A stretch of DNA of 56,832 nt from Clostridiales bacterium (GTDB lineage: Bacteria > Bacillota > Clostridia > Oscillospirales > Oscillospiraceae), in assembly GCA_021202515.1 (NCBI GenBank), contig JAJQCW010000073.1:1-56832 (forward strand), written 5' to 3'. Below, piece after piece: positions 1 to 56,832 of this stretch; positions within the stretch are counted from its first letter, which is position 1, and each line of letters opens with the position of its first letter. The notes under the pieces were generated by a model. It made no database searches. It saw only the letters and a list, made by a program, of their open reading frames with translations, and had not been told where the DNA came from. Made by a program: the position numbers and the translations under genes.

Positions 1-1009
1 GGATGGAGCCTTCCAGCACGATCCGGTTCATTTTCACAGTGGGGTCGGGGATGGGAATAGCGGAAAACAGCGCCCTGGTGTAGGGGTGCAGGGGGTTGCG
101 GAAGATATCCGCCGTGTCGCCGTACTCCACCAGACTGCCCAGGTACATGACGCCCACCGAGTCGGAGATGTGTTCCACCACGGACAGGTCGTGGGAGATG
201 AACAGATAAGTCAGTTGGCGCTCCTCCTGGAGCTTTTTCAGCAGGTTGATGATCTGCGCCTGAATGGACACGTCCAGGGCGGAGACCGGCTCGTCGCAGA
301 CTACGAACTCAGGGTTCAGCGCCAGGGCGCGGGCGATGCAGATGCGCTGCCGCTGGCCGCCGGAGAACTCATGGGGATACCGGTCCTTGTGGAAGGGCTG
401 GAGGCCGCACTCGTCCATGACCTGGTCGATGTAGTCATTGAACTGGTCCTTTGGCACCAGATTATGTTCCCGGACGGCCTCGCCGATGATCTCGCTGACG
501 GGCATCCGGGGGGACAGGCTGGAGAAGGGGTCCTGGAAGATGATCTGCATTTTGGTCCGCATGGGCCGCATCTCCTGGGGGGACAGGTCGTAGACCTCCT
601 GACCGTTGAAGAGGACCTGACCGCCGGTCTTTGGCCCGGCCAGCCGGAGGATGGTCCGCCCGGTGGTGGTCTTGCCGCAGCCGGATTCGCCCACCAGACC
701 CATGGTGGTGCCCCGTTTCAGGTTGAAGGTGACGCCGTCCACGGCCTTGACGTGGCCCACCACGTGGGAGACCATGCCGCCTTTGATGGGGAAATATTTT
801 TTCAGGTTGTTGACCATCAGGATGTACTGAGGGTCGTAGACCACCGGCTCATAGTCCGGCTCCCTGTCGTTCTTCTGATCGCCCGGCTGCTGGGAAACGC
901 CCTCTGAAACGCGCTCCACCCGCTTCTCGTGCTCCTCCTGCATCCGGTTCGGGTCTTTTTCGGGATGATTCCGGCCAGCACCCTGACCCAGACCGCTCCA
1001 TATTGCCAT
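1..1009 (-). CDS. oppF: Oligopeptide ABC transporter ATP-binding protein OppF (C-terminus outside window)
   Basis: This is one of the two ATPases driving oligopeptide import at the cytoplasmic face. The minus-strand frame opens at ATG 1009-1007, which shares one base with the oppD stop (TAATG), so the genes are translationally coupled. About 336 codons are visible and the reading frame runs off the window. After a hydrophilic extension of about 50 residues come Walker [10 protein letters not shown], a Q-loop ([10 protein letters not shown]), the signature FSGGQRQR, Walker B (FVVCDEP) and the switch H (ISHDLSV). The tail includes [16 protein letters not shown], typical of the C-terminal Opp/Dpp extension. 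OppF is assigned rather than a second OppD because it is the last ATPase of the operon; substrate specificity cannot be read from it. Confidence 0.93.
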
Positions 1010-2163
1010 TACGCCTCGCCTCCCTCTTTTTTGTCATAATAGCGATAACAACTGACCTTGTGGGTGGGGGACAGACTGATCTCGCAGGGATAGGCCCCGT
1101 TGCAGCCCTCTACGCACATCTCGCAGCGGTCCTTGAAGTAGCAGTAGTTGGGCATATTGATGGGGTTGGGGACCTTGCCGGGGATGGAATACAGCTCGTC
1201 CACCTGCTTGCCCACCACGGGCTTGGAGGCCATCAGGCCGATGGTGTAGGGGTGGGCAGGATGGGCGAAAATCTCCTCGGCGGTGCCCTTTTCCACGATG
1301 CGCCCGGAATACATGACCACCACGTAGTCTGCCATCTCCGCAATGACGCCCAGGTCGTGGGTGATGAACATGATGGAGGAGTTGATTTTGTCCTTCAAAT
1401 GCCGCAGCAGGTCGAGGATCTGGGCCTGGATGGTCACATCCAGGGCGGTGGTCGGCTCGTCCGCGATGATGACCTTGGGGTTGCAGGCCAGGGCCATGGC
1501 GATCATGACGCGCTGGCGCATACCGCCGGACAGCTCGTGGGGGTACATCTTGTATACGCCCTCGCTGTTGGCGATGCCCACCATTTCCAGCAGCTCGATG
1601 GCACGGGCCTTGACATTCTCTTTGCTCATCCCGTTGCCGTCGTGGAGGGCGATGACCTCGTCCAACTGGGCGCCGATCTTAAAGACCGGGTTCAGGGAGG
1701 TCATCGGCTCCTGAAAAATCATGGAAATATAGTTGCCCCGGAGCGGCTGCATCTTTTCCTCTGGGGTCTTGGCGATGTCATACGCCTTGTCACCCAGGTT
1801 CAGGCGAATTTCGCCCTCCACGATTTGGCCCTGGGGCCGCTGGAGGAGCTGCATCAGGGACAGACTGGTCACCGACTTGCCGCAGCCTGACTCGCCCACG
1901 ATGCCCACCGTCTTGCCGATGGGGACCTCAAAGGTGACGCCGTCCACGCTCTTGACCGTACCCGCGTCCGTGAAAAAACAGGTGTGCAGGTTGTCGAACT
2001 CCACCGCGTTGGCGGGGTCGTGCATGGTGGTCAGATATTGGGATTCCGGGACGTTTTTCCGCTTGCGCTTCTTCTCCAGCTCATTGGTGATCTTCCGGTT
2101 GGCCTTTGTGATGCGCCGGGACTCTTTGGCGGAGAGATAGCCTTCCGCTTGCTTCTTTGCCAT
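1009..2163 (-). CDS. oppD: Oligopeptide ABC transporter ATP-binding protein OppD
   Basis: First ATPase of the peptide importer, 384 residues. Walker A is GESGCGKSV, the Q-loop IFQEPMTSLNPV, the signature LSGGMRQRV, Walker B VIIADEPTTALD, and the switch His lies in FITHDLGV. The C-terminal extension carries the Cys cluster of OppD/DppD proteins (C-x6-C, then CVEGC), which in some relatives binds an iron-sulfur cluster. That role is family knowledge and is not shown here. The N-terminus has an unusual basic tail of about 45 residues before the ABC domain. The stop overlaps the oppF start by one base, and the gene begins 15 bases after oppC ends. Confidence 0.95.
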   Translation of the reverse strand: MAKKQAEGYLSAKESRRITKANRKITNELEKKRKRKNVPESQYLTTMHDPANAVEFDNLHTCFFTDAGTVKSVDGVTFEVPIGKTVGIVGESGCGKSVTSLSLMQLLQRPQGQIVEGEIRLNLGDKAYDIAKTPEEKMQPLRGNYISMIFQEPMTSLNPVFKIGAQLDEVIALHDGNGMSKENVKARAIELLEMVGIANSEGVYKMYPHELSGGMRQRVMIAMALACNPKVIIADEPTTALDVTIQAQILDLLRHLKDKINSSIMFITHDLGVIAEMADYVVVMYSGRIVEKGTAEEIFAHPAHPYTIGLMASKPVVGKQVDELYSIPGKVPNPINMPNYCYFKDRCEMCVEGCNGAYPCEISLSPTHKVSCYRYYDKKEGGEA

Positions 2164-2178
2164 TCTCGTCTACCTCCC

Positions 2179-3744
2179 TTAGCGTTTCATCTTGGGGTCA
2201 AATGCGTCCCGCAGACCATCGCCCACAAAGTTGAAGCCCAGCACGGTGATGAGCAGGCAGACGCCCGCCGGGATCCAGATGAACCAGTAGTTGGTCATCA
2301 CATAGGTGCTGTTGACATCGTTGATGATGTTGCCCCAGGAGGCGAAGGGGAACTTGACGCCCAGGCCCAGGAAGGACAGGGTGGCCTCGGTGATGATGGT
2401 GCTGCCCAGCATCATGGTGCAGGAGACGATGAGCTGAGGCATGACGTTGGGGATCAGGTGCCGGAAGATCCGGCGGGAGGTGCGGATACCGCAGGCTTCG
2501 GTGGCCATCATGAACTCCTGCTCCCGGAGGGAGAGGATCTGTCCCCGGACCAGCCGGGCGATGGAGGGCCAACTCAGGAAGCCCAGCAGCAGCATCAGGA
2601 AAAGCATCCGAATTTGGGGGTCCACGTTCATGGCGTCCATGGCCGCGCCCAGAATGATCATCAGCGGCGTGGAGGGGATGCAGTAGAACACATCTACGAT
2701 GCGCATGATAAGGTTGTCCACCCAGCCGCCGAAGTAGCCGGAGAGACCGCCCAGCAGGATGCCCAGCACTCCGGCGATCAAAACCACGATGAAGCCGATG
2801 ACCAGAGACACCCGGCCACCGTACATCAGGCGGGTCAGCATATCCATGCCGTTCCGGTCGGTCCCCAGCCAGTGGGCCAGGGAAGGAGAGGCGTAGGCGT
2901 CGTATACGTAGGTCTCTGTCTCCTGGTTGACCGTCCAACTGTTGGTGTAAGGCTCATACTCCACCTCATAGCTGTAGGTCTCCCCGTCGCTGCCGGTAAA
3001 GACGAACTCGGTCTCGTCGTTCTCAATGCACGCCTGGAGTTCCTCCTTGAAGAGCCGGCTGAGGGTGTCGCTGCTCTCTGTGGCGGTGACGACAAAGCGG
3101 CTGATATAGCCCAATATCGCCCCGTCCTGGCCGATGTTGCCGTCCTCGTCCATGGTATAGGTCGCGCCGTCGGCCTCAAAGGTGGTCTCGCCCGCGAAAT
3201 AGGCCAGCAGCGCCTGATACTTGACGTTGAAGCTCAGTGAGCCGCTCTCCACGCTGATGATGTCCTTGGAGGCCATCGCCACCAGCACACCGTTTGAGTA
3301 GACCGAGTAGAAGGCGTCGCCTTCGCACACAGCGTCATAGGTGACATCCTTGTAATCGAAGCTGAAATCCTCCGTGCCGTCGGTCTTGTTGTAGCCCAGC
3401 AGGAAATAGGCCTGGACTGTGGTGCTGAACTCCTGACCGTCCGCTACCGTATAACGGAAATCATCGTTCTGGACGACACCGGCGTACTGCTTGGTCTGGA
3501 GCTGGTAGGTGTAGAACTGCTGGTTCTCGTTGTAGGGGCTGAACCAGCCCCCCACGAAGGAGAACAGGAACATGGCGATGAGCATGATCAGGCCCACCAT
3601 TGCCAGCCGGTTCCGGAAGAACCGCTTGGCGACCATAGCGCCGGGGGTCAGCACCTTGACCCGGCGGTCGTCGTTCAGGGAGTACTGCTCCTCCTGAGGG
3701 GGAGGGGCTGCGTTTTTGCGTTCTTCTCTCTTGTTTTCACTCAT
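2179..3744 (-). CDS. oppC: Oligopeptide ABC transporter permease OppC with large extracytoplasmic insert
   Basis: Membrane subunit of the peptide importer, 521 residues from ATG 3744, which follows a strong GAGGAGGAGG site. An upstream in-frame ATG would lie inside oppB and is less likely. After a hydrophilic N-terminus comes one membrane helix (about residues 45-68), then some 210 soluble residues rich in Asp, Tyr and Thr, and then the normal permease core (from about residue 290, SLAHWLGTDRNG) with five helices and the ATPase-coupling loop EACGIRTSRRIFRHLIPN. Standard OppC proteins are near 300 residues, so the insert between helices 1 and 2 accounts for the length. It should face the outside, where OppA docks. 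Its function is unknown to me. Confidence 0.92.
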   Translation of the reverse strand: MSENKREERKNAAPPPQEEQYSLNDDRRVKVLTPGAMVAKRFFRNRLAMVGLIMLIAMFLFSFVGGWFSPYNENQQFYTYQLQTKQYAGVVQNDDFRYTVADGQEFSTTVQAYFLLGYNKTDGTEDFSFDYKDVTYDAVCEGDAFYSVYSNGVLVAMASKDIISVESGSLSFNVKYQALLAYFAGETTFEADGATYTMDEDGNIGQDGAILGYISRFVVTATESSDTLSRLFKEELQACIENDETEFVFTGSDGETYSYEVEYEPYTNSWTVNQETETYVYDAYASPSLAHWLGTDRNGMDMLTRLMYGGRVSLVIGFIVVLIAGVLGILLGGLSGYFGGWVDNLIMRIVDVFYCIPSTPLMIILGAAMDAMNVDPQIRMLFLMLLLGFLSWPSIARLVRGQILSLREQEFMMATEACGIRTSRRIFRHLIPNVMPQLIVSCTMMLGSTIITEATLSFLGLGVKFPFASWGNIINDVNSTYVMTNYWFIWIPAGVCLLITVLGFNFVGDGLRDAFDPKMKR

Positions 3745-3761
3745 GGTTTCCTCCTCCTCTC

Positions 3762-4763
3762 CTATGCCGACACGCGGACCCGGGGATCGACCAGGCCATA
3801 CACAATGTCGGTCAGCAGATTGCAGGCCAGTGTCAAAACCGCCAGGAAACACATATAGAACATGCTGAAGGGAATATCACCGGCCACCATCGCCTGATAG
3901 GAGGTGTAGCCAATACCTGGGATGGAAAAAAGCGTCTCGGTAATCAGCGCGCCGGAGAACAGGCCGGGCAGGGAGCCGCCGATAATGGTCACCAGGGGGA
4001 TCATGGTGTTCCGGAAGGCGTGTTTATAGATGACCTTCCCTTCAGGCAGACCCTTGGCCCGGGCCGTGCGGATGTAGTCGGCACTCAGGACCTCCAGCAT
4101 ATTGGTGCGGGTATAACGCATCAGAGAGCCGATGGAGATAATGACCAGCGTTGCGATGGGCAGCACCAGATGATAGGCCATATCACAGAACTGCCCCCAG
4201 GGACCCAACTGGGCAAAGTTTCGGCCCACCAGACCGGTCAGGTCAAACCAGCCCAGCTTGACAGAGAACACCAGCTTGAGCAGCGCCGCAAAGAAAAACG
4301 TGGGCAGGGACATACCGATCAGGGCGATGGTGGTGATGGCGTAATCCACCCGGGAATACTGCCGGACGGCGGCGATGACGCCCAGCGGGATGGCAATGAC
4401 CAGCTCCAGCAGGAAGGAGATACCGGCCATGACCACGGAGACGCCGATGACCTCGGCAAACTTCTCGGTGACGGGGACGGTGAACTTCCAGCTATCGCCA
4501 AACTGGCCCCGGATCGCCTGGCTGCACCAGCTCAGGAAGCCGGGGATGATCCCCTTGTCCAGACCGTACTGGGCGTTGAGCTGCTCCAGCCACTCTTCGT
4601 AGCTCTTGGAGCCAGGGGCGGTGGCCCGCTGCTGCGCCATGGACTGCACATAGGAGGTGGGCAGGCAGCGCATCATCGCGTAAATGATGAAGGCCACCAG
4701 AAACAGAATCACAACAGACAACAGAATCCGTTTGATGATGTATTTGGACATACTTTGCTGCAT
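3762..4763 (-). CDS. oppB: Oligopeptide ABC transporter permease OppB
   Basis: Six-helix membrane subunit of the peptide importer, 333 residues, the usual length. The N-terminal helix (IIKRILLSVVILFLVAFIIY) and the conserved coupling loop TARAKGLPEGKVIYKHAFRN near residue 235 identify it. The start may be ATG 4763 or the in-frame ATG four codons later (MSKYIIKR, closer to the family norm); an AGGAAAGG site precedes both. oppC follows after 17 bases. The 253-base gap to oppA contains a strong hairpin. Confidence 0.94.
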   Translation of the reverse strand: MQQSMSKYIIKRILLSVVILFLVAFIIYAMMRCLPTSYVQSMAQQRATAPGSKSYEEWLEQLNAQYGLDKGIIPGFLSWCSQAIRGQFGDSWKFTVPVTEKFAEVIGVSVVMAGISFLLELVIAIPLGVIAAVRQYSRVDYAITTIALIGMSLPTFFFAALLKLVFSVKLGWFDLTGLVGRNFAQLGPWGQFCDMAYHLVLPIATLVIISIGSLMRYTRTNMLEVLSADYIRTARAKGLPEGKVIYKHAFRNTMIPLVTIIGGSLPGLFSGALITETLFSIPGIGYTSYQAMVAGDIPFSMFYMCFLAVLTLACNLLTDIVYGLVDPRVRVSA

Positions 4764-4930
4764 AAACGTTTTCCCCTTTCCTTTCTTTTTTTCGCGGACC
4801 GGGGATGTCCGCAGGCGTTGTATCGCCTTGTTACGCTAAAAAAATCTACAAACGCAAGGGAGTCGTTCCAAGGCGCTGGAGCGGCTCCTCTGCGCTTGTA
4901 GTCCGCACTTTTGCCATTAAAATGAGCAAT

Positions 4931-4956
4931 GGCGGCCGGGCCGGAGCCCGGCCGCC
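4931..4956 (-). terminator. Perfect 11-bp hairpin between oppA and oppB
   Basis: GGCGGCCGGGC (4931-4941), loop CGGA, then GCCCGGCCGCC (4946-4956). On the transcribed minus strand no U-run follows. It therefore looks more like a 3' stabiliser or partial attenuator that keeps oppA mRNA in excess over the permease genes than a full terminator. That role is inferred. Confidence 0.6.
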
Positions 4957-5016
4957 CGTACCTCCCAGCTCAATCAGAGGGCCGGGAGAAATCGCTTGTC
5001 AAACAGGGTCAGTCGC

Positions 5017-7284
5017 TCAGTTCATCTCGATGAGTTCGACCTCAGACATCCAGCTCCAGTAAGGCGTCATATCCGGGGTGACGGTGTCGGTGTTGACCCG
5101 CTCGGTGGAGACCAGGTAGTTCTCGCTGCGCTGGTAAACGGGGATCTCAACGCCCCAATCCAGGATGATCTCCATGGCGCTCTTGTACAGCGTCTTGCGG
5201 AAGGTCTGGTCGGTGGACTGGCGGGCGGTCATGATCAGTTCGTCCAGATCTGCGTCGTTGATGGTGTAGTAGTTGGTGGAACCCTCGCTGTGATAGAGCT
5301 GATACATGTCGGGGTCGTTGGAAGCCTGCCATGCGGCGACCCACATATCGGCCTCGCCGGACTGGTAAGCGGCGTACAGCTCAGAGGCGTCGGCGTGGTC
5401 GTTGATGGTCAGGGTGATGCCGATGGTGGCCAGAGCGTCAGCGGCGTTGCTCAGCAGCAGGAAAGAGGGGTGGTCGCCGGTGCCGGAACCGCCGATGTGG
5501 ACGGTATAGGTCAGGGAAGCGCCCTCAGGAGCGGCGGTAACGACGCCGTCCTCCACCGTGTAACCGGCGGCGGCGAAGTAGCCCAGAGCGGCGTCCAGAG
5601 CGGCGGCATACTTGTCGTCCACGCTCATATCATCGGTGTAGATGCTGTTGCCGTCCACGTCCACGGAGTAGGCCACCTGATAGCCGTCGTCCGTGACCTG
5701 GGGGGCCGCCCAGCTTGTGCTGGAAATGGGATAGTTGATGACGGAAGCGGTCTCGCCGTAGTAGGAGTCGATGGACTCGTCACGGTAGACGGAGAACACG
5801 GTGGCGAACGCCTTGCGCAGTGCCTTGGAAGCGTCGGAAGAGGCGTCGTCGCCCACCTTCACGTTGTCCGCGCAGATGCCGATGTAGCCATAGCCGCGGA
5901 AATCGTACAGATAGGTGGTGATGACGTCACCCACCAGCTCGCCGTTGGAGTTGTAGGTGGTGATCTCGTCCGCCCGCTCAGCGGAATAGGCGGGGTCGGC
6001 GATGTCCACAGTGCCGGTGACGATACCGGAGATCTTGTCGTCCTCAGAGGTGATCTCCATGAAGTTCAGATACTGGGTGGCAGGCTCGCCCTTGAAGTAA
6101 TAGGGGTTGGCCTCCATGTAGACCACGCCGTTGGAATACTCGTTGAAGATGTAGGGACCGGCGCCCATGGGAGCGGGGGTCTTATCCTTGATGCTGCTCA
6201 GGTCGCCCTTGGTGAAGCCGAAGGAGTGGTTGTCGTAGTCATACAGGCTCTCATCCCCGTAGTAAGCCAGCGGAGTGATGGGCAGGGACAACTGATAGAT
6301 GAAGGTAGCGTCCAGCTCGGTGGTGGTGATCTCCATGCTGTAGTCGCCGGTGCGGACGATGCCGGAAACGTAGTCGGCGGACTCGCCGGTCTCGATGCCG
6401 ATGGTGTAGGAGTCATAGTCCTCCATCAGGTCGAACAGGGAAGTACCGGCGGTTTCGGTGTCGGACAGGGTGGCGTAGTCGCCCTCGTAGCTCTCCACCA
6501 GCAGGTTCCAGAAGTCCTCGGCGGTGGCGTCCTCGGCCAGGCCCTCAAAGCCCCACAAAGCGGCGGAGGTGGCCACGTCGCCTTCCTCGGCATAACCGGC
6601 GGCCACGCAGTAGTCCACGATCTCCTGGGCGAAGGCGGTACCGGCCTGGGTCAGATCGGCCCAGAAAGCGGTTTGGGTCTCTTCATCCCAATAGGTGAAG
6701 TCGGTGTTGTCCTGACCGGCTGCGGCCAGCAGGTCAAACAGGGTGCTCATGCCGCTGCGGTAAGCGTCCAGACCCTCGATGGGGCAGGAATACAGGGTGG
6801 TGGAGCCGTCATAGGTGGGGTCCAGGAACACATACATGGCGAAGATCACGTCGTCGATGTCGGCATAGGTGCCGTCGGAGAACTGGATGTCGTCCCGCAT
6901 GGTCACGCTGTAGGTGACGGTGCCGTCGTCGTTCTCGGTGACAACGATGTCAGAGGTGCCATAGTAGGTGTAGTCGGTGCCGTTGTAGGAGCGGGTCTCG
7001 CCCTCGATGCCGCTGAGAACGGGCTCGCCTACGCGGTCGGCGTACATCAGGAACGCCTGGGTCATTTCCTCCACGTTGACGTCGTCCACGCTGGCGGCGA
7101 AGAACGGAGAGAACTTCTGTTCCAGGCCGGTCACGCTGGCCACCAGGGTGTCGTTGGCCTCATCGGTGGCGGCGCTGCTGTCGGCGGATGTGTCGGCGCT
7201 GTTGCTGCTGCCGCCGCAGGCGGCCAGGGACAGGACCATCGCCAGCGCCAGGATCAGCGCAAGCAATTTCTTGGCGTGTTTCAT
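5017..7284 (-). CDS. oppA: Oligopeptide-binding lipoprotein OppA (SBP family 5)
   Basis: Extracellular lipoprotein that captures peptides for OppBCDF, 755 residues. The N-terminus [20 protein letters not shown] is followed by AACGG, a lipobox with the modified Cys near residue 23, and then a Ser/Asp/Ala linker. The mature part has family-5 features: the early segment [18 protein letters not shown], a middle [13 protein letters not shown] and a C-terminal [18 protein letters not shown]. It is longer than the usual 530-600 residues, with extra acidic material in the first third. It is the first gene of the operon, with an AGGAGGAAGC site before ATG 7284 and a 128-base structured leader. The sequence does not distinguish oligopeptide from other peptide-like substrates. 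Confidence 0.93.
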
Positions 7285-7331
7285 TTTGCTTCCTCCTTGT
7301 TTTTTCCCAGTCTCCGCCGCCGAAGGACATT

Positions 7332-7377
7332 CTCTGTTCCGTGTTGCACACGGAACAGAGCGGGAGCGCTCCCGCTC
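7332..7377 (-). promoter_or_regulatory. Two perfect palindromes in the oppA leader
   Basis: One inverted repeat has 13-bp arms around TGC (7332-7344 and 7348-7360). Next to it is a 20-bp perfect palindrome at 7358-7377 built on GCGGGAGCGCTCCCGC. Both lie between the promoter and the oppA start and would fold as hairpins in the 5' leader. They may be operators or an RNA control element; the sequence cannot say which. Confidence 0.6.
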
Positions 7378-7418
7378 GCCTTGCAGCCTGTTCTCCGGCC
7401 AGAGATACTGTTCATTTT

Positions 7419-7447
7419 ATAATAGTCCTGTTATGATTGTTTGTCAA
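7419..7447 (-). promoter_or_regulatory. oppA promoter (sigma-A type)
   Basis: On the minus strand, TTGACA (7447-7442), a 17-base spacer, then TATTAT (7424-7419). It is the only near-consensus promoter seen upstream of oppA and gives a leader of about 128 bases. Confidence 0.75.
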
Positions 7448-7486
7448 TTTTATAATTCAAAATTTTCGGATGCCCCAAAAACTTTC

Positions 7487-8029
7487 TCAATTTCCCCCAA
7501 TTTTCTCCCATCGCATTTTCGAGAGCGCCCTTCTCACGGAGAAAATACCCAAAAATGCGAGGATTTCCAGGCAGAGCAGCCCCAAAACAGGAAGCAACTC
7601 TTCGCCGCCGCCCGCAAGGAACACGTCCAGCAGCTCCCCCAGAATGGTCAGGGCGGCCCCGACAGCGGCGACAAGCGCCCGCCGGGGGATGCTGCCCACC
7701 GTCTCCTCATAGACATAGGCACGGAGGGGGTCGCCGCCTGTGACCAGGCGGCCAATGCCCCAGCCCAGGCTGACGGAGGCCACCATCTGGACCACATAGG
7801 GGAGGATGACATAGGCGCGCTGCTGCATCCCGGTGCCGGGGATGCAGCCCGCGGCGACAGTGGCGGCGAAGGACGCCGCCCAGAGAGCGACCAGCCCCGC
7901 CATGGCCCGGCGGCGGCTCCTGCCCCCGCCCTGATAGGCGTAATGGCCCCCGGTGTAGACATACTCCCCGCTGGCGGTCCGGTGAAACTCGTCCGTATGG
8001 GCGTTGACGCCCCACTTGCGCCCCGCCAT
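7487..8029 (-). CDS. Small multi-pass membrane protein of unknown function
   Basis: 180 residues. The start ATG (8029) overlaps the pepF stop as ATGA, so the two are translationally coupled. A polar N-terminus of about 40 residues (GEYVYTGGHYAYQGGG) is followed by four hydrophobic stretches (about 42-62, 70-95, 110-135, 145-165) and a basic tail. I do not recognise a family. Coupling to a cytoplasmic oligoendopeptidase is the only functional hint. No terminator with a clear U-run is visible after it. Confidence 0.75.
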   Translation of the reverse strand: MAGRKWGVNAHTDEFHRTASGEYVYTGGHYAYQGGGRSRRRAMAGLVALWAASFAATVAAGCIPGTGMQQRAYVILPYVVQMVASVSLGWGIGRLVTGGDPLRAYVYEETVGSIPRRALVAAVGAALTILGELLDVFLAGGGEELLPVLGLLCLEILAFLGIFSVRRALSKMRWEKIGGN

Positions 8030-9732
8030 CAGGCAATGCCCGTCAGGTCAAAGTTCGCCAGCCATTCCCTTGCGGCCTGACAAACCTCCCGGAGACAGCT
8101 CTCCTCAAAGGGACTCTTCAATCCGGCGTTTTTCAGCAGGTCGGTGAAGGTGGCGGAGCCGCCCTGGCTGGCGTAGGCCATATAGTGCTGCCAGGCGTCG
8201 GGCAGGTCCTTTTGGAGCATGGCCCAGAACTCCAGAGAGACCGTCTGGGCCAGGCAGTAGTCGATGTAGTAGAAGGGAGACGAGTAGATGTGATGCTTCA
8301 ACTGCCAGTGCTCTCCCTCGCTGTAGAAGGGGATCTCCCCGTCCAGCCGCATCCAGGGCATATAGATCCCCATCAGTTTTTTCCAGACGCCGTGGCGCTG
8401 GGCGGGCGTCAGGTCGGGCTGCTCGTAGACGATGTGCTGGAAGTGGTCCACCATCGTCCCATAGGGGATGAAGGTCAGCGCGCCGGACAGGTGACTGTAG
8501 TAGAACTTCCGGGTGTCCTCCCCGAAGAAGCCCTCGGCCCAGGGCCAGGCGAAGAACTCCATGGACATGGAGTGGACTTCACAGGCCTCCATGCTGGGCC
8601 AGCAGGAGGACAGGGGGACCCGCTTCCGGTTGAGGTATCCGGCGAAGGCGTGGCCCGCCTCGTGGGTGACCACCTCCACGTCCCCCTGGGTGCCGTTGAA
8701 GTTGGCGAAGATGAAGGGGACTTCATAGTCCGGCAGGCTGGTGCAGTAGCCGCCGCCGGCCTTGCCCTCGGTGCTGAGCACATCCAGCAGTTCCCCGTCC
8801 AGCATGACGCGGAAAAACTCGCTGGTCTCCGGGCTTAATTCGTCGTAAAACTTCTTCCCCTGAGCCAAAATGTCCTCCGCCGACCCCTGGGGCCGGGGAT
8901 TGCCGGAGCGGAACTCCAGGGCGTTGTCCGCAAAGCTCATGGGGTATTCCTTCCCCAGCCGTTTGGCCTGCTCCCGATAGATGCTGTCCGCCACAGGGAC
9001 CAGATACTTCACCACGGCGGCCCGGAACTGCTCTACGTCCTCCTTGGTGTAGCAGTTGCGGCCCATGCGGTAGTAGCCCAGGGTGGTATACCCCTCGTAC
9101 CCCAGCTTTTTGCCCATCGTGTCCCGCAGGTGGACCAACTGGTCATAGATGCTGTCCATGCGGTCCTGGTGGTCTTTGTACCACTGGCCCTCCGCTTTCC
9201 ACGCGGCCAGACGGCGCTCGTCGTCCGGATCGCTCTTGAAGGGGGTCATCTGGCTCAGGGTGTACACCCCGCCCTCAAAGGGAACCTGGGCGGAGGCCAG
9301 CAGCTTCTCGTACTCCTGGGTCAGGTCGTTTTCCTGCTGGAGTTCGGGGACGATCTCCGGTGAGAAGGCTTTCAGCTCCAGCTCCGCGTTGGTGAACATC
9401 AGCTCGCCGTACTCCCGGGCAAAGTCGGCCCGGAAGGGGCTGGCCAGCAGCGCCTGCGTCCACTCCTGGCTGACCGCCTGGAGTTCGGGTGTGGCAGCGT
9501 TCCAAAACTTGGATTCTTTGTCATAAAATTCATCCCGCGTGTCGATGGAATGGCGGATGCTGGCCAGCGTCGCCTGGGTGTTGATGTGTTTTTCCAGTTC
9601 CTGGTCCTCCAGGAACACCTGCCGGGCCGTCTCGTAGTCCGCCGCGCTTTGCAGCCGCTCGGTCAGAGCGGTCTGCCGGTTTTTCAGCGCCTCCAGGTCC
9701 GGGCGCTGGTACTTCATTTCCGAAAATTTCAA
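8029..9732 (-). CDS. M3-family oligoendopeptidase (PepF-like)
   Basis: Cytoplasmic zinc metallopeptidase that degrades imported oligopeptides, which fits the neighbouring opp operon. The M3 site is VVTHEAGHAFAGYL near residue 355, with the third ligand region EVHSMSMEFF about 25 residues on. The longest frame opens at GTG 9747, but GGAGGGG at 9745-9739 then falls inside the gene. With TTG at 9732-9730 that site is spaced six bases and the protein begins MKFSEMKYQRPDLE, as in relatives, so TTG is preferred (567 residues). The next gene overlaps by four bases. Confidence 0.93.
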   Translation of the reverse strand: MKFSEMKYQRPDLEALKNRQTALTERLQSAADYETARQVFLEDQELEKHINTQATLASIRHSIDTRDEFYDKESKFWNAATPELQAVSQEWTQALLASPFRADFAREYGELMFTNAELELKAFSPEIVPELQQENDLTQEYEKLLASAQVPFEGGVYTLSQMTPFKSDPDDERRLAAWKAEGQWYKDHQDRMDSIYDQLVHLRDTMGKKLGYEGYTTLGYYRMGRNCYTKEDVEQFRAAVVKYLVPVADSIYREQAKRLGKEYPMSFADNALEFRSGNPRPQGSAEDILAQGKKFYDELSPETSEFFRVMLDGELLDVLSTEGKAGGGYCTSLPDYEVPFIFANFNGTQGDVEVVTHEAGHAFAGYLNRKRVPLSSCWPSMEACEVHSMSMEFFAWPWAEGFFGEDTRKFYYSHLSGALTFIPYGTMVDHFQHIVYEQPDLTPAQRHGVWKKLMGIYMPWMRLDGEIPFYSEGEHWQLKHHIYSSPFYYIDYCLAQTVSLEFWAMLQKDLPDAWQHYMAYASQGGSATFTDLLKNAGLKSPFEESCLREVCQAAREWLANFDLTGIA

Positions 9733-9830
9733 TTTAAACCCCTCCACTGTGGTCTGCCGTCACGTCGGCAGAATATTACGCATGATAAAGGGAATTATAC
9801 TGCACTTGGCGGCGGTTTGCAACCCTTTGG

Positions 9831-9930
9831 GGTCCCCGCCGAGACCCCCCACGGGCATTTCCTGCGGTCACAGCAGAAGAGGGTTCGGTGGGGACAGGCA
9901 GGGAGGTGCGAAGTGCCCTTGACGGCGAAT
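9831..9930. repeat. Decayed copy of the palindromic repeat family
   Basis: An outer inverted pair (GTCCCCGCCGA near 9832 and TTCGGTGGGGAC near 9885) encloses a segment with GGTCACAGCAG. It is followed by AGGCAGGGAGG, a small palindrome GTGCGAAGTGC and CCTTGACGGC. The same parts in the same order occur in the arrays at 26.74-27.12 kb (plus) and 22.56-22.87 kb (inverted). It fills much of the gap between pepF and the YesN gene. Confidence 0.6.
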
Positions 9931-9983
9931 GTCGATTTTCTCCGGGAAGTTGGCAAAAGCTATTCCCAATCGTGCACATAATG

Positions 9984-9992
9984 TGATATACT
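9984..9992 (+). promoter_or_regulatory. Extended -10 promoter for the sensor operon
   Basis: TGATATACT (TG at 9984-9985, TATACT at 9987-9992) is an extended -10 element 47 bases before the yesN start. No good -35 hexamer lies 17 bases upstream, which fits an extended -10 promoter. Confidence 0.5.
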
Positions 9993-10038
9993 ATTAAAAA
10001 TCATGTTTTTGGCGAAAAAACAGAAAGGACCGGGCGCT

Positions 10039-11646
10039 ATGAGTCAATATTCAATTTTGCTTGTGGACGATGAGGAAGATGTGCTCCGGGTCATTTTGCG
10101 CAAATTGGACTGGGAGAACCTGGGCTTTTCTATCGCTGGCTATGCAAAAAACGGAAGAGAAGCGTTGGAGCTGGCAGAGGATTTGCAGCCCGATGTGGTG
10201 ATGACTGACATCAAAATGCCCTATATGGACGGGCTGGAGCTGGGCCGCCGGATAAAGGAGATCTGTCCCCAGGTCAAAATTGTCATTTTTTCCGGTTTTG
10301 ACCGGTTCGAGTATGCCCAGGAGGCCATCAAGCTGGAGGTGGAGGAGTATATTCTCAAGCCCATCGACGCCGACAAGCTGCGCAGCGTGTTCCTGCGCCT
10401 GCGGGAAAAGCTGGACCGGGAGCGGGCCGAAAAAAGGGACATTGACAAGTTGCACCAGTACTATATGGAAAGTTTGCCGGTGCTACAGGAAAATTTTTTC
10501 ACCTCCCTGATCGAGGGCTGCATCCCGCCGGAGGAGGTGGATCGGCTGCTGTCCAACTACCAGATCGACCTGCCGGGACCCTATTACGCGGTTTGCCTGG
10601 TGCATACCACTGCGGCCTCCCCTGACTTGGAAATGGAGCCGTTCCTGCTGGCGGTGTCCGTGAAAAAGCTGGCGGAGGAGCAGTTGGTGGAGCGTTGGCG
10701 GGGGAAGCTGTTCACCTATTTGGGGAACACAGTGCTAATCGCCCAACTGACGGAGCTGACAGAGGTCACGAGCCTGACCGACAGCCTGGACCGCTTCTGC
10801 CGCCTGGCTCGGCGGCTCTGCGGCGCGGCTGTCACCATCGGCATCGGGCAGGTTTGCGGCGACCTGCGGGAGCTTTCGGCCTCCTATGCCGGGGCGGTGG
10901 ATGCGGTGTCCTGTCGGGTGCTTTACGGCAATACCCGTGCCATCAATATTGCGGAGGTCGCCCCCGCGGAAGCGGCGGACGGCGACTGGGAACCCAAGTT
11001 TTTGCAGCAGGTGTTCCGGCAGATCAAGACCGGCAGCCGGGAGGACCTGGAACAGGCGGTTCACCGCTGCGTCGCGCAGGTGTCCGGCCAGGGGACCAGT
11101 CTGCAAAAGTACCGACTGTTTCTCATGGAACTGCTGACGGAGATTTTTCGCTTTGGCAGCAACAACCGGCTGAACATGGACCAGATTTGGGGCGAAAACC
11201 GGGATATTTACAGCGAGGCCCTCCAACTGGAGTCGCCGGAGGAGCTTGAGCGGTGGATGCTGGCGCTGGGGGTCAAAATGCAGGAGCTGATGGAGCACCG
11301 GCGGCAAAGCACCACTCGTTCTCTTGTGGACAAGGCTGAGGACTATATCCGGGAGCATTACGCCGACCAGTCCCTTACGGTGGAGACGGTCTGCCGGAGC
11401 CTGGGCGTCAGCGCAGCCTATTTTTCCACCGTGTTTAAGAAGGAGACAGGCAAGACCTTTATCCATTACCTGACGGACCACCGGATGGAGCAGGCGGTTC
11501 GCCTGCTGCTGGAGGGAGACGAAAAGACCTACGTCATCGCCGGGGAGGTGGGCTATTCCGATCCCAATTATTTCAGCTATGTGTTCAAAAAACGGTTCGG
11601 CGTCTCTCCCACCCGCTACCGGGCTAAGGAAAGGACAAAGGAATGA
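10039..11646 (+). CDS. YesN/AraC-type response regulator
   Basis: DNA-binding half of a two-component system. From ATG 10039 (site GAAAGGA upstream) it has 535 residues; an in-frame ATG at 10003 lacks a ribosome site. The receiver domain (1-120) shows the acidic pair DDEED at 10-14, phospho-acceptor D57 in TDIKMPYMDG and K106 in YILKPID. A middle region of about 280 residues has no recognised motif. The last 100 residues are a two-helix-turn-helix AraC domain (YIREHYADQSLTVETVCRSL, then VGYSDPNYFSYVFKKRFGVS). Its stop overlaps the kinase start as ATGA. The likely target is the mgl-type operon downstream. Confidence 0.94.
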   Translation: MSQYSILLVDDEEDVLRVILRKLDWENLGFSIAGYAKNGREALELAEDLQPDVVMTDIKMPYMDGLELGRRIKEICPQVKIVIFSGFDRFEYAQEAIKLEVEEYILKPIDADKLRSVFLRLREKLDRERAEKRDIDKLHQYYMESLPVLQENFFTSLIEGCIPPEEVDRLLSNYQIDLPGPYYAVCLVHTTAASPDLEMEPFLLAVSVKKLAEEQLVERWRGKLFTYLGNTVLIAQLTELTEVTSLTDSLDRFCRLARRLCGAAVTIGIGQVCGDLRELSASYAGAVDAVSCRVLYGNTRAINIAEVAPAEAADGDWEPKFLQQVFRQIKTGSREDLEQAVHRCVAQVSGQGTSLQKYRLFLMELLTEIFRFGSNNRLNMDQIWGENRDIYSEALQLESPEELERWMLALGVKMQELMEHRRQSTTRSLVDKAEDYIREHYADQSLTVETVCRSLGVSAAYFSTVFKKETGKTFIHYLTDHRMEQAVRLLLEGDEKTYVIAGEVGYSDPNYFSYVFKKRFGVSPTRYRAKERTKE

Positions 11647-13460
11647 AGCGGCTGCGCGCTTTCCTGCGGAAAAAGGGCATCCTCCCCATGGGTATCCAGG
11701 TGACCATCTCCATCTCGTTTACCGTGGTGTCCATCTGCATCCTGGCGGTGCTGGGCGTACTCCTCTTCAGCCAGTTCAGCGCCCGTGTGGAGGCGGTGTC
11801 CGTGGAGAGTGCCAGCCAGGTGCTGGACCAGGCGGCCATCAACCTGGAGGACTACCTGCGCAGTATGCGTCGCATCTCCAACGCCATGTACTACTCCGTC
11901 ATCAAGGACACCGACCTGGAGACCGACACGCTGGACGAGGAGATGAACCTGCTCTACGAGGAAAACAAGGACAACCTCATCAGCATCGCCTGTTACACCG
12001 TGGACGGCGAACTGGTGGCCGCCGCGCCGGTGGCCACCGAGAAGCAGGGGGTAGATATCGTCAACCAGGAGTGGTTTACCTCCGCCATGAGCCAGATGGA
12101 GAACCTGCACTTCTCCGTCCCCCATGTGCAGAATCTCTTTGACGACACCTCTTACCGCTACTACTGGGTCATTTCCCTGAGCCATACGGTGGAGCTGACC
12201 TTCGGCGGCAGCACCAAGCTGGGGGTGCTGCTGGTGGATATGAATTACAGCAGCATTGAGCAGTTGCTTTCCAAAACCAATACGGACAGCTCCTCGGAAT
12301 ACATCTATCTGATGGACAACAACGGGGAGATCATCTATCACCCCCGCCAGAACCTGATTTACGCCGGGCTGTACAGCGAAAATCACCAGGAGGCCCTGAC
12401 CTACGACGACGGCAGCGTGGAGGAGACCTTCGAGGGAGAAAAGCGCCTGGTCACAGTGAAAACCATCAGCTACACCGGATGGAAGCTGGTCAGCGTGGTG
12501 ACCATTCATTCTTACGAGATGGGCCTGCTGGAGACCCAGTATTTTGCCGTCATTCTGGTCATGCTGTCCCTGCTGGCGATCATCGCCCTCAATCAGATGG
12601 TTTCCGTTCAGATCTCCAAGCCGCTGGTGCGGCTGAACGAGTCGGTCAAGGAATTGGAGCGGGGCAACCTGAACCCGGATATTTATGTGGGCGGCAGCCT
12701 GGAGATCGAGCACCTGGGCCGCACCCTCCGCTCCACCGTGGAGCAGCTACGCCAGTTGATGCAGGACATTCTGGTGGAGCAGGAGGAAAAACGAAAAAGC
12801 GAGTTGGACGCTCTGCAATCCCAAATCAACCCCCACTTCCTGTACAACACGCTGGACTCCATCGTGTGGATGATCGAGGATGAACGGTATAAGGACGCCA
12901 TCTTTATGATAACCGAGCTGGCAAGCCTCTTCCGGGTCAGCCTGAGCAAGGGCAAAAATATCATTCGGCTGGAGGAAGAGCTGGGCCACGCCAGGAACTA
13001 TATGAACATCCAAAAGGTGCGCTATAAAAACGAGTTTCGGGTGGAATACGACATCGACCCGGAGATTTTGTCCTGCTGTATCGTGAAACTGGTCATCCAG
13101 CCCCTGCTGGAAAACGCCATTTATTACGGTGTGGAGGGCATGGACGGAGAAGGGGTCATCCGCGTGACCGCCCGGCGCGCCGGAGAGGATATCTATATCG
13201 AAGTCAGTGACAACGGCATCGGTATGCCGCCGGAGGTGGTCAGCAAGCTGCTGACGGAAAGCGACCGGACACCCAAACACGGCTCCGGCGTGGGGCTGGT
13301 GAATGTCCACAAGCGCATCCAACTGCGCTTTGGTCAGGCATACGGCCTGGAGATCGAAAGCCACGCCGACGAGGGGACCACAGCGCGCATCCACATCCCA
13401 TATATCCCCTACACGGAGGAGACACGGGACGAGCTGGAAACGGGAAAGCGGCAGGTGTGA
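11643..13460 (+). CDS. YesM-type sensor histidine kinase
   Basis: Membrane kinase partner of the preceding regulator, 605 residues. One helix (about 20-42) leads into an extracellular dCache-like domain to about residue 300. A second helix (AVILVMLSLLAIIAL), a HAMP segment, and a His_kinase domain follow, with H398 in QSQINPHFLYNTLDS. The ATP-binding boxes are VIQPLLENAIYYGV, DNGIGMP and HGSGVGLVNVHKRI. The layout matches the LytS/YesM family, whose members pair with AraC-type regulators. A gene for a membrane-anchored sugar-binding protein begins three bases after its stop and probably supplies the ligand signal. Confidence 0.95.
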   Translation: MKRLRAFLRKKGILPMGIQVTISISFTVVSICILAVLGVLLFSQFSARVEAVSVESASQVLDQAAINLEDYLRSMRRISNAMYYSVIKDTDLETDTLDEEMNLLYEENKDNLISIACYTVDGELVAAAPVATEKQGVDIVNQEWFTSAMSQMENLHFSVPHVQNLFDDTSYRYYWVISLSHTVELTFGGSTKLGVLLVDMNYSSIEQLLSKTNTDSSSEYIYLMDNNGEIIYHPRQNLIYAGLYSENHQEALTYDDGSVEETFEGEKRLVTVKTISYTGWKLVSVVTIHSYEMGLLETQYFAVILVMLSLLAIIALNQMVSVQISKPLVRLNESVKELERGNLNPDIYVGGSLEIEHLGRTLRSTVEQLRQLMQDILVEQEEKRKSELDALQSQINPHFLYNTLDSIVWMIEDERYKDAIFMITELASLFRVSLSKGKNIIRLEEELGHARNYMNIQKVRYKNEFRVEYDIDPEILSCCIVKLVIQPLLENAIYYGVEGMDGEGVIRVTARRAGEDIYIEVSDNGIGMPPEVVSKLLTESDRTPKHGSGVGLVNVHKRIQLRFGQAYGLEIESHADEGTTARIHIPYIPYTEETRDELETGKRQV

Positions 13461-13463
13461 CAG

Positions 13464-14414
13464 ATGAAGCAGAGCAGGATCGTTGTGACCAGTCTTTGCC
13501 TTGTGGCGGTGGCTGTTATCGTCTTTTCCGCCTACCGGCTGGTGAATATGGGACGGCAGGAGGTCTCCCAGGAGGTCTCTGTGGTCGTGAACAACAGCAG
13601 CAGCGACCGGTGGATCGCCTTCAAGGAGGGGTTGGAACAGGGTGCGGAGGACTATTCCGTTCGGCTGAACATTGTGACCACCGCCACCTTTGAGAGCCTG
13701 GAGGACGAGGAAGCAGTGATTCAGCGGGAGATCGCCAACGGCGCGGAGGGGGTCATTGTCCAACTCTGTGCCAGCGGCGGGACCGCCGAGCTGCTCCAGG
13801 AGCTGAACGCCTCTGCCGCCCTTGTGCTAGTGGAGACCGACGCAGAGCCGACAGAGACTTACGCCGCAGCGCTTCCGGACAACGAAGGCGTCGGCGCAGC
13901 CCTGGCGGACGCCACCAACCAGGACGCTGGAGGCTCCCTGGCGGGCAAAACCATCGGCGTATTGGCCGGGAACCAGGCACAACTGGCTATGCAGCAGCGC
14001 CTGGAGGGATTCACCCAGGCGGCGGCCGCCGCCGGGGGTGAGATCCTCTGGACGCTGGACGCGGCGGAGACCGCCGATGCAGATTTGACCGAACAGCCTG
14101 TGGATATCCTGGTTTCGCTGGAAAACGACGAGACAGAGCGGGCGGTGGATGCGCTGTTGGCGGCCCAGGAGGGCGAGACGCTCCTCTACGGGGTGGGCTG
14201 CTCGGAAAAAAATGTTTATTACCTGGACAAAGGCGTTATCACCGGGCTGATCGTCCCCAACGAGTTCAATATGGGCTACCAGAGCGTGGCGCTGATGGCC
14301 CAACGGCTGCAATCCCGCAAGACGGAGCAAATGGAGATCGGTTTTTTGACGGTGGACAAGGAGACGATGTACGAGGAGGACAACCAAAAGGTGCTGTTCC
14401 CCATCGTGCAGTGA
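13464..14414 (+). CDS. Membrane-anchored periplasmic-binding-protein-like sugar sensor
   Basis: 316 residues with a type-1 periplasmic sugar-binding fold (Peripla_BP_4-like): VSVVVNNSSSDRWIAFKEGL, the GAEGVIVQLCASGG turn, and a hinge region ending LIVPNEFNMGYQSVALMAQR. The N-terminus is an uncleaved-looking helix (VVTSLCLVAVAVIVFSAY) with no Cys lipobox, unlike the MglB genes that follow. It starts three bases after the kinase stop. By analogy with XylFII of the clostridial XylFII-LytS-YesN xylose system, it is probably a co-sensor that binds sugar and signals to the kinase rather than a transporter subunit. That is an inference from anchor type and position; the ligand is unknown. Confidence 0.82.
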   Translation: MKQSRIVVTSLCLVAVAVIVFSAYRLVNMGRQEVSQEVSVVVNNSSSDRWIAFKEGLEQGAEDYSVRLNIVTTATFESLEDEEAVIQREIANGAEGVIVQLCASGGTAELLQELNASAALVLVETDAEPTETYAAALPDNEGVGAALADATNQDAGGSLAGKTIGVLAGNQAQLAMQQRLEGFTQAAAAAGGEILWTLDAAETADADLTEQPVDILVSLENDETERAVDALLAAQEGETLLYGVGCSEKNVYYLDKGVITGLIVPNEFNMGYQSVALMAQRLQSRKTEQMEIGFLTVDKETMYEEDNQKVLFPIVQ

Positions 14415-14445
14415 CCAGGCATCGGAAAACGGAAGGGGAGGATTT

Positions 14446-15522
14446 ATGAACAGACGACGGCGAAAAATCGGCCTTCTGTGGGCGCTTTTCGCGCTGACGG
14501 TCACGCTGGCTGCCTGCGGCTCCGCCGAATCGACTGAGACAGCGAGCGGCATCAAAATCGGTGTGACGCTTTACGACCAGTATGACACTTATATTTCCGG
14601 CCTGATGGAGAGCTTCAACGCTTACGCCGCGGAAAAGGCGGAGGACACCGGCACAGCCATCAACGTGGAGGTATATAACGCCTCGGACAGCCAATCCACC
14701 CAGAATGAGCAGGTGGAAAAAATGATGGAGGATGGCTGTGATGTGATCTGCGTCAACCTAGTGGACCGGACGGAACCCACGGTCATCATTGATCTGGCGG
14801 AGAAAAACCAGGTGCCCATTATCTTTTTCAACCGGGAACTGGTGGAAGAGGATCTGGAGCGCTGGGAACAGCTCTATTATGTGGGGTCCGAGGCCTACGA
14901 ATCCGGAATCATGCAGGGGCAGTTGGTGGCAGACGCCTACGAAGCCGACCCCTCTATGGACAAAAACGGAGACGGCGTGCTGCAATATGTGATATTGGAA
15001 GGCGAAGCCGGACACCAGGACGCCATTATGCGCACGGAGTTTTCGGTCAGCACCATCATGGACAGCGGCATTGAGGTGGAAAAGCTCAGCTATGCCATCG
15101 CCAACTGGAACCGTGCCCAGGCCCAGACCAAAATGGCCCAAATGCTGGCCCAGTACGGAGATGCGATCGAGTTGGTTCTGGCCAACAACGACGACATGGC
15201 GTTGGGGGCTATCGACGAGCTGAAAGCGGAGGAGGTCCCAATGGAGGACTGGCCCGCCATTGTGGGCATCGACGGTACCGACGTGGGCGTGGAGGCGGTC
15301 CTGGCCGGTGAGATGATCGGCACCGTCTATCAGGACGGCGACGGACAGGCACGGGAAATGCTGAACCTGGCGTTCGCGCTGTCCACCAGCGGGGATCTGT
15401 CCGGCCTGGACCTCCAGGACGGGAAATATATCCGCCTGCCCCATCACATTATCACTGCGGAGACCCTGGCGGAGGAAGCTGCCGAAGCAGAGGACACCGC
15501 GGACCGTTCAGAACAGGAGTGA
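14446..15522 (+). CDS. MglB-like galactose/glucose-binding lipoprotein (copy 1)
   Basis: Sugar-binding lipoprotein of a CUT2 ABC importer, 358 residues. The signal peptide ends LAACGSAES, with the lipid-anchored Cys near residue 24. MglB traits are the calcium loop DKNGDGVLQ, the ligand-loop ANNDDMALGAIDEL and GIDGTDVGVEAV. An acidic tail ends the protein (EEAAEAEDTADRSEQE). An AGGGGAGG site lies just upstream. A second, longer MglB lies 0.5 kb downstream, so this copy may serve sensing or a different affinity. Gene symbol withheld because two paralogues are present. Confidence 0.9.
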   Translation: MNRRRRKIGLLWALFALTVTLAACGSAESTETASGIKIGVTLYDQYDTYISGLMESFNAYAAEKAEDTGTAINVEVYNASDSQSTQNEQVEKMMEDGCDVICVNLVDRTEPTVIIDLAEKNQVPIIFFNRELVEEDLERWEQLYYVGSEAYESGIMQGQLVADAYEADPSMDKNGDGVLQYVILEGEAGHQDAIMRTEFSVSTIMDSGIEVEKLSYAIANWNRAQAQTKMAQMLAQYGDAIELVLANNDDMALGAIDELKAEEVPMEDWPAIVGIDGTDVGVEAVLAGEMIGTVYQDGDGQAREMLNLAFALSTSGDLSGLDLQDGKYIRLPHHIITAETLAEEAAEAEDTADRSEQE

Positions 15523-15894
15523 ATGACCATGCCATCAAAAAAAGACGATAAAAAACAGAAACATTCCTTTTCCCCCGGCGCGCACGGGACCGTCTACCTG
15601 CTGGGGGCGATGTACCTGGTGTATCTGCTGGTAACGTTCCTCCAGGAGGCTTATAAGGGCGGCGAGGACGCTCCTTCGCTGCCGCTGCTCATCGTGGGTA
15701 TCCTGGTGCTGGGGGGCGGCGTGATCTTCCTGGCGCTGATGGCGTGGAGGATGTCCCGCGTGCAGCCGAAGGCGACGGAGGACGAGGAGGCGGAGTCGCC
15801 GGAACAGGAGGCAGACAGCGAGGCGCCGGACGGCGAAGAAAGCGAGAACGATGAACCGGACGGTGAAGAGGAAGAAGCAGACGAAGAGGAATAG
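15523..15894 (+). CDS. Two-helix membrane protein with a long acidic tail
   Basis: 123 residues, starting directly after the MglB-1 stop (TGAATG); a second ATG two codons in is also possible. A Lys-rich N-terminus precedes two hydrophobic helices (about 23-42 and 54-75). The last 45 residues are almost all Glu, Asp, Ser and Pro. With the positive-inside rule the acidic tail would be cytoplasmic. No family is recognised. Its place between two sugar-binding lipoproteins suggests an accessory role in the uptake or sensing complex, which is unproven. Confidence 0.7.
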   Translation: MTMPSKKDDKKQKHSFSPGAHGTVYLLGAMYLVYLLVTFLQEAYKGGEDAPSLPLLIVGILVLGGGVIFLALMAWRMSRVQPKATEDEEAESPEQEADSEAPDGEESENDEPDGEEEEADEEE

Positions 15895-15930
15895 AGAAGG
15901 ATTTTGAAGAAAGACCGAAGGATTTTGTAT

Positions 15931-15958
15931 TTGATATTTTCAAAGTTTTAGCTATACT
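15931..15958 (+). promoter_or_regulatory. Promoter of the second MglB gene
   Basis: TTGATA (15931-15936), 16-base spacer, TATACT (15953-15958), about 57 bases before the start. It gives the main transporter genes their own start separate from the sensor genes. Confidence 0.72.
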
Positions 15959-16014
15959 ATTATCGTAAGTACTTAAGACAAACCGATGTTCAAAAACCAA
16001 AGGAGGACTGTAAC

Positions 16015-17241
16015 ATGAAACTGAAAAAACTGTTCGCTCTGATCCTGGCGCTGGCCATGGTGCTGTCCCTGGCGGCCTGCGGCTCCAGCAGCAGCAGCGA
16101 CACCACCACTGACGACACCGAGGACACCTCTGTTGCCGCCGACGCTACGGAAGACACCTCCGCTGGTGCGGACGCCGACGCCACAACGACCGACGTTGAC
16201 TATTCCGACCTGAACGTGGGTATCTTCTGGTATGCGTTCTCCGATACCTTCCTCTCCACTGTCCGTTCCTCCCTGGACGAGACTCTGGACGCCGCCGGTA
16301 TCACCTACACCGACTATGACGGCAACAGCAACCAGACCACCCAGAACGAATCCATCACCACCGCTCTGACCAACGGCTGCAACCTGTTACTGGTCAACCT
16401 GGTGGAGTCCGGCTCTGAGGACGCCGCCCAGAAGATCATCGAAGAGGCTGCCGGCTACGACGTTGACGTGTACTTCTTCAACCGTACCATCGAGGCCGAC
16501 GGCAACGAGGGCGCTCTGCTGAACGCCTATGACAACGTGGCTTTCCTGGGCACCGACGCTCCCGAGGCCGGCCATATGCAGGGCCAGATGATCGGCGAGT
16601 ATCTGGTTGAGAACTATGATTCCATCGACCTGAACGGCGACGGCGTCATCTCCTACGCCATGTTCAAGGGCCAGGAGGGCAACGCCGAGGCCATCTACCG
16701 CACCCAGTACGCCGTGGAGGATGCCAACACCATCCTGACCGAGGCCGGGTATTCTGAGCTGGTCTACTTCGACGCCAACAACACCGACTGCTATCAGGTC
16801 GATACCAACGGCGCATGGTCCGCTTCCGCCGCCACCGAGTATATGCAGACCAACCTGTCCCAGTACAGCGAGGCCAACGGCAACATGATCGAGCTGGTCA
16901 TCTGCAACAACGACGACATGGCCGCCGGCGCTGTCCAGGCGCTCCAGGCCGCCGGTTATAACAACGGCGAAGGCACCACCACCATCCCTGTCTTTGGCGT
17001 TGACGCTACCGACACCGCCAAGGAACTGATTTCCAACGGTTACATGGTCGGCACCGTCGCCCAGTCCAACACCGGTTATGCCTACGGCCTGAAGTTCCTG
17101 ATCGACCAGGCTGCTTCCGGCGCTGCTCCTGTTGATGCGACTGCTGCTCTGGCTGCCGATGAGTCCGAGTACACCTTCACCCTGGCCGACGGCATCGACA
17201 GCAAGGTCTACATGGCGTATGCCGCTTACACCGGAGAATAA
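16015..17241 (+). CDS. mglB: MglB-like galactose/glucose-binding lipoprotein (copy 2)
   Basis: Main substrate-binding lipoprotein of the CUT2 importer encoded downstream, 408 residues. Lipobox LSLAACGSS, then a Ser/Thr/Asp/Ala linker of about 40 residues. The mature domain begins DYSDLNVGIFWYAFSDTFLS and carries a calcium loop DLNGDGVIS, ligand-loop CNNDDMAAGAVQAL and VFGVDATDTAKELI. The coding sequence uses GCT, GTT and CTG codons in the style of highly expressed genes, more than its neighbours. It is preceded by AAAGGAGGACTG and its own promoter, and followed by a hairpin before mglA that would set its level above the ATPase and permease. Confidence 0.92.
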   Translation: MKLKKLFALILALAMVLSLAACGSSSSSDTTTDDTEDTSVAADATEDTSAGADADATTTDVDYSDLNVGIFWYAFSDTFLSTVRSSLDETLDAAGITYTDYDGNSNQTTQNESITTALTNGCNLLLVNLVESGSEDAAQKIIEEAAGYDVDVYFFNRTIEADGNEGALLNAYDNVAFLGTDAPEAGHMQGQMIGEYLVENYDSIDLNGDGVISYAMFKGQEGNAEAIYRTQYAVEDANTILTEAGYSELVYFDANNTDCYQVDTNGAWSASAATEYMQTNLSQYSEANGNMIELVICNNDDMAAGAVQALQAAGYNNGEGTTTIPVFGVDATDTAKELISNGYMVGTVAQSNTGYAYGLKFLIDQAASGAAPVDATAALAADESEYTFTLADGIDSKVYMAYAAYTGE

Positions 17242-17292
17242 TTGAAACCCGATGCTGCTCTCTATATGACCTGTATCATGTGAAGCAGAAAT

Positions 17293-17335
17293 GAAAGAGG
17301 GCTGCCGCTGTCTTTTCAGTGGACAGCCCTCTTTT
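17293..17335 (+). terminator. Hairpin between mglB and mglA
   Basis: AGAGGGCTG pairs with CAGCCCTCT, and an inner CCGCTG/CAGTGG stem follows after a bulge; CTTTTG ends it. The U-run is short and the same operon continues, so partial termination is likely. Confidence 0.7.
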
Positions 17336-17370
17336 GACAAACATCCCAGGAAAGAAAAGGAGGCTGTTAG

Positions 17371-18870
17371 ATGGAACATTCCGATGTTTTGTTGGAGTTG
17401 AAGGACATCGTCAAAACCTTCCCCGGCGTGAAAGCACTGGACCACGCACAACTGCGCGTCAGGGCGGGCACGGTTCACGCCCTGATGGGTGAAAACGGCG
17501 CAGGCAAGTCCACCCTGATGAAGTGTCTCTTCGGCATCTACCGAAAAGACGAGGGGAGTATCCTGCTGGAAGGCAAAGAGGTCGATTTCAAAACCACGAA
17601 GGAGGCCATGGAAAACGGCGTTGCCATGGTACACCAGGAGCTGAACCAGGCGCTGAAGCGCTCTGTGCTGGACAACCTGTGGCTTGGCCGCTACCCCACC
17701 ACCGGCATCATGGTCAACGAGAAGAAAATGCGCGAGGACACCAGGGCGATCTTCGACGAGTTGGAGATTGACGTGGACATGGACCAGAAGATGAGCGAGC
17801 TGCCCGTTTCCAAGCGCCAGATGGTGGAGATCGCCAAGGCTGTCTCCTACCACTCTAAAATCATCATCTTCGACGAACCCACCTCCTCTCTGACCGAGGC
17901 AGAGGTAGAACACCTGTTTAAAATCATCAACATGCTCCGGGACCGGGGCTGCGGCATCGTCTACATCTCTCACAAGATGGCGGAGATCCTTCGCATCGCC
18001 GACGAGGTCACCGTCATGCGGGACGGCCAGTGGGTGGCCACAGAGCCTGCCTCTGAGCTGGACAACGCCAAGCTCATCAAGCTGATGGTGGGCCGCGAGC
18101 TGAACAACCAGTTCCCGCCCAAGACCAACGTGCCCGGAGAGGTCGTTTTGGAGGTAGAGGGGCTGACCGGCCAGTACAATATGCTCCAGGACGTGTCTTT
18201 CAAGGCCCGGAAGGGCGAGATTTTGGGCTTCGCCGGGCTGGACAGCAGCGGCCGCACGGAAACGCTGGAGTCCATCTTCGGCGTCGCTACCCGACACAGC
18301 GGCACCATCCGGCTCAACGGCAAAGAGGTCTCCAACAAGAACTCCAAGCAGTCCCTGGAGGCGGGCTTCGCTCTGGTGACAGAGGAGCGCCGGGCCACCG
18401 GCATCTTCGGGATTCGGAGCATCCTGGACAACACCGTCATTGCCAGCCTGAAAAAGTATCTGGCCCATGGCCTGTGGCTGAACAACAACGCCATGAAAGA
18501 GGCCACCCAGTGGGGCATCGACGCCATGGCTACCAAAACGCCTTCCCAGGAGACGAAAATTCGCTCCCTGTCCGGCGGCAACCAGCAGAAGGTCATCCTG
18601 GCCCGGTGGCTGCTGACCAACCCCAAGGTGCTGATGCTGGACGAACCCACCCGCGGCATCGACGTGGGCGCGAAATACGAGATCTACCAGCTCATCATCG
18701 ACCAGGCCAAAGCCGGCACCACTGTGCTGATGGTCTCGTCCGAAATGCCGGAGCTGCTGGGCGTCTGCGACCGCATTGTGGTCATGAGCGGCGGCCGGGT
18801 GGCCGGTGAGGTGGACGCGCAGAACACCACCCAGGAAGAGATCCTGACGCTCGCCGCAAAATACGTATAA
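17371..18870 (+). CDS. mglA: Sugar ABC transporter ATPase MglA (two fused ABC domains)
   Basis: Cytoplasmic ATPase of the galactose-type importer, 499 residues, the family length. The first ABC domain has GENGAGKST and IIIFDEPTSSL. The second has the weakened Walker A of this family (FAGLDSSGRTE), the signature LSGGNQQKV and MLDEPTRGIDVGAKYEIY. These traits define the CUT2 class. An AGGAGG site precedes ATG 17371. mglC follows 17 bases after the stop. Confidence 0.96.
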   Translation: MEHSDVLLELKDIVKTFPGVKALDHAQLRVRAGTVHALMGENGAGKSTLMKCLFGIYRKDEGSILLEGKEVDFKTTKEAMENGVAMVHQELNQALKRSVLDNLWLGRYPTTGIMVNEKKMREDTRAIFDELEIDVDMDQKMSELPVSKRQMVEIAKAVSYHSKIIIFDEPTSSLTEAEVEHLFKIINMLRDRGCGIVYISHKMAEILRIADEVTVMRDGQWVATEPASELDNAKLIKLMVGRELNNQFPPKTNVPGEVVLEVEGLTGQYNMLQDVSFKARKGEILGFAGLDSSGRTETLESIFGVATRHSGTIRLNGKEVSNKNSKQSLEAGFALVTEERRATGIFGIRSILDNTVIASLKKYLAHGLWLNNNAMKEATQWGIDAMATKTPSQETKIRSLSGGNQQKVILARWLLTNPKVLMLDEPTRGIDVGAKYEIYQLIIDQAKAGTTVLMVSSEMPELLGVCDRIVVMSGGRVAGEVDAQNTTQEEILTLAAKYV

Positions 18871-18887
18871 AGGGGGAGGCTATTACT

Positions 18888-19964
18888 ATGAAAAATCCGA
18901 TCAAATCTTTGCAGCAGACCAGCGCCCGCTACAAGACCCTGGACAACAAGGACCGCCGGGCGTTTGTTGCGGATACACTGCTGAACAACGCGATTTATAT
19001 TATCCTGATCGTCTTTATCATCTTTACTTACACGCAGAACCACAACATCATTTCCTCCAGCTCCATCATCAACATCATCAACCTGACTGCGGCAAGTCTG
19101 CCCATGGCGCTGGGCATCGGCGGCTGCATCGTCCTGACCGGCACCGACTTGTCCGCCGGGCGGACGGTGGGCCTGACGGCGGCCATTTCCGCCACCCTGC
19201 TCCAGTCCCTGACCACCACCAACAAGTTTTTTGAAGGGTTGGGCGAGGTCCCCATCCCGCTGGTGCTGCTGGCTGCGCTGGCCGTGGGCGGCATCGTGGG
19301 CCTGGTCAACGGCTTCTTCGTGGCCAGGTTCCAGCTACACCCCTTCATCGTGACCCTGGCCACCCAGTTGATCGTCTATGGCGTCTGCCTGATGTACTAT
19401 ATGTCCAACGGCAACAACGGCCAGTCTATTTCCGGCCTGTCCGACGCTTATAAGAACTGCATCACCGGCAGCATCATCGGCAGCCTGACCGGCATCGTCA
19501 TCCCCAACTATGTCATATACGCGGTGATCGTGCTGATCATCATGTGGTTTATCTGGAATAAAACCACATTCGGTAAGAATATGTTTGCCGTTGGCTCCAA
19601 CCCTGAGGCGGCCAACGTCTCCGGCGTCAACGTGTTCTTTACCACGCTGATGGTCCACACCCTGGCCGGCATCACCTACGGTTACACCGGCTTCATCGAA
19701 GCGGCCCGTATCGGCTCCAACACCGCCAACACCGGCCTGAACTACGAGTGCGACGCCATCGCAGCCTGCGTCATCGGCGGCGTGTCCTTTGTCGGCGGCA
19801 CCGGCACCATCGGCGGCGTGGTACTGGGCGTGTTCCTGCTGCGCATCATCTTCGTGGGCCTGAACTTCCTCTCCATTTCGGGCAATATGCAGTATATCAT
19901 CAAGGGCATCATCATCCTGCTGGCCTGCTCCATTGATATGCGCAAGTACCTGACCAGAAAGTGA
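18888..19964 (+). CDS. mglC: Galactose/methyl-galactoside ABC permease MglC
   Basis: Membrane subunit of the CUT2 importer, 358 residues with eight to ten hydrophobic segments. Family marks are GGCIVLTGTDLSAGRTVGL near residue 80, the coupling segment GSNPEAANVSGVNV near residue 235, and ACVIGGVSFVGGTGTIGGVV. A hydrophilic N-terminus of about 40 residues precedes the first helix. It is preceded by AAAGGGGGAGG. The next gene starts one base after its stop. Confidence 0.95.
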   Translation: MKNPIKSLQQTSARYKTLDNKDRRAFVADTLLNNAIYIILIVFIIFTYTQNHNIISSSSIINIINLTAASLPMALGIGGCIVLTGTDLSAGRTVGLTAAISATLLQSLTTTNKFFEGLGEVPIPLVLLAALAVGGIVGLVNGFFVARFQLHPFIVTLATQLIVYGVCLMYYMSNGNNGQSISGLSDAYKNCITGSIIGSLTGIVIPNYVIYAVIVLIIMWFIWNKTTFGKNMFAVGSNPEAANVSGVNVFFTTLMVHTLAGITYGYTGFIEAARIGSNTANTGLNYECDAIAACVIGGVSFVGGTGTIGGVVLGVFLLRIIFVGLNFLSISGNMQYIIKGIIILLACSIDMRKYLTRK

Positions 19965-19965
19965 T

Positions 19966-20382
19966 ATGAGCGACGAGAACAAGCGTCCCGCCGCCGGGGA
20001 GGAGAAATCCGAACAGCCCCGCCGCTACGGGCTGTTCGGCGTCTCCGCCACGGGCGGAATGTCGGAGAACCAGCGAAAAAGCATGGCCCGCTGGGCCACC
20101 GCCTTCGTGGTGGTCATGGCGGCGGCTTTCCTGTTTCTTGTGGTCTCCGGCTCCGCCGGCGCGGCGGGTCTGACCGTCACCTTCGACAGTCAGGGCGGCA
20201 GCGCGGCGGCGTCCCAGTCCGTCCTTTACGGCGACACCGCGGAGGAACCGGAGGACGTGGTTCGCGTGGGCTACACGTTGGTGGGATGGTCCCTGACCCC
20301 CGACGGGGAGGAGCTGTGGGACTTTTCCGGCGACACCGTGGAAGAAAATACCACCCTTTACGCTGTGTGGGAGCCGCAGTGA
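19966..20382 (+). CDS. Membrane protein with an InlB B-type repeat, coupled to mglC
   Basis: 138 residues. A charged N-terminus of about 40 residues is followed by one helix (ATAFVVVMAAAFLFLVVSGS), then a single InlB B-repeat (Listeria-Bacteroides repeat): LTVTFDSQGGSAA, then VGYTLVGWS and LYAVWEPQ. Such repeats are usually extracellular. The gene starts one base after the mglC stop without its own strong ribosome site, so it is made with the permease. It may decorate or stabilise the transporter outside the membrane; no role is established. A terminator follows about 75 bases later. Confidence 0.78.
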   Translation: MSDENKRPAAGEEKSEQPRRYGLFGVSATGGMSENQRKSMARWATAFVVVMAAAFLFLVVSGSAGAAGLTVTFDSQGGSAAASQSVLYGDTAEEPEDVVRVGYTLVGWSLTPDGEELWDFSGDTVEENTTLYAVWEPQ

Positions 20383-20456
20383 CGGCTGACCGCAGAGGGG
20401 CCCCGTGTTTCCTGCGACAGCTCGCTGTCAAACAATACCGCCTGTTGATTTTAACA

Positions 20457-20505
20457 AAACCCGACAAGTGCGCCGCGTGGTCTGCGGCGACCTGCCGGGT
20501 TTTTG
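20457..20505 (+). terminator. Terminator of the mgl operon
   Basis: Outer stem ACCCG/CGGGT and inner stem CGCCGC/GCGGCG around GTGGTCT, ending in TTTTTG. The convergent EIIA remnant lies just beyond. Confidence 0.7.
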
Positions 20506-20533
20506 TTGTTGATTGGGGGGACGGCGCGCTGTT

Positions 20534-21045
20534 TTAGCGAACGGTCATGATTTTTTCGGCGGGTTCCACCACGCCGGTCTTGACCAGCTCCACAGCCGCA
20601 TAGTCGTCGCTGTTGGTAATGAGCACCGCCGTTACATCGGGATGACCGGCCGCTGCAATGGCCTTCCGGTCAAAGGACAGCAGCTTTTGCCGCACTTCAC
20701 CTTGTCGCCCTCTTTTACGAGGGGGGTGAAGCCTTTGCCGTTCATCGCCACTGTGTCCAGGCCAACATGGATGAGAATTTCCAAACCGTCCTTGCTGGTG
20801 ACGCCTACGGCGTGTTTGGTGTCGGCCACCTGAGAGATGGTCCCGTCCACCGGAGAGGTGACGACGGAGCAGTCCGGGCGGATACCGCAGCCCTGGCCCA
20901 AAATGCCCTCGCTGAAAACGCCGTCCGCAATTTCCGCCAGGGGGATCACCGTACCTTTTAGAGGGGAATAGACCGTGTTCTTCTCGGTGACGACGGCGGG
21001 CGCTTCTTCCTTTGCACCGCCGAATAAGCTCTTAAAAAATCCCAT
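20534..21045 (-). pseudogene. PTS glucose-type EIIA (Crr-like), frameshifted near its C-terminus
   Basis: Phosphocarrier domain of a sugar PTS. The frame opens at ATG 21045 and shows VYSPLKGTVIPLAEI, then TKHAVGV and the phospho-His region ILIHVGLDTVAMNGKGF. At about 20685-20690 (minus-strand GGCAAAAGCTG) one base is missing compared with the expected GQKLLSFDRK. The original frame then stops at 20632 after an aberrant tail. In the shifted frame the normal C-terminus continues (KLLSFDRKAIAAAGHPDVTA to EKIMTVR) and stops at 20534-20536. Both active-site His regions survive, so the product might still fold, but the end is lost. With the truncated EIIC upstream, decay is likelier than a sequencing error. 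Confidence 0.82.
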
Positions 21046-21058
21046 GTGATTTCATTCC

Positions 21059-21820
21059 TTAAACGTCTCGATAGGTGATGAGCTGCACATCCTGTTCTGT
21101 CAGCCAGTCCCGCATCGCCGGGTCGCAGAGCATTTCCACTTCCTTCGTGCGGTTGACCGTCAGGCTGGAGGACTGCAATAAATAGGCGTCGAGGTAGCCG
21201 GGATGACACACGAACACGTTTGGCATCTCCAGGGACGCATTCTCTACGGCGTCTTTCAGGCATTTCACCGGGTCATAGTTGGGACTCATACTCCCCATGG
21301 GGCAGGCCGCCAGCGTTTTGCCCCGGAAGGTCCCCACCTTGTCCATGGGGAACATGTTGCTGTAGGGCAGGTCGTACTTCTCCGCCACGATTTCCAGCGC
21401 CCTGGAGAGGTTGCGGCTCATCACCGCATGGGCTTCGAAATAGTCCGGGCCGCGGCCCACCAGCTCCACGAAGCGGTGATACTGGGCCTCGATCTCAATT
21501 ACCAGATCCGCCAGCTCCACGATTTCCCGGCCCTCTTTGAAGGCGGCGCGGTAGGCTTTGCTGGATTTCAAATTGCCTTCTTCATCCAGAAGGCTGGGGA
21601 TGCGCTTCGGGTCGGCGCAGGGCCTCCCCAAACACACGTTGGTATGCTGGCCGATGCAGACGCCGGTACCCTCCAGCAGCCGCAGTCCATGGCTTGCCGC
21701 AGGCATGTTCGGCATCAGGCCGACGCTGCCAATCAGACCTTGCTTCACTGTCTTTTCAATCCCGTAGTTGACAGCTTCGCTATAGCCCAAATCGTCGGCG
21801 CGGATGATCATTTGTATCAC
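21059..21820 (-). CDS. ChbG/HpnK (YdjC) family carbohydrate deacetylase
   Basis: Cytoplasmic metal-dependent deacetylase acting on N-acetylated oligosaccharides in characterised relatives. The metal-site start is IIRADDLGYSEAVNYGI, the second His lies in GQHTNVCLG and the third in FEAHAVMSRN. The chosen start is GTG 21820 (VIQMIIRADD), 15 bases after AAAGGCGGG, giving 253 residues; an in-frame ATG at 21859 lacks a good site. It lies between the EIIC fragment and the EIIA gene on the same strand, so it probably processed the PTS-imported sugar. Its operon has lost its upstream end, so expression is doubtful. Confidence 0.88.
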   Translation of the reverse strand: MIQMIIRADDLGYSEAVNYGIEKTVKQGLIGSVGLMPNMPAASHGLRLLEGTGVCIGQHTNVCLGRPCADPKRIPSLLDEEGNLKSSKAYRAAFKEGREIVELADLVIEIEAQYHRFVELVGRGPDYFEAHAVMSRNLSRALEIVAEKYDLPYSNMFPMDKVGTFRGKTLAACPMGSMSPNYDPVKCLKDAVENASLEMPNVFVCHPGYLDAYLLQSSSLTVNRTKEVEMLCDPAMRDWLTEQDVQLITYRDV

Positions 21821-21886
21821 GTTTGTCCCGCCTTTCTGTGGACAGGGCGGAAAAGGCATCCCGCCCTGCCGTAATTCCAGTGTTTC

Positions 21887-22340
21887 TTATGCAGCCAGGT
21901 CTTCCTTGGTAAAGCCGATGAAGTAGGTCAGCACGGCAGAAACGACAAAGGCGATCACTACGCCAATGCAGCCGTTCACCATGTTGGCGGTGCCGCCGCT
22001 GACATACCCCAGCACGGACAGGAAGTTGGTGGCGCCCATGACATAGGTGCCAACGTGCATGATACCTGCGTACAGGCCGCCGCAGAAGCCGCCGATGGCC
22101 ATGGCGATGAAGGGCCTCTTATACCGGAACCCGATGCCGTACAGCACAGGCTCGGTCACGCCGCCCAGGATGCCGGAGATAAAGTAGCCCAGGGACAGGG
22201 ACTTTTGCTCCTTGTCTTTCAGCCGGAAGAACGCGCCCAGCGCCATGCCAAAGGCCGCCCAGGTGGCGTAGCCGCCGGCGGTCAGGACGAAGGTGTCCAC
22301 GCCGTTGGCGGCGCTGCTGGCAGCAACCGACTGGTTGGAG
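21887..22340 (-). pseudogene. PTS EIIC, C-terminal fragment cut at a mobile-element junction
   Basis: Only the last third of a beta-glucoside/sucrose-type EIIC remains: SVAASSAANG, TAGGYATWAAFGMALGAFFR, then LGGVTEPVLYGIGFRYKRPF (the conserved E in TEPxLYG) and a closing TYFIGFTKEDLAA. Family similarity stops near 22340, where an excisionase gene with its own ribosome site begins on the other strand. The frame continues upstream only as unrelated residues. The missing N-terminal part is not elsewhere in this window. It is followed by chbG and the EIIA gene, completing a broken PTS operon. Confidence 0.85.
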
Positions 22341-22356
22341 GAAGGAGGGTAAGTAC

Positions 22357-22533
22357 ATGAGCGAAAAATTGACTTTGAAACCAAAAGAGGTCGCGGAGGT
22401 TTTAGGACTTGGCATAACCAAGACTTATGAACTGATGCATACCCCGGATTTTCCCAGCTTCCGTGTGGGAAAGCGGCTGTTGGTGAGCAAAAAAGCGCTG
22501 GAGGAATGGCTGGAAAAACAGCAGGACGGCTAA
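22357..22533 (+). CDS. Excisionase-type helix-turn-helix protein (58 residues)
   Basis: A short gene opening at ATG 22357 after GGAGGAAGGAGGG. The protein starts MSEKLTLKPKEVAEVLGLG and ends EEWLEKQQDG. It is a winged MerR/Xis-like helix-turn-helix: KEVAEVLGLGITKTYELM is the helix-turn-helix, FPSFRVGKRLLVSKKAL the wing. Such proteins direct excision by tyrosine integrases of conjugative and mobilisable elements and normally sit just before the integrase gene. Here the integrase on the same strand is 5.7 kb away at 28216, so the element has been rearranged or this is an orphan. It abuts the breakpoint in the PTS EIIC gene. Confidence 0.85.
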   Translation: MSEKLTLKPKEVAEVLGLGITKTYELMHTPDFPSFRVGKRLLVSKKALEEWLEKQQDG

Positions 22534-22559
22534 AGGCAGAACACACAACGACAGAACGT

Positions 22560-22867
22560 GAACGCTCCGCAGGACAAGCGGGAGGGCGGGGGACGAGCGC
22601 CCCGAAAGGGCGGCGGGGACCGAGGCCCCTCGTCGGCGTGGACTTCATATCCGCCGTCAAGCGGCACTTCCGGGGCAAAGCCCCTCCCTGCCTCGCTTCC
22701 GGCTAAAGCCGAAAGCTCGTCCATTACCGTCAAGCGGTACTTCCGAAGCTGCGCTTCTCCCTGTCCGTCACGCCTCCTCTGCCGTCAAGCGGCACTTCCG
22801 GGGCTGTGCCCCTCCCTGTCCCAACCGAACCCGCTACGCTGGGCTTCGGTTGGGGCCCCATAATGGC
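22560..22867. repeat. Array of small palindromic repeat units (inverted copy)
   Basis: This non-coding stretch is a string of mini-hairpins joined by short constant linkers: GCCGTCAAGCGGC, GGGGCAAAGCCCC, a Ser-gene-like 30-base palindrome around GGCTAAAGCC, ACCGTCAAGCGGT, GAAGCTGCGCTTC, GGGGCTGTGCCCC, and finally a CCCAACCGAA...TTCGGTTGGG pair. Bases 22671-22763 are identical (93 bases) to the reverse complement of 26826-26918. The outer end (near CGCAGGACAAGCGGGAGGGC) also recurs inverted at about 27120-27160. Not CRISPR: units differ in length and there are no unique spacers. Confidence 0.85.
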
Positions 22868-22933
22868 CGGGGACCTTGGCCCCGGCGGACCCAAACCAGG
22901 CCAAACCGCCAGGAGCGGGGGAGCAGCCCGCCC

Positions 22934-24208
22934 CTACCCCCGCAACAGCGCCACCGCCACATCGTTGACATTTGTCCCGGTGGGTCCGGTGAACACCAGC
23001 CCGCCCACCGCTTGCAGGGCGTGATAGGCGTCGTTGTCCCGGAGGACGGCAAACACGTCCTTGCCGGCGGCGGTCAGAGCCGCCAGGGTGTCGCCGTCCA
23101 CATAGCCTCCCGCGGCGTCACAGGGGCCGTCGGTGCCGTCGCTGCCCACGGAGAACACAGCGGCCCCCTCCAGACCCGCAATGCCCGGTGCGGCGGCCAA
23201 GGCCAGCTCCTGGTTTCGTCCGCCCAGGCCCCTGCCTGTCAGGTGGACCACGGTCTCGCCCCCGGCGATATAGGCCACCCGTTTGCCCTCTCCCGCGTGG
23301 GTGCGGAGGATGCTGGCCAGAAAGCTGCCCGCCTCCCGCGCCTCGCAGCAGAGCCGGTCGGTGAGGAGAAAAGGCTCGTAGCCCAGCCTGGCGCAGGCGG
23401 TCGCTGCGGCGGCACACAGCTCCCGGACGCTGCCGGTGATTTGCGTCTCCACGTTGTCCAGCACCTTGGGGGTCTCCTGGTCCAGCAGAGCCAGCGCACG
23501 GGGGGACAAATGCAGACCATACTTTTCCACCACGGCCTTGGCCTGGGCGCAGGTGGAGCTGTCGGGGTAGGCGGGGCCGCTGGCGATCATGTCCAGCGGG
23601 TCGCCCAGAATGTCGCTGAGCACCACGCTGAACACCTGGGCGGGGGCGCACGCCTGGGCGAAGCGTCCGCCCTTGACGCCGCTGAGCCGCTTGCGCAGGG
23701 TGTTCATCTCCACGATGTCGGCGCCGCTGGCCAAAAGCTGGTTGGTGATGCTTTGCAGCTCCTCGCCGGGGATGAGCGGCTGCTCAAACAGGGCGCTGCC
23801 GCCGCCGGAGAGCAGGAACAGCACCGTGTCCTCTGCCCTCAAGGGGTACTTCCGGGGCTTTGCCCCTCCCTGCTTGCGCAGCCCCTGCACCAGCTCCAGC
23901 GCCTTTCGGGTCCCGGCGAAGCTGTTTTCATCGGGGACGGGGTGCCCCGCCTCATAGCAGGTCACGCCGGGGATGTCCCCCATGACGTGGTGGTATTTCG
24001 TGACCACCACGCCGCCGTCCACGTGGCCCAGCGCCTTGACAGCGGCGTTCGCCATCTGCCAGGCCGCCTTGCCTGTGGCCACCAGCAGGGTCTTGCCGCC
24101 GCGGGGCCGGAACTGTTTCAAAGCCCGCTGTACCGCCTCGTCCGGGAGGACGGCATGTAAGCTGGCGGAGATGATCTGGTCTGCTTCGCCCCGCAGTAGT
24201 TCATTCAT
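22934..24208 (-). CDS. Glycerate 2-kinase (type II, MOFRL family) with an embedded repeat unit
   Basis: ATP-dependent glycerate kinase, 424 residues from ATG 24208 after GGAGGGAAC; longer upstream reading lacks family similarity. Conserved parts are [24 protein letters not shown]-like [13 protein letters not shown], the phosphate-binding [48 protein letters not shown] and [15 protein letters not shown]. Residues about 112-125 ([15 protein letters not shown]) are encoded by a unit of the neighbouring palindromic repeat (23832-23872), inserted in frame just before the conserved [11 protein letters not shown]. Relatives have only a few residues there, so about 13 are extra, probably in a surface loop. 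Motifs are intact, so activity is plausible. Confidence 0.9.
23832..23872 (-). repeat. Palindromic repeat unit inside the glycerate kinase gene
   Basis: On the minus strand the 41 bases read CAGGGAGG, hairpin GGGGCAAAGCCCC, GGAAGTA, hairpin CCCTTGAGGG, CAGA. The same parts are in the array at 26.99-27.06 kb. The unit is read in frame without a stop. Confidence 0.85.
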
Positions 24209-24590
24209 AAAGTTCCCTCCCTGGGAATTGCTCGCTTTTGGCGTAGCTGCGCGGTGTGGTCGGCGTGGACTCGCCCCAGGCGCAGAAAAGCCGCCCTGTT
24301 CCAGCCGTTCCATGGCAAACGTCAGATGGCGCAGCAGCAGGGGACGGCCTTGCTTTTCTTTCAGCATAACAGAGACAGGCCAATATTGCAACCGATGTGG
24401 GCAAAATCGTCAGAATTTGCAGGGGTTTCACGCTGAAATTAACGACAAGGCCGATTCGAAGAGATAACCAGAAATTCTTTTTGAGAATAACCAGAAATAG
24501 AAACAAAATATTTGTCATCCTGCTTCCCACACGATAAAATAAAACCAGCGGAAGGCATCCGCAGGCTGAACAAACGAGGGGGAGGAACCA
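24209..24590. other. Intergenic region with two 12-bp direct repeats
   Basis: Between divergent glycerate kinase and acetyltransferase genes. ATAACCAGAAAT occurs at 24464-24475 and 24487-24498, starts 23 bases apart (about two helical turns), a spacing expected for tandem regulator sites. TTGAGA (24481 onward region) with a weak CAAAAT 17 bases later could be the acetyltransferase promoter. The part next to the kinase has an open minus-strand frame without recognisable similarity. Confidence 0.4.
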
Positions 24591-25160
24591 TTGACCATTC
24601 AAGATGTTATTGCGAGCTATTCTAACGAGGACACGGAGAACGAGGCGTGCAGCGCTTACGCCGATACCCTTTACCAGGAGGCGCTCCGTATCACGATGGA
24701 GCTGAACAACCAATATCACACTCGGTCAGAAATCCGGGAGATCATGAGCCGCCTGACCGGAGAGAAAATCGACGCCTCCTTCCGGCTGTTCCCGCCGTTT
24801 TACACGGATTTTGGGAAGAATATCCACATCGGGAGGGATGTGTTCATCAACTCCGGCTGTCACTTTCAGGATCAGGGTGGTATCGAAATTGGAGACGGCG
24901 CCATGCTGGGCCACAGCGTAGTGCTGGCGACCATCAACCACGACCTGGACCCGGCGCAGGACCGGAAAAATCACTACGCGCCCATCAGTATCGGCGCTCA
25001 TGTGTGGGTCGGCTCCAATGCAACCATTCTCCCCGGCGTTACCATCGGGGCGTGGTCCGTGGTGGCGGCAGGGGCAGTTGTGACGCGGGATGTGCCGCCC
25101 TACACGGTGGTCGGGGGCGTCCCTGCAAAAACCATAAGGAAAATCCACAAGGAGGGATAG
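24591..25160 (+). CDS. Hexapeptide-repeat sugar O-acetyltransferase (LacA/Maa-like)
   Basis: Acetyl-CoA-dependent acetyltransferase of the maltose/galactoside O-acetyltransferase type, 189 residues. The N-terminal helical part (residues 20-60) precedes left-handed beta-helix repeats: IHIGRDVFINSGCHFQD, the catalytic-His segment ATINHDLDPAQD, and ISIGAHVWVGSNATILPGV to VVAAGAVVTRDVPPYTVVGG. The start is TTG 24591, spaced correctly from GGGGGAGGAACC; no ATG fits. Its acceptor sugar is unknown. The stop is followed by a lipoprotein gene after one base. Confidence 0.9.
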   Translation: MTIQDVIASYSNEDTENEACSAYADTLYQEALRITMELNNQYHTRSEIREIMSRLTGEKIDASFRLFPPFYTDFGKNIHIGRDVFINSGCHFQDQGGIEIGDGAMLGHSVVLATINHDLDPAQDRKNHYAPISIGAHVWVGSNATILPGVTIGAWSVVAAGAVVTRDVPPYTVVGGVPAKTIRKIHKEG

Positions 25161-25161
25161 C

Positions 25162-26703
25162 ATGAGACGGTTCCTGGCATTTTTCCTCGCTGTCTGCATG
25201 AGTTTCGTGCTGGCGGCCTGCGGCGCGGAGAATTTAGAGGTCTCTTCTTCCGAGGGCGCGGAAAGCAGCTCCGTGGCAGGTGCGGAAGCTCAATCAGACA
25301 CCGCAGAGGAAGCAGACGGGGAAGCGTCTGACGCGGAGGCAGGCGAAACAGAAGGGGAACCCTCTGATTCCGACAGCACCTCCTCCGGCAGCCATATTCT
25401 GGTTGCTTATTTCTCCTGCACCGGCACAACGGAGCAAATAGCAGAGTGAATCGTAAACGAAACTGGCGCAGATAGTTATGAAATTGTCCCGGAAATCCCC
25501 TATACGGAGGACGATTTGGCGTATTATACCGGAGGTCGTGCTGACCAGGAACAGGCGGACGCTTCTGCCCGGCCCGCCATTTCCGGCAGCGTGGAGAACC
25601 TGGAGCAGTACGATGTGATTTTTCTCGGCTATCCCATCTGGCATGGCCAGGCGCCCAGGATCATCAGCACCTTTTTGGAGAGCTATGATTTTTCGGGCGT
25701 GACCATCATCCCCTTCTGCACCTCCCACAGCAGCGGCATCGGCTCCAGCGCTGAAAATCTGCACAGCCTCTGTTCCGACACTGCTGCATGGATGGACGGA
25801 CGGCGCTTCTCTGGGGACGCAGCGGAGAGTGAAGTGGCCGAATGGGTCGAAAGTTTAGAACTACCGGAAAGTGAGGCGCGTACCGTGGGAGAATTTGACT
25901 TTGAGACAAAAACTGTGCTATTGAACAGCGGCTATGAAATGCCCATCATGGGGCTTGGCACCTACAGCCTGAGCGATGAGGAGTGTGCCGTCTCCATCGC
26001 GGCCCTGCTGGAGGCGGGCGGCAGATTGATCGACACCGCGTATATGTACGGCAACGAGGCCGCAGTGGGGCAGGCCATCCGGGATTCAGATGTACCCAGG
26101 GAAGAAATTTTCGTTATTACCAAGCTCTATCCCACGCAATTTGACCACGCTGCCGCAGCCATTGATGAGGCGCTGGAAAAAATAGGGCTGGATTATATTG
26201 ACATGATTCTTTTGCACCATCCGGGGGACGGCGATACGGAGGCGTATCTGGCGCTGGAGCAGGCGGTGGCAGACGGAAAAGTCCGCTCGATTGGCCTGTC
26301 CAACTGGTATGTGGAAGAACTGGAGGAGTTCCTGCCTCAGGTGAACATCACCCCGGCGTTGGTACAAAACGAAATTCATCCTTATTATCAGGAAAATGAT
26401 GTGATCCCTTATATTCAGTCGCTGGGGATCGTGGTGCAGGGCTGGTATCCGCTCGGCGGACGGGGACATACGGCGGAGCTGCTGGGAGATGAAACCATCA
26501 CCGCTATCGCTGAGACGCATGGGGTTTCCTCCGCTCAGGTGATTTTGCGGTGGAATTTGCAGAAAGGCGTAGTGGTGATTCCAGGCTCCAGCGACCCGGA
26601 GCATATCCGGGAAAATCTCGATTTGTTTGGCTTTGCGCTGACCGATGAGGAGATGGAACAAATCAACGCCCTGGACCGTAACGAAAAGCACGACTGGTAC
26701 TAA
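25162..26703 (+). pseudogene. Lipoprotein flavodoxin fused to aldo/keto reductase, interrupted by TGA
   Basis: One frame runs from ATG 25162 to 26703 with a single in-frame TGA at 25447-25449 (codon 96). The first part is a lipoprotein signal (SFVLAACGAENLE), an acidic Ser-rich linker and the flavodoxin start HILVAYFSCTGTTEQIAE. After the stop the flavodoxin domain resumes (NETGADSYEIVPEIPYTEDD, FLGYPIWHGQAPRII). From about residue 245 an aldo/keto reductase follows, with tetrad residues in LIDTAYMYGNE (Asp, Tyr), VITKLYP (Lys) and LLHHPG (His). Restart at TTG 25516 would give a leaderless 395-residue product. Read as a nonsense mutation in a secreted redox fusion protein. Read-through cannot be excluded, but no selenocysteine hairpin is evident after the TGA. 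Confidence 0.82.
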
Positions 26704-26734
26704 GGCGCACACCAGAGCAGCTATCTACAGATTT

Positions 26735-27160
26735 CATGGGGACCCAACCGAAGCCTCCCCGCTGGGGATTTTCTTCGGTCACAGCAGCAGCGGGTTCGGT
26801 TGGGACAGGGAGGGGCTTTGCCCCGCAGGGAGAAGCGCAGCTTCGGAAGTACCGCTTGACGGTAATGGACGAGCTTTCGGCTTTAGCCGGAAGCGAGGCA
26901 GGGAGGGGCTTTGCCCCGCAGGCAGGGAGCGAAGCGGAAGTGCCGCTTGACGGCGGAGAAGCGCAGCTTCGGACAGGGAGGCACGAAGTGCCGCAGGGAG
27001 GGGCAAAGCCCCGGAAGTGCTGCTTGACAGCAGAAGTACCCCTTGAGGGTAAGTGCCCCTTGAGGGCAGAAGTGCCGCTTGACGGCGGATATGAAGCTTG
27101 CGACGATGAGGGGCCGCTCGTCCCCGGCCCTCCCGCTTGTCCTGCGGGAGTGTTCACGCT
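26735..27160. repeat. Array of small palindromic repeat units (direct copy)
   Basis: The array starts with CCCAACCGAAGCC and its partner GGGTTCGGTTGGG, with GGTCACAGCAG between them. Units follow of the form AGGGAGG + hairpin + GGAAGT + hairpin. Hairpins seen include GGGGCTTTGCCCC, GAAGCGCAGCTTC, GCACGAAGTGC, ACCGCTTGACGGT, GCCGCTTGACGGC, CTGCTTGACAGCAG and CCCTTGAGGG. 26826-26918 is identical to the reverse complement of 22671-22763. An open frame crosses the array but carries no family signal and is taken as chance. Confidence 0.87.
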
Positions 27161-27230
27161 TGGTATCACCCCGCAGTCTCCCAAGGCATTTTTGGACCCT
27201 CTCTGAGTAAAAATTAAATCACTGAACATA

Positions 27231-27269
27231 GCAGCCTTGAACGCACCCGGTTCAAGGCTGCTTTTTTTT
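27231..27269 (+). terminator. Strong intrinsic terminator
   Basis: GCAGCCTTGAAC (27231-27242), loop GCACCCG, GTTCAAGGCTGC (27250-27261), then eight T. The 12-bp stem is perfect. Confidence 0.92.
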
Positions 27270-28215
27270 GCGCCAAAATCAGGGAGCATTGCAAAGATGT
27301 TGACGCGGCAAGGAGGCAGAACGGCTGTCTGGAAGGAACACCGGTCCAAAGCGGCGCACAGTCCCCTTGGCTCCGGACCTGTCGGTGTTCATTCAGCCCC
27401 GCTTAAGTGTACACACTGTCTTTGTGCTGTGGTGTCCCGGCCTGCGATTTTTCCTCTTGTCGCAGGCCATTTGTTATGCCCTTTTCTGTCTGCCATGTTG
27501 GAACAACCTTATAGTTAGCGCCGGCTTACATTGTTAGCAAATTCGTCATTAATTCGACATAGATATTCAATATATAGCTGGTATATATTCTTGTGTTTTT
27601 TGCTGAATTTCAGAATTTTGCAAAGAGCATCCCACGTATTTCGCATTTGTAGACGCAGCATCCCACGCCTTCGCCCATCGGATGGAGAATATTGACATTA
27701 TTTTTCGCTTGAAGTGCGTAAGTTATCGCACTTTTTTCGCTTCGTCCATTCTCAAAGGTGCCCACAGGAGATTTCACATGAAACCTCCTGTTTGCTGGCA
27801 TGACCCTTTTATTGCCTGTCAGGAGGGCAAGGTGATACAGGCAATACGGCTCATATCAATTGCGAAATCAGCGTAACTGTGGCAGACGCACATAAAAAAA
27901 CCTGCGGGCGCTGATAAACATCATAATCACCCACAGATAGCTTTGTTTTATGCTCGTTTGCACTTTAAGTCTTTTCCTATAAGAATGTTAAATTATACGC
28001 AGTACCACCAGTGGATACACGTACCACAATTCACACTATCAGTATTGTACCCCTATTTTCCAGGTAAGTCAACCGTCATTTAGGTAATTTTTACAGAAAT
28101 TGATGTCTATGCCAGGAAAAATCTGGCATTAAAGTGCCGACGCCAAAAGGGAAATGGTCAAAATCGTGGTCAGTGGTTCTATCATTCATCAAATTTAGAA
28201 AGCGAGGTCAAAACA
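27270..28215. other. Long non-coding stretch before the integrase
   Basis: No convincing gene in about 950 bases; short open frames lack ribosome sites and family signal. It holds a second terminator-like hairpin at 27712-27737 (AGTGCG, eight-base loop, CGCACT, T-run). There is an imperfect palindrome around 27768-27793 (CAGGAGATTTC / GAAACCTCCTG), and a minus-strand hairpin with a seven-U end near 27887-27937. Repeated GTGG/CCAC-rich motifs near 28000-28020 and 28157-28180 resemble sequence at the integrase 3' end. This is where integrase arm or attachment sites would be expected, but none can be assigned. Confidence 0.5.
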
Positions 28216-29403
28216 ATGGGCAGACGAGGAGAAAACATCCGCAAGAGAAAAGATGGGCGCTGGGAGGCGCGGGTGGTTCAAGGCAGACCTCTCCGAGGAA
28301 GGACCAACTATAAATATTTCTACGGGAGATCTTACCAGGAGGTAAAGCGAAAAAAGAAGGTTTTTCTAGAGGAGTGTTCGGCTCTGTCGCCAAACGAGGA
28401 ACCTCCTCTAAGCCCTGACAACGCCGCAAGAAAGCTGTTATTTCGGGAGGTCGCAGCCAGATGGCTGGCCGCTAAAAAAACAGTGGTCAAAGAATCTACC
28501 TTTGTTTGCTACACCATTATGCTCGAAAAGCACATCCTTCCCGCTCTGGGCGAACGGCCTGCAAGCGAGATCACGTCCAGCCTGCTGTCAGCGTTTTTGA
28601 AGAAGCAGAAATCCAGCGGACGGCTGAGAGGCGGGGCGCTCTCAGACAAAACGCTCTCTGATATGAAGGCGATTTTGATGCAGATTTTACGCTTCGCAAA
28701 AGGACAGAGCGCGATCAGCGCTGTGCCGGAGTGCCCGACTGTGACCAGCCGTCAACGCGATATCAGCGTTTTCACGCTGCAAGAGCAGAAGCGGCTGGAA
28801 CAGGCGGCTTTGAAGGAGGACACACCATTCAGCCTCGGCGTGCTGCTCTCCCTCTATGGCGGTCTCCGCATTGGCGAAGTGTGCGGCCTGCAATGGCAGG
28901 ACTTCAACTGCGAAAACGGGACCATTACCATCAACAAGACTGTCAGCCGCATTACCAATGTAAATAAACAAACTGGCGCTAAGACAAAGGTGGTCATCGG
29001 TTCGCCCAAAACAGATTGCTCTCATCGCACGATCCCGCTGCCCACGCCGGTTTTCCAATATTTTATGCAGCGACGCCGGGACGGGGATTGCTATGTTGTG
29101 TCTGGGACCAGGAAATGCATGGAGCCGCGGGTCTGTCTGGACCGCTACAAGCGGTTGCTGCGCCGGGCAGGGGTCTCTGACCACACCTTCCACGCGATTC
29201 GACACACCTTTGCGACGCGGTGCGTGGAAAACGGCGTAGATATAAAATCGCTCAGCGAGATCATGGGCCACTCAAATGTGAAAATCACCATGCAGCGCTA
29301 TGTCCACCCCTCGATGGATTCCAAAATCACGCAAATCAATAAACTGCCATGCTTCCACGCCAGTGGTCAGATCAGTGGTCATCCACAGAAGAAATTTGAC
29401 TGA
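28216..29403 (+). CDS. int: Tyrosine-type site-specific integrase
   Basis: Recombinase of a mobile element, 395 residues. The N-terminal arm-binding part (1-60; GRWEARVVQGRPLRG, YEV-like YQEVKRKKKVF) is followed by a SAM-like core-binding domain (75-170) and the catalytic domain. Catalytic residues are R in LYGGLRIGEVCGLQW, the HxxR box HAIRHTFATRC, H in IMGHSNVKITM and nucleophile Y in QRYVHP. A GCGAGG site precedes ATG 28216. It is less GC-rich than flanking genes. No cargo module follows; the excisionase-like gene is 5.7 kb upstream, so the element appears broken up. Confidence 0.94.
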   Translation: MGRRGENIRKRKDGRWEARVVQGRPLRGRTNYKYFYGRSYQEVKRKKKVFLEECSALSPNEEPPLSPDNAARKLLFREVAARWLAAKKTVVKESTFVCYTIMLEKHILPALGERPASEITSSLLSAFLKKQKSSGRLRGGALSDKTLSDMKAILMQILRFAKGQSAISAVPECPTVTSRQRDISVFTLQEQKRLEQAALKEDTPFSLGVLLSLYGGLRIGEVCGLQWQDFNCENGTITINKTVSRITNVNKQTGAKTKVVIGSPKTDCSHRTIPLPTPVFQYFMQRRRDGDCYVVSGTRKCMEPRVCLDRYKRLLRRAGVSDHTFHAIRHTFATRCVENGVDIKSLSEIMGHSNVKITMQRYVHPSMDSKITQINKLPCFHASGQISGHPQKKFD

Positions 29404-29501
29404 TATTTCAGCGTTTTTGCATCGCTTGCTCGCTTAGGAAAAGACTAGAAGATTTTTTAATTCTTCTTCTCTGGCCACAGGGCCAGGTGAGGTGAGCGAG
29501 G

Positions 29502-30377
29502 ATGGCAAGAACCGGAAAACAGGACAGGATCACCCCCGGCAGGCGGTTTGGTATGCTGACGGTAGAAGCGGACACCGGCCTGCGGAAGGCCCGCTACACC
29601 GTCTGGCGCTGCCGCTGCGACTGCGGCGGAGCGATCGACGTCAGCACCAAGGAGCTGAAAGACGGCAGGTACCGCGACTGCGGCTGCACCACCCATATTA
29701 GATGTGGCGCCAACGACCTGACTGGCCAGCGGTTCGGCAAATTGAAAATTCTCTACCCCACCGACAAGCGGATGGACAGAGGCAGCGTGGTCTGGCACGC
29801 GGTCTGCGACTGCGGCAAAGAGTGCGACGTGTCCGCCCGGCGGCTGACGGCAGGCAAGGCTCGCTCCTGCGGGTGTCTGTCCAGCGCCACGCCGAAAGAT
29901 TACATCGGCAAGACCTTTGGCCGCTGGACGGTGGTGGGGTACGCCGGCACCGCCAAAGACCTGGGCCGTCCCGGCACCATGAACTACTGGAAATGCCGCT
30001 GCTCCTGCGGAAACACCGGTATCGTGGGCCAGAGCGAGCTGAAAAACGGCGACTCTCAGAGCTGCGGCTGCCTGCAAAAGGAACGGCGGCTGGACAGTCT
30101 CAAGCTGGTGGAGGGGACCTCCATCGTTCGGCTGGAGACGGGCCGGGACAAGCTCCTGGCCAGCAACACCAGCGGAAAAACCGGCGTGTGCTTCCTTACC
30201 AGAAACCAAAAATGGGCCGCTTACATCACCTTCCAAAAGAGACGCTACCGCCTGGGTCTGTATAAGGACAAAGACGAGGCCATTCGGGCGCGCACCATTG
30301 CGGAGGAAATGCACGAGGACTTCATCGACTGGTATTATCAGGAATACCTCCCGGCGCAGGAGCAGCCGACCAAGTAA
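29502..30377 (+). CDS. Triple zinc-ribbon protein with C-terminal AP2-like DNA-binding domain
   Basis: 291 residues. Three repeats of about 65 residues each follow the pattern G-x-R/T-F-G-x-L/W-x-V, then W-x-C-x-C-D/S-C-G, about 20 residues, then C-G-C. The cores are WRCRCDCGG to DCGC, WHAVCDCGK to SCGC and WKCRCSCGN to SCGC. These should bind three zinc ions. Residues about 220-270 (NTSGKTGVCFLTRNQKWAAY, then RRYRLGLYKDKDEAIRAR) match the AP2 fold seen in phage and homing-endonuclease proteins. No HNH nuclease motif is seen. It is probably a DNA-binding protein of phage or mobile origin, next to an integrase. A purine-rich GAGCGAGG precedes the ATG. Confidence 0.85.
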   Translation: MARTGKQDRITPGRRFGMLTVEADTGLRKARYTVWRCRCDCGGAIDVSTKELKDGRYRDCGCTTHIRCGANDLTGQRFGKLKILYPTDKRMDRGSVVWHAVCDCGKECDVSARRLTAGKARSCGCLSSATPKDYIGKTFGRWTVVGYAGTAKDLGRPGTMNYWKCRCSCGNTGIVGQSELKNGDSQSCGCLQKERRLDSLKLVEGTSIVRLETGRDKLLASNTSGKTGVCFLTRNQKWAAYITFQKRRYRLGLYKDKDEAIRARTIAEEMHEDFIDWYYQEYLPAQEQPTK

Positions 30378-30401
30378 GCAGCAGAAGGAAAGGAACCGCG
30401 T

Positions 30402-30992
30402 ATGAAGCAAGAAATTCCCAGGATGGCCAGCATCCCCACCGAGGAAGCGGTGGCTGCCGAGCGGGAACGGTTACAGCATCAAAAGCGGTATCGCCAGACA
30501 TTGCGGACCACCATTTACGCCCTGGTGGTGGTGGCGGCGGTGGCTGTGCTCATCGCTACCATGTTCCTGCCGGTGCTGCAAGTCTCCGGCAGCAGCATGG
30601 AGCCCACCCTGGAGGACGGCGACATCATTGCCCTGGTGAAAACCGACGACTTCGAAACCGGCGACCTGGTGGGCTTCTACTACCAGAACAAGCTGCTGCT
30701 CAAGCGGGTCATCGCCGGGCCGGGCGACATCGTGGACATCGACGAGGAGGGCAACGTCTCCGTCAACGGCGAGCTGTTGGACGAACCTTATGTGACCGAG
30801 AAATCTCTCGGTGAAACAGACCGAGAGTACCCGGTACAGGTCCCCGAAAACCGTTACTTCGTCATGGGAGATAACCGGGCCACCTCCATCGACTCCCGAA
30901 GCACCGCCATCGGTTATATCGAGGTGGACCAGATCGTGGGCAAAGTAGTGCTGCGCATCTGGCCGCTGAACCATTTGTCGCTGATTAACTGA
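30402..30992 (+). CDS. lepB: Signal peptidase I
   Basis: Membrane-bound serine peptidase that removes signal peptides, 196 residues. One N-terminal helix (about 33-55) leads to the catalytic Ser in VSGSSMEPTLEDGD and the general-base Lys in NKLLLKRVIAGPGD. The later boxes are FVMGDNRATSIDSR and VVLRIWPLNHL. It lies directly before the pilin genes, and pilus loci of Gram-positives often include a dedicated signal peptidase, so it probably processes the pilins. Housekeeping use is also possible. Confidence 0.95.
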   Translation: MKQEIPRMASIPTEEAVAAERERLQHQKRYRQTLRTTIYALVVVAAVAVLIATMFLPVLQVSGSSMEPTLEDGDIIALVKTDDFETGDLVGFYYQNKLLLKRVIAGPGDIVDIDEEGNVSVNGELLDEPYVTEKSLGETDREYPVQVPENRYFVMGDNRATSIDSRSTAIGYIEVDQIVGKVVLRIWPLNHLSLIN

Positions 30993-31034
30993 AGCAGAAA
31001 TCCTTTGAATGGTTCCCTTTTGTTCTGTCGTATG

Positions 31035-31103
31035 TGTAGGGGCGGCCCTCGGCCGCCCGCATCCAGAGAGCAGTTCCCCGGGCGGCCACGGGCCGCCCCT
31101 ACA
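31035..31103. repeat. 69-base inverted-repeat element (REP/MITE-like)
   Basis: Ends TGTAGGGGCGGCC (31035-31047) and GGCCGCCCCTACA (31091-31103) are perfect complements. A second inner pair (CGGCCGCCCG / CGGGCGGCC) lies inside them. It looks like a dispersed palindromic element between lepB and the pilin gene. It has no coding capacity. Confidence 0.75.
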
Positions 31104-31209
31104 GAAGCGCAGCAAGATTGACAGACAGAGCAAACCCTCCCCCCAAAGACAACGTGCGTTCCGGCGGCGCAAAACCGCCGCCTATGCGCTTTGTATAGAT
31201 CGCAAGTCC

Positions 31210-31257
31210 AAAAAAGGCCAACCCCTTTTTTGACGCAACCCAACCTGTTCCTATCCA
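31210..31257 (+). promoter_or_regulatory. Terminator and overlapping candidate promoter before the major pilin
   Basis: AAAAAAGG (31210-31217) and CCTTTTTT (31224-31231) form a symmetric terminator stem. TTGACG (31230-31235), 16 bases, TATCCA (31252-31257) is a fair promoter starting in its T-run, so pilin transcription may begin right after lepB ends. Confidence 0.5.
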
Positions 31258-31296
31258 CTCATATCTTCAAAACTACTATGTAAAGGAGAACAAAAC

Positions 31297-32766
31297 ATGA
31301 GTAAGTTGAAAAAACTGGGCAGTATGCTGCTCGCGTTGGTCTTTGCCATTGGCATGACCTGCACCGCTTTGGCGGATGACACCTACACCATCAAGCTTGC
31401 TGACGGCACCACCGGCTACACCTATACGGTGTATCAGATCCTGACCGGCGATGTGTCCGGCAAGACCCTGTCCAACGTTGCCTGGGGCAGCTCCATGACC
31501 ACTGATGCTGAGGCCGCTTTGGAAACTGCGTACAGCGCTTCCGGCGCTGAGGCTGTGGCCGAAGCGATTGCCACCGCGAATAACGCGCAGGCTCTGGCTG
31601 AGCTGCTGGCTGATTACACCGCCGACATGACCGACGTTGGCACTCTGAGCGAGAGCAACACCTCTCTGACCGTTGCTGGTGGCTACTATCTGATCGTCAA
31701 CACTGCTATTAGCGGCGATGTCACCACTTACAGCAACTACATCGTTGAGGTCGTTGGTGATACGGAAATCTCCCCGAAGGGCGATTATGTTCCCACCTTC
31801 GACAAGGCCGTGGGCGATGAGACGGATGCCGACGAAGCCACCGAAGATTACGCTGTGGGCGATGACGTTGACTTCACTCTGACCGCCACCCTGCCCTCTG
31901 ACTACGCTGACTTTGATACTTATGCGCTGACCTTCCACGACACCCTGTCCTCTGGCCTGTCCTTCAACGAGGATTCTGTGGTCGTTAAAGTGGGCAACAC
32001 CGTGGTTGCTTCCGGCTACACCCTGGTTACCGAGGGCCTGACCGATGGCTGCTCCTTCGAGGTTCAGATTACCGACACCAACTCTCTGGTAGATGAGGAT
32101 GGCAACGCGATTACTGTGTCCGCTGGTTCTGTTATCACCGTGACCTACACCGCTGAGCTGACTACTGACGCTACGACTGTGTACCAGACCAACACCGCCT
32201 ATCTGGAGTATTCCAACAACCCCAACGAGAGCGGCGATGGCTACACCAGCACCACTCCCGAAGATAAGACCTATGTGGTCAACTTCACCGTGACCGTGGA
32301 CAAGGTTGACGAGAATGGCGACGCTCTGGAAGGCGCTGGCTTCACTCTGTACAAGTATGATCCCGATAACGCGGACGCAGATGAGGACGGCTATGTCGAG
32401 GTAGGTGTTCTTGACGCCAGCAATACCGATGGCACTTCCTTCACCATCAACGGCCTGGCTGTTGGCAAGTACAAGCTGGTTGAGACCACCACCCCCGCCG
32501 GCTACAACACCGCTGATGATATCATCTTCACGATTGATGCCGAGGCCACTGAGAGCACTACCGGCGTTACTGTGGACACCGAAGATGTCACTGACTTCAC
32601 TATCTCCACGACAGGCACCACCCTCAGCACTGAGGTCGAGAACCGCTCCGGCTCCTCCCTGCCCTCCACCGGCGGCATGGGCACCACCATCTTCTATGTG
32701 GTCGGCGGCGTGCTGGTCGCTGGCGCTGTGGTCCTGCTCATCACCAAGAAGCGCATGGCCGAGTAA
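31297..32766 (+). CDS. Major pilin, LPSTG-anchored, isopeptide-forming fimbrial subunit
   Basis: 489 residues. The signal peptide is MSKLKKLGSMLLALVFAIGM, with cleavage near TALA-DD. The first domain ends at EISPKGDYVP, whose Pro-Lys resembles the pilin-motif lysine used for polymerisation. A D2-type isopeptide domain follows (residues about 170-320: DYAVGDDVDFTLTATLPSDY). A SpaA-like Cna_B domain (about 330-420) has the E-box YKLVETTTPAGYN. The sorting signal LPSTGG is at residue 455, with a helix and KKRMAE tail. Codon use (GCT, GTT, GAC) suggests high expression. The class C sortase downstream should polymerise it. AAAGGAG precedes the ATG. Confidence 0.94.
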   Translation: MSKLKKLGSMLLALVFAIGMTCTALADDTYTIKLADGTTGYTYTVYQILTGDVSGKTLSNVAWGSSMTTDAEAALETAYSASGAEAVAEAIATANNAQALAELLADYTADMTDVGTLSESNTSLTVAGGYYLIVNTAISGDVTTYSNYIVEVVGDTEISPKGDYVPTFDKAVGDETDADEATEDYAVGDDVDFTLTATLPSDYADFDTYALTFHDTLSSGLSFNEDSVVVKVGNTVVASGYTLVTEGLTDGCSFEVQITDTNSLVDEDGNAITVSAGSVITVTYTAELTTDATTVYQTNTAYLEYSNNPNESGDGYTSTTPEDKTYVVNFTVTVDKVDENGDALEGAGFTLYKYDPDNADADEDGYVEVGVLDASNTDGTSFTINGLAVGKYKLVETTTPAGYNTADDIIFTIDAEATESTTGVTVDTEDVTDFTISTTGTTLSTEVENRSGSSLPSTGGMGTTIFYVVGGVLVAGAVVLLITKKRMAE

Positions 32767-33027
32767 TTGAGTGGTTCGTTGTCAGCGGCTAGTTGCTGAC
32801 GCGAAACCCAAACGAAGCCCCTGCTCTCCCGCCCTCGGCGGGGGAAGGGGCGATGAATGAATTGCCCCAGGCCCTCCCTGCCTGGCCCGGTCCGCCGGGT
32901 CGGGTGGGGGCGGCTGACGGAGCAGAGGTCTATTCGTTGTCTGCTGTCCATTCCGCGGAACGGGCGGCGAAGAGCGAACAGAGATGATTGCCCAATACCC
33001 CACACTCAGGAGAGGCAACATGAACAT
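32767..33027 (+). other. Intergenic region between pilin and sortase with a possible relic repeat
   Basis: The GC-rich segment 32805-32915 carries CCCAAACGAAGCCCC near its start and CAGGCCCTCCCTGCCTGG with GCCGGGT-type palindromes at the other end. This resembles the edge and linkers of the palindromic repeat family of this window, but weakly. A four-codon frame ATG AAC ATA TGA (33020-33031) after AGGAGAGG overlaps the sortase ATG and may couple translation. Confidence 0.4.
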
Positions 33028-33918
33028 ATGAAGCAAAAAGAGGCAAAAAAAGCCCGAAAAGTCACACTGACCGGCAGAGCGGGAACCATTCTGCTGGTGG
33101 TCGTGCTGTTGGTGGGCCTGGCGATCCTGGCGTATCCCTCGGTGAGCAACTGGTGGAACGAACGGGTCACGTCCCGGGCGGTGGCCGTCTATGACGAGAC
33201 GGTGGCCGCCATGAGCGAGGCCGACTACACCGCCTGGTATGAGGCGGCGGCGGCCTATAATGAGAAGCTGGCGGAAATCGGCTCCTCGTCCGCCATCTCC
33301 AACACCGACCTGATAGACGAGGATTATTGGGACCTGCTGGACATCACCGGCACCGGCATTATGGGCTATATCACCATCGACAAAATTGACGTGGAACTGC
33401 CCATCTACCACGGCACCAGCGCCGGTGTGCTGTCCGTCGGTGCGGGCCACCTGGAGGGGAGCAGCCTCCCCGTGGGCGGCGAGAGCACCCACAGCGTCAT
33501 CTCCGCCCACCGGGGCCTGCCCAGCGCTCTGCTGTTCACCAACCTGGACCAGTTGGAGGTGGGGGACACCTTCTATCTGACCGTGCTGGACCAGGTGTAT
33601 ACCTACGAGGTGGACCAGATCACCATCGTCCTGCCGGACGAGATCGAAAACCTCTACATCGAGGACGGGCAGGATTATTGCACCCTGATGACCTGCACCC
33701 CTTACGGCATCAACACCCACCGACTGCTGGTGCGGGGCGTTCGGACCACCAACGAGGACAACGTCCACATCCGCGTCACCGCCGAAGCCTACGAGGTGGA
33801 CACCATTCTGGTGGCGGCAGCTCTGGCTGTTCCGCTGCTGCTCATCCTGCTGGCCTGGCTCATCGTCAGCAGCAGAAGAAATGACAAGAAGAGGAAAAAC
33901 GAAAAGAGTACACGATAA
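33028..33918 (+). CDS. Class C (pilus-polymerising) sortase
   Basis: Membrane transpeptidase joining pilin subunits, 296 residues from ATG 33028; the frame is open further upstream but without a start site or similarity. An N-terminal helix (TILLVVVLLVGLAILAYPSV) and a C-terminal helix (residues about 265-285) give the two-helix topology of class C. The catalytic His is in VISAHRGLPSALLFTNL (about residue 160), Cys in LMTCTPYG (about 222) and Arg in THRLLVRG. The usual DPW/DPF lid motif is not obvious. It lies between the two pilin genes. Confidence 0.93.
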   Translation: MKQKEAKKARKVTLTGRAGTILLVVVLLVGLAILAYPSVSNWWNERVTSRAVAVYDETVAAMSEADYTAWYEAAAAYNEKLAEIGSSSAISNTDLIDEDYWDLLDITGTGIMGYITIDKIDVELPIYHGTSAGVLSVGAGHLEGSSLPVGGESTHSVISAHRGLPSALLFTNLDQLEVGDTFYLTVLDQVYTYEVDQITIVLPDEIENLYIEDGQDYCTLMTCTPYGINTHRLLVRGVRTTNEDNVHIRVTAEAYEVDTILVAAALAVPLLLILLAWLIVSSRRNDKKRKNEKSTR

Positions 33919-33940
33919 CGCGTTTAAAGGAGGATTCCCA

Positions 33941-34666
33941 ATGAAAACCATCAGAAGAACAGCCGGACGGGGTCTGGCGTTGCTGCTGGCGCTGGTTTTG
34001 GCCTGCGGCATGGCGCTGTCGGCCTATGCCGCAGACAATGCCTCGCTGGATTTCACCCAGACCGGTTCCATTGAGCTGACCCTGGCGGACAGCGACGGGA
34101 ACGCCGTCTCCGGCGGCTCTGTCACCCTCTACCAGGTGGCCACCCTGTACCTGGACGACGGCGACATGGCGTATGCGTATACGGACGGGTTTGCCGACTG
34201 CGGCGTGACGCTGGACGTGGAGGACACCTCCCTGGCGGAGACGCTGGCGGACTACGCGGCCAGCAAGGGCGTCTCCGGCACTACGCTGAGCATCGGGTCC
34301 AGCGGAACGGTCAGCTTCGGCGGGCTGGAATTGGGCCTGTACCTGGTGGTGCAGACCACGGAATCCGACAACTATGAGACGATTTCCCCCTTTGTGGTCA
34401 CCGTTCCGCTGGAGGAGGACGGCGTTTGGGTCTATGACGTGGACGCCAGCCCCAAGGTGGGCGCGGTCACGCCGACAGAGCCGGAGCCGGACGAGCCGGA
34501 CGAATCCACCACCACGACCACAACAACGACTGTCACCAAGACGTTGCCCCAGACCGGCCAGTTGAATTGGCCTGTGCCGGTGCTGGCGATTTGCGGCGCG
34601 GTGCTGTTCGCCCTGGGCTGGTGCCTGACCCGCTCCGACAGGAAGCGCTCGGAGTATGCGAAGTAA
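33941..34666 (+). CDS. Minor/basal pilin with LPQTG anchor
   Basis: 241 residues from ATG 33941 after AAAGGAGG. Signal peptide GRGLALLLALVLACGMALSA with AYA-AD cleavage. One pilin-like beta domain follows (residues 28-165), holding FGGLELGLYLVVQTTESDNY, the E-box equivalent. A Pro/Glu-rich and Thr-rich stalk (PTEPEPDEPDE, then Thr repeats) leads to LPQTG at residue 202, a helix and a basic tail. Small size, Pro-rich stalk and a sorting motif different from the other pilins suggest a basal subunit linking the pilus to the wall; this is inferred. It overlaps the second sortase gene by 11 bases. Confidence 0.88.
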   Translation: MKTIRRTAGRGLALLLALVLACGMALSAYAADNASLDFTQTGSIELTLADSDGNAVSGGSVTLYQVATLYLDDGDMAYAYTDGFADCGVTLDVEDTSLAETLADYAASKGVSGTTLSIGSSGTVSFGGLELGLYLVVQTTESDNYETISPFVVTVPLEEDGVWVYDVDASPKVGAVTPTEPEPDEPDESTTTTTTTTVTKTLPQTGQLNWPVPVLAICGAVLFALGWCLTRSDRKRSEYAK

Positions 34667-35249
34667 AATCGGGACCTTCCTCATGGCGCTGGGTGTGCTG
34701 CTGCTGCTGGGCGCTGTGGGATTGCTGGGTTACAACCGCTGGGACAACTGGCGGGCCGGGCAGTCGGTGGCGGACATCCAGGACGCGCTGGAAGACGCAG
34801 AGGAATCCGGCGATGTGGTGGAAACCAACGGGCTGAGCCTGATTTTCGTGGACGGCTACGCCTACATCGGCACCCTGTCCATCCCCAGCTACGGGCTGGA
34901 GCTGCCCATCATGGCGGAGTGGAGCTATCCGGGGTTGAAAATCGCGCCGGGGCGCTACACCGGCAGTCCACAGTCCGACAACCTCATTATCTGCGGCCAC
35001 AACTACGAGCGGCACTTCGGCAACCTGAAATATCTGGAAGCCGGAGATGAGGTCGATTTTACAGACGTAAACGGGAACGTTTATCAATATCAGGTGGAAG
35101 AGGTCCTCATCCTCCAACCCACCGACGTGGAGGAAATGGTGGACCAAACCTCCAGCGAATGGGATCTGACCCTGTTCACCTGTACCATAGGCGGCCAGAC
35201 CCGTGTGACCGTCCGGTGCAGCCGGATCGAGGAAACAGAGAAAAGCTGA
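34656..35249 (+). CDS. Second sortase (short, single N-terminal helix)
   Basis: 197 residues; the ATG lies inside the last codons of the preceding pilin gene in another frame. It has one N-terminal helix (LMALGVLLLLGAVGLLGY), catalytic H115 in IICGHNYERHFGNL, C176 in TLFTCTIGGQTRV and an Arg nearby in RVTVRCSR. No C-terminal helix, unlike the class C enzyme. Class is uncertain (D-like by length). Its coupling to the LPQTG pilin suggests that it anchors this pilin to the wall or adds it to the base of the pilus. Confidence 0.88.
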   Translation: MRSKIGTFLMALGVLLLLGAVGLLGYNRWDNWRAGQSVADIQDALEDAEESGDVVETNGLSLIFVDGYAYIGTLSIPSYGLELPIMAEWSYPGLKIAPGRYTGSPQSDNLIICGHNYERHFGNLKYLEAGDEVDFTDVNGNVYQYQVEEVLILQPTDVEEMVDQTSSEWDLTLFTCTIGGQTRVTVRCSRIEETEKS

Positions 35250-35295
35250 AAATCTGAGGGTCAGCCCCCTCGCAAAGGAAAGTAGAGGTGCAGTT

Positions 35296-38200
35296 ATGAA
35301 GAACATCGTAAATTCTTACGTGCGGAAATTCCGGGAGGATCGCCGTAAGAGCCGTCGGGCGGTGGCGATGCTGCTGGCCCTTGCGCTGGTGGTGTCCACA
35401 GGCGTCACCTGGCAGCTACACTCCACCGGCATTGCCATGACCAACGAGACCTACTGCGGCCTGGAAGAGCACACCCATAGCGAGGATTGCTATGAAAAGG
35501 TGCTGGTCTGCGGCAAGGAAGAGAGCGAAGGCCACACCCACTCCGAGGACTGCTATGACGAAGAGGGCAACCTCACCTGTGGCAAGGAGGAGAGCGCGGG
35601 CCACACCCATAGCGAGAGCTGCTACGAGGAACAACTGACCTGCGGCAAGGAGGAACACACCCATACGGTGACATGCCTGACCGACATCACCGCCGACGTG
35701 GAGACCGCCTCTGACTGGAAAAAGACCCTGCCCAAGCTGACCGGCGACTGGGCCGCGGACGTGGCAGCCATCGCAACGAGCCAGATCGGTTATACCGAGA
35801 GCACTGCCAACTTCACCCTGGACGAGGACGGCAAGACCCGCAAGGGTTACACCCGGTACGGCGAGTGGTACGGCAACGAATACGGCGACTGGGACGCCAT
35901 GTTTGCCTCCTTCTGCCTGTATTACGCGGGCGTGGACGAGGACGTTTTCCCCGAAGCCTCCGGCGCGTATGCCTGGACCGCGGCGCTGAACAAGCTGGAT
36001 CTCTATGAGGACAGCGATTACACCCCCGCCGTAGGCGACCTGGTGTTCTTCGACACCGACAAGAACGGCAAAGCCGACCATGTGGGCGTCGTGACCGCCG
36101 TGACCGAAACGACGCTGACCGCCATCGAGGGCGACAGCAGCGACAAGGTGGAGAAAAACACCTATAAGCTCAGCGACAGCACTATCATCGGCTACGGCGC
36201 GCTGCCGGAGCAGACAACGAGCGCGGCCAAGGGGACCGAGACCTACACCGCCGCCGACGGCGACGTGACCGTCACCGTGACCGCCCCGGAGGGCGCGCTG
36301 CGGTCGGGCGCGGAGCTTTCTGTGACGCTCTTTGACGAGGACAGCGAGGAGTACGCCGCCGCCGGAGAGACCGTGGCCTATGACGCGGCGGACGAGGACA
36401 CCGGCATGGCCGCTATGGACATCTCCTTCACCGTGAACGGCGTGGAGGTGGAGCCCACCGAGGCCGTCACCGTCAGCATTGACGCCTCCGCCCTCCTGCC
36501 GGAGGACGCGAACGCCGAGAGCATCGAGGTCCAGCACCTGACCGAGACAAGCGCCGGCGTGGAGGCCACCCTGGTGGCGAACGCCACGGAGGGCGTGGAC
36601 ACCGAGACCGCAACGGTGGAGTTTGAGGTGGAGAGCTTCTCCAGCTTTACGATTACGTGGAGCGGTTCTGGAGGCGGCCCAAATGGCAACAGTTCAAAAA
36701 GCATTACAGCTACTGCTTATGATTCTAGCACAAATGAAGTAATTGACGGTGCATCCGGAACCATCAGTGCCAGTTCCGGCAATGCGGTCAATTTGACCAG
36801 CAGCAATTCGAGCTTGAAGATCACTGGATACGAGTTGACAAGCGCTGTTTTGAATATCAATAGCGCAAGCTACACTGTTACAAGCGTGACTGTGACTATC
36901 ACCACAACTGGAGGTCAAGGTGGAGGAAGTTCCACTACAACGTACAGCTATGCGTGGGTAAATTCTGACGGAACGACAGGTTCTCTGTCAAGCTATTCTG
37001 GCACTCCGACCATTTCCCTGTACTATACGGCTGTTCCTACGGTGACTATCACAGATGTGACCGAGACGTCCACCGGCTACACGTTGTCCACAAGCGTTTC
37101 GACCTTTACTGGCACGCCGACTTACACCTGGACGGTGACAAGCGGCGCAACGATTAGTGGTAACGGCAGTACCGCGACATTGACCTGGGATGACGGCATC
37201 ACAGACGGAACGATTGTGACAGTGACCGTGACAGCGACATATACCTATGAAGATTCCGATGGAAATACGGTTACAGAAGAGGATAGCGACACATACACCC
37301 TGATTTATGGCGCCAGCCAGAGCCAGACGGTGAGCGGCGGTGAACTGACCATTTATTTCCTTGAGTCCGATGGAAGTGTAATCACTGGTGTAGGTAGTGT
37401 TTCAACAAGTTTGACCGGTTCAGAGATAACTGCTGAGACCTTGGCAGGGTATTATACGGTAAGTGCGAGCGATGACGATTTGACCTATACCTTCTGGGGT
37501 GCCTATACTGATTACTCTATGACCACTGAGATTTACAGCATTTATTGCGACAGCAACGGTGTGTGGTATTATAGAACATCGTCCAGCGGGTCCTGGATCG
37601 AATTAGACCCGTCCACGATTTATCTGGTTTATTGCCTTGGCTCTACGGATCAGGTGGTTTCGAAATCCAATGCATCCAGTACCGACGGTTACTATCATAT
37701 TGACGTACGTATTTCAGGCTCCTTCGAGGTAACTGTGTCCAGCACTGATGCAGACAAGACGGACGTCAAGGTGACGAAAAACTGGGTTGATGACGACAAT
37801 TCGGGAGACACCCGCCCTGAAAGTATCACGGTTTACTTGACCGATGAAGATGGAGAAAAGCTCACTGACTCCAGCGGCAATTATTATTCTGCGACTTTGA
37901 CAGCAGACAACAACTGGAGCTATACTTGGGAAGAACTGGATTTGGATGCTGGCATATATGGCGTGACAGAGGATTCTGTGAGTGGTTATACACTTACAGA
38001 CAGTACGACCTTTACAGTGACGGACGCAAGTGCCAATGCTCTGGACGATGGCGATACCTATACCGGGACCCTCACTGTGACTGAGCTTTCCGCAGTATAT
38101 ATCACGAAAACTGACGGAACAATCATCTATGTTTCCATGCGTCCGGGCACCACCTCTGATGACAACTCAAGCGCAGGGACGAATTACGAGTATCAGAGCT

Positions 38201-39039
38201 TGTACGGTCATGATGGTTACACTGACAATGATAGCGACGCCTATGGCCCCTACAATTTGGACGACGGCGATACAATTACGGTTGTGATAAGTTTTACTTA
38301 CACCTTCTATGATGAGGATGGAAACGAGTATACAGGTACTGTTGAGAACTACGAAATCACAACTGAGGTAAGCAGTGACAACAATGCCTGCGAGTACGCA
38401 AGTTCGACAGGTGATATGAAAGGTTTTGACGTGGAACTCTCGGCTGAAGGTATTCTGCAGCAGGCCGGCATTATCACATCAGAAAGCGCATCTTTGACGA
38501 ATACGTTGGATGAAACTACCACCACCACCACCGACCTGACCATCGTCAAGCTGGAGGAGGATACTGACACCACCTATCTCGCCGGTGCGGAGTTCTATCT
38601 GTATTACGTTGACGGTGAGACAACATACTACTATGCGTCCTATGATGAAGAAACTGACACAGTAACATGGACAACAACTGAAAGTGAGGCCATGAAAATC
38701 ACCAGTGAAAACAGTGAAGATGGCGTGACGGTGTCGGGACTCACTGTGGGTACCACCTACTACCTGGAGGAAGTTACCGCCCCGGACGGCTATAACCTGC
38801 TGAGCGACCCGATTCAGTTTGAGCTGGAAGAATACGGGCTGACCATTTATCTGACAGATAACGAGGACGCTTCGGCGGATGTGGACGAAGATGGCAATCC
38901 GATCCTGTACGTCTTCAACAGCAAGGGCTACGAGCTTCCCTCCACCGGCGGCTGCGGCACCTGGATGTACACCCTGGCGGGTCTGACCCTCTGCGGCGGC
39001 GCGGCGCTGCTGCTGCTCAGAAAGCGCTGGCTGGCGTAA
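35296..39039 (+). CDS. Large LPSTG-anchored pilus-tip adhesin
   Basis: 1247 residues. The signal segment is RRAVAMLLALALVVSTGVTW. Residues 53-135 hold four metal-binding-like repeats of the form HTHSEDCY...CGKEE. Residues about 145-300 form a CHAP/NlpC-like domain: the histidine is H262 in KADHVGVV, but the usual catalytic Cys position is D200 (GDWDAMFASFC). A beta-rich region (305-450) follows, then Ig-like modules. A Cna_B domain (about 823-925; KVTKNWVDDDNSGDTRPESI) and a SpaA-type domain (1080-1190; YYLEEVTAPDGYNL) lead to LPSTG at 1214 and a KRWLA tail. Bases 36660-38530 are clearly richer in A+T than the ends. It is the last gene of the pilus operon and probably the tip subunit. Confidence 0.9.
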   Translation: MKNIVNSYVRKFREDRRKSRRAVAMLLALALVVSTGVTWQLHSTGIAMTNETYCGLEEHTHSEDCYEKVLVCGKEESEGHTHSEDCYDEEGNLTCGKEESAGHTHSESCYEEQLTCGKEEHTHTVTCLTDITADVETASDWKKTLPKLTGDWAADVAAIATSQIGYTESTANFTLDEDGKTRKGYTRYGEWYGNEYGDWDAMFASFCLYYAGVDEDVFPEASGAYAWTAALNKLDLYEDSDYTPAVGDLVFFDTDKNGKADHVGVVTAVTETTLTAIEGDSSDKVEKNTYKLSDSTIIGYGALPEQTTSAAKGTETYTAADGDVTVTVTAPEGALRSGAELSVTLFDEDSEEYAAAGETVAYDAADEDTGMAAMDISFTVNGVEVEPTEAVTVSIDASALLPEDANAESIEVQHLTETSAGVEATLVANATEGVDTETATVEFEVESFSSFTITWSGSGGGPNGNSSKSITATAYDSSTNEVIDGASGTISASSGNAVNLTSSNSSLKITGYELTSAVLNINSASYTVTSVTVTITTTGGQGGGSSTTTYSYAWVNSDGTTGSLSSYSGTPTISLYYTAVPTVTITDVTETSTGYTLSTSVSTFTGTPTYTWTVTSGATISGNGSTATLTWDDGITDGTIVTVTVTATYTYEDSDGNTVTEEDSDTYTLIYGASQSQTVSGGELTIYFLESDGSVITGVGSVSTSLTGSEITAETLAGYYTVSASDDDLTYTFWGAYTDYSMTTEIYSIYCDSNGVWYYRTSSSGSWIELDPSTIYLVYCLGSTDQVVSKSNASSTDGYYHIDVRISGSFEVTVSSTDADKTDVKVTKNWVDDDNSGDTRPESITVYLTDEDGEKLTDSSGNYYSATLTADNNWSYTWEELDLDAGIYGVTEDSVSGYTLTDSTTFTVTDASANALDDGDTYTGTLTVTELSAVYITKTDGTIIYVSMRPGTTSDDNSSAGTNYEYQSLYGHDGYTDNDSDAYGPYNLDDGDTITVVISFTYTFYDEDGNEYTGTVENYEITTEVSSDNNACEYASSTGDMKGFDVELSAEGILQQAGIITSESASLTNTLDETTTTTTDLTIVKLEEDTDTTYLAGAEFYLYYVDGETTYYYASYDEETDTVTWTTTESEAMKITSENSEDGVTVSGLTVGTTYYLEEVTAPDGYNLLSDPIQFELEEYGLTIYLTDNEDASADVDEDGNPILYVFNSKGYELPSTGGCGTWMYTLAGLTLCGGAALLLLRKRWLA

Positions 39040-39064
39040 ACCACGGTAACAAACAACTGAAAAA

Positions 39065-39181
39065 GGGGCCTGCTTCGGCAGGCCCCGCGAAGAATAAGGT
39101 CAGGCGCCTGAAAAGGCAGCCTGACCTTGCTTTTGTGCTGTTGGAAAGGCGAAGCGCTCAGTCGGGGACCCGGCTGAGCGC
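39065..39181 (+). terminator. Three consecutive hairpins ending the pilus operon
   Basis: Hairpin 1: GGGGCCTGC-TTCG-GCAGGCCCC (39065-39086). Hairpin 2: AAGGTCAGGC (39096-39105) with GCCTGACCTT (39119-39128), followed by GCTTTTG. Hairpin 3: GCGCTCAG (39154-39161) with CTGAGCGC (39174-39181). The second is the best terminator; the set should stop transcription well. The rest of 39040-39358 is AT-rich leader of the glucuronidase gene. Confidence 0.75.
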
Positions 39182-39358
39182 AGCGCTTTAATGTCGCGCC
39201 GCCCAGGGAAGAAATTACGAACTTTTTGTAAATATTGAGAAATATGTCGAATTTGTCCAATCATTCCTTAAAATCATCCCTGCTTTTTGAGCAAAAAAAT
39301 GATAAAATGGAAACAGGTATCTAAAACAACCGTTACAGATGAAAGCGAGGAACTTCCC

Positions 39359-41179
39359 ATGAAAACATCTCTGTTGTACCCCGTAAACTCCACTTCCCGC
39401 CGATTTTCCAGCCTGGACGGCATGTGGCGCTTCCAGTTTGACCCGGAGAGCGCGGGCGCTGGCGCTGGCTGGGCCAATGGTCTGCCCGATTCCATCTCCA
39501 TGCCCGTCCCCGCCAGCTTCTGCGACTTCTTCACCGACAAGGACAGCCGCGAGTACACCGGCGACTTCTGGTATGAGACCGACTTCTTCGTCCCCGGCGA
39601 GTGGCAGGGCTGCGAGCTGAACATCCGCTTTGGCAGCGTGACCCACCGCGCCCGCGTCTTTGTGAACGGCGCCGAGGTGGTCAGCCATGAGGGTGGTTTC
39701 CTGCCCTTCCTGGCCCCGGTCACCGACGTGGTGAACTACAACGGCATGAACAAGCTGGTGGTCCTGGCCAACAACGAGCTGAACGAGTACATGCTCCCCG
39801 CCGGCACCACCGGCGTCCTGTCCAACGGCAAGAAGATGAGCGCCCCTTACTTTGACTTTTACAACTACGCCGGCATCCATCGCCCGGTGAAGCTGGTGGT
39901 CACCCCCAAGGAGAGCATCGTGGACTACACCGTCAGCTATCGGCTGGACGGGGCCGACGCCTGTGTGGACTACACCGTGGAGACCAACGGCGATTCCCCC
40001 GTGGCGGTGGAGCTGTACGACGCCGAGGGCGCGAAGGTGGCCGAAGGCTGCGGCGCTTCCGGCACCCTGCTGGTCAAGGACGCCCACCTGTGGAACGTCC
40101 ACGCCTCCTATCTCTACAAAATCGTCATCCGCATCCTGGATGGGGACAAGGTCGTGGATGAATACTATGAAAAGATCGGCATTCGCACCTTCGAAGTGAA
40201 GAATCAGCGCTTCCTCCTGAACGGCAAGAGCGTCTATCTCCGGGGCTTCGGCAAGCACGAGGACGCCGACATCCGGGGCCGCGGCCTGGATCTGGCCACC
40301 GTGAAGCGGGACTTCGAGTGCATGAAGTGGATCGGGGCCAACTGCTTCCGCACCAGCCACTATCCCTATGCCGACGAGGTCTATCAGATGGCCGACGAGG
40401 AAGGCTTCCTCATCATCGACGAGGTCCCCGCTGTCGGCTTTATGGAGAGTACCATGAACTTCCTGGCCGCCAACCAGGGAAACGGCAAGAAGCTGGGCTG
40501 GTTCGAGAAGGAGACCACCCCCAAGCTGCTGGCCAACCACAAGCAGGCCCTCCGGGAGATGATCACCAGAGACAAGAACCACGCCTCCGTGGTGGCCTGG
40601 AGCATCCTGAACGAGCCGCAGTGCACCAGCGAGGGCACCGAGGCTTACTTCAAGGAGGTCTTTGACTACGCCCACGAGCTGGACGTGCAGAAGCGCCCCC
40701 GCACCTACGCCATCGTCATGATGAGTTTGCCCAACACCAGCAAGGGCTGGCAGTTCAGCGACTTCCTCTCCCTGAACCGCTACTATGGCTGGTACGTCAT
40801 GGGCGGCTATCAGATGAGCGACGCCGAGGTTGCCTTCCATCAGGAGCTGGACGGCTGGCAGGCCCTCGCCGGGGACCGCCCCCTGATCTTCACCGAGTAC
40901 GGCGCGGACACCATGCCCAGCGAGCACAAGCTGCCCTCCGTCATGTGGAGCCAGGAGTATCAGGACGAGTATCTGGCTATGAACCACCGGGTCTTCGACA
41001 GCTACGACTTCATCCAGGGCGAGCTGGTGTGGAACTTCGCGGACTTCCAGACCACCGAGGGCATCATGCGGGCCAACGGCAACAAGAAGGGCATCTTCAC
41101 CCGCCAGCGCCAGCCCAAGGACGCCGCTTTTGCGTTCAAGGCGCGCTGGGAGTCCCTGCCCCTGGATTACAAGGGCTGA
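39359..41179 (+). CDS. uidA: Beta-glucuronidase (GH2)
   Basis: Cytoplasmic retaining beta-glucuronidase, 606 residues from ATG 39359 after GCGAGG; the frame opens earlier without a good site. The GH2 jelly-roll and Ig-like domains occupy residues 1-275. In the barrel, the acid/base Glu is in VAWSILNEPQ and the nucleophile Glu in IFTEYGADT. The NxK motif that recognises the glucuronate carboxylate is in ANGNKKGIFTRQRQ, which separates it from beta-galactosidases. The active-site loop after VPAVGFMESTM is about as long as in the E. coli enzyme (loop-1-like). No glucuronide transporter or UxuR-type regulator is adjacent. Confidence 0.95.
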   Translation: MKTSLLYPVNSTSRRFSSLDGMWRFQFDPESAGAGAGWANGLPDSISMPVPASFCDFFTDKDSREYTGDFWYETDFFVPGEWQGCELNIRFGSVTHRARVFVNGAEVVSHEGGFLPFLAPVTDVVNYNGMNKLVVLANNELNEYMLPAGTTGVLSNGKKMSAPYFDFYNYAGIHRPVKLVVTPKESIVDYTVSYRLDGADACVDYTVETNGDSPVAVELYDAEGAKVAEGCGASGTLLVKDAHLWNVHASYLYKIVIRILDGDKVVDEYYEKIGIRTFEVKNQRFLLNGKSVYLRGFGKHEDADIRGRGLDLATVKRDFECMKWIGANCFRTSHYPYADEVYQMADEEGFLIIDEVPAVGFMESTMNFLAANQGNGKKLGWFEKETTPKLLANHKQALREMITRDKNHASVVAWSILNEPQCTSEGTEAYFKEVFDYAHELDVQKRPRTYAIVMMSLPNTSKGWQFSDFLSLNRYYGWYVMGGYQMSDAEVAFHQELDGWQALAGDRPLIFTEYGADTMPSEHKLPSVMWSQEYQDEYLAMNHRVFDSYDFIQGELVWNFADFQTTEGIMRANGNKKGIFTRQRQPKDAAFAFKARWESLPLDYKG

Positions 41180-41190
41180 ACCGGGTCAAT

Positions 41191-41292
41191 GCGGACACAG
41201 GATGGCGGAAACGCCTGTTCTGTGTCGCGTTGAACTGAGGTAGAAATAAGGTTCTATAATAAATGTTGGGGTCAGGTAAAGTACCTGGCCCC
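41191..41292 (+). terminator. Two hairpins after the glucuronidase gene
   Basis: GCGGACACAG with CTGTGTCGC (41191-41228, inner GGCG/CGCC), then GGGGTCAGGTA-AAG-TACCTGGCCCC (41268-41292) followed by AAATTTG. The second has an 11-bp stem with one G-U pair. Confidence 0.6.
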
Positions 41293-41358
41293 AAATTTGT
41301 AAAAACGGATGCACATGATCCGGTTCCAACGGCTTTCCCGTTTTGGCTCCGAACAAGT

Positions 41359-41580
41359 GATATTATGCTGCATGAAGCGGCGAAGCGCTACTTCGATTCC
41401 CTGGGGCTGGAGAAACTGCCTTCCATTAAGGCATTGAAACAGGAATACGCTGCGCTGAGTGCTGAGAATAAAAAGCTTTACCCCGACCAGAAAGCAGCCC
41501 GAAAGGAAATGATCGACCTGCTCACAGCGAAAAGCAATCCGGAGCGATTCCTGGAAATCAAAATCGAACAGTCCAACCAC
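41359..41580 (+). pseudogene. C-terminal fragment of a conjugative-element relaxase
   Basis: The peptide MLHEAAKRYFDSLGLEKLPS, then LKQEYAALSAENKKLYPDQK and LLTAKSNPERFL resembles the C-terminus of MobA/relaxase proteins of Firmicutes integrative elements (AAKKYFDSLG...LPSI..L..EYA.L...K..LYP pattern, recognised from memory). It lacks the relaxase domain and start; the surrounding frame has unrelated residues on both sides. A fossil of an element once present here. A CCCCGGCC/GGCCGGGG hairpin follows at about 41612-41633. The rest of 41180-41826 holds nothing else I can identify. Confidence 0.65.
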
Positions 41581-41826
41581 AATAGATTTTTATTGAAAAT
41601 AGTATCAAACCCCGGCCCAAACAGGCCGGGGTTCGCAGGGGCTTGGGGCAGCAGGCCACCAACAAGCAGCGGAGGTATATACCGAGGCATTGCTTGCTAC
41701 TGCTGCAATATGCATATCTACAATTTGGTTGACCTGAAATGATGTTGGCGAACAGCGCTCAAGTGCCTACTGTAACGACGTCACACGATTCGCAAGAACA
41801 AATCATATGGTGCCGTTTGCAGCCGG

Positions 41827-43326
41827 TCAGCTTTCCCTCGGCAAAACGATGTCATACTTCTCCACGTCGATGATGGCGGAGCCGTTGGCCTCAAAGGAGA
41901 TACTGTCCGCGTCCTGGGGGGTGTAGATGGTGGAGGTCAGGGTCTGCTCGCCGTCGTTGACGAAAATCTCCACGGAGAACCGGTCCATGAGGATGCGCAG
42001 CTTGATCTCCCCGTTCCGGTAGCGCACCGGCGCTTTCCGGGTGGAGACGATGTTGTGGCGGAACCCGGAATTGCTCCGGTCAAAGCGCAGCACACTGCTC
42101 ATGGGGTCGTAGGTGATGGAGGTATAAAGCTCCGTGTCCTTGGCCACCTTGACGGTGAACCGCTGGTACAGGCTGCCCCCGGCGGGGCGGACGAACACCG
42201 TCATATCCACGGTGCGGCCGGACACGTCGGGCAGGCAGAGTCGCTCCCGGACGTAGACGTCCCGGTACAGCACCGGCTCACTGCGGTACTGCTCCAGCTC
42301 CCGTACGGGGTTCTGGAGCAGCAGGCCGTCCTTCATCCCCAGCTCCCTGGGGATGGTCAGTTGCCCGAACCACCTGACCCCCTGGGGCTTGTTGTGGCCC
42401 GTCTCCGGGGATTGCATCCAGCCGATGAGGATGCGGCGGCCGTCCGGGGCCTCCACCGTCTGGGGAGCGTAGAAGTCAAGGCCGTAGTCCAGGGCGTGGA
42501 TCTCCGTGCGGTCAAAACTGTGGGCCTTTTTGTCGTAGGAGCCGGTGATATAGACCACGTTGTTGCCGTTGTGGAACTCCAGGCCCCTGGCGGTCATCTC
42601 CATGGGGGAGGTGATGAGCACCGCCATGCCGTCCAGTTGGAAGAAGTCGGGACACTCCCACATTCGGCCATACTGGTTCCGGCAGCGGTCCAGCACGGTG
42701 ACGTATTCCCACTGCATGGAGTCCGGGCTGCGGAAGAGCAGAATCGCGCCGCTGTCGTCCGCCACCCGGTTGGCGACCACGGCGTAGAAGCACTGCTCCT
42801 CCTCATCCCACCAGATTTTGGGGTCCCGGAAGTCCTGGGCGCTGCTGCCTGCGGGCAGGCTGTCGGCGGTGATGACCGGGTTGCCGCTGTACTTTTCGTA
42901 GTCCACGCCGTCGCCGTAGGCCATGCACTGGGTCTGACGACTCTCAATGAGGCCGTCCTCCCGCTGCCATTCCTCCACGCCGGTGTACATCAGCAGGTGC
43001 CGCCCGTCGGGCAACTCCAGGGCGCTGCCCGAGAATACCCCGGCGTTGTCGTACTTCTCATCCGGGGCCATGGCCGCGGGCAGCCGCTTCCAGCGGATGA
43101 AGTCCCTGGTGGTCAGGTGGCCCCAGTGCATATTGCCCCACACCGTTTTGTAGGGGTGGTATTGATAAAACAGGTGGTACTCGCCCTTGTAATAAGAAAA
43201 TCCGTTGGGGTCGTTGAGCCAGCCCACTGTGGGCGTCACATGGAAGAGAGGACGCTCCTCAGGCGTGATTTTCTCACCGTAAATTTTCTCGTAATTGCGG
43301 GCGCGCAGTAAGAGCTTGCTGTTCAT
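41827..43326 (-). CDS. GH32 beta-fructosidase (sucrose/sucrose-6-phosphate or fructo-oligosaccharide hydrolase)
   Basis: 499 residues, the usual size. The five-blade propeller starts with HVTPTVGWLNDPNGFSYYKG, holding the nucleophile Asp in WLNDPNG. The transition-state Asp is in QDFRDPKIWW and the acid/base Glu in MWECPDFFQL. The C-terminal beta-sandwich includes LRILMDRFSVEIFVNDG. No signal peptide, so it acts inside the cell on imported substrate. With an ABC importer rather than a PTS upstream, unphosphorylated sucrose or short fructans are the likely substrates. It follows the LacI gene and has its own operator at 43371-43384. Confidence 0.94.
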   Translation of the reverse strand: MNSKLLLRARNYEKIYGEKITPEERPLFHVTPTVGWLNDPNGFSYYKGEYHLFYQYHPYKTVWGNMHWGHLTTRDFIRWKRLPAAMAPDEKYDNAGVFSGSALELPDGRHLLMYTGVEEWQREDGLIESRQTQCMAYGDGVDYEKYSGNPVITADSLPAGSSAQDFRDPKIWWDEEEQCFYAVVANRVADDSGAILLFRSPDSMQWEYVTVLDRCRNQYGRMWECPDFFQLDGMAVLITSPMEMTARGLEFHNGNNVVYITGSYDKKAHSFDRTEIHALDYGLDFYAPQTVEAPDGRRILIGWMQSPETGHNKPQGVRWFGQLTIPRELGMKDGLLLQNPVRELEQYRSEPVLYRDVYVRERLCLPDVSGRTVDMTVFVRPAGGSLYQRFTVKVAKDTELYTSITYDPMSSVLRFDRSNSGFRHNIVSTRKAPVRYRNGEIKLRILMDRFSVEIFVNDGEQTLTSTIYTPQDADSISFEANGSAIIDVEKYDIVLPRES

Positions 43327-43370
43327 GGTCGTGCCTCACATTCTTCTTGGATTTTGGAACTCTTTGAATT

Positions 43371-43384
43371 TGGAACGGGTTCCA
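43371..43384. promoter_or_regulatory. LacI-type operator upstream of the GH32 gene
   Basis: TGGAACGGGTTCCA, 45 bases before the GH32 start. One of four near-identical 14-bp palindromes in this locus. A loose half-site (TTGGAACTC) lies 18 bases closer to the gene. Confidence 0.8.
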
Positions 43385-43475
43385 TATGGAAATGGAAAGG
43401 GCACCGCACAGGACGCGGGACGCGGTTCGTGCGGTGTTTCTCCAAAGCGCCGGTATCCCGGCGGGCGCGGGGCGG

Positions 43476-44501
43476 TCAGACCGTGGTCGATGCGCCCCGG
43501 CGAAGGGTGACGGGGAGGGTGACGGTCTGCGCGGCCAACTCCTTGCCCTGGATCAGGTCCAGCATCATCTGCACCGCCTCCTGCGCCAGCCGTTCGATGG
43601 GCTGGACGATGGTGGTGACCGAAGGGTAGGCCAGCTTGGTCATCTGGGTGCCGTCGTAGGATACCAGCCGCAGGTCCTGGGGTACGCGGCGGCCCAGCTC
43701 CTGGGCGGTTTGCAGCACCGCCAGGGCAAAGGGGTCCGTGGCAAAGACCCCGTCCACGTCGGGCAGCTCCCGGAACATGGCCTCGGCAGCCACACGGTAC
43801 TGCTCGAAGTCGGCGGTGATCCACTGGTCGGAGCGGGTGTGGCAGGTGACGCCATGCTCCTGCATCACCTGGGCGAACACCGCGTGCCGGGTGACAGCCG
43901 GGGTGGAGACCCAGCCGTGCTCCCCGCCGAAGGGGGTGGAGGGGGCGGTTTCGTTTGCCCCGCCAAATTGCACCACGTTGCGGCAGCCCGCCCGGATCAG
44001 CTCCTCGGCGGCCAGGCGGCCACCCTCTCGGTGGTCTGCCGAGAGGCAGGGGATGCTGTCGCCCAGGTAGCGGTCCAGGGCCACGATGGGCCGGCGGATG
44101 CTCTGGTACCGCTCCACGGCCACCGACGTGTGGGCGGCGAAGATGATGCCGTCCACCACCTGGCGCTTGAGCATATCCAGATAGCGCAGCTCGTAGTTCT
44201 CTTCGTAAAAGGCGTTGCAGATCATGGTCTGATACCCGGCGGCGCACAGCGCCATCTCGATGCCGTTGACCAGCTCGGAGAAGAAGGGATGAGACAGCTC
44301 CGGGACAATGACGGCCACAATGCCGGTCTTGCGGTAAAACAGATTCCGGGCCATTTCATTGGGGGTGTAATCCAGCTCGTCGATGGATTTGAGGACCCGC
44401 TGGCGGGTCTCCTCTTTGACATAGCCGTTGCCGCTGAGGACACGGGAGACAGTGGCCGCGCCCACCTGGGCGTGCCGGGCAACGTCCTGTATGGTAGCCA
44501 T
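43476..44501 (-). CDS. LacI-family transcriptional regulator of the fructoside locus
   Basis: 341 residues from ATG 44501, after GGAGGAATC. The N-terminal helix-turn-helix is TIQDVARHAQVGAATVSRVL with hinge helix EETRQRVLKSIDELDY. The sugar-binding core runs from KTGIVAVIVPELSHPFFSEL to the C-terminal YPSVTTIVQPIERLAQEA. It lies between the permease genes and GH32, each under an operator of LacI type, so it should repress uptake and hydrolysis until the sugar or a derivative binds. Its own promoter has no such operator, so it is probably not strongly self-regulated. Confidence 0.94.
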   Translation of the reverse strand: MATIQDVARHAQVGAATVSRVLSGNGYVKEETRQRVLKSIDELDYTPNEMARNLFYRKTGIVAVIVPELSHPFFSELVNGIEMALCAAGYQTMICNAFYEENYELRYLDMLKRQVVDGIIFAAHTSVAVERYQSIRRPIVALDRYLGDSIPCLSADHREGGRLAAEELIRAGCRNVVQFGGANETAPSTPFGGEHGWVSTPAVTRHAVFAQVMQEHGVTCHTRSDQWITADFEQYRVAAEAMFRELPDVDGVFATDPFALAVLQTAQELGRRVPQDLRLVSYDGTQMTKLAYPSVTTIVQPIERLAQEAVQMMLDLIQGKELAAQTVTLPVTLRRGASTTV

Positions 44502-44532
44502 AAGATTGATTCCTCCATAGGTTGCTAAGATT

Positions 44533-44561
44533 AGTTTACAACTGTCAAACCGGCTTGTCAA
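44533..44561 (-). promoter_or_regulatory. Promoter of the lacI-type gene
   Basis: On the minus strand, TTGACA (44561-44556), 17-base spacer, TAAACT (44538-44533). Confidence 0.75.
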
Positions 44562-44578
44562 ACAGTTACACAAAATAA

Positions 44579-44607
44579 CGGGGCCGGCCGGCAAAGCGGC
44601 CGACCCC
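44579..44607 (-). terminator. Hairpin after the permease genes
   Basis: GGGGCCGGCCG and CGGCCGACCCC around GCAAAG, between the MalG-like gene and lacI. On the minus strand it is followed by GTTATTTTG, a weak U-run; it probably separates the transport and regulator transcripts. Confidence 0.6.
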
Positions 44608-44642
44608 ACAGGAGGGAGGAAAACGGTTTGCAGTGAAACAGG

Positions 44643-45500
44643 TCAGCCCTTGATACCGGAGGAGGCAATGCCTTCCACATAATACTTCTGCATGAAGATA
44701 AACATGATGATCATAGGAATAGCAGAAATTACCAGGGCTGCCATAATTGCGCCGTAGTGGACGGGCTGGGTGCCGAAGAAGGACTGCACGGCCAACTGAA
44801 TGGTGCGCTTGTTCTCGCCGGTCATGACGAGGAAGGGCCACATAAAGTCATTCCAGTGGGAGACGAAGTCCAGGATGAACACAGTGGCGTAGACGGTTTT
44901 GGAGATGGGCACGACCACGTTGAAGAAGGTGCGGATGGGGCTGCACCCGTCAATGGCCGCGGCCTCCAGCAGGTCGTTGGGGATGTCGTAGAAGAACTGC
45001 CGGAACATATAGATGGAGAAGCACTTGGCGATGAAGGGCACCACCAGGGCCTGGAGGGTGTTGACCCAGCCCAGTTGGGACATCTCGATGTACAGCGGCA
45101 GCATGATGGCCTCCATGGGCAGCACCATCAGGGCGATGACCAGGTTTAGGATCAGGCCCTTGCCCTTGAAGTCAAACTTCGCCAGAGCGTAGCCACAGAT
45201 GGAGTTGACGATCAGGTCGAAAATCAAAATCAGGCCGATGTAAAGCAGGGTGTTTTTGAACACCACCGGCAGGTTCATCCGGGAGAACACTTCCAGGTAA
45301 TTGGACAGGGTCGCGTTGGTGGGGACGAACGTCATGATGGAGCTCATGTTGGCGAAGATGTCGGCCTCCGGTTTCAGGGAGGCGGAGATCATCCAGATCA
45401 GCGGGGAGACAAAGATGACGCCGATGACGATGTTTCCCGCGTAAAACAGGAATTTGCTCAGAAAGGCAGATGCCTTCTTGGATTGCGGTTTTCTGGTCAT
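44643..45500 (-). CDS. CUT1 sugar ABC transporter permease (MalG-like)
   Basis: Second membrane subunit of the fructoside importer, 285 residues with six helices. The N-terminal helix ends in FVSPLIWMISASLKPEADIF, a family hallmark. The coupling loop is EAAAIDGCSPIRTFFNVVVP, with the EAA motif at about residue 195. The C-terminus ends QKYYVEGIASSGIKG, typical of this subfamily. It starts 18 bases after the MalF-like gene. The ATPase is not encoded here; such systems use a shared MsmK-type ATPase from elsewhere. Confidence 0.94.
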   Translation of the reverse strand: MTRKPQSKKASAFLSKFLFYAGNIVIGVIFVSPLIWMISASLKPEADIFANMSSIMTFVPTNATLSNYLEVFSRMNLPVVFKNTLLYIGLILIFDLIVNSICGYALAKFDFKGKGLILNLVIALMVLPMEAIMLPLYIEMSQLGWVNTLQALVVPFIAKCFSIYMFRQFFYDIPNDLLEAAAIDGCSPIRTFFNVVVPISKTVYATVFILDFVSHWNDFMWPFLVMTGENKRTIQLAVQSFFGTQPVHYGAIMAALVISAIPMIIMFIFMQKYYVEGIASSGIKG

Positions 45501-45518
45501 AGTTCATATCCCCCTTTC

Positions 45519-46418
45519 TCAGTCTGTGGCCGAGGTGACCCGTTTCATTGCCAGCGACATGGTCACCACAATGACGAAGAACACCGCCGCCACCGCGCAG
45601 GCATAGCCGAAGTTGCCGTTTTGGAAGCCCTGGGTATAGATGTAATAGACCAGCGTCTTGGTGGAGTTCTTGGGGCCGCCCTGGGTCATGACATAGGGCT
45701 GGGTGAAGAGCTTCATGGCCTGGATCATGGTGATCATGATGACATACTTGATGGTGCTTTGCAGGCCGGGAATGGTGACGTAGAGGAACTGCTGGAACTT
45801 GGTGGCCCCGTCCACGGAAGCCGCCTCGTACTGCTCGCCGGGGATGCCCTGGAGTCCTGCCAGGAAGATCATCATCTGGTAGCCTGCGCCCTGCCAGGCG
45901 GACATGAAGATGATGGAGTTCATGGCGGTCTTTTCGTTGCTCAGGAAGTTGATGGAATCAAAGCCCAGGTTGGTCAGCAGGGAGTTGATAAGGCCGGTGT
46001 TGGGGTTGGAGTTGTACAGCACGGTCCACAGGATGGAGATGACCACCATGGAGGTGAGCTGGGGGCTAAAATACATGGTGCGGAAGATGGCCACGCCCCG
46101 GAACTTTTTGGACACCAGCAGCGCCAGCGCCAGGGCCAGCGCGCACTGGCAGGGGACAACGATGACGGTGAAGTAGATGGTATTTTTCAGCGCCTGCCAG
46201 AAGTCGCTGTCACCGAACAGCTTGATATAGTTTTTCAGCCCGATAAAGGTGATGTCGTCCGGCCGCATGATCTGGTACTGGAACACGGAATAGTAGACCG
46301 TGTAGATCATGGGGACCACCAGGAAGGCCACCAGCAGCACGACCGCCGGGATGACAAACACATAGGCGGCGATCCGCTCATTCCGCTTGCGGGCAGACAG
46401 GTTTGATGCTTTCGTCAT
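45519..46418 (-). CDS. CUT1 sugar ABC transporter permease (MalF-like)
   Basis: First membrane subunit of the importer, 299 residues, six helices. Family marks are AAYVFVIPAVVLLVAFLVVP near the N-terminus, FRTMYFSPQLTSMVV, and the coupling loop YEAASVDGATKFQQFLYVTI. It begins 143 bases after the binding-protein gene, with an intrinsic terminator in between, so it is expressed below the binding protein. Confidence 0.94.
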   Translation of the reverse strand: MTKASNLSARKRNERIAAYVFVIPAVVLLVAFLVVPMIYTVYYSVFQYQIMRPDDITFIGLKNYIKLFGDSDFWQALKNTIYFTVIVVPCQCALALALALLVSKKFRGVAIFRTMYFSPQLTSMVVISILWTVLYNSNPNTGLINSLLTNLGFDSINFLSNEKTAMNSIIFMSAWQGAGYQMMIFLAGLQGIPGEQYEAASVDGATKFQQFLYVTIPGLQSTIKYVIMITMIQAMKLFTQPYVMTQGGPKNSTKTLVYYIYTQGFQNGNFGYACAVAAVFFVIVVTMSLAMKRVTSATD

Positions 46419-46494
46419 GAGGCAATTTCCCTTCTTTCTTCACGAATTGGTGCGGAATTGACATGATACAGGGAATTTCAGGTGCAAATTAGGT

Positions 46495-46528
46495 AAAAAA
46501 TGGCCGCACCGCAAGGACGGTGCGGCCA
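46495..46528 (-). terminator. Partial terminator between the binding-protein and permease genes
   Basis: TGGCCGCACCG (46501-46511), loop CAAGGA, CGGTGCGGCCA (46518-46528). On the minus strand the stem is followed by six U (46500-46495). As the permease genes lie downstream without a clear promoter, read-through must occur. Confidence 0.82.
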
Positions 46529-46561
46529 AAGAGAGGTGATTCTGTTCTGTCGGCAGGAGAA

Positions 46562-47929
46562 TTACTCCGCGTAGTAGGTCTCGTAATTCTCGGTGAAGTT
46601 CTCGGAGACGCGGTCCAGCTCGGACTGGATGTAGTCCTCGTCCACGGTACCGGTGGAGGCGGCGTCGGAGAAGATGTTGGTCATAGCCTCAGCGTAGTCG
46701 CTGGAGAAGTTGGAGTAAGAGGGAGAACGGGGACGGGCGGAAGCGGTGTTCTCAAGCTGCTCCACGAAGAGGGCGCGGGCGCCTTCCGCGTAGTCGGCCA
46801 TGGCCTCCTCGTCATAGGCGGAGGTACGGGTGGCGGGCTTGGCGATGGCGGCGGCATAGGTGGCCACGTTCTCGGTGTTCATCAGCCACTGGAGGAACTC
46901 ACCGGCGGCGTCAACGTTCTCGCAGTTCTTGGAGATGGCGGCAGCCCAGTCACCGCAGGGGGAGACGGCGGTGCCGGTGTCGTCAGAGACGGGGTAATAG
47001 GTGACGCCCCACTCGAAGTCGGCGCTCTCCTCCAGCGTGGCGACCTCCCAGGAGCCGCCCAGCATGGTGGCGCAGGCGCCGTTCAGGAACTCGTCGTCGA
47101 TGGGATCGATGTTGGCATAGCCGTTGGCGATGATGCTGGCCAGCCAAGCGGTGGTGGTGACGGCCTCAGCGCTGTTCACATAGCCCTCGGCGGTGGTGCC
47201 GTCGGCGCTGATGTAATCCATGCCCTGGGAGACGTACAGCGGTTCCAGAGCGTAGGGCAGGCCCTCGCCGTGGTCCATGATGATGTGGGTGCCCACATAG
47301 CTGTCGGTGGTGCACTTCTCGGCGATCTCCAGCATCTCAGACCAGGTGATGGGGTTGTCGATGGTGCGGGAGTCCAGGTCGTCCACGTCCACGCCGCACT
47401 CGGTCAGATAATCCTTGTTGTAGAAGAAGGCGACGGAGGACTCGGTGGCGCCGATGGCGTAGAGCTGGCCGTCATAGGTGTTCTGCTCCACAGCGGAGTC
47501 CAGGAAGTCTTCCAGGTCCTCGGCGGTGAAGTAGTCGTCCAGGGGAACGGTAACGCCGTTGGCGGCGTAGTAGGAGACCTGGGGGCCGTCCACATAGAAG
47601 ATGTCGGGCAGGTCGTTGGAGGTGACGGCGGTGGCGATCTTGTTGTCGTAAGCGTAGGAGTCAGAGCGGTCGATGGCCTCGCGGCTGACCTGGATGTTGG
47701 GGTTGGCTTCGTTCCACTCAGCCAGCTTTTCCACCCACCATTCCTCCACGGCGGCCTCGTCGGTGGGGCTCCAGATGGTCAGGTAGATGACCTCGTCGCT
47801 GTCGGTGGCGGCGTCGCTGGCGGCGCTGCTGTCGGTGGTGGTGTCGCTGGTGGTGGTGCTGCTGGAGCCGCAGGCCACCAGAGACAGCGCCATTGCCAGA
47901 GCCAGGACCAGGGCAATGAGTTTCTTCAT
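46562..47929 (-). CDS. Sugar-binding lipoprotein (SBP family 1) of the fructoside importer
   Basis: Extracellular lipoprotein that captures the substrate, 455 residues from ATG 47929 after AGGAGGAACCC. The signal is KKLIALVLALAMALSLVACG, with the anchored Cys near residue 19 and a Ser/Thr/Asp linker. Typical family-1 parts include VIYLTIWSPTDEAAVEEWWV, LPDIFYVDGPQVSYYAANG, TESSVAFFYNKDYLTECGVD and MLGGSWEVATLEES. First gene of the transport unit, with the promoter and two operators just upstream. Preference for sucrose or fructo-oligosaccharide is inferred from the GH32 gene in the same regulon. Confidence 0.93.
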   Translation of the reverse strand: MKKLIALVLALAMALSLVACGSSSTTTSDTTTDSSAASDAATDSDEVIYLTIWSPTDEAAVEEWWVEKLAEWNEANPNIQVSREAIDRSDSYAYDNKIATAVTSNDLPDIFYVDGPQVSYYAANGVTVPLDDYFTAEDLEDFLDSAVEQNTYDGQLYAIGATESSVAFFYNKDYLTECGVDVDDLDSRTIDNPITWSEMLEIAEKCTTDSYVGTHIIMDHGEGLPYALEPLYVSQGMDYISADGTTAEGYVNSAEAVTTTAWLASIIANGYANIDPIDDEFLNGACATMLGGSWEVATLEESADFEWGVTYYPVSDDTGTAVSPCGDWAAAISKNCENVDAAGEFLQWLMNTENVATYAAAIAKPATRTSAYDEEAMADYAEGARALFVEQLENTASARPRSPSYSNFSSDYAEAMTNIFSDAASTGTVDEDYIQSELDRVSENFTENYETYYAE

Positions 47930-47985
47930 AATGGGTTCCTCCTTGTGATGTGGTGATTTCTCTTCGGAAAGAGAACGGAATTTTA

Positions 47986-48063
47986 TGAAACCCGTTCCAT
48001 ATTTTGAATTTGTGAAACCGCAGCGGGACTGCGGGTAAAATTCCGAATGTGGAATCGGTTCCA
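47986..48063. promoter_or_regulatory. Operator pair in front of the binding-protein gene
   Basis: TGGAATCGGTTCCA at 48050-48063 and TGGAACGGGTTTCA (read on the minus strand) at 47999-47986. Centres are 64 bases apart, close to six helical turns, suitable for loop formation by a tetrameric LacI protein. Confidence 0.82.
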
Positions 48064-48075
48064 TATCATGATTGT

Positions 48076-48104
48076 ATGATACCCGACTCGGCGGAAAAAG
48101 TCAA
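48076..48104 (-). promoter_or_regulatory. Promoter of the fructoside transport operon
   Basis: On the minus strand, TTGACT (48104-48099), 17-base spacer, TATCAT (48081-48076). The first operator begins 13 bases downstream of the -10, over the expected start point. Confidence 0.78.
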
Positions 48105-48250
48105 GCGAATAGATGGATTTTTTTGTGTCAAAATAGAAAAATGTGAAATCCGACAAAAATAAACATTTCTTTTTGTGCAGAACCTACAAAGACCATTGCC
48201 TTAGCACGAAACATATTCCAGCGTCAGATCTCTCCTAAAAAGCGAGAAAA

Positions 48251-48283
48251 AGAGGGATCGGACAAAGTTGCCGACCCCTCTGA
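48251..48283 (-). terminator. Terminator after the DUF624 gene
   Basis: AGAGGGATCGG and CCGACCCCTCT around ACAAAGTTG. On the minus strand it is followed by a CUUUUUCUCG-type U-rich end. Confidence 0.7.
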
Positions 48284-48301
48284 TGGTCAAAAAAGCTACG
48301 C

Positions 48302-48979
48302 TCAGTTGTCCTCTGCGTCCTCCTCCGGCGCCTCGTCCTCCTGCCCTTCCTCGATGGCCTTGATGCGCTCCGGGTCAAACAGCCGGGACAGGTGCAGCGA
48401 GTTCAGGTAGGCCACCAGAGAGAAGCCGATGATGAGCAGCACAAACAGCGCCTGGGGCGCGTAGGTGGGAGAAAAGAGAAAAATCAGGATGGGCAGCACG
48501 TCCAGCAGCATGATAAAGATGGTGAAGATGCTGTTTCTCATGGCCAGCAGGAAACCGTGGCGGATGGACTCCCACACGCCGCCGCCGAAGTAGGCCAGCG
48601 CAGGGAAGGCGTGGCTCACCGCTGCCAGGTAAAAATAGCCCACGGAGAGGATGACCACCTGAAACACAAACCGGAACCCGATGTCCCAGGCGGAGGCGGC
48701 CCAGAAGTCCAGCACCAGCACAGCACCCACTCCAACGGCCAGCAGGAAGAGCAGGGTCCCCTTTTTCAGGTTCTTGCGGAAGGCGCGGAAAAAGGCCCGG
48801 TACAGACCGGTGTCCTCCCGGAAGGCCATGCGCAGGGTGACGTCGTAGAGGGCGGTGGTGGTGGCCCCCAGCGTGACGATGGGCAGACTGCACACCACCC
48901 AGATGACGTTGAGGAAGATCAGGTCGATCATGCGGTTGAGCAGGCGGACGACGGAATTGTCCTGTTGCAGAAATTTCAT
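48302..48979 (-). CDS. DUF624 (YesL-type) membrane protein
   Basis: 225 residues with five or six helices. The N-terminus NRMIDLIFLNVIWVVCSLPI, followed by TLGATTTALYDVTLRM, is the DUF624 hallmark. These proteins lie beside CUT1 sugar transporters in many Firmicutes; their exact job is unknown, though they are suspected transport accessories. The C-terminus is acidic (EEGQEDEAPEEDAEDN). AAAGGAGG precedes the ATG. It is transcribed from its own promoter with a LacI-type operator in it, so it belongs to the same regulon as the downstream transporter. Confidence 0.9.
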   Translation of the reverse strand: MKFLQQDNSVVRLLNRMIDLIFLNVIWVVCSLPIVTLGATTTALYDVTLRMAFREDTGLYRAFFRAFRKNLKKGTLLFLLAVGVGAVLVLDFWAASAWDIGFRFVFQVVILSVGYFYLAAVSHAFPALAYFGGGVWESIRHGFLLAMRNSIFTIFIMLLDVLPILIFLFSPTYAPQALFVLLIIGFSLVAYLNSLHLSRLFDPERIKAIEEGQEDEAPEEDAEDN

Positions 48980-49017
48980 GGAATGGCCTCCTTTGGGATG
49001 TCGCGCTTGATAAGGAC

Positions 49018-49046
49018 ATTATAACAATGTGGAACGGGTTTCGCAA
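49018..49046 (-). promoter_or_regulatory. DUF624 promoter with operator inside the spacer
   Basis: On the minus strand, TTGCGA (49046-49041), 17-base spacer, TATAAT (49023-49018). The operator TGGAACGGGTTTCG (49030-49043) covers the spacer and part of the -35, so bound repressor would block polymerase directly. Confidence 0.8.
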
Positions 49047-49233
49047 TAGGAAAAACAAAAATTTTTGAACTGTTTATAATATTGTCCTCGCGCCCAGCAA
49101 GAGCATGACACGCGCCTCCAAAAAAATGTCTGCTGAAGGTTTTGAAAGTAGCTATGCCGGGAATCTGCTGCCCGTTATTCTTTGTGGACGTCAGATAACT
49201 GAAAAATACCCTTGATAACGCTCATTTAATTAC

Positions 49234-49398
49234 GTCACTGAGGGAACCTTCGCTGCTTACCTCTGGCAGACACTGGAGAACAAGCAGAAATTCGTCTCGC
49301 AAATCATGACCTGCAAATCGCCGGCGCGAAGCTGCGATGATGTGGACGAGCAGGTGCTTTCCTATGCCGAGGTCATGGCCCTCTGTGCCGGAGCATAA
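49234..49398 (+). pseudogene. C-terminal fragment of a conjugative-element SNF2/DEAD-type helicase
   Basis: The reading frame gives [38 protein letters not shown] and [14 protein letters not shown], then TAA. This matches my memory of the conserved motif region near the end of large SNF2-type helicases carried by Firmicutes integrative elements. No start or upstream domain is present, so it is a fossil. Along with the relaxase fragment at 41.4 kb, on the same strand, it brackets the fructoside locus. Confidence 0.65.
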
Positions 49399-49499
49399 AA
49401 CGAAAGGCGAAAGCAGCCGTTCGTAACGAGGACCATAAAAAATGAGGGGACAAAGAGCGAACAGCTAGAAGTGAAAAGCGCAAAGAAGGAGCAAAGCAT

Positions 49500-49922
49500 A
49501 TGCCTGTGTTAAAGCTAAATCCCGTCTGCAAGGACTATATCTGGGGCGGGACCCGCCTGAAAACAGATTATCACAAGGAATTTGACGGCCCCCGGCTGGC
49601 GGAGTGCTGGGAGCTGTCCTGTCACCTGGACGGGCCTTCCGTCATCACCAACGGCGTTTTTACCAGGCGGACGCTGCGGGAATACCTCGCCGCCGTGGGG
49701 AAACGGGTGCTGGGCAGTAACTGCCAGGTGTTCCAGGAGTTCCCCATCCTTATCAAGTTCATCGACGCCAAAGACAACCTGTTCATTCAGGTGCATCCCA
49801 ACAACACCGACGCCCTGACTCAGCGGCTGGCAGTCTTCGGCGAGGACGTGAACGGCGACGGCCGGGTGGTGGTGCAGCATTTTGAGCAGTTGCAAGTATT
49901 ACATTCGTATGCGGCCCTATAA
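49500..49922 (+). pseudogene. Truncated type I mannose-6-phosphate isomerase
   Basis: Residues 1-103 match the N-terminus of ManA: LKLNPVCKDYIWGGTRLKTD, LAECWELSCHLDGPSVITNG and the first zinc-ligand motif FIQVHPNN. Similarity stops there (about 49811). What follows (LTQRLAVFGEDVNGDGRVVV) is unrelated, with a dockerin-like DVNGDG. The remaining zinc ligands and the catalytic domain are missing, so no isomerase activity is expected. AAAGAAGGAG precedes the ATG. Confidence 0.82.
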
Positions 49923-49989
49923 GACCTCCGGCAGCGTGACCTCTTACGCCGGTTGGAGTAAGGTCAAGACGGTTAAAGTCAAGAAGTGA
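49894..49989 (+). pseudogene. C-terminal tail of a surface (Fn3/Ig-like) protein
   Basis: In a frame different from the manA fragment, 31 codons read KYYIRMRPYKTSGSV then YAGWSKVKTVKVKK and stop. This is the usual end of clostridial fibronectin-III-type repeats (YYIRVRAYK...SWSKVKTVK). It has been joined to the manA fragment by deletion or recombination. Confidence 0.6.
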
Positions 49990-50080
49990 GCAAGGTTATC
50001 GTGTCTTGCACTGGGGTACACATGCGCAAAAGCCGAATGCGGTAAGGAGAAGCACAACTAGGAGGAATAAGACCTATATA

Positions 50081-50560
50081 AAAAATCTGTTCCACAAGTT
50101 GATCGTCTACCTGCTGACTTTCTCCCTCTCCGGTAACGTAGAGGACAGTTTGCTGTATCACATCGGCACGTTCATCGAACCCATGACCAAATTTTTTGGC
50201 ATGGGTTGGCAGACCTTTATGGCCTTTATCGCCTCCGCCTTTGCAAAGGAAGCGGTACTGGGGGTACTTAACGCGGTTTTTGCAGGGGAGGGTTCCCTGC
50301 TCTCCGGCACCTTTCAAGCAAAATCCTTTGGGGTCGATTCCAGTGTGCTGGCGCTGGTTATGCCCACAGTGATTTCCAAAGCGGAAGCCCTGGCGTTCCT
50401 GTTCGCCGTTTCTTTCAATGTGCCCTGCGTGATGGCTCTGTCCACGACCTACAGAGAAACACATTCACTCAAATGGACATTGCGGCTGGCTCTGTTTTTC
50501 GCGGGCAGCGCTCTGGTCTTATCCTGTATCATCTACCATGTTGCGGGAATCTTTTTGTGA
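50081..50560 (+). pseudogene. C-terminal fragment of FeoB ferrous-iron transporter
   Basis: About 160 codons encode the end of FeoB: LSGNVEDSLLYHIGTFIEPM, MAFIASAFAKEAVLGVLNAV (gate domain, AKE motif), and the closing NVPCVMALSTTYRETHSLKW with a final helix. The G-protein domain and the first membrane helices are absent, and no proper start exists (a GGAGG lies near 50060 without ATG). One of several truncated genes in 49.2-50.6 kb. Confidence 0.8.
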
Positions 50561-50724
50561 TGCTGCGATTCATGAACGGTGACAGGTCTCTTTACGATTA
50601 AAATTTTCGGCCTTATGTGGAGCGAGTGCGGGGCAAATGTGCTGCCCTGCATTTGCTCCATCATTTTGCGGTGTTTTGTCGCCCAGTGATATTCAATTTG
50701 GTGCATAATCGCGCAGGTTTCGCA

Positions 50725-50773
50725 TTGATTTTTCCCTTAGTATCTGTTACAATATGAGTTAGCTAAGGCTAAC
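50725..50773 (+). promoter_or_regulatory. Promoter with TetR-like operator for the methyltransferase operon
   Basis: TTGATT (50725-50730), 17-base spacer, TACAAT (50748-50753). The palindrome GTTAGC-TAAG-GCTAAC (50758-50773) covers the predicted start point, 25 bases before the first gene. The layout is typical of TetR-family control, but no such regulator is encoded in the window; it may lie beyond its end. Confidence 0.8.
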
Positions 50774-50797
50774 GACTAATGAAGGGGAGAGAATGGC

Positions 50798-51493
50798 ATG
50801 AACAAACACGAGGAAATCAAATCCGCATATCGTGTATCGGGTAAAGAAGCGACTTTTTATGATGGTATGATCACCTGTTCTACCCTGTTGGGCAAAGCCG
50901 TATGCAGACCGGTATGGGCCATGGGGCAGTCAGAAACCGATGACTATCTGTCCCGTGCGCTTTCCGGTATTCCAGAGGATTTCTCCGGTTCATTGCTGGA
51001 AGTGCCGGTGGGTACTGGCGTGCTGACCATGCCGATCTATCAAAGACTGCCTGATGCAAGCATCACTTGCCTGGATTATTCCGAGGACATGATGTCCCGT
51101 GCGCAAAGGAGAGCAAAACGGGACGGGCTGACCCATGTCTGCTTTCATCAAGGGGATGTGGGGAATTTGCCCTTCCCGGACGGCAGCTTTGACATCGTAC
51201 TCTCCCTCAATGGATTTCACGCCTTCCCAGATAAGGAGGCGGCTTACCGGGAAGTGTTTCGGGTCTTAAAGCCCGGCGGCTGTTTCTGCGGTTGCTTTTA
51301 CGTTGCCGGGGAAACTGCCCGGACAGATTGGTTCATCCGGCATCTTTATGAGCCGAAGGGGTTCTTCACTCCACCCTATGAAACAGCGGACAGTCTGAAA
51401 CAGCGGCTGGAGCGGCAGTATGGGGCAGTAGAGTTTGGCACTGTGAAATCTATAGCCTGCTTTACCTGCCAGAAGGGGGCGTATAACCAATGA
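50798..51493 (+). CDS. Class I SAM-dependent methyltransferase (first of three)
   Basis: 231 residues, Rossmann methyltransferase of the Methyltransf_11 type. Motif I is LLEVPVGTGVLTMP, motif II ITCLDYSEDMMSRAQ, the acidic region FHQGDVGNLPFPDGSFD, motif III VFRVLKPGGCFCG. The C-terminus is Cys-rich (SIACFTCQKGAYNQ). A GGGGAGAG site precedes ATG 50798. Its stop overlaps the next gene by four bases. The first gene of a tightly packed operon; its substrate is unknown. Confidence 0.92.
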   Translation: MNKHEEIKSAYRVSGKEATFYDGMITCSTLLGKAVCRPVWAMGQSETDDYLSRALSGIPEDFSGSLLEVPVGTGVLTMPIYQRLPDASITCLDYSEDMMSRAQRRAKRDGLTHVCFHQGDVGNLPFPDGSFDIVLSLNGFHAFPDKEAAYREVFRVLKPGGCFCGCFYVAGETARTDWFIRHLYEPKGFFTPPYETADSLKQRLERQYGAVEFGTVKSIACFTCQKGAYNQ

Positions 51494-51987
51494 GCGTGTC
51501 CATTTATGTGCTTGAGTGCGTGATTCTATGCGCCGTGTTCGGCGTGTCCATTTTCGGGATGTTGCTGGTCAATCCTGTGTCCTTCATCGGTGATTACCCG
51601 CCGGAAATTCAGGCGCAATACTATTCCTCACAGCACAAGGAAGCGGCAAAGGAAAAGATGACATTCCTCACGATCCTCCGGAAAGTCATCGGTATCATCG
51701 CATTTCTGTTCCTGTTTGCGTGGATGGCGCATCAGGCGGGAGCGGAAACCTTTGTGGAAGGACTTCTGTTCGTGTACGGCTACATGATCGTGCTGGCTGC
51801 ATTTGACACCTGCTTTCTCGACTGGGTGCTGTTTGCCAACATCAAACGGGTGCGCCTGCCGGGGACGGAGCATATGGACCGAGAGTATCATCAGAAATGG
51901 TTCCATGTGAAGGTTATGCTGCCCATGCTGCCGGTGTTTGCCGCAGGAGGACTGCTTATTTCGTTGATTATGACCTGGATTTGGTAA
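51490..51987 (+). CDS. Four-helix membrane protein, paralogue of the last gene in the window
   Basis: 165 residues with hydrophobic segments at about 5-27, 62-82, 88-110 and 142-163. The sequence VYGYMIVLAAFDTCFLDWVL resembles VMLYGMEIYDILFFDWYLLC in the partial gene at 56475, so the two are related. Family not recognised. It overlaps the methyltransferase stop (ATGA), so they are co-translated. Possibly a membrane partner for the soluble enzymes. Confidence 0.8.
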   Translation: MSVSIYVLECVILCAVFGVSIFGMLLVNPVSFIGDYPPEIQAQYYSSQHKEAAKEKMTFLTILRKVIGIIAFLFLFAWMAHQAGAETFVEGLLFVYGYMIVLAAFDTCFLDWVLFANIKRVRLPGTEHMDREYHQKWFHVKVMLPMLPVFAAGGLLISLIMTWIW

Positions 51988-52066
51988 AGCGATAGGGAAA
52001 GAGGGATGAAACACGGCAAACGATAAAAAGATCACCCCCGCCATTCTTTGCGGACTGCTGGGCTGT

Positions 52067-52687
52067 GTGTGCTTTGGCGCAGGAGATTGGCTTATGCTCT
52101 ACGGTGACACGGCCTATTCCGGGACAATTTCCTGGCTGACGACAGGGGCGGCGGAAATCGCCCCCTGGCGGAACAATCTGGCCATGGCGCTGGCCTTCCC
52201 CGGTATTATCCTGTATGGGATCGCACTGTTTGCGATTGGGGAACTGATCACTGGAGAAGGACGGCAAAAAGCCTACCACTACTTGACCACATTCAGCCTG
52301 ACGCCGTGGCTTTGCCTGCATCTGTTTTACATCATGATTTTATATGGTTTTTTCTGGATGAGCGGGAACGGGTATGCCTCCACAGCCATTCCGGTCTCGG
52401 AGGCGGTCTTTTCCCATTTTTCCTGGCTCGTCCCGGTGAGCGAGGCATTGATGCTGCCGCCCTATCTTTATTGGGGATGGCTGGTATTGCGTGGACAGAG
52501 CGCCCTGCCCCGGCAGATGGTTCTGTCCAATCCGCTGATTTTCTATCTTGCTTTGAAGCTGATAACCCTGCTTATGCCGGACAGCGCGTTTCGCCTGGCT
52601 TTAACCAACGGCCTGATGAGCGAAAGCATGGTTTTATGGTTTGGAAGCATATTGGCATGGCTGTATTTGCACCGAAACAGCAAATAA
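52067..52687 (+). CDS. Multi-pass membrane protein, start unresolved
   Basis: About 206-225 residues with six hydrophobic segments. The frame has a stop at 52007-52009 and then reads NTANDKKITPAILCGLLG before the GTG at 52067. That GTG would cut into the first helix (AILCGLLGCVCFGAGDWLML). An ATG at 52006-52008 after GAGGG is one base out of frame, so a single-base indel near the start is likely. Otherwise the frame is intact to 52687 and looks conserved (GDWLMLYGDTAYSG, RLALTNGLMSESMVLW). Function unknown; it belongs to the methyltransferase operon. Confidence 0.7.
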   Translation: MCFGAGDWLMLYGDTAYSGTISWLTTGAAEIAPWRNNLAMALAFPGIILYGIALFAIGELITGEGRQKAYHYLTTFSLTPWLCLHLFYIMILYGFFWMSGNGYASTAIPVSEAVFSHFSWLVPVSEALMLPPYLYWGWLVLRGQSALPRQMVLSNPLIFYLALKLITLLMPDSAFRLALTNGLMSESMVLWFGSILAWLYLHRNSK

Positions 52688-52748
52688 CTGATAGCGTAGG
52701 CGTTTATAGAAATTACTGTAAAAAGCGGTAGAAGGAAGGAGCATCAGC

Positions 52749-53414
52749 ATGAAATACACAAGCCAATACTGGATTATGATCGCTCCCTTTATGAAAAGAC
52801 TGTTGGCGAAAAAGTATGGGCGAAAGGCTGCAAGAGAAAACATAAAGAAAGCAAAGCCCATCTACCGGAAAATGCTGGCCCAGGCGGAGGACATCGGCGC
52901 GAAAAATCCCATGGCGCACAACGTCTATATGTCCTTTGTGTTCATGGCCATCTGGAAAGCCGCTGACGGAGCCATTACGCCGGACGATATGCGGGACATG
53001 ACCAGGGAGCTGTTGGAAATGAAAATCGTCCGAACGGTCATGGGCGGCGGCCTGAATGTCAACAAGCCAGGGGATATGGACAGGCTGAACGAGAAATTCC
53101 ATAAATGCGCAAGATGGGCGGAAGAACATCCGAAATATCGGGAGAAAACCTGGGATTTCCATTTTGACGACACGCTTCACAAGACCGGCATATACTATCA
53201 TTTCACGAGATGCCCGTTAAACGATTACGCGAGAGCCTGCGGTTATCTGGAAATCCTGCCAGTGATGTGCGAGTTGGATCACCTGCTGGCGGGGCTGTAC
53301 CACGCCAGGCTTTATCGAGAGCAGACGCTGGCAAGCGGCGGCACCATTTGCGACTACTGGTTTGTAGGAGATCGGGAGCCTGATTATTCTGGGAAAGGGG
53401 AAGGAAAGCCATGA
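52749..53414 (+). CDS. L-2-amino-thiazoline-4-carboxylic acid hydrolase family protein
   Basis: 221 residues. The C-terminal half has the family pattern YHFTRCPLNDYARACGYLEI, LPVMCELDHLLAGLYHARLY, then TLASGGTICDYWFVG, with conserved His, two Cys and Asp. The characterised member converts L-2-amino-thiazoline-4-carboxylate to S-carbamoyl-cysteine on the way to cysteine. Many family members in clostridia have no known substrate, so the name describes the fold rather than the reaction. It overlaps the next gene by four bases. GAAGGAAGGAG precedes the ATG. Confidence 0.82.
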   Translation: MKYTSQYWIMIAPFMKRLLAKKYGRKAARENIKKAKPIYRKMLAQAEDIGAKNPMAHNVYMSFVFMAIWKAADGAITPDDMRDMTRELLEMKIVRTVMGGGLNVNKPGDMDRLNEKFHKCARWAEEHPKYREKTWDFHFDDTLHKTGIYYHFTRCPLNDYARACGYLEILPVMCELDHLLAGLYHARLYREQTLASGGTICDYWFVGDREPDYSGKGEGKP

Positions 53415-54322
53415 GTATTCGATTTCAGATCGCTAGCGCGCTGGTCAAAGCCAGCGGAATGAAGAAGCTATTTGCATTGCCGCAAGAGGAGCTTCTGGAA
53501 AAAGTGCGAAAGATGAATCGGAAACGGGGATTCCAAATCCCAACGAGAAAACAGTTCCGCTATACGAAAAAGACAATTTTGGAGCAATATGCCTGCTTAA
53601 AAATTGAGACGCAGCCGACGCCGTCCAAACGGGCGCTGCTGTTTTTCTTCGGCGGCGGATATATTCTCGGTCCTGACGATGGAGATGTAAAGCTGGCAGA
53701 AAAAATTGGCAAGGCATCCGGGCGGGATGTGTGGTTTCCGTACTATCCGCTGTGTACGGATCACTGCGTGAAAGAGACCTTTGGGATGGCCTATGAAACG
53801 TACCGGCAGATGTTGCAGGAATATGCGCCGGAGGATATTGCGCTGATAGGCTTTTCGTCTGGGGCGGCGCTGGCATTGGGGGTCTGCCTGCACAACAACA
53901 CCCAGCCGGAACCGCTGCCCATGCCCGGCCTGATCATCGCCTCGTCGCCGGGCAGCGTTCCGTTCAGCGATGAGGAGCGGCAAAGTATGGCGGAGCTGTC
54001 TGAAAAAGATGTTCTGTTGGATGCTGTTTTCATGACGACGATTCGGGATATCATGGAGCACGGCGAGCGGGTGCCGGACTATATGCTTTCCAGCGTTCAG
54101 GGCGATTTTACGAACTTTCCAATGACGCATTTTTATTACGGAAGCAATGAGGTGCTGTATGCCGAAGCGCCTTACTTCGCTAAAGCATTTGAGAAATATG
54201 GCGTACCCTGTGAGTTTCACATCGGACAGGGATTGTGCCATTGCTATCCGGCTGCTTCATTTTGTCCGGAGGGAAAACAGGCACAGGAGGAAATCATCGG
54301 TCTGCTGCGAAAGTGGGAGTGA
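53411..54322 (+). CDS. Alpha/beta hydrolase (HSL-like esterase)
   Basis: 303 residues. The oxyanion-hole region ALLFFFGGGYILGPDDGD replaces the usual HGGG by FGGG. The nucleophile Ser is in LIGFSSGAALALG, the Asp/Glu member probably lies near HFYYGSNEVLYAEAP and the His is in GQGLCHCYPAA. It resembles hormone-sensitive-lipase-type carboxylesterases. The N-terminal cap is basic. It begins within the stop of the preceding gene (ATGA), so the two are probably made together. Substrate unknown. Confidence 0.88.
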   Translation: MSIRFQIASALVKASGMKKLFALPQEELLEKVRKMNRKRGFQIPTRKQFRYTKKTILEQYACLKIETQPTPSKRALLFFFGGGYILGPDDGDVKLAEKIGKASGRDVWFPYYPLCTDHCVKETFGMAYETYRQMLQEYAPEDIALIGFSSGAALALGVCLHNNTQPEPLPMPGLIIASSPGSVPFSDEERQSMAELSEKDVLLDAVFMTTIRDIMEHGERVPDYMLSSVQGDFTNFPMTHFYYGSNEVLYAEAPYFAKAFEKYGVPCEFHIGQGLCHCYPAASFCPEGKQAQEEIIGLLRKWE

Positions 54323-54326
54323 ACAT

Positions 54327-54932
54327 ATGATTCGACTGACAAACCTCACAGACGAAGAATTAAAAACAATCGGCAGGCGCATTGGCGGGGCGTTCTATGA
54401 TGAGGGCGAAGGCTTATTTACACGCCTTGACCGCGAGGATGCAATAACGGCTCTGGAGATCATGACGGAGTGCTATTATCGCCTTGGCGTCCTCTATACG
54501 ACATCTGAACAGCAGGAGGGCTATCTTGCTTATTGGAGAAAGGGCGAAGCAAGGGAATGGGGCATGAAAATGATGCGTGTGTCCCTCCATATGACATGGC
54601 GGTTCCTGCGGGAGATTCCCTTTAGGTCACTGAAAAAGCTGCTTCCGCTGATGAGCAATCCGTATGAGAAAATATATCAAAAAGAGCCGGACTATGTGGT
54701 CATTTCCATGGTCGCTGTCCGACGGGAATTTCAGGGGCAGGGATTTCTTCATGTGCTGCTGGAAGAACCATTTCGCATCGCCCAGGAGCAGAATATCCCC
54801 TGTGTTCTGGACACGGACACAGAGCTGAAAGTAAAAAAGTACATTTCCTGCGGCATGAAGAAAACGGCGGAAACACAAATCAAGGACGGCGGAACGATGT
54901 ACACGATGGAGAGAGATTACAGAGATGAATAA
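54327..54932 (+). CDS. GNAT-family N-acetyltransferase
   Basis: 201 residues from ATG 54327, four bases after the hydrolase stop; the open frame upstream overlaps that gene and is not used. The acetyl-CoA site is YVVISMVAVRREFQGQGFLH (QGQG), and the C-terminal beta strand CVLDTDTELKVKKYISCGMK is typical of the fold. The N-terminal half (residues 1-120) is rich in aromatic and charged residues. It overlaps the next methyltransferase by eight bases. Acceptor unknown. Confidence 0.88.
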   Translation: MIRLTNLTDEELKTIGRRIGGAFYDEGEGLFTRLDREDAITALEIMTECYYRLGVLYTTSEQQEGYLAYWRKGEAREWGMKMMRVSLHMTWRFLREIPFRSLKKLLPLMSNPYEKIYQKEPDYVVISMVAVRREFQGQGFLHVLLEEPFRIAQEQNIPCVLDTDTELKVKKYISCGMKKTAETQIKDGGTMYTMERDYRDE

Positions 54933-55530
54933 AAAGATATGGGACATCTACGCCCCGATTTATGAAAAGGCCATGCGGGGCGACCGCAAGGCTTATGGCT
55001 TGATGTACGAGCGCATTCCACAGGTCATTCAGGGAATGGACGTGCTGGAGGTCGCCACAGGCCCCGGCCTGCTGGCAAAGCACGTCGCCTATGCCGCAAA
55101 GAAAATGATTGCCACGGATTATTCCGATGGAATGATCAAAGAGGCAAAGAAGGGCAGTTATCCTGACAATCTCACCTTTGCCGTGGCGGATGCAGAACAT
55201 CTTCCCTATGGAGACGATTCCTTTGACGCGGTCATTATCGCAAACGCTTTGCACATTGTTCCAAACCCGCAGAAAGCGCTGCGGGAAATAGACCGGGTTT
55301 TGAAGGATGACGGGCTGCTGATCGCGCCGAACTTCGTGAACCATCAAAAAGGAGCCGTCAGCGCCATATGGTCGAAGATCATCAGCATCGCAGGCGTCAA
55401 ATTGGAACACCAGTGGAGCACGGCGGAATACCGGGCATTTCTGGAAGCCAACGGCTGGAAAGTGGTGATGCTGGAGGAAATGCCCGCCCGTATCACGCTG
55501 GCCTATGCGGAATGTGTGAAGCTAAGATAA
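54925..55530 (+). CDS. Class I SAM-dependent methyltransferase (second of three)
   Basis: 201 residues. Motif I VLEVATGPGLLAKHV, motif II MIATDYSDGMIKEAK, FAVADAEHLPYGDDSFDAVI and REIDRVLKDDGLLIAPN define a Methyltransf_11/UbiE-like enzyme. The N-terminus MNKKIWDIYAPIYEKAMRGD is typical of small clostridial relatives. Translationally coupled to the GNAT gene by overlap. It differs clearly from the first and third methyltransferases, so the three are not recent duplicates. Confidence 0.92.
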   Translation: MNKKIWDIYAPIYEKAMRGDRKAYGLMYERIPQVIQGMDVLEVATGPGLLAKHVAYAAKKMIATDYSDGMIKEAKKGSYPDNLTFAVADAEHLPYGDDSFDAVIIANALHIVPNPQKALREIDRVLKDDGLLIAPNFVNHQKGAVSAIWSKIISIAGVKLEHQWSTAEYRAFLEANGWKVVMLEEMPARITLAYAECVKLR

Positions 55531-55605
55531 GTGGGAAGAACTAATCAGTATTCCTAAGTGAATCAGGCAAGAACATCGCCTCATCCAAAGCAATCTTGCA
55601 CGGCG

Positions 55606-55621
55606 GTTAGCTAAAGCAAAC
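55606..55621. promoter_or_regulatory. Second copy of the TetR-like palindrome
   Basis: GTTAGC-TAAA-GCAAAC, matching the operator at 50758-50773 in 14 of 16 positions, 29 bases before the third methyltransferase start. No clear -10/-35 pair was found next to it. Confidence 0.6.
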
Positions 55622-55649
55622 CAATTTTGAGAAAAGGAGACAGAAAACA

Positions 55650-56468
55650 ATGGAACATCAAAAGAAGGTTTCACAGTCCACGATCCACCTCGGCACCCAC
55701 GGAGAGAATTACGGAACCTGGATGTCGCATCCCGTATTTTACATGATGGGCGGCTTTGCACTTGCTGCGCTGATCCTTGCCGTTTTGTCGTTTGCGGTTT
55801 TCCATATTGTTGCACTTGGCGTCATCTTTATTGTTGCCCTGATTGCATTGATTGCCTTTATCGGCTGGATGGAATGGATACGCAGGCAGTATGCTTTTGG
55901 CGGCGGCGGAATGATGGAGAAAGGACATCAGGCCATGCTCTCGCTGTTGGACTATGACGGAAACGGAACGCTGCTGGAGGTTGGCTGCGGTTCCGGCCCG
56001 CTGAGTATCCGTGCCGCCCTGACATGGCCGCAGACAAAGGTGGTCGGAATAGATTATTGGGGTACCATGTGGGATTACAGCAAAGCTCTGTGTGAGAAAA
56101 ATGCTGCATCTGAGGGTGTTGCCTCCCAGTGTACTTTCCAAAAAGGTGATGCCAATAAGCTGGATTTTGCGGATGAGACGTTCGATGCCGTGATCAGCAA
56201 CTATGTGTATCACAACATCATGGGTTCCGACAAGCAGGATTTGCTCCTGGAAAGCCTGCGTGTTTTGAAAAAGGGCGGCGTTTTTGCCATCAATGATTGC
56301 ATGAAACCAAAGATGTACGGTAATATGGAAGTCTTCGCCCAAAAGCTGAGGGACATGGGCTATCAGGATGTGCGTCTGGTGAATATGTCGGAGCTTGTGT
56401 TCGGCTCGGAAAGCCGTGCCAATATGATGATGCTTGGCAGTTCCCGTATGCTGGTGGGAAGGAAGTAG
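55650..56468 (+). CDS. Membrane-bound SAM-dependent methyltransferase (third of three)
   Basis: 272 residues. Two N-terminal helices (about 29-52 and 55-73: GGFALAALILAVLSFAVFHI, VIFIVALIALIAFIGWM) anchor a class I methyltransferase domain at the membrane. The domain shows LLEVGCGSGPLSIRAALTWP (motif I), VVGIDYWG, FQKGDANKLDFADETFD and LRVLKKGGVFAIND. A GAAAAGGAGAC site precedes the ATG. The 119-base gap before it carries the second operator copy, so it may start a separate transcript. A membrane substrate is plausible. Confidence 0.9.
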   Translation: MEHQKKVSQSTIHLGTHGENYGTWMSHPVFYMMGGFALAALILAVLSFAVFHIVALGVIFIVALIALIAFIGWMEWIRRQYAFGGGGMMEKGHQAMLSLLDYDGNGTLLEVGCGSGPLSIRAALTWPQTKVVGIDYWGTMWDYSKALCEKNAASEGVASQCTFQKGDANKLDFADETFDAVISNYVYHNIMGSDKQDLLLESLRVLKKGGVFAINDCMKPKMYGNMEVFAQKLRDMGYQDVRLVNMSELVFGSESRANMMMLGSSRMLVGRK

Positions 56469-56474
56469 GAAAAA

Positions 56475-56832
56475 TGCGGATAACGATTGTTTCCACTCTT
56501 ATGATTATGCTCGGCTATTTTCTCATGCTGTACGGCGCAGTCGGCTTTATTCAGGACAAACGGCTATTTTCCTCTGCCCCGAAAGAGAACTTAGCCGTGA
56601 TTCCGGACAGGAAAGAGAGATTCAAGGGAGCGCATGTCATCGGATGGGTGATCGTCGTATTTGCTGTGTTTCTGTTTATTGGTGCGTTTGCTTTGGGTAT
56701 ATGGGACGGTGCAAGAAACGGTTTCGGGCCGCTTCAATACTTCGCCCGCTTTCTCGTCATGCTCTATGGGATGGAGATTTACGACATCCTCTTTTTTGAC
56801 TGGTATCTGCTCTGCCGCTCCAACTTCTTCCC
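56475..56832 (+). CDS. Membrane protein related to the gene at 51490 (cut by window end)
   Basis: Opens at ATG 56475, six bases after the methyltransferase stop; 119 codons are visible with no stop. Hydrophobic segments lie at about 5-25, 55-77 and 88-110. The segment MLYGMEIYDILFFDWYLLCR matches the region around FDTCFLDWVLFANIKR in the protein at 51490. Each of these two membrane proteins follows a methyltransferase gene, which suggests paired function. Family not recognised. Confidence 0.75.

Follow-up and report, generated by a model that had tools for sequence, protein, structure and literature searches.

A mobile double-hairpin element of 33 or 39 nucleotides in the genome of a gut bacterium of the Oscillospiraceae

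The window, that is the whole 56,832-nucleotide stretch of contig JAJQCW010000073.1 that was analysed (assembly GCA_021202515.1), carries between positions 22,560 and 27,160 a crowd of very small palindromes with constant loops and with stems that differ in both arms together. What are these palindromes, and how did they come to lie side by side? The sequence-only reading described them as units of two hairpins under selection for secondary structure, and proposed a covariance model. The stem pairs that it named are all present, and the model, built from 50 distinct copies that include some of those in the window, gave 13 window matches at E 0.1, seven of them being full units (Table 1). A decayed copy that had been placed at 9831-9930 was also recovered by the model. 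What escaped that reading is that both hairpins form one mobile unit. This unit, here called AB, always joins hairpin A to hairpin B in that order: CAGGGA is followed by the A stem with its triloop, by GGAAG and by the B stem with the loop CTTGA, with a total length of 39 or 33 nt.

Table 1. AB elements and related hairpin units found in the window
Feature	Position	Strand	Evidence
Decayed AB copy, A and B both shortened	9899-9927	+	Covariance model, 18 bits, E 4e-4
AB element (A GGGGC, B GCCG)	22652-22690	-	Covariance model, 60.7 bits
AB element (A GAAGC, B ACCG)	22725-22763	-	Covariance model, 63.6 bits
AB element (A GGGGC, B GCCG)	22780-22818	-	Covariance model, 67 bits
AB element, 39 nt, in frame (+13 aa) in glycerate-kinase-like gene	23834-23872	-	Covariance model
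Extra A hairpin directly 5' of next AB (A-A-B array)	26806-26825	+	Covariance model, 18.3 bits
AB element (A GAAGC, B ACCG)	26826-26864	+	Covariance model, 63.6 bits
AB element, 33-nt form (A = GCGAAGC)	26923-26955	+	Covariance model, 46.9 bits
A hairpin (GGCAC) of A-A-B-B array	26974-26993	+	Covariance model, 21.7 bits
AB element (A GGGGC, B GCTG), within array	26994-27032	+	Covariance model, 66 bits
B unit (ACCC)	27033-27051	+	Covariance model, 21.7 bits
B unit (GCCC), linker shortened	27052-27068	+	Direct inspection; not a covariance-model match
B unit (GCCG), array end	27069-27087	+	Covariance model, 24.3 bits
Weak match	40039-40069		Covariance model, 11 bits, E 0.06

This gut bacterium has about 100 or more AB copies. 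Exact matches to B number 187 in its genome, against none for the reversed pattern, and a direct A-then-B pair of unlike hairpins is found in 74 of 107 clusters. In 710,400 bases of the same genome, made up of stretches picked because they contain matches, a perfect stem of at least 4 bp encloses CTTGA in 113 of 1066 occurrences (10.6%), compared with 0-0.7% for seven control pentamers; an eighth, being the reverse complement of CTTGA itself, was left out of the control set. Moreover, 64 of the 684 CAGGGA occurrences there lead into a 5-bp hairpin, compared with 0.2-1.3% for eight control hexamers. The pattern is present in 20 of the 32 genomes of the genus and in none of 86 genomes outside it.

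Both stems keep their pairing through compensatory changes. Among 50 distinct 39-nt copies, picked by linkers and loop only so that the stems were free to vary, 98.4% of the stem cells are paired, and 71 cells are changed on both sides of the stem, compared with 18.8 +/- 3.5 in 500 shuffles, none of which reached 71, and with at most 18 in a slid-alignment control. Double changes occur in seven of the ten stem pairs, a count that 35 of the 500 shuffles also reached. Each hairpin has some five or six discrete stem types, and most of the covariation is between these; the independent events are therefore far fewer than the cells. The selected structure proposed from the sequence is thus supported. 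Neither of the linkers, CAGGGA and GGAAG, varies among 50 distinct copies, which had been picked by most of those letters.

AB is mobile. The copy in the glycerate-kinase-like gene of the window (about 22934-24212, minus strand) is a clean 39-nt insertion at a site that is uninterrupted in 15 other genomes of the genus and occupied in the window genome only, with no duplication or loss at the insertion. This gene encodes the Pfam domains DUF4147 and MOFRL, from which we take it to be a glycerate kinase. Eight distinct sites with zero-gap empty counterparts were found among 27 cluster records with a matching place elsewhere; at four compared sites (L344, L341, L345 and L164) the gaps are not clear-cut, and a nested site gave negative gaps for genome G026 and for some comparisons with G022. 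In a looser comparison the gaps of 88 pairs ranged from -10 to 12; most of these pairs lay in shared host repeats, and the mobility claims rest on the stricter comparisons. A GT8 gene carries in-frame inserts of 33 nt and 78 nt, and a third genome has a different 39-nt copy further upstream; the other gene-borne copies are supported by an open frame and a Pfam match. Since the inserts measure 33, 39 or 78 nt, the reading frame is kept inside genes.

AB inserts as an exact unit, and the target site neither loses nor duplicates any bases; a purine (usually G) precedes the insertion point and a GARG/RAGG-like motif follows it. The landing places are intergenic DNA, other repeats, the inside of genes and the linkers of AB itself, where insertion at CAGG^GAG before hairpin A or at G^GAAG before hairpin B gives A[AB]B nesting. 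The clusters of the window can be explained by the fact that units insert into each other's linkers. At one orthologous site the growth can be followed from 39 nt (G022) to 78 nt with the form A[AB]B (G031), 117 nt (G027) and 147 nt (G001). Among the 89 clusters with A and B as their boundaries, a filter placed 48 in another repeat, at a small number of fixed positions; they may have been copied along with that repeat, and the filter missed some.

We infer, with a probability of roughly 0.55, that AB is a non-autonomous bacterial double-hairpin element that is moved as single-stranded DNA by an enzyme acting in trans. The enzyme, with HUH-type or similar logic, would take the two-hairpin strand, both ends of which would abut NAGG-like sites, and the strand would then be joined to a similar site where the target DNA is single-stranded, at replication forks or transcription bubbles. 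Joining into a single-stranded target would leave no duplication. The stems would be retained because the mover recognises the folded single strand, and the candidate enzyme would presumably be encoded outside AB. Folding of the 39-nt forms has z-scores from -2.3 to -2.8 when modelled as DNA and from -0.2 to -1.3 when modelled as RNA. In addition, GNA loops are found in 46 of 48 A hairpins of two base pairs compared with 50 of 80 of five base pairs, the copies not being independent, and d(GCGAAGC) is described as an extraordinarily stable DNA mini-hairpin (PMC10527192). The z-scores and the loop bias weakly favour single-stranded DNA over RNA. For the 33-nt form neither energy model predicts the GC-GNA-GC fold, both giving another pairing. 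Only five elements lie where coding and GC-skew polarity is clear, and all five are on the strand presumed to be leading (p 0.06).

Other readings of this mobility have to be weighed. AB could be selfish DNA of 33-39 nt whose extra-stable single-stranded hairpins serve general replication and repair enzymes as survival or integration signals, the stems and loops being swapped as cassettes between copies and no dedicated transposase being involved; this is possible but unlikely. We also regard as unlikely a spread that needs no dedicated enzyme, in which stable hairpins provoke template switching, or the capture of nuclease-proof single-stranded DNA, at forks. Such a process would fit the short NAGG-like motif common to element end and target, the nested and tandem growth, the A hairpin that has either the 33 or the 39 form at one orthologous site, and the lack of a mover among the families tried (PF01797, IS110 and Rep_1). 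However, the eight zero-gap sites have exact element ends on both sides, some targets have almost no homology to the ends (e.g. ATG^AAAG), and dispersal over the whole genome is not achievable by slippage alone.

The search for a mover concerned above all the seven high-copy genomes (G000, G001, G015, G022, G026, G027 and G031). IS110 gave nothing over the cut-off in these, and Rep_1, tried because CTTGA resembles a HUH nick motif, matched only one of the 32 genomes (G014, which is not high-copy). PF01797 at E 0.001 had no match in the seven: in the search of 118 genomes, 44 of which matched, G000, G001, G015 and G022 are listed as matchless and G026, G027 and G031 are not among the 44. The absence of a Y1 transposase, as judged by PF01797 alone, was overturned in part by the match of NF047646 to a gene downstream of uvrB in the window genome, which resembles a REP-associated tyrosine transposase (RAYT) at scores below the cut-offs (NF047646 59.3 bits, cut-off 80; PF01797 16.2, cut-off 23).

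AB might be an atypical REP-like substrate that a RAYT mobilises in trans, a reading that we find doubtful. It is favoured by this gene and by the correlation between AB and GTAG-REP counts (Spearman 0.54, p 0.001, 32 related genomes, kinship uncorrected). The sequence-only reading had suggested a co-distributed transposase, but the RAYT-like gene, found in 13 of the 32 genomes, has no positive association with AB: its frequency is 6 of 20 among AB-bearing genomes and 7 of 12 among those that lack AB (Fisher p 0.15). It is detected in two of the seven high-copy genomes and undetected in five, and the gene downstream of uvrB is missing in G001, G015, G022 and G026. In five genomes that carry AB, no RAYT was detected and no GTAG REP was matched. 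Moreover, AB has no GTAG at either end and is a direct heterodimer, not an inverted doublet, and GTAG REPINs exist in this genome as a separate family (154 matches at up to two mismatches, in paired layout). In the 6 kb around uvrB and the RAYT-like gene, the sole AB-like copy lies about 2 kb off, on the other side of uvrB. The impression from sampled stretches that REPINs follow RAYT was not borne out over the genus: GTAG REPs occur in 8 of 13 genomes with RAYT and in 9 of 19 without, and G026 has 192 REP matches with no detected RAYT. As REPs also fail to track a detectable RAYT, the co-distribution is compatible with loss of RAYT after the spread.

Less probable is copying through RNA, in which reverse transcription of a 39-nt double-hairpin RNA would copy it into a nick, a route suggested for the Allomyces double-hairpin elements. 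The missing target duplication agrees with it, the same reasoning being reported for those elements (PMC2800124), and a single match to the reverse transcriptase domain PF00078 is present in each of G000, G026, G027 and G031; yet the domain was not found in the high-copy genomes G015, G022 and G001 (the last 76% complete). A functional RNA (terminator, processing or attenuation signal) kept for host use would account for the compensatory changes and for the 65 of 107 own-genome clusters outside a long stop-free frame, but it is very improbable given that insertions are lineage-specific and self-nesting, that copies lie in long, mechanically called open reading frames in both orientations with no strand preference (10 on the same strand, 10 opposite) and in frame in unrelated genes, and that nothing in the window attains the gathering score of any Rfam family, in line with the earlier remark that no named family has this build.

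Double-hairpin mobile elements are a kind already known, and AB is a bacterial one. The mitochondrial double-hairpin elements (DHEs) of Allomyces have two hairpins per unit, as their name says, and so has the 39-nt form of AB; they are described as sporadic between relatives and as lacking flanking duplications (PMC2800124), as AB is, whereas AB resides on a bacterial chromosome. Set against the available description of DHEs, AB has fixed dissimilar A and B hairpins, constant linkers and loop, directly compared empty sites, self-nesting and in-frame coding insertions, some of which DHEs may share. The 42-nt GC clusters (GC42) of yeast mitochondria are likewise reported as hairpin-forming, mobile, merging and shuffling, but they are flanked by AG or ACT duplications (PMC4478555), which AB lacks. 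CGTC REPs, including the Rickettsia palindromic elements (RPEs), are bacterial palindromes within coding genes, in frame in the case of RPEs, and are described as having no known dedicated transposase (PMC3733652, PMC10969869). AB shares the in-frame coding insertion, with empty sites for the glycerate kinase and GT8 genes. However, RPEs are given as about 150 bp, in contrast to a hairpin heterodimer of 33 or 39 nt, and CGTC REPs as ending in CGTC with stem rules of their own. AB has no CGTC end tag; by inspection CGTC occurs only inside the stem-loop of B copies with GCCG or ACCG stems, on the complement strand, and is absent from ACCC, GCCC and GCTG copies. The SDR5 small dispersed repeats of Nostoc are reportedly very small mobile units. 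They are described as precisely inserted into another repeat, namely within HIP1 (PMC4390886), whereas AB uses purine-rich GG^GARG sites. GTAG REPs and REPINs are also small dispersed bacterial palindromes, and mobility by a transposase has been proposed for REPs (PMC3116915).

AB linkers resemble the target and, on inspection, are not complementary to it, so that guide pairing of the IS200/IS605 style is not supported; elements of that group have guide sequences complementary to their cleavage sites. In the literature consulted, the movement of the smallest palindromic elements (RPEs, CGTC REPs, SDR5 and the mitochondrial DHEs) is treated as an open question. Several features make the mechanism of AB testable: its near-identical copies are numerous, sister species offer empty sites, the target rule can be read, the order of events follows from self-nesting, and some copies sit in frame in enzymes. 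AB also shows how proteins gain 11-26 residues through one or two insertion steps.

A scan of genome contigs found at least 108 loci; among the matches listed, many loci of unrelated phyla have one isolated match, and these were taken as chance. In a scan of viral contigs, 26 contigs had one match apiece.

In the region of the window with the two mutually inverted hairpin clusters the recurring order is CAGGGA, hairpin A, G, GAAG and hairpin B. Hairpin A comes in a long form, with a triloop closed by a stem of five pairs (GGGGC, GAAGC, GGCAC and rarer others), and in a short form, GC-GNA-GC only. The CTTGA loop of hairpin B also sits on a five-pair stem, and its outermost pair is mostly T-A or T-G. 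The full unit AB measures 39 or 33 nt. A model from 50 distinct copies matched seven full units and several A-only or B-only pieces in the window; it also found a decayed AB within 9831-9930, where a decayed copy had been proposed by the sequence-only reading. A second module, with ends like CCCAACCGAA / TTCGGTTGGG, was seen by eye adjoining AB clusters.

Copies were gathered by their linkers and loop only, leaving the stem bases free. The 2,415,635 bases held 97 occurrences of the 39-nt form (50 distinct) and 66 of the 33-nt form (16 distinct). Among those 50 distinct copies of the 39-nt form, pairing holds in 98.4% of cells (85.5 when shuffled), and 71 cells were changed on both sides against 18.8, a value reached in 0 of 500 shuffles and far from the slid alignments (at most 18). 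The covarying stems of the sequence-only reading are thus upheld. Seven pairs show a double change, a count that 35 of 500 shuffles also reach, and the AB stems are of few types. Of 87 five-pair sequences of A, 82 have pair 3 paired, through G-C, A-T and C-G, where column composition predicts 46; for pair 5 of B the figures are 244 of 280 and 183 predicted, in a set that contains chance matches. B pair 2 (G-C or A-T) and pair 5 (G-C or C-G) are seen in each of their four combinations, which favours repeated change or recombination.

Evidence of mobility comes from a glycerate kinase gene (Pfam DUF4147 and MOFRL) detected in 19 of the 32 genomes of the genus. Among the sixteen aligned loci, the window's own included, only the window genome (G000) carries a 39-nt insert and the other 15 are uninterrupted, the site in genome G015 reading CTGCGCAAG^GAGGACACG. 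Since the first and last bases of the insert differ from the adjoining flank bases, its boundary is unambiguous: 39 nt, with no duplication and no loss. The fetched DNA of the genus held 184 A-B clusters; 27 of them could be set beside a matching place in another genome, and eight sites, with reciprocal records merged, have a zero-gap empty counterpart. Gaps were ambiguous at four sites (loci L344, L341, L345 and L164). The remaining compared sites hold AB in both genomes or have grown, some nested-site comparisons being ambiguous, and L011 and L221 are one shared site with the 33-nt form in one genome and the 39-nt form in the other.

Positions of AB-related features, zero-gap empty sites and states of the GT8 locus (L, fetched locus; G, genome)
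Feature	Place	Position	Remark
Hairpin clusters	Window	22560-27160	Two, mutually inverted; single in-gene copy between
Decayed AB	Window	9899-9927	Model match
Second module	Window	~26740-26806	By eye
Second module	Window	~22826-22860	By eye
Second module	Window	~9831-9895	By eye; diverged form
Flavodoxin-like, then aldo/keto-reductase-like frame	Window	~25162-26703	By eye; names presumed
In-frame TGA in flavodoxin-like frame	Window	25447	By eye; breaks the frame
Zero-gap site	Window copy		Glycerate kinase
Zero-gap site	L020/L131		
Zero-gap site	L023	15395	Inside host repeat
Zero-gap site	L330	145	
Zero-gap site	L335		
Zero-gap site	L088		
Zero-gap site	L055		One junction base differs
Zero-gap site	L138		Repeat context; one side 69% identical
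GT8 locus	G000		78-nt and 33-nt inserts
GT8 locus	C.3_10		33-nt insert only
GT8 locus	G018		Neither insert; 39-nt copy farther upstream
RAYT-like tyrosine transposase gene	L245 (G000:C61)	2527-3036	Downstream of uvrB; under family cut-offs
GTAG REPIN split by AB	L009	~10573-10605	

Clusters lie in Pfam-matched frames of glycerate kinase, two alpha-L-rhamnosidases, a GH130 enzyme and a GT8 glycosyltransferase, and a GH3 frame at a contig end holds four of them. Empty sites prove the in-gene copies of glycerate kinase and GT8; in the alpha-L-rhamnosidases, GH130 and GH3 the frame simply continues through the cluster. A Cas3-like gene, possibly broken, carries two copies that lie in different frames. 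Copies in long ORFs are oriented 10 to 10. Of the 107 own-genome clusters, 42 are flanked on both sides by 50 codons of a stop-free frame, many such frames not being genes.

At one site 5' of glycerate kinase the array length differs between genomes (G022, 39 nt; G031, 78 nt; G027, 117 nt; G001, 147 nt), and G026 gave a gap of -19 and no element. The 78-nt state is A[AB]B, a newer AB lying between the older A and B at G^GAAG, and in G027 a further AB splits the older prefix at CAGG^GAG. AABB arrays, which had given the impression of independent mini-palindromes, are therefore explained by AB landing in AB. AAB, ABB and ABBB arrays also occur and require further steps.

Among 89 clusters that have A at one end and B at the other, a repeat filter assigned 48 to other repeats and left 41, some of them still inside repeats. 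In these the 5' flank ends in G or A in 39 and the 3' flank consensus is RAGG; as AB starts with CAGG, both junctions take the form purine^NAGG. A larger repeat whose inner hairpins are exchangeable, CCCCTCTTGCCTCCCCTGAAAGGGGAGG...GGAGGGGTTTC (L011, L023, L020 and others), is a frequent landing site, hit at two different positions.

The hairpin B pattern GAAGTRCYSCTTGASRGY has 187 exact matches in the window genome (reversed control 0). It occurs in 20 of 118 genomes, own included, all 20 among the 32 of the genus, and is absent from the 86 searched outside it. Seven genomes (high-copy) have at least 68 matches each, the other six being 93-98% identical to the window genome over a 297-residue glycerate kinase piece. 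A+B clusters number 93 in 741,078 fetched own-genome bases, stretches picked mostly because matches lie in them. Public-collection MAG contigs with numerous matches are, where named and among the matches listed, from Clostridiales or Oscillospiraceae bacterium. Own-genome contigs C6, C8, C13, C23, C42, C56 and C58 begin within ~200 bases of a B match, which suggests that assembly breaks at the repeats, making the copy counts lower bounds.

A candidate mover is the RAYT-like gene (REP-associated tyrosine transposase) 3' of uvrB in the window genome, detected with NF047646 under the family cut-off; PF01797 gave no match there at E 0.001. Protein search found it in 13 of 32 genomes, being 6 of the 20 with AB and 7 of the 12 without, and in two of the seven high-copy genomes. 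A co-distributed transposase had been suggested as something to look for; the RAYT-like gene shows no positive association with AB. Among the uvrB loci of 30 genomes, one ending right after uvrB, the gene is absent in high-copy G001, G015, G022 and G026; no convincing uvrB was found in G030 or G031. A pair of GTAG REPs lies inside the coding sequence of the RAYT-like gene. These palindromes have 154 matches in the window genome (up to 2 mismatches), many as inverted pairs as in REPINs. The REPIN family TGTAGGGGCGGCC..GGCCGCCC is genome-wide (e.g. L009, L012, L017), with 192 matches in G026, where RAYT was undetected. REP and AB counts correlate across the genus (Spearman 0.54, uncorrected for kinship), five AB genomes lack both a REP match and a detected RAYT, and by structure AB is not a GTAG REP. 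In the high-copy clade neither IS110 over cut-off nor Rep_1 was found, and reverse transcriptase is patchily distributed.

From the lack of duplication, the exact ends, the orientation-specific target and the preserved folding of both hairpins, we infer that AB would move by a single-stranded DNA reaction of general IS200/IS605 logic, with the mover supplied in trans. Better z-scores as DNA than as RNA point weakly to DNA, as does the loop of the 2-bp A form, which is nearly always GNA (46/48 vs 50/80 in the five-pair form); that 2-bp hairpin is not what the energy models predict. Among the papers listed by searches of open-licence literature, none was recognised as describing AB. The nearest known kinds are the Allomyces double-hairpin elements, yeast GC clusters, RPE/CGTC REPs and SDR5.
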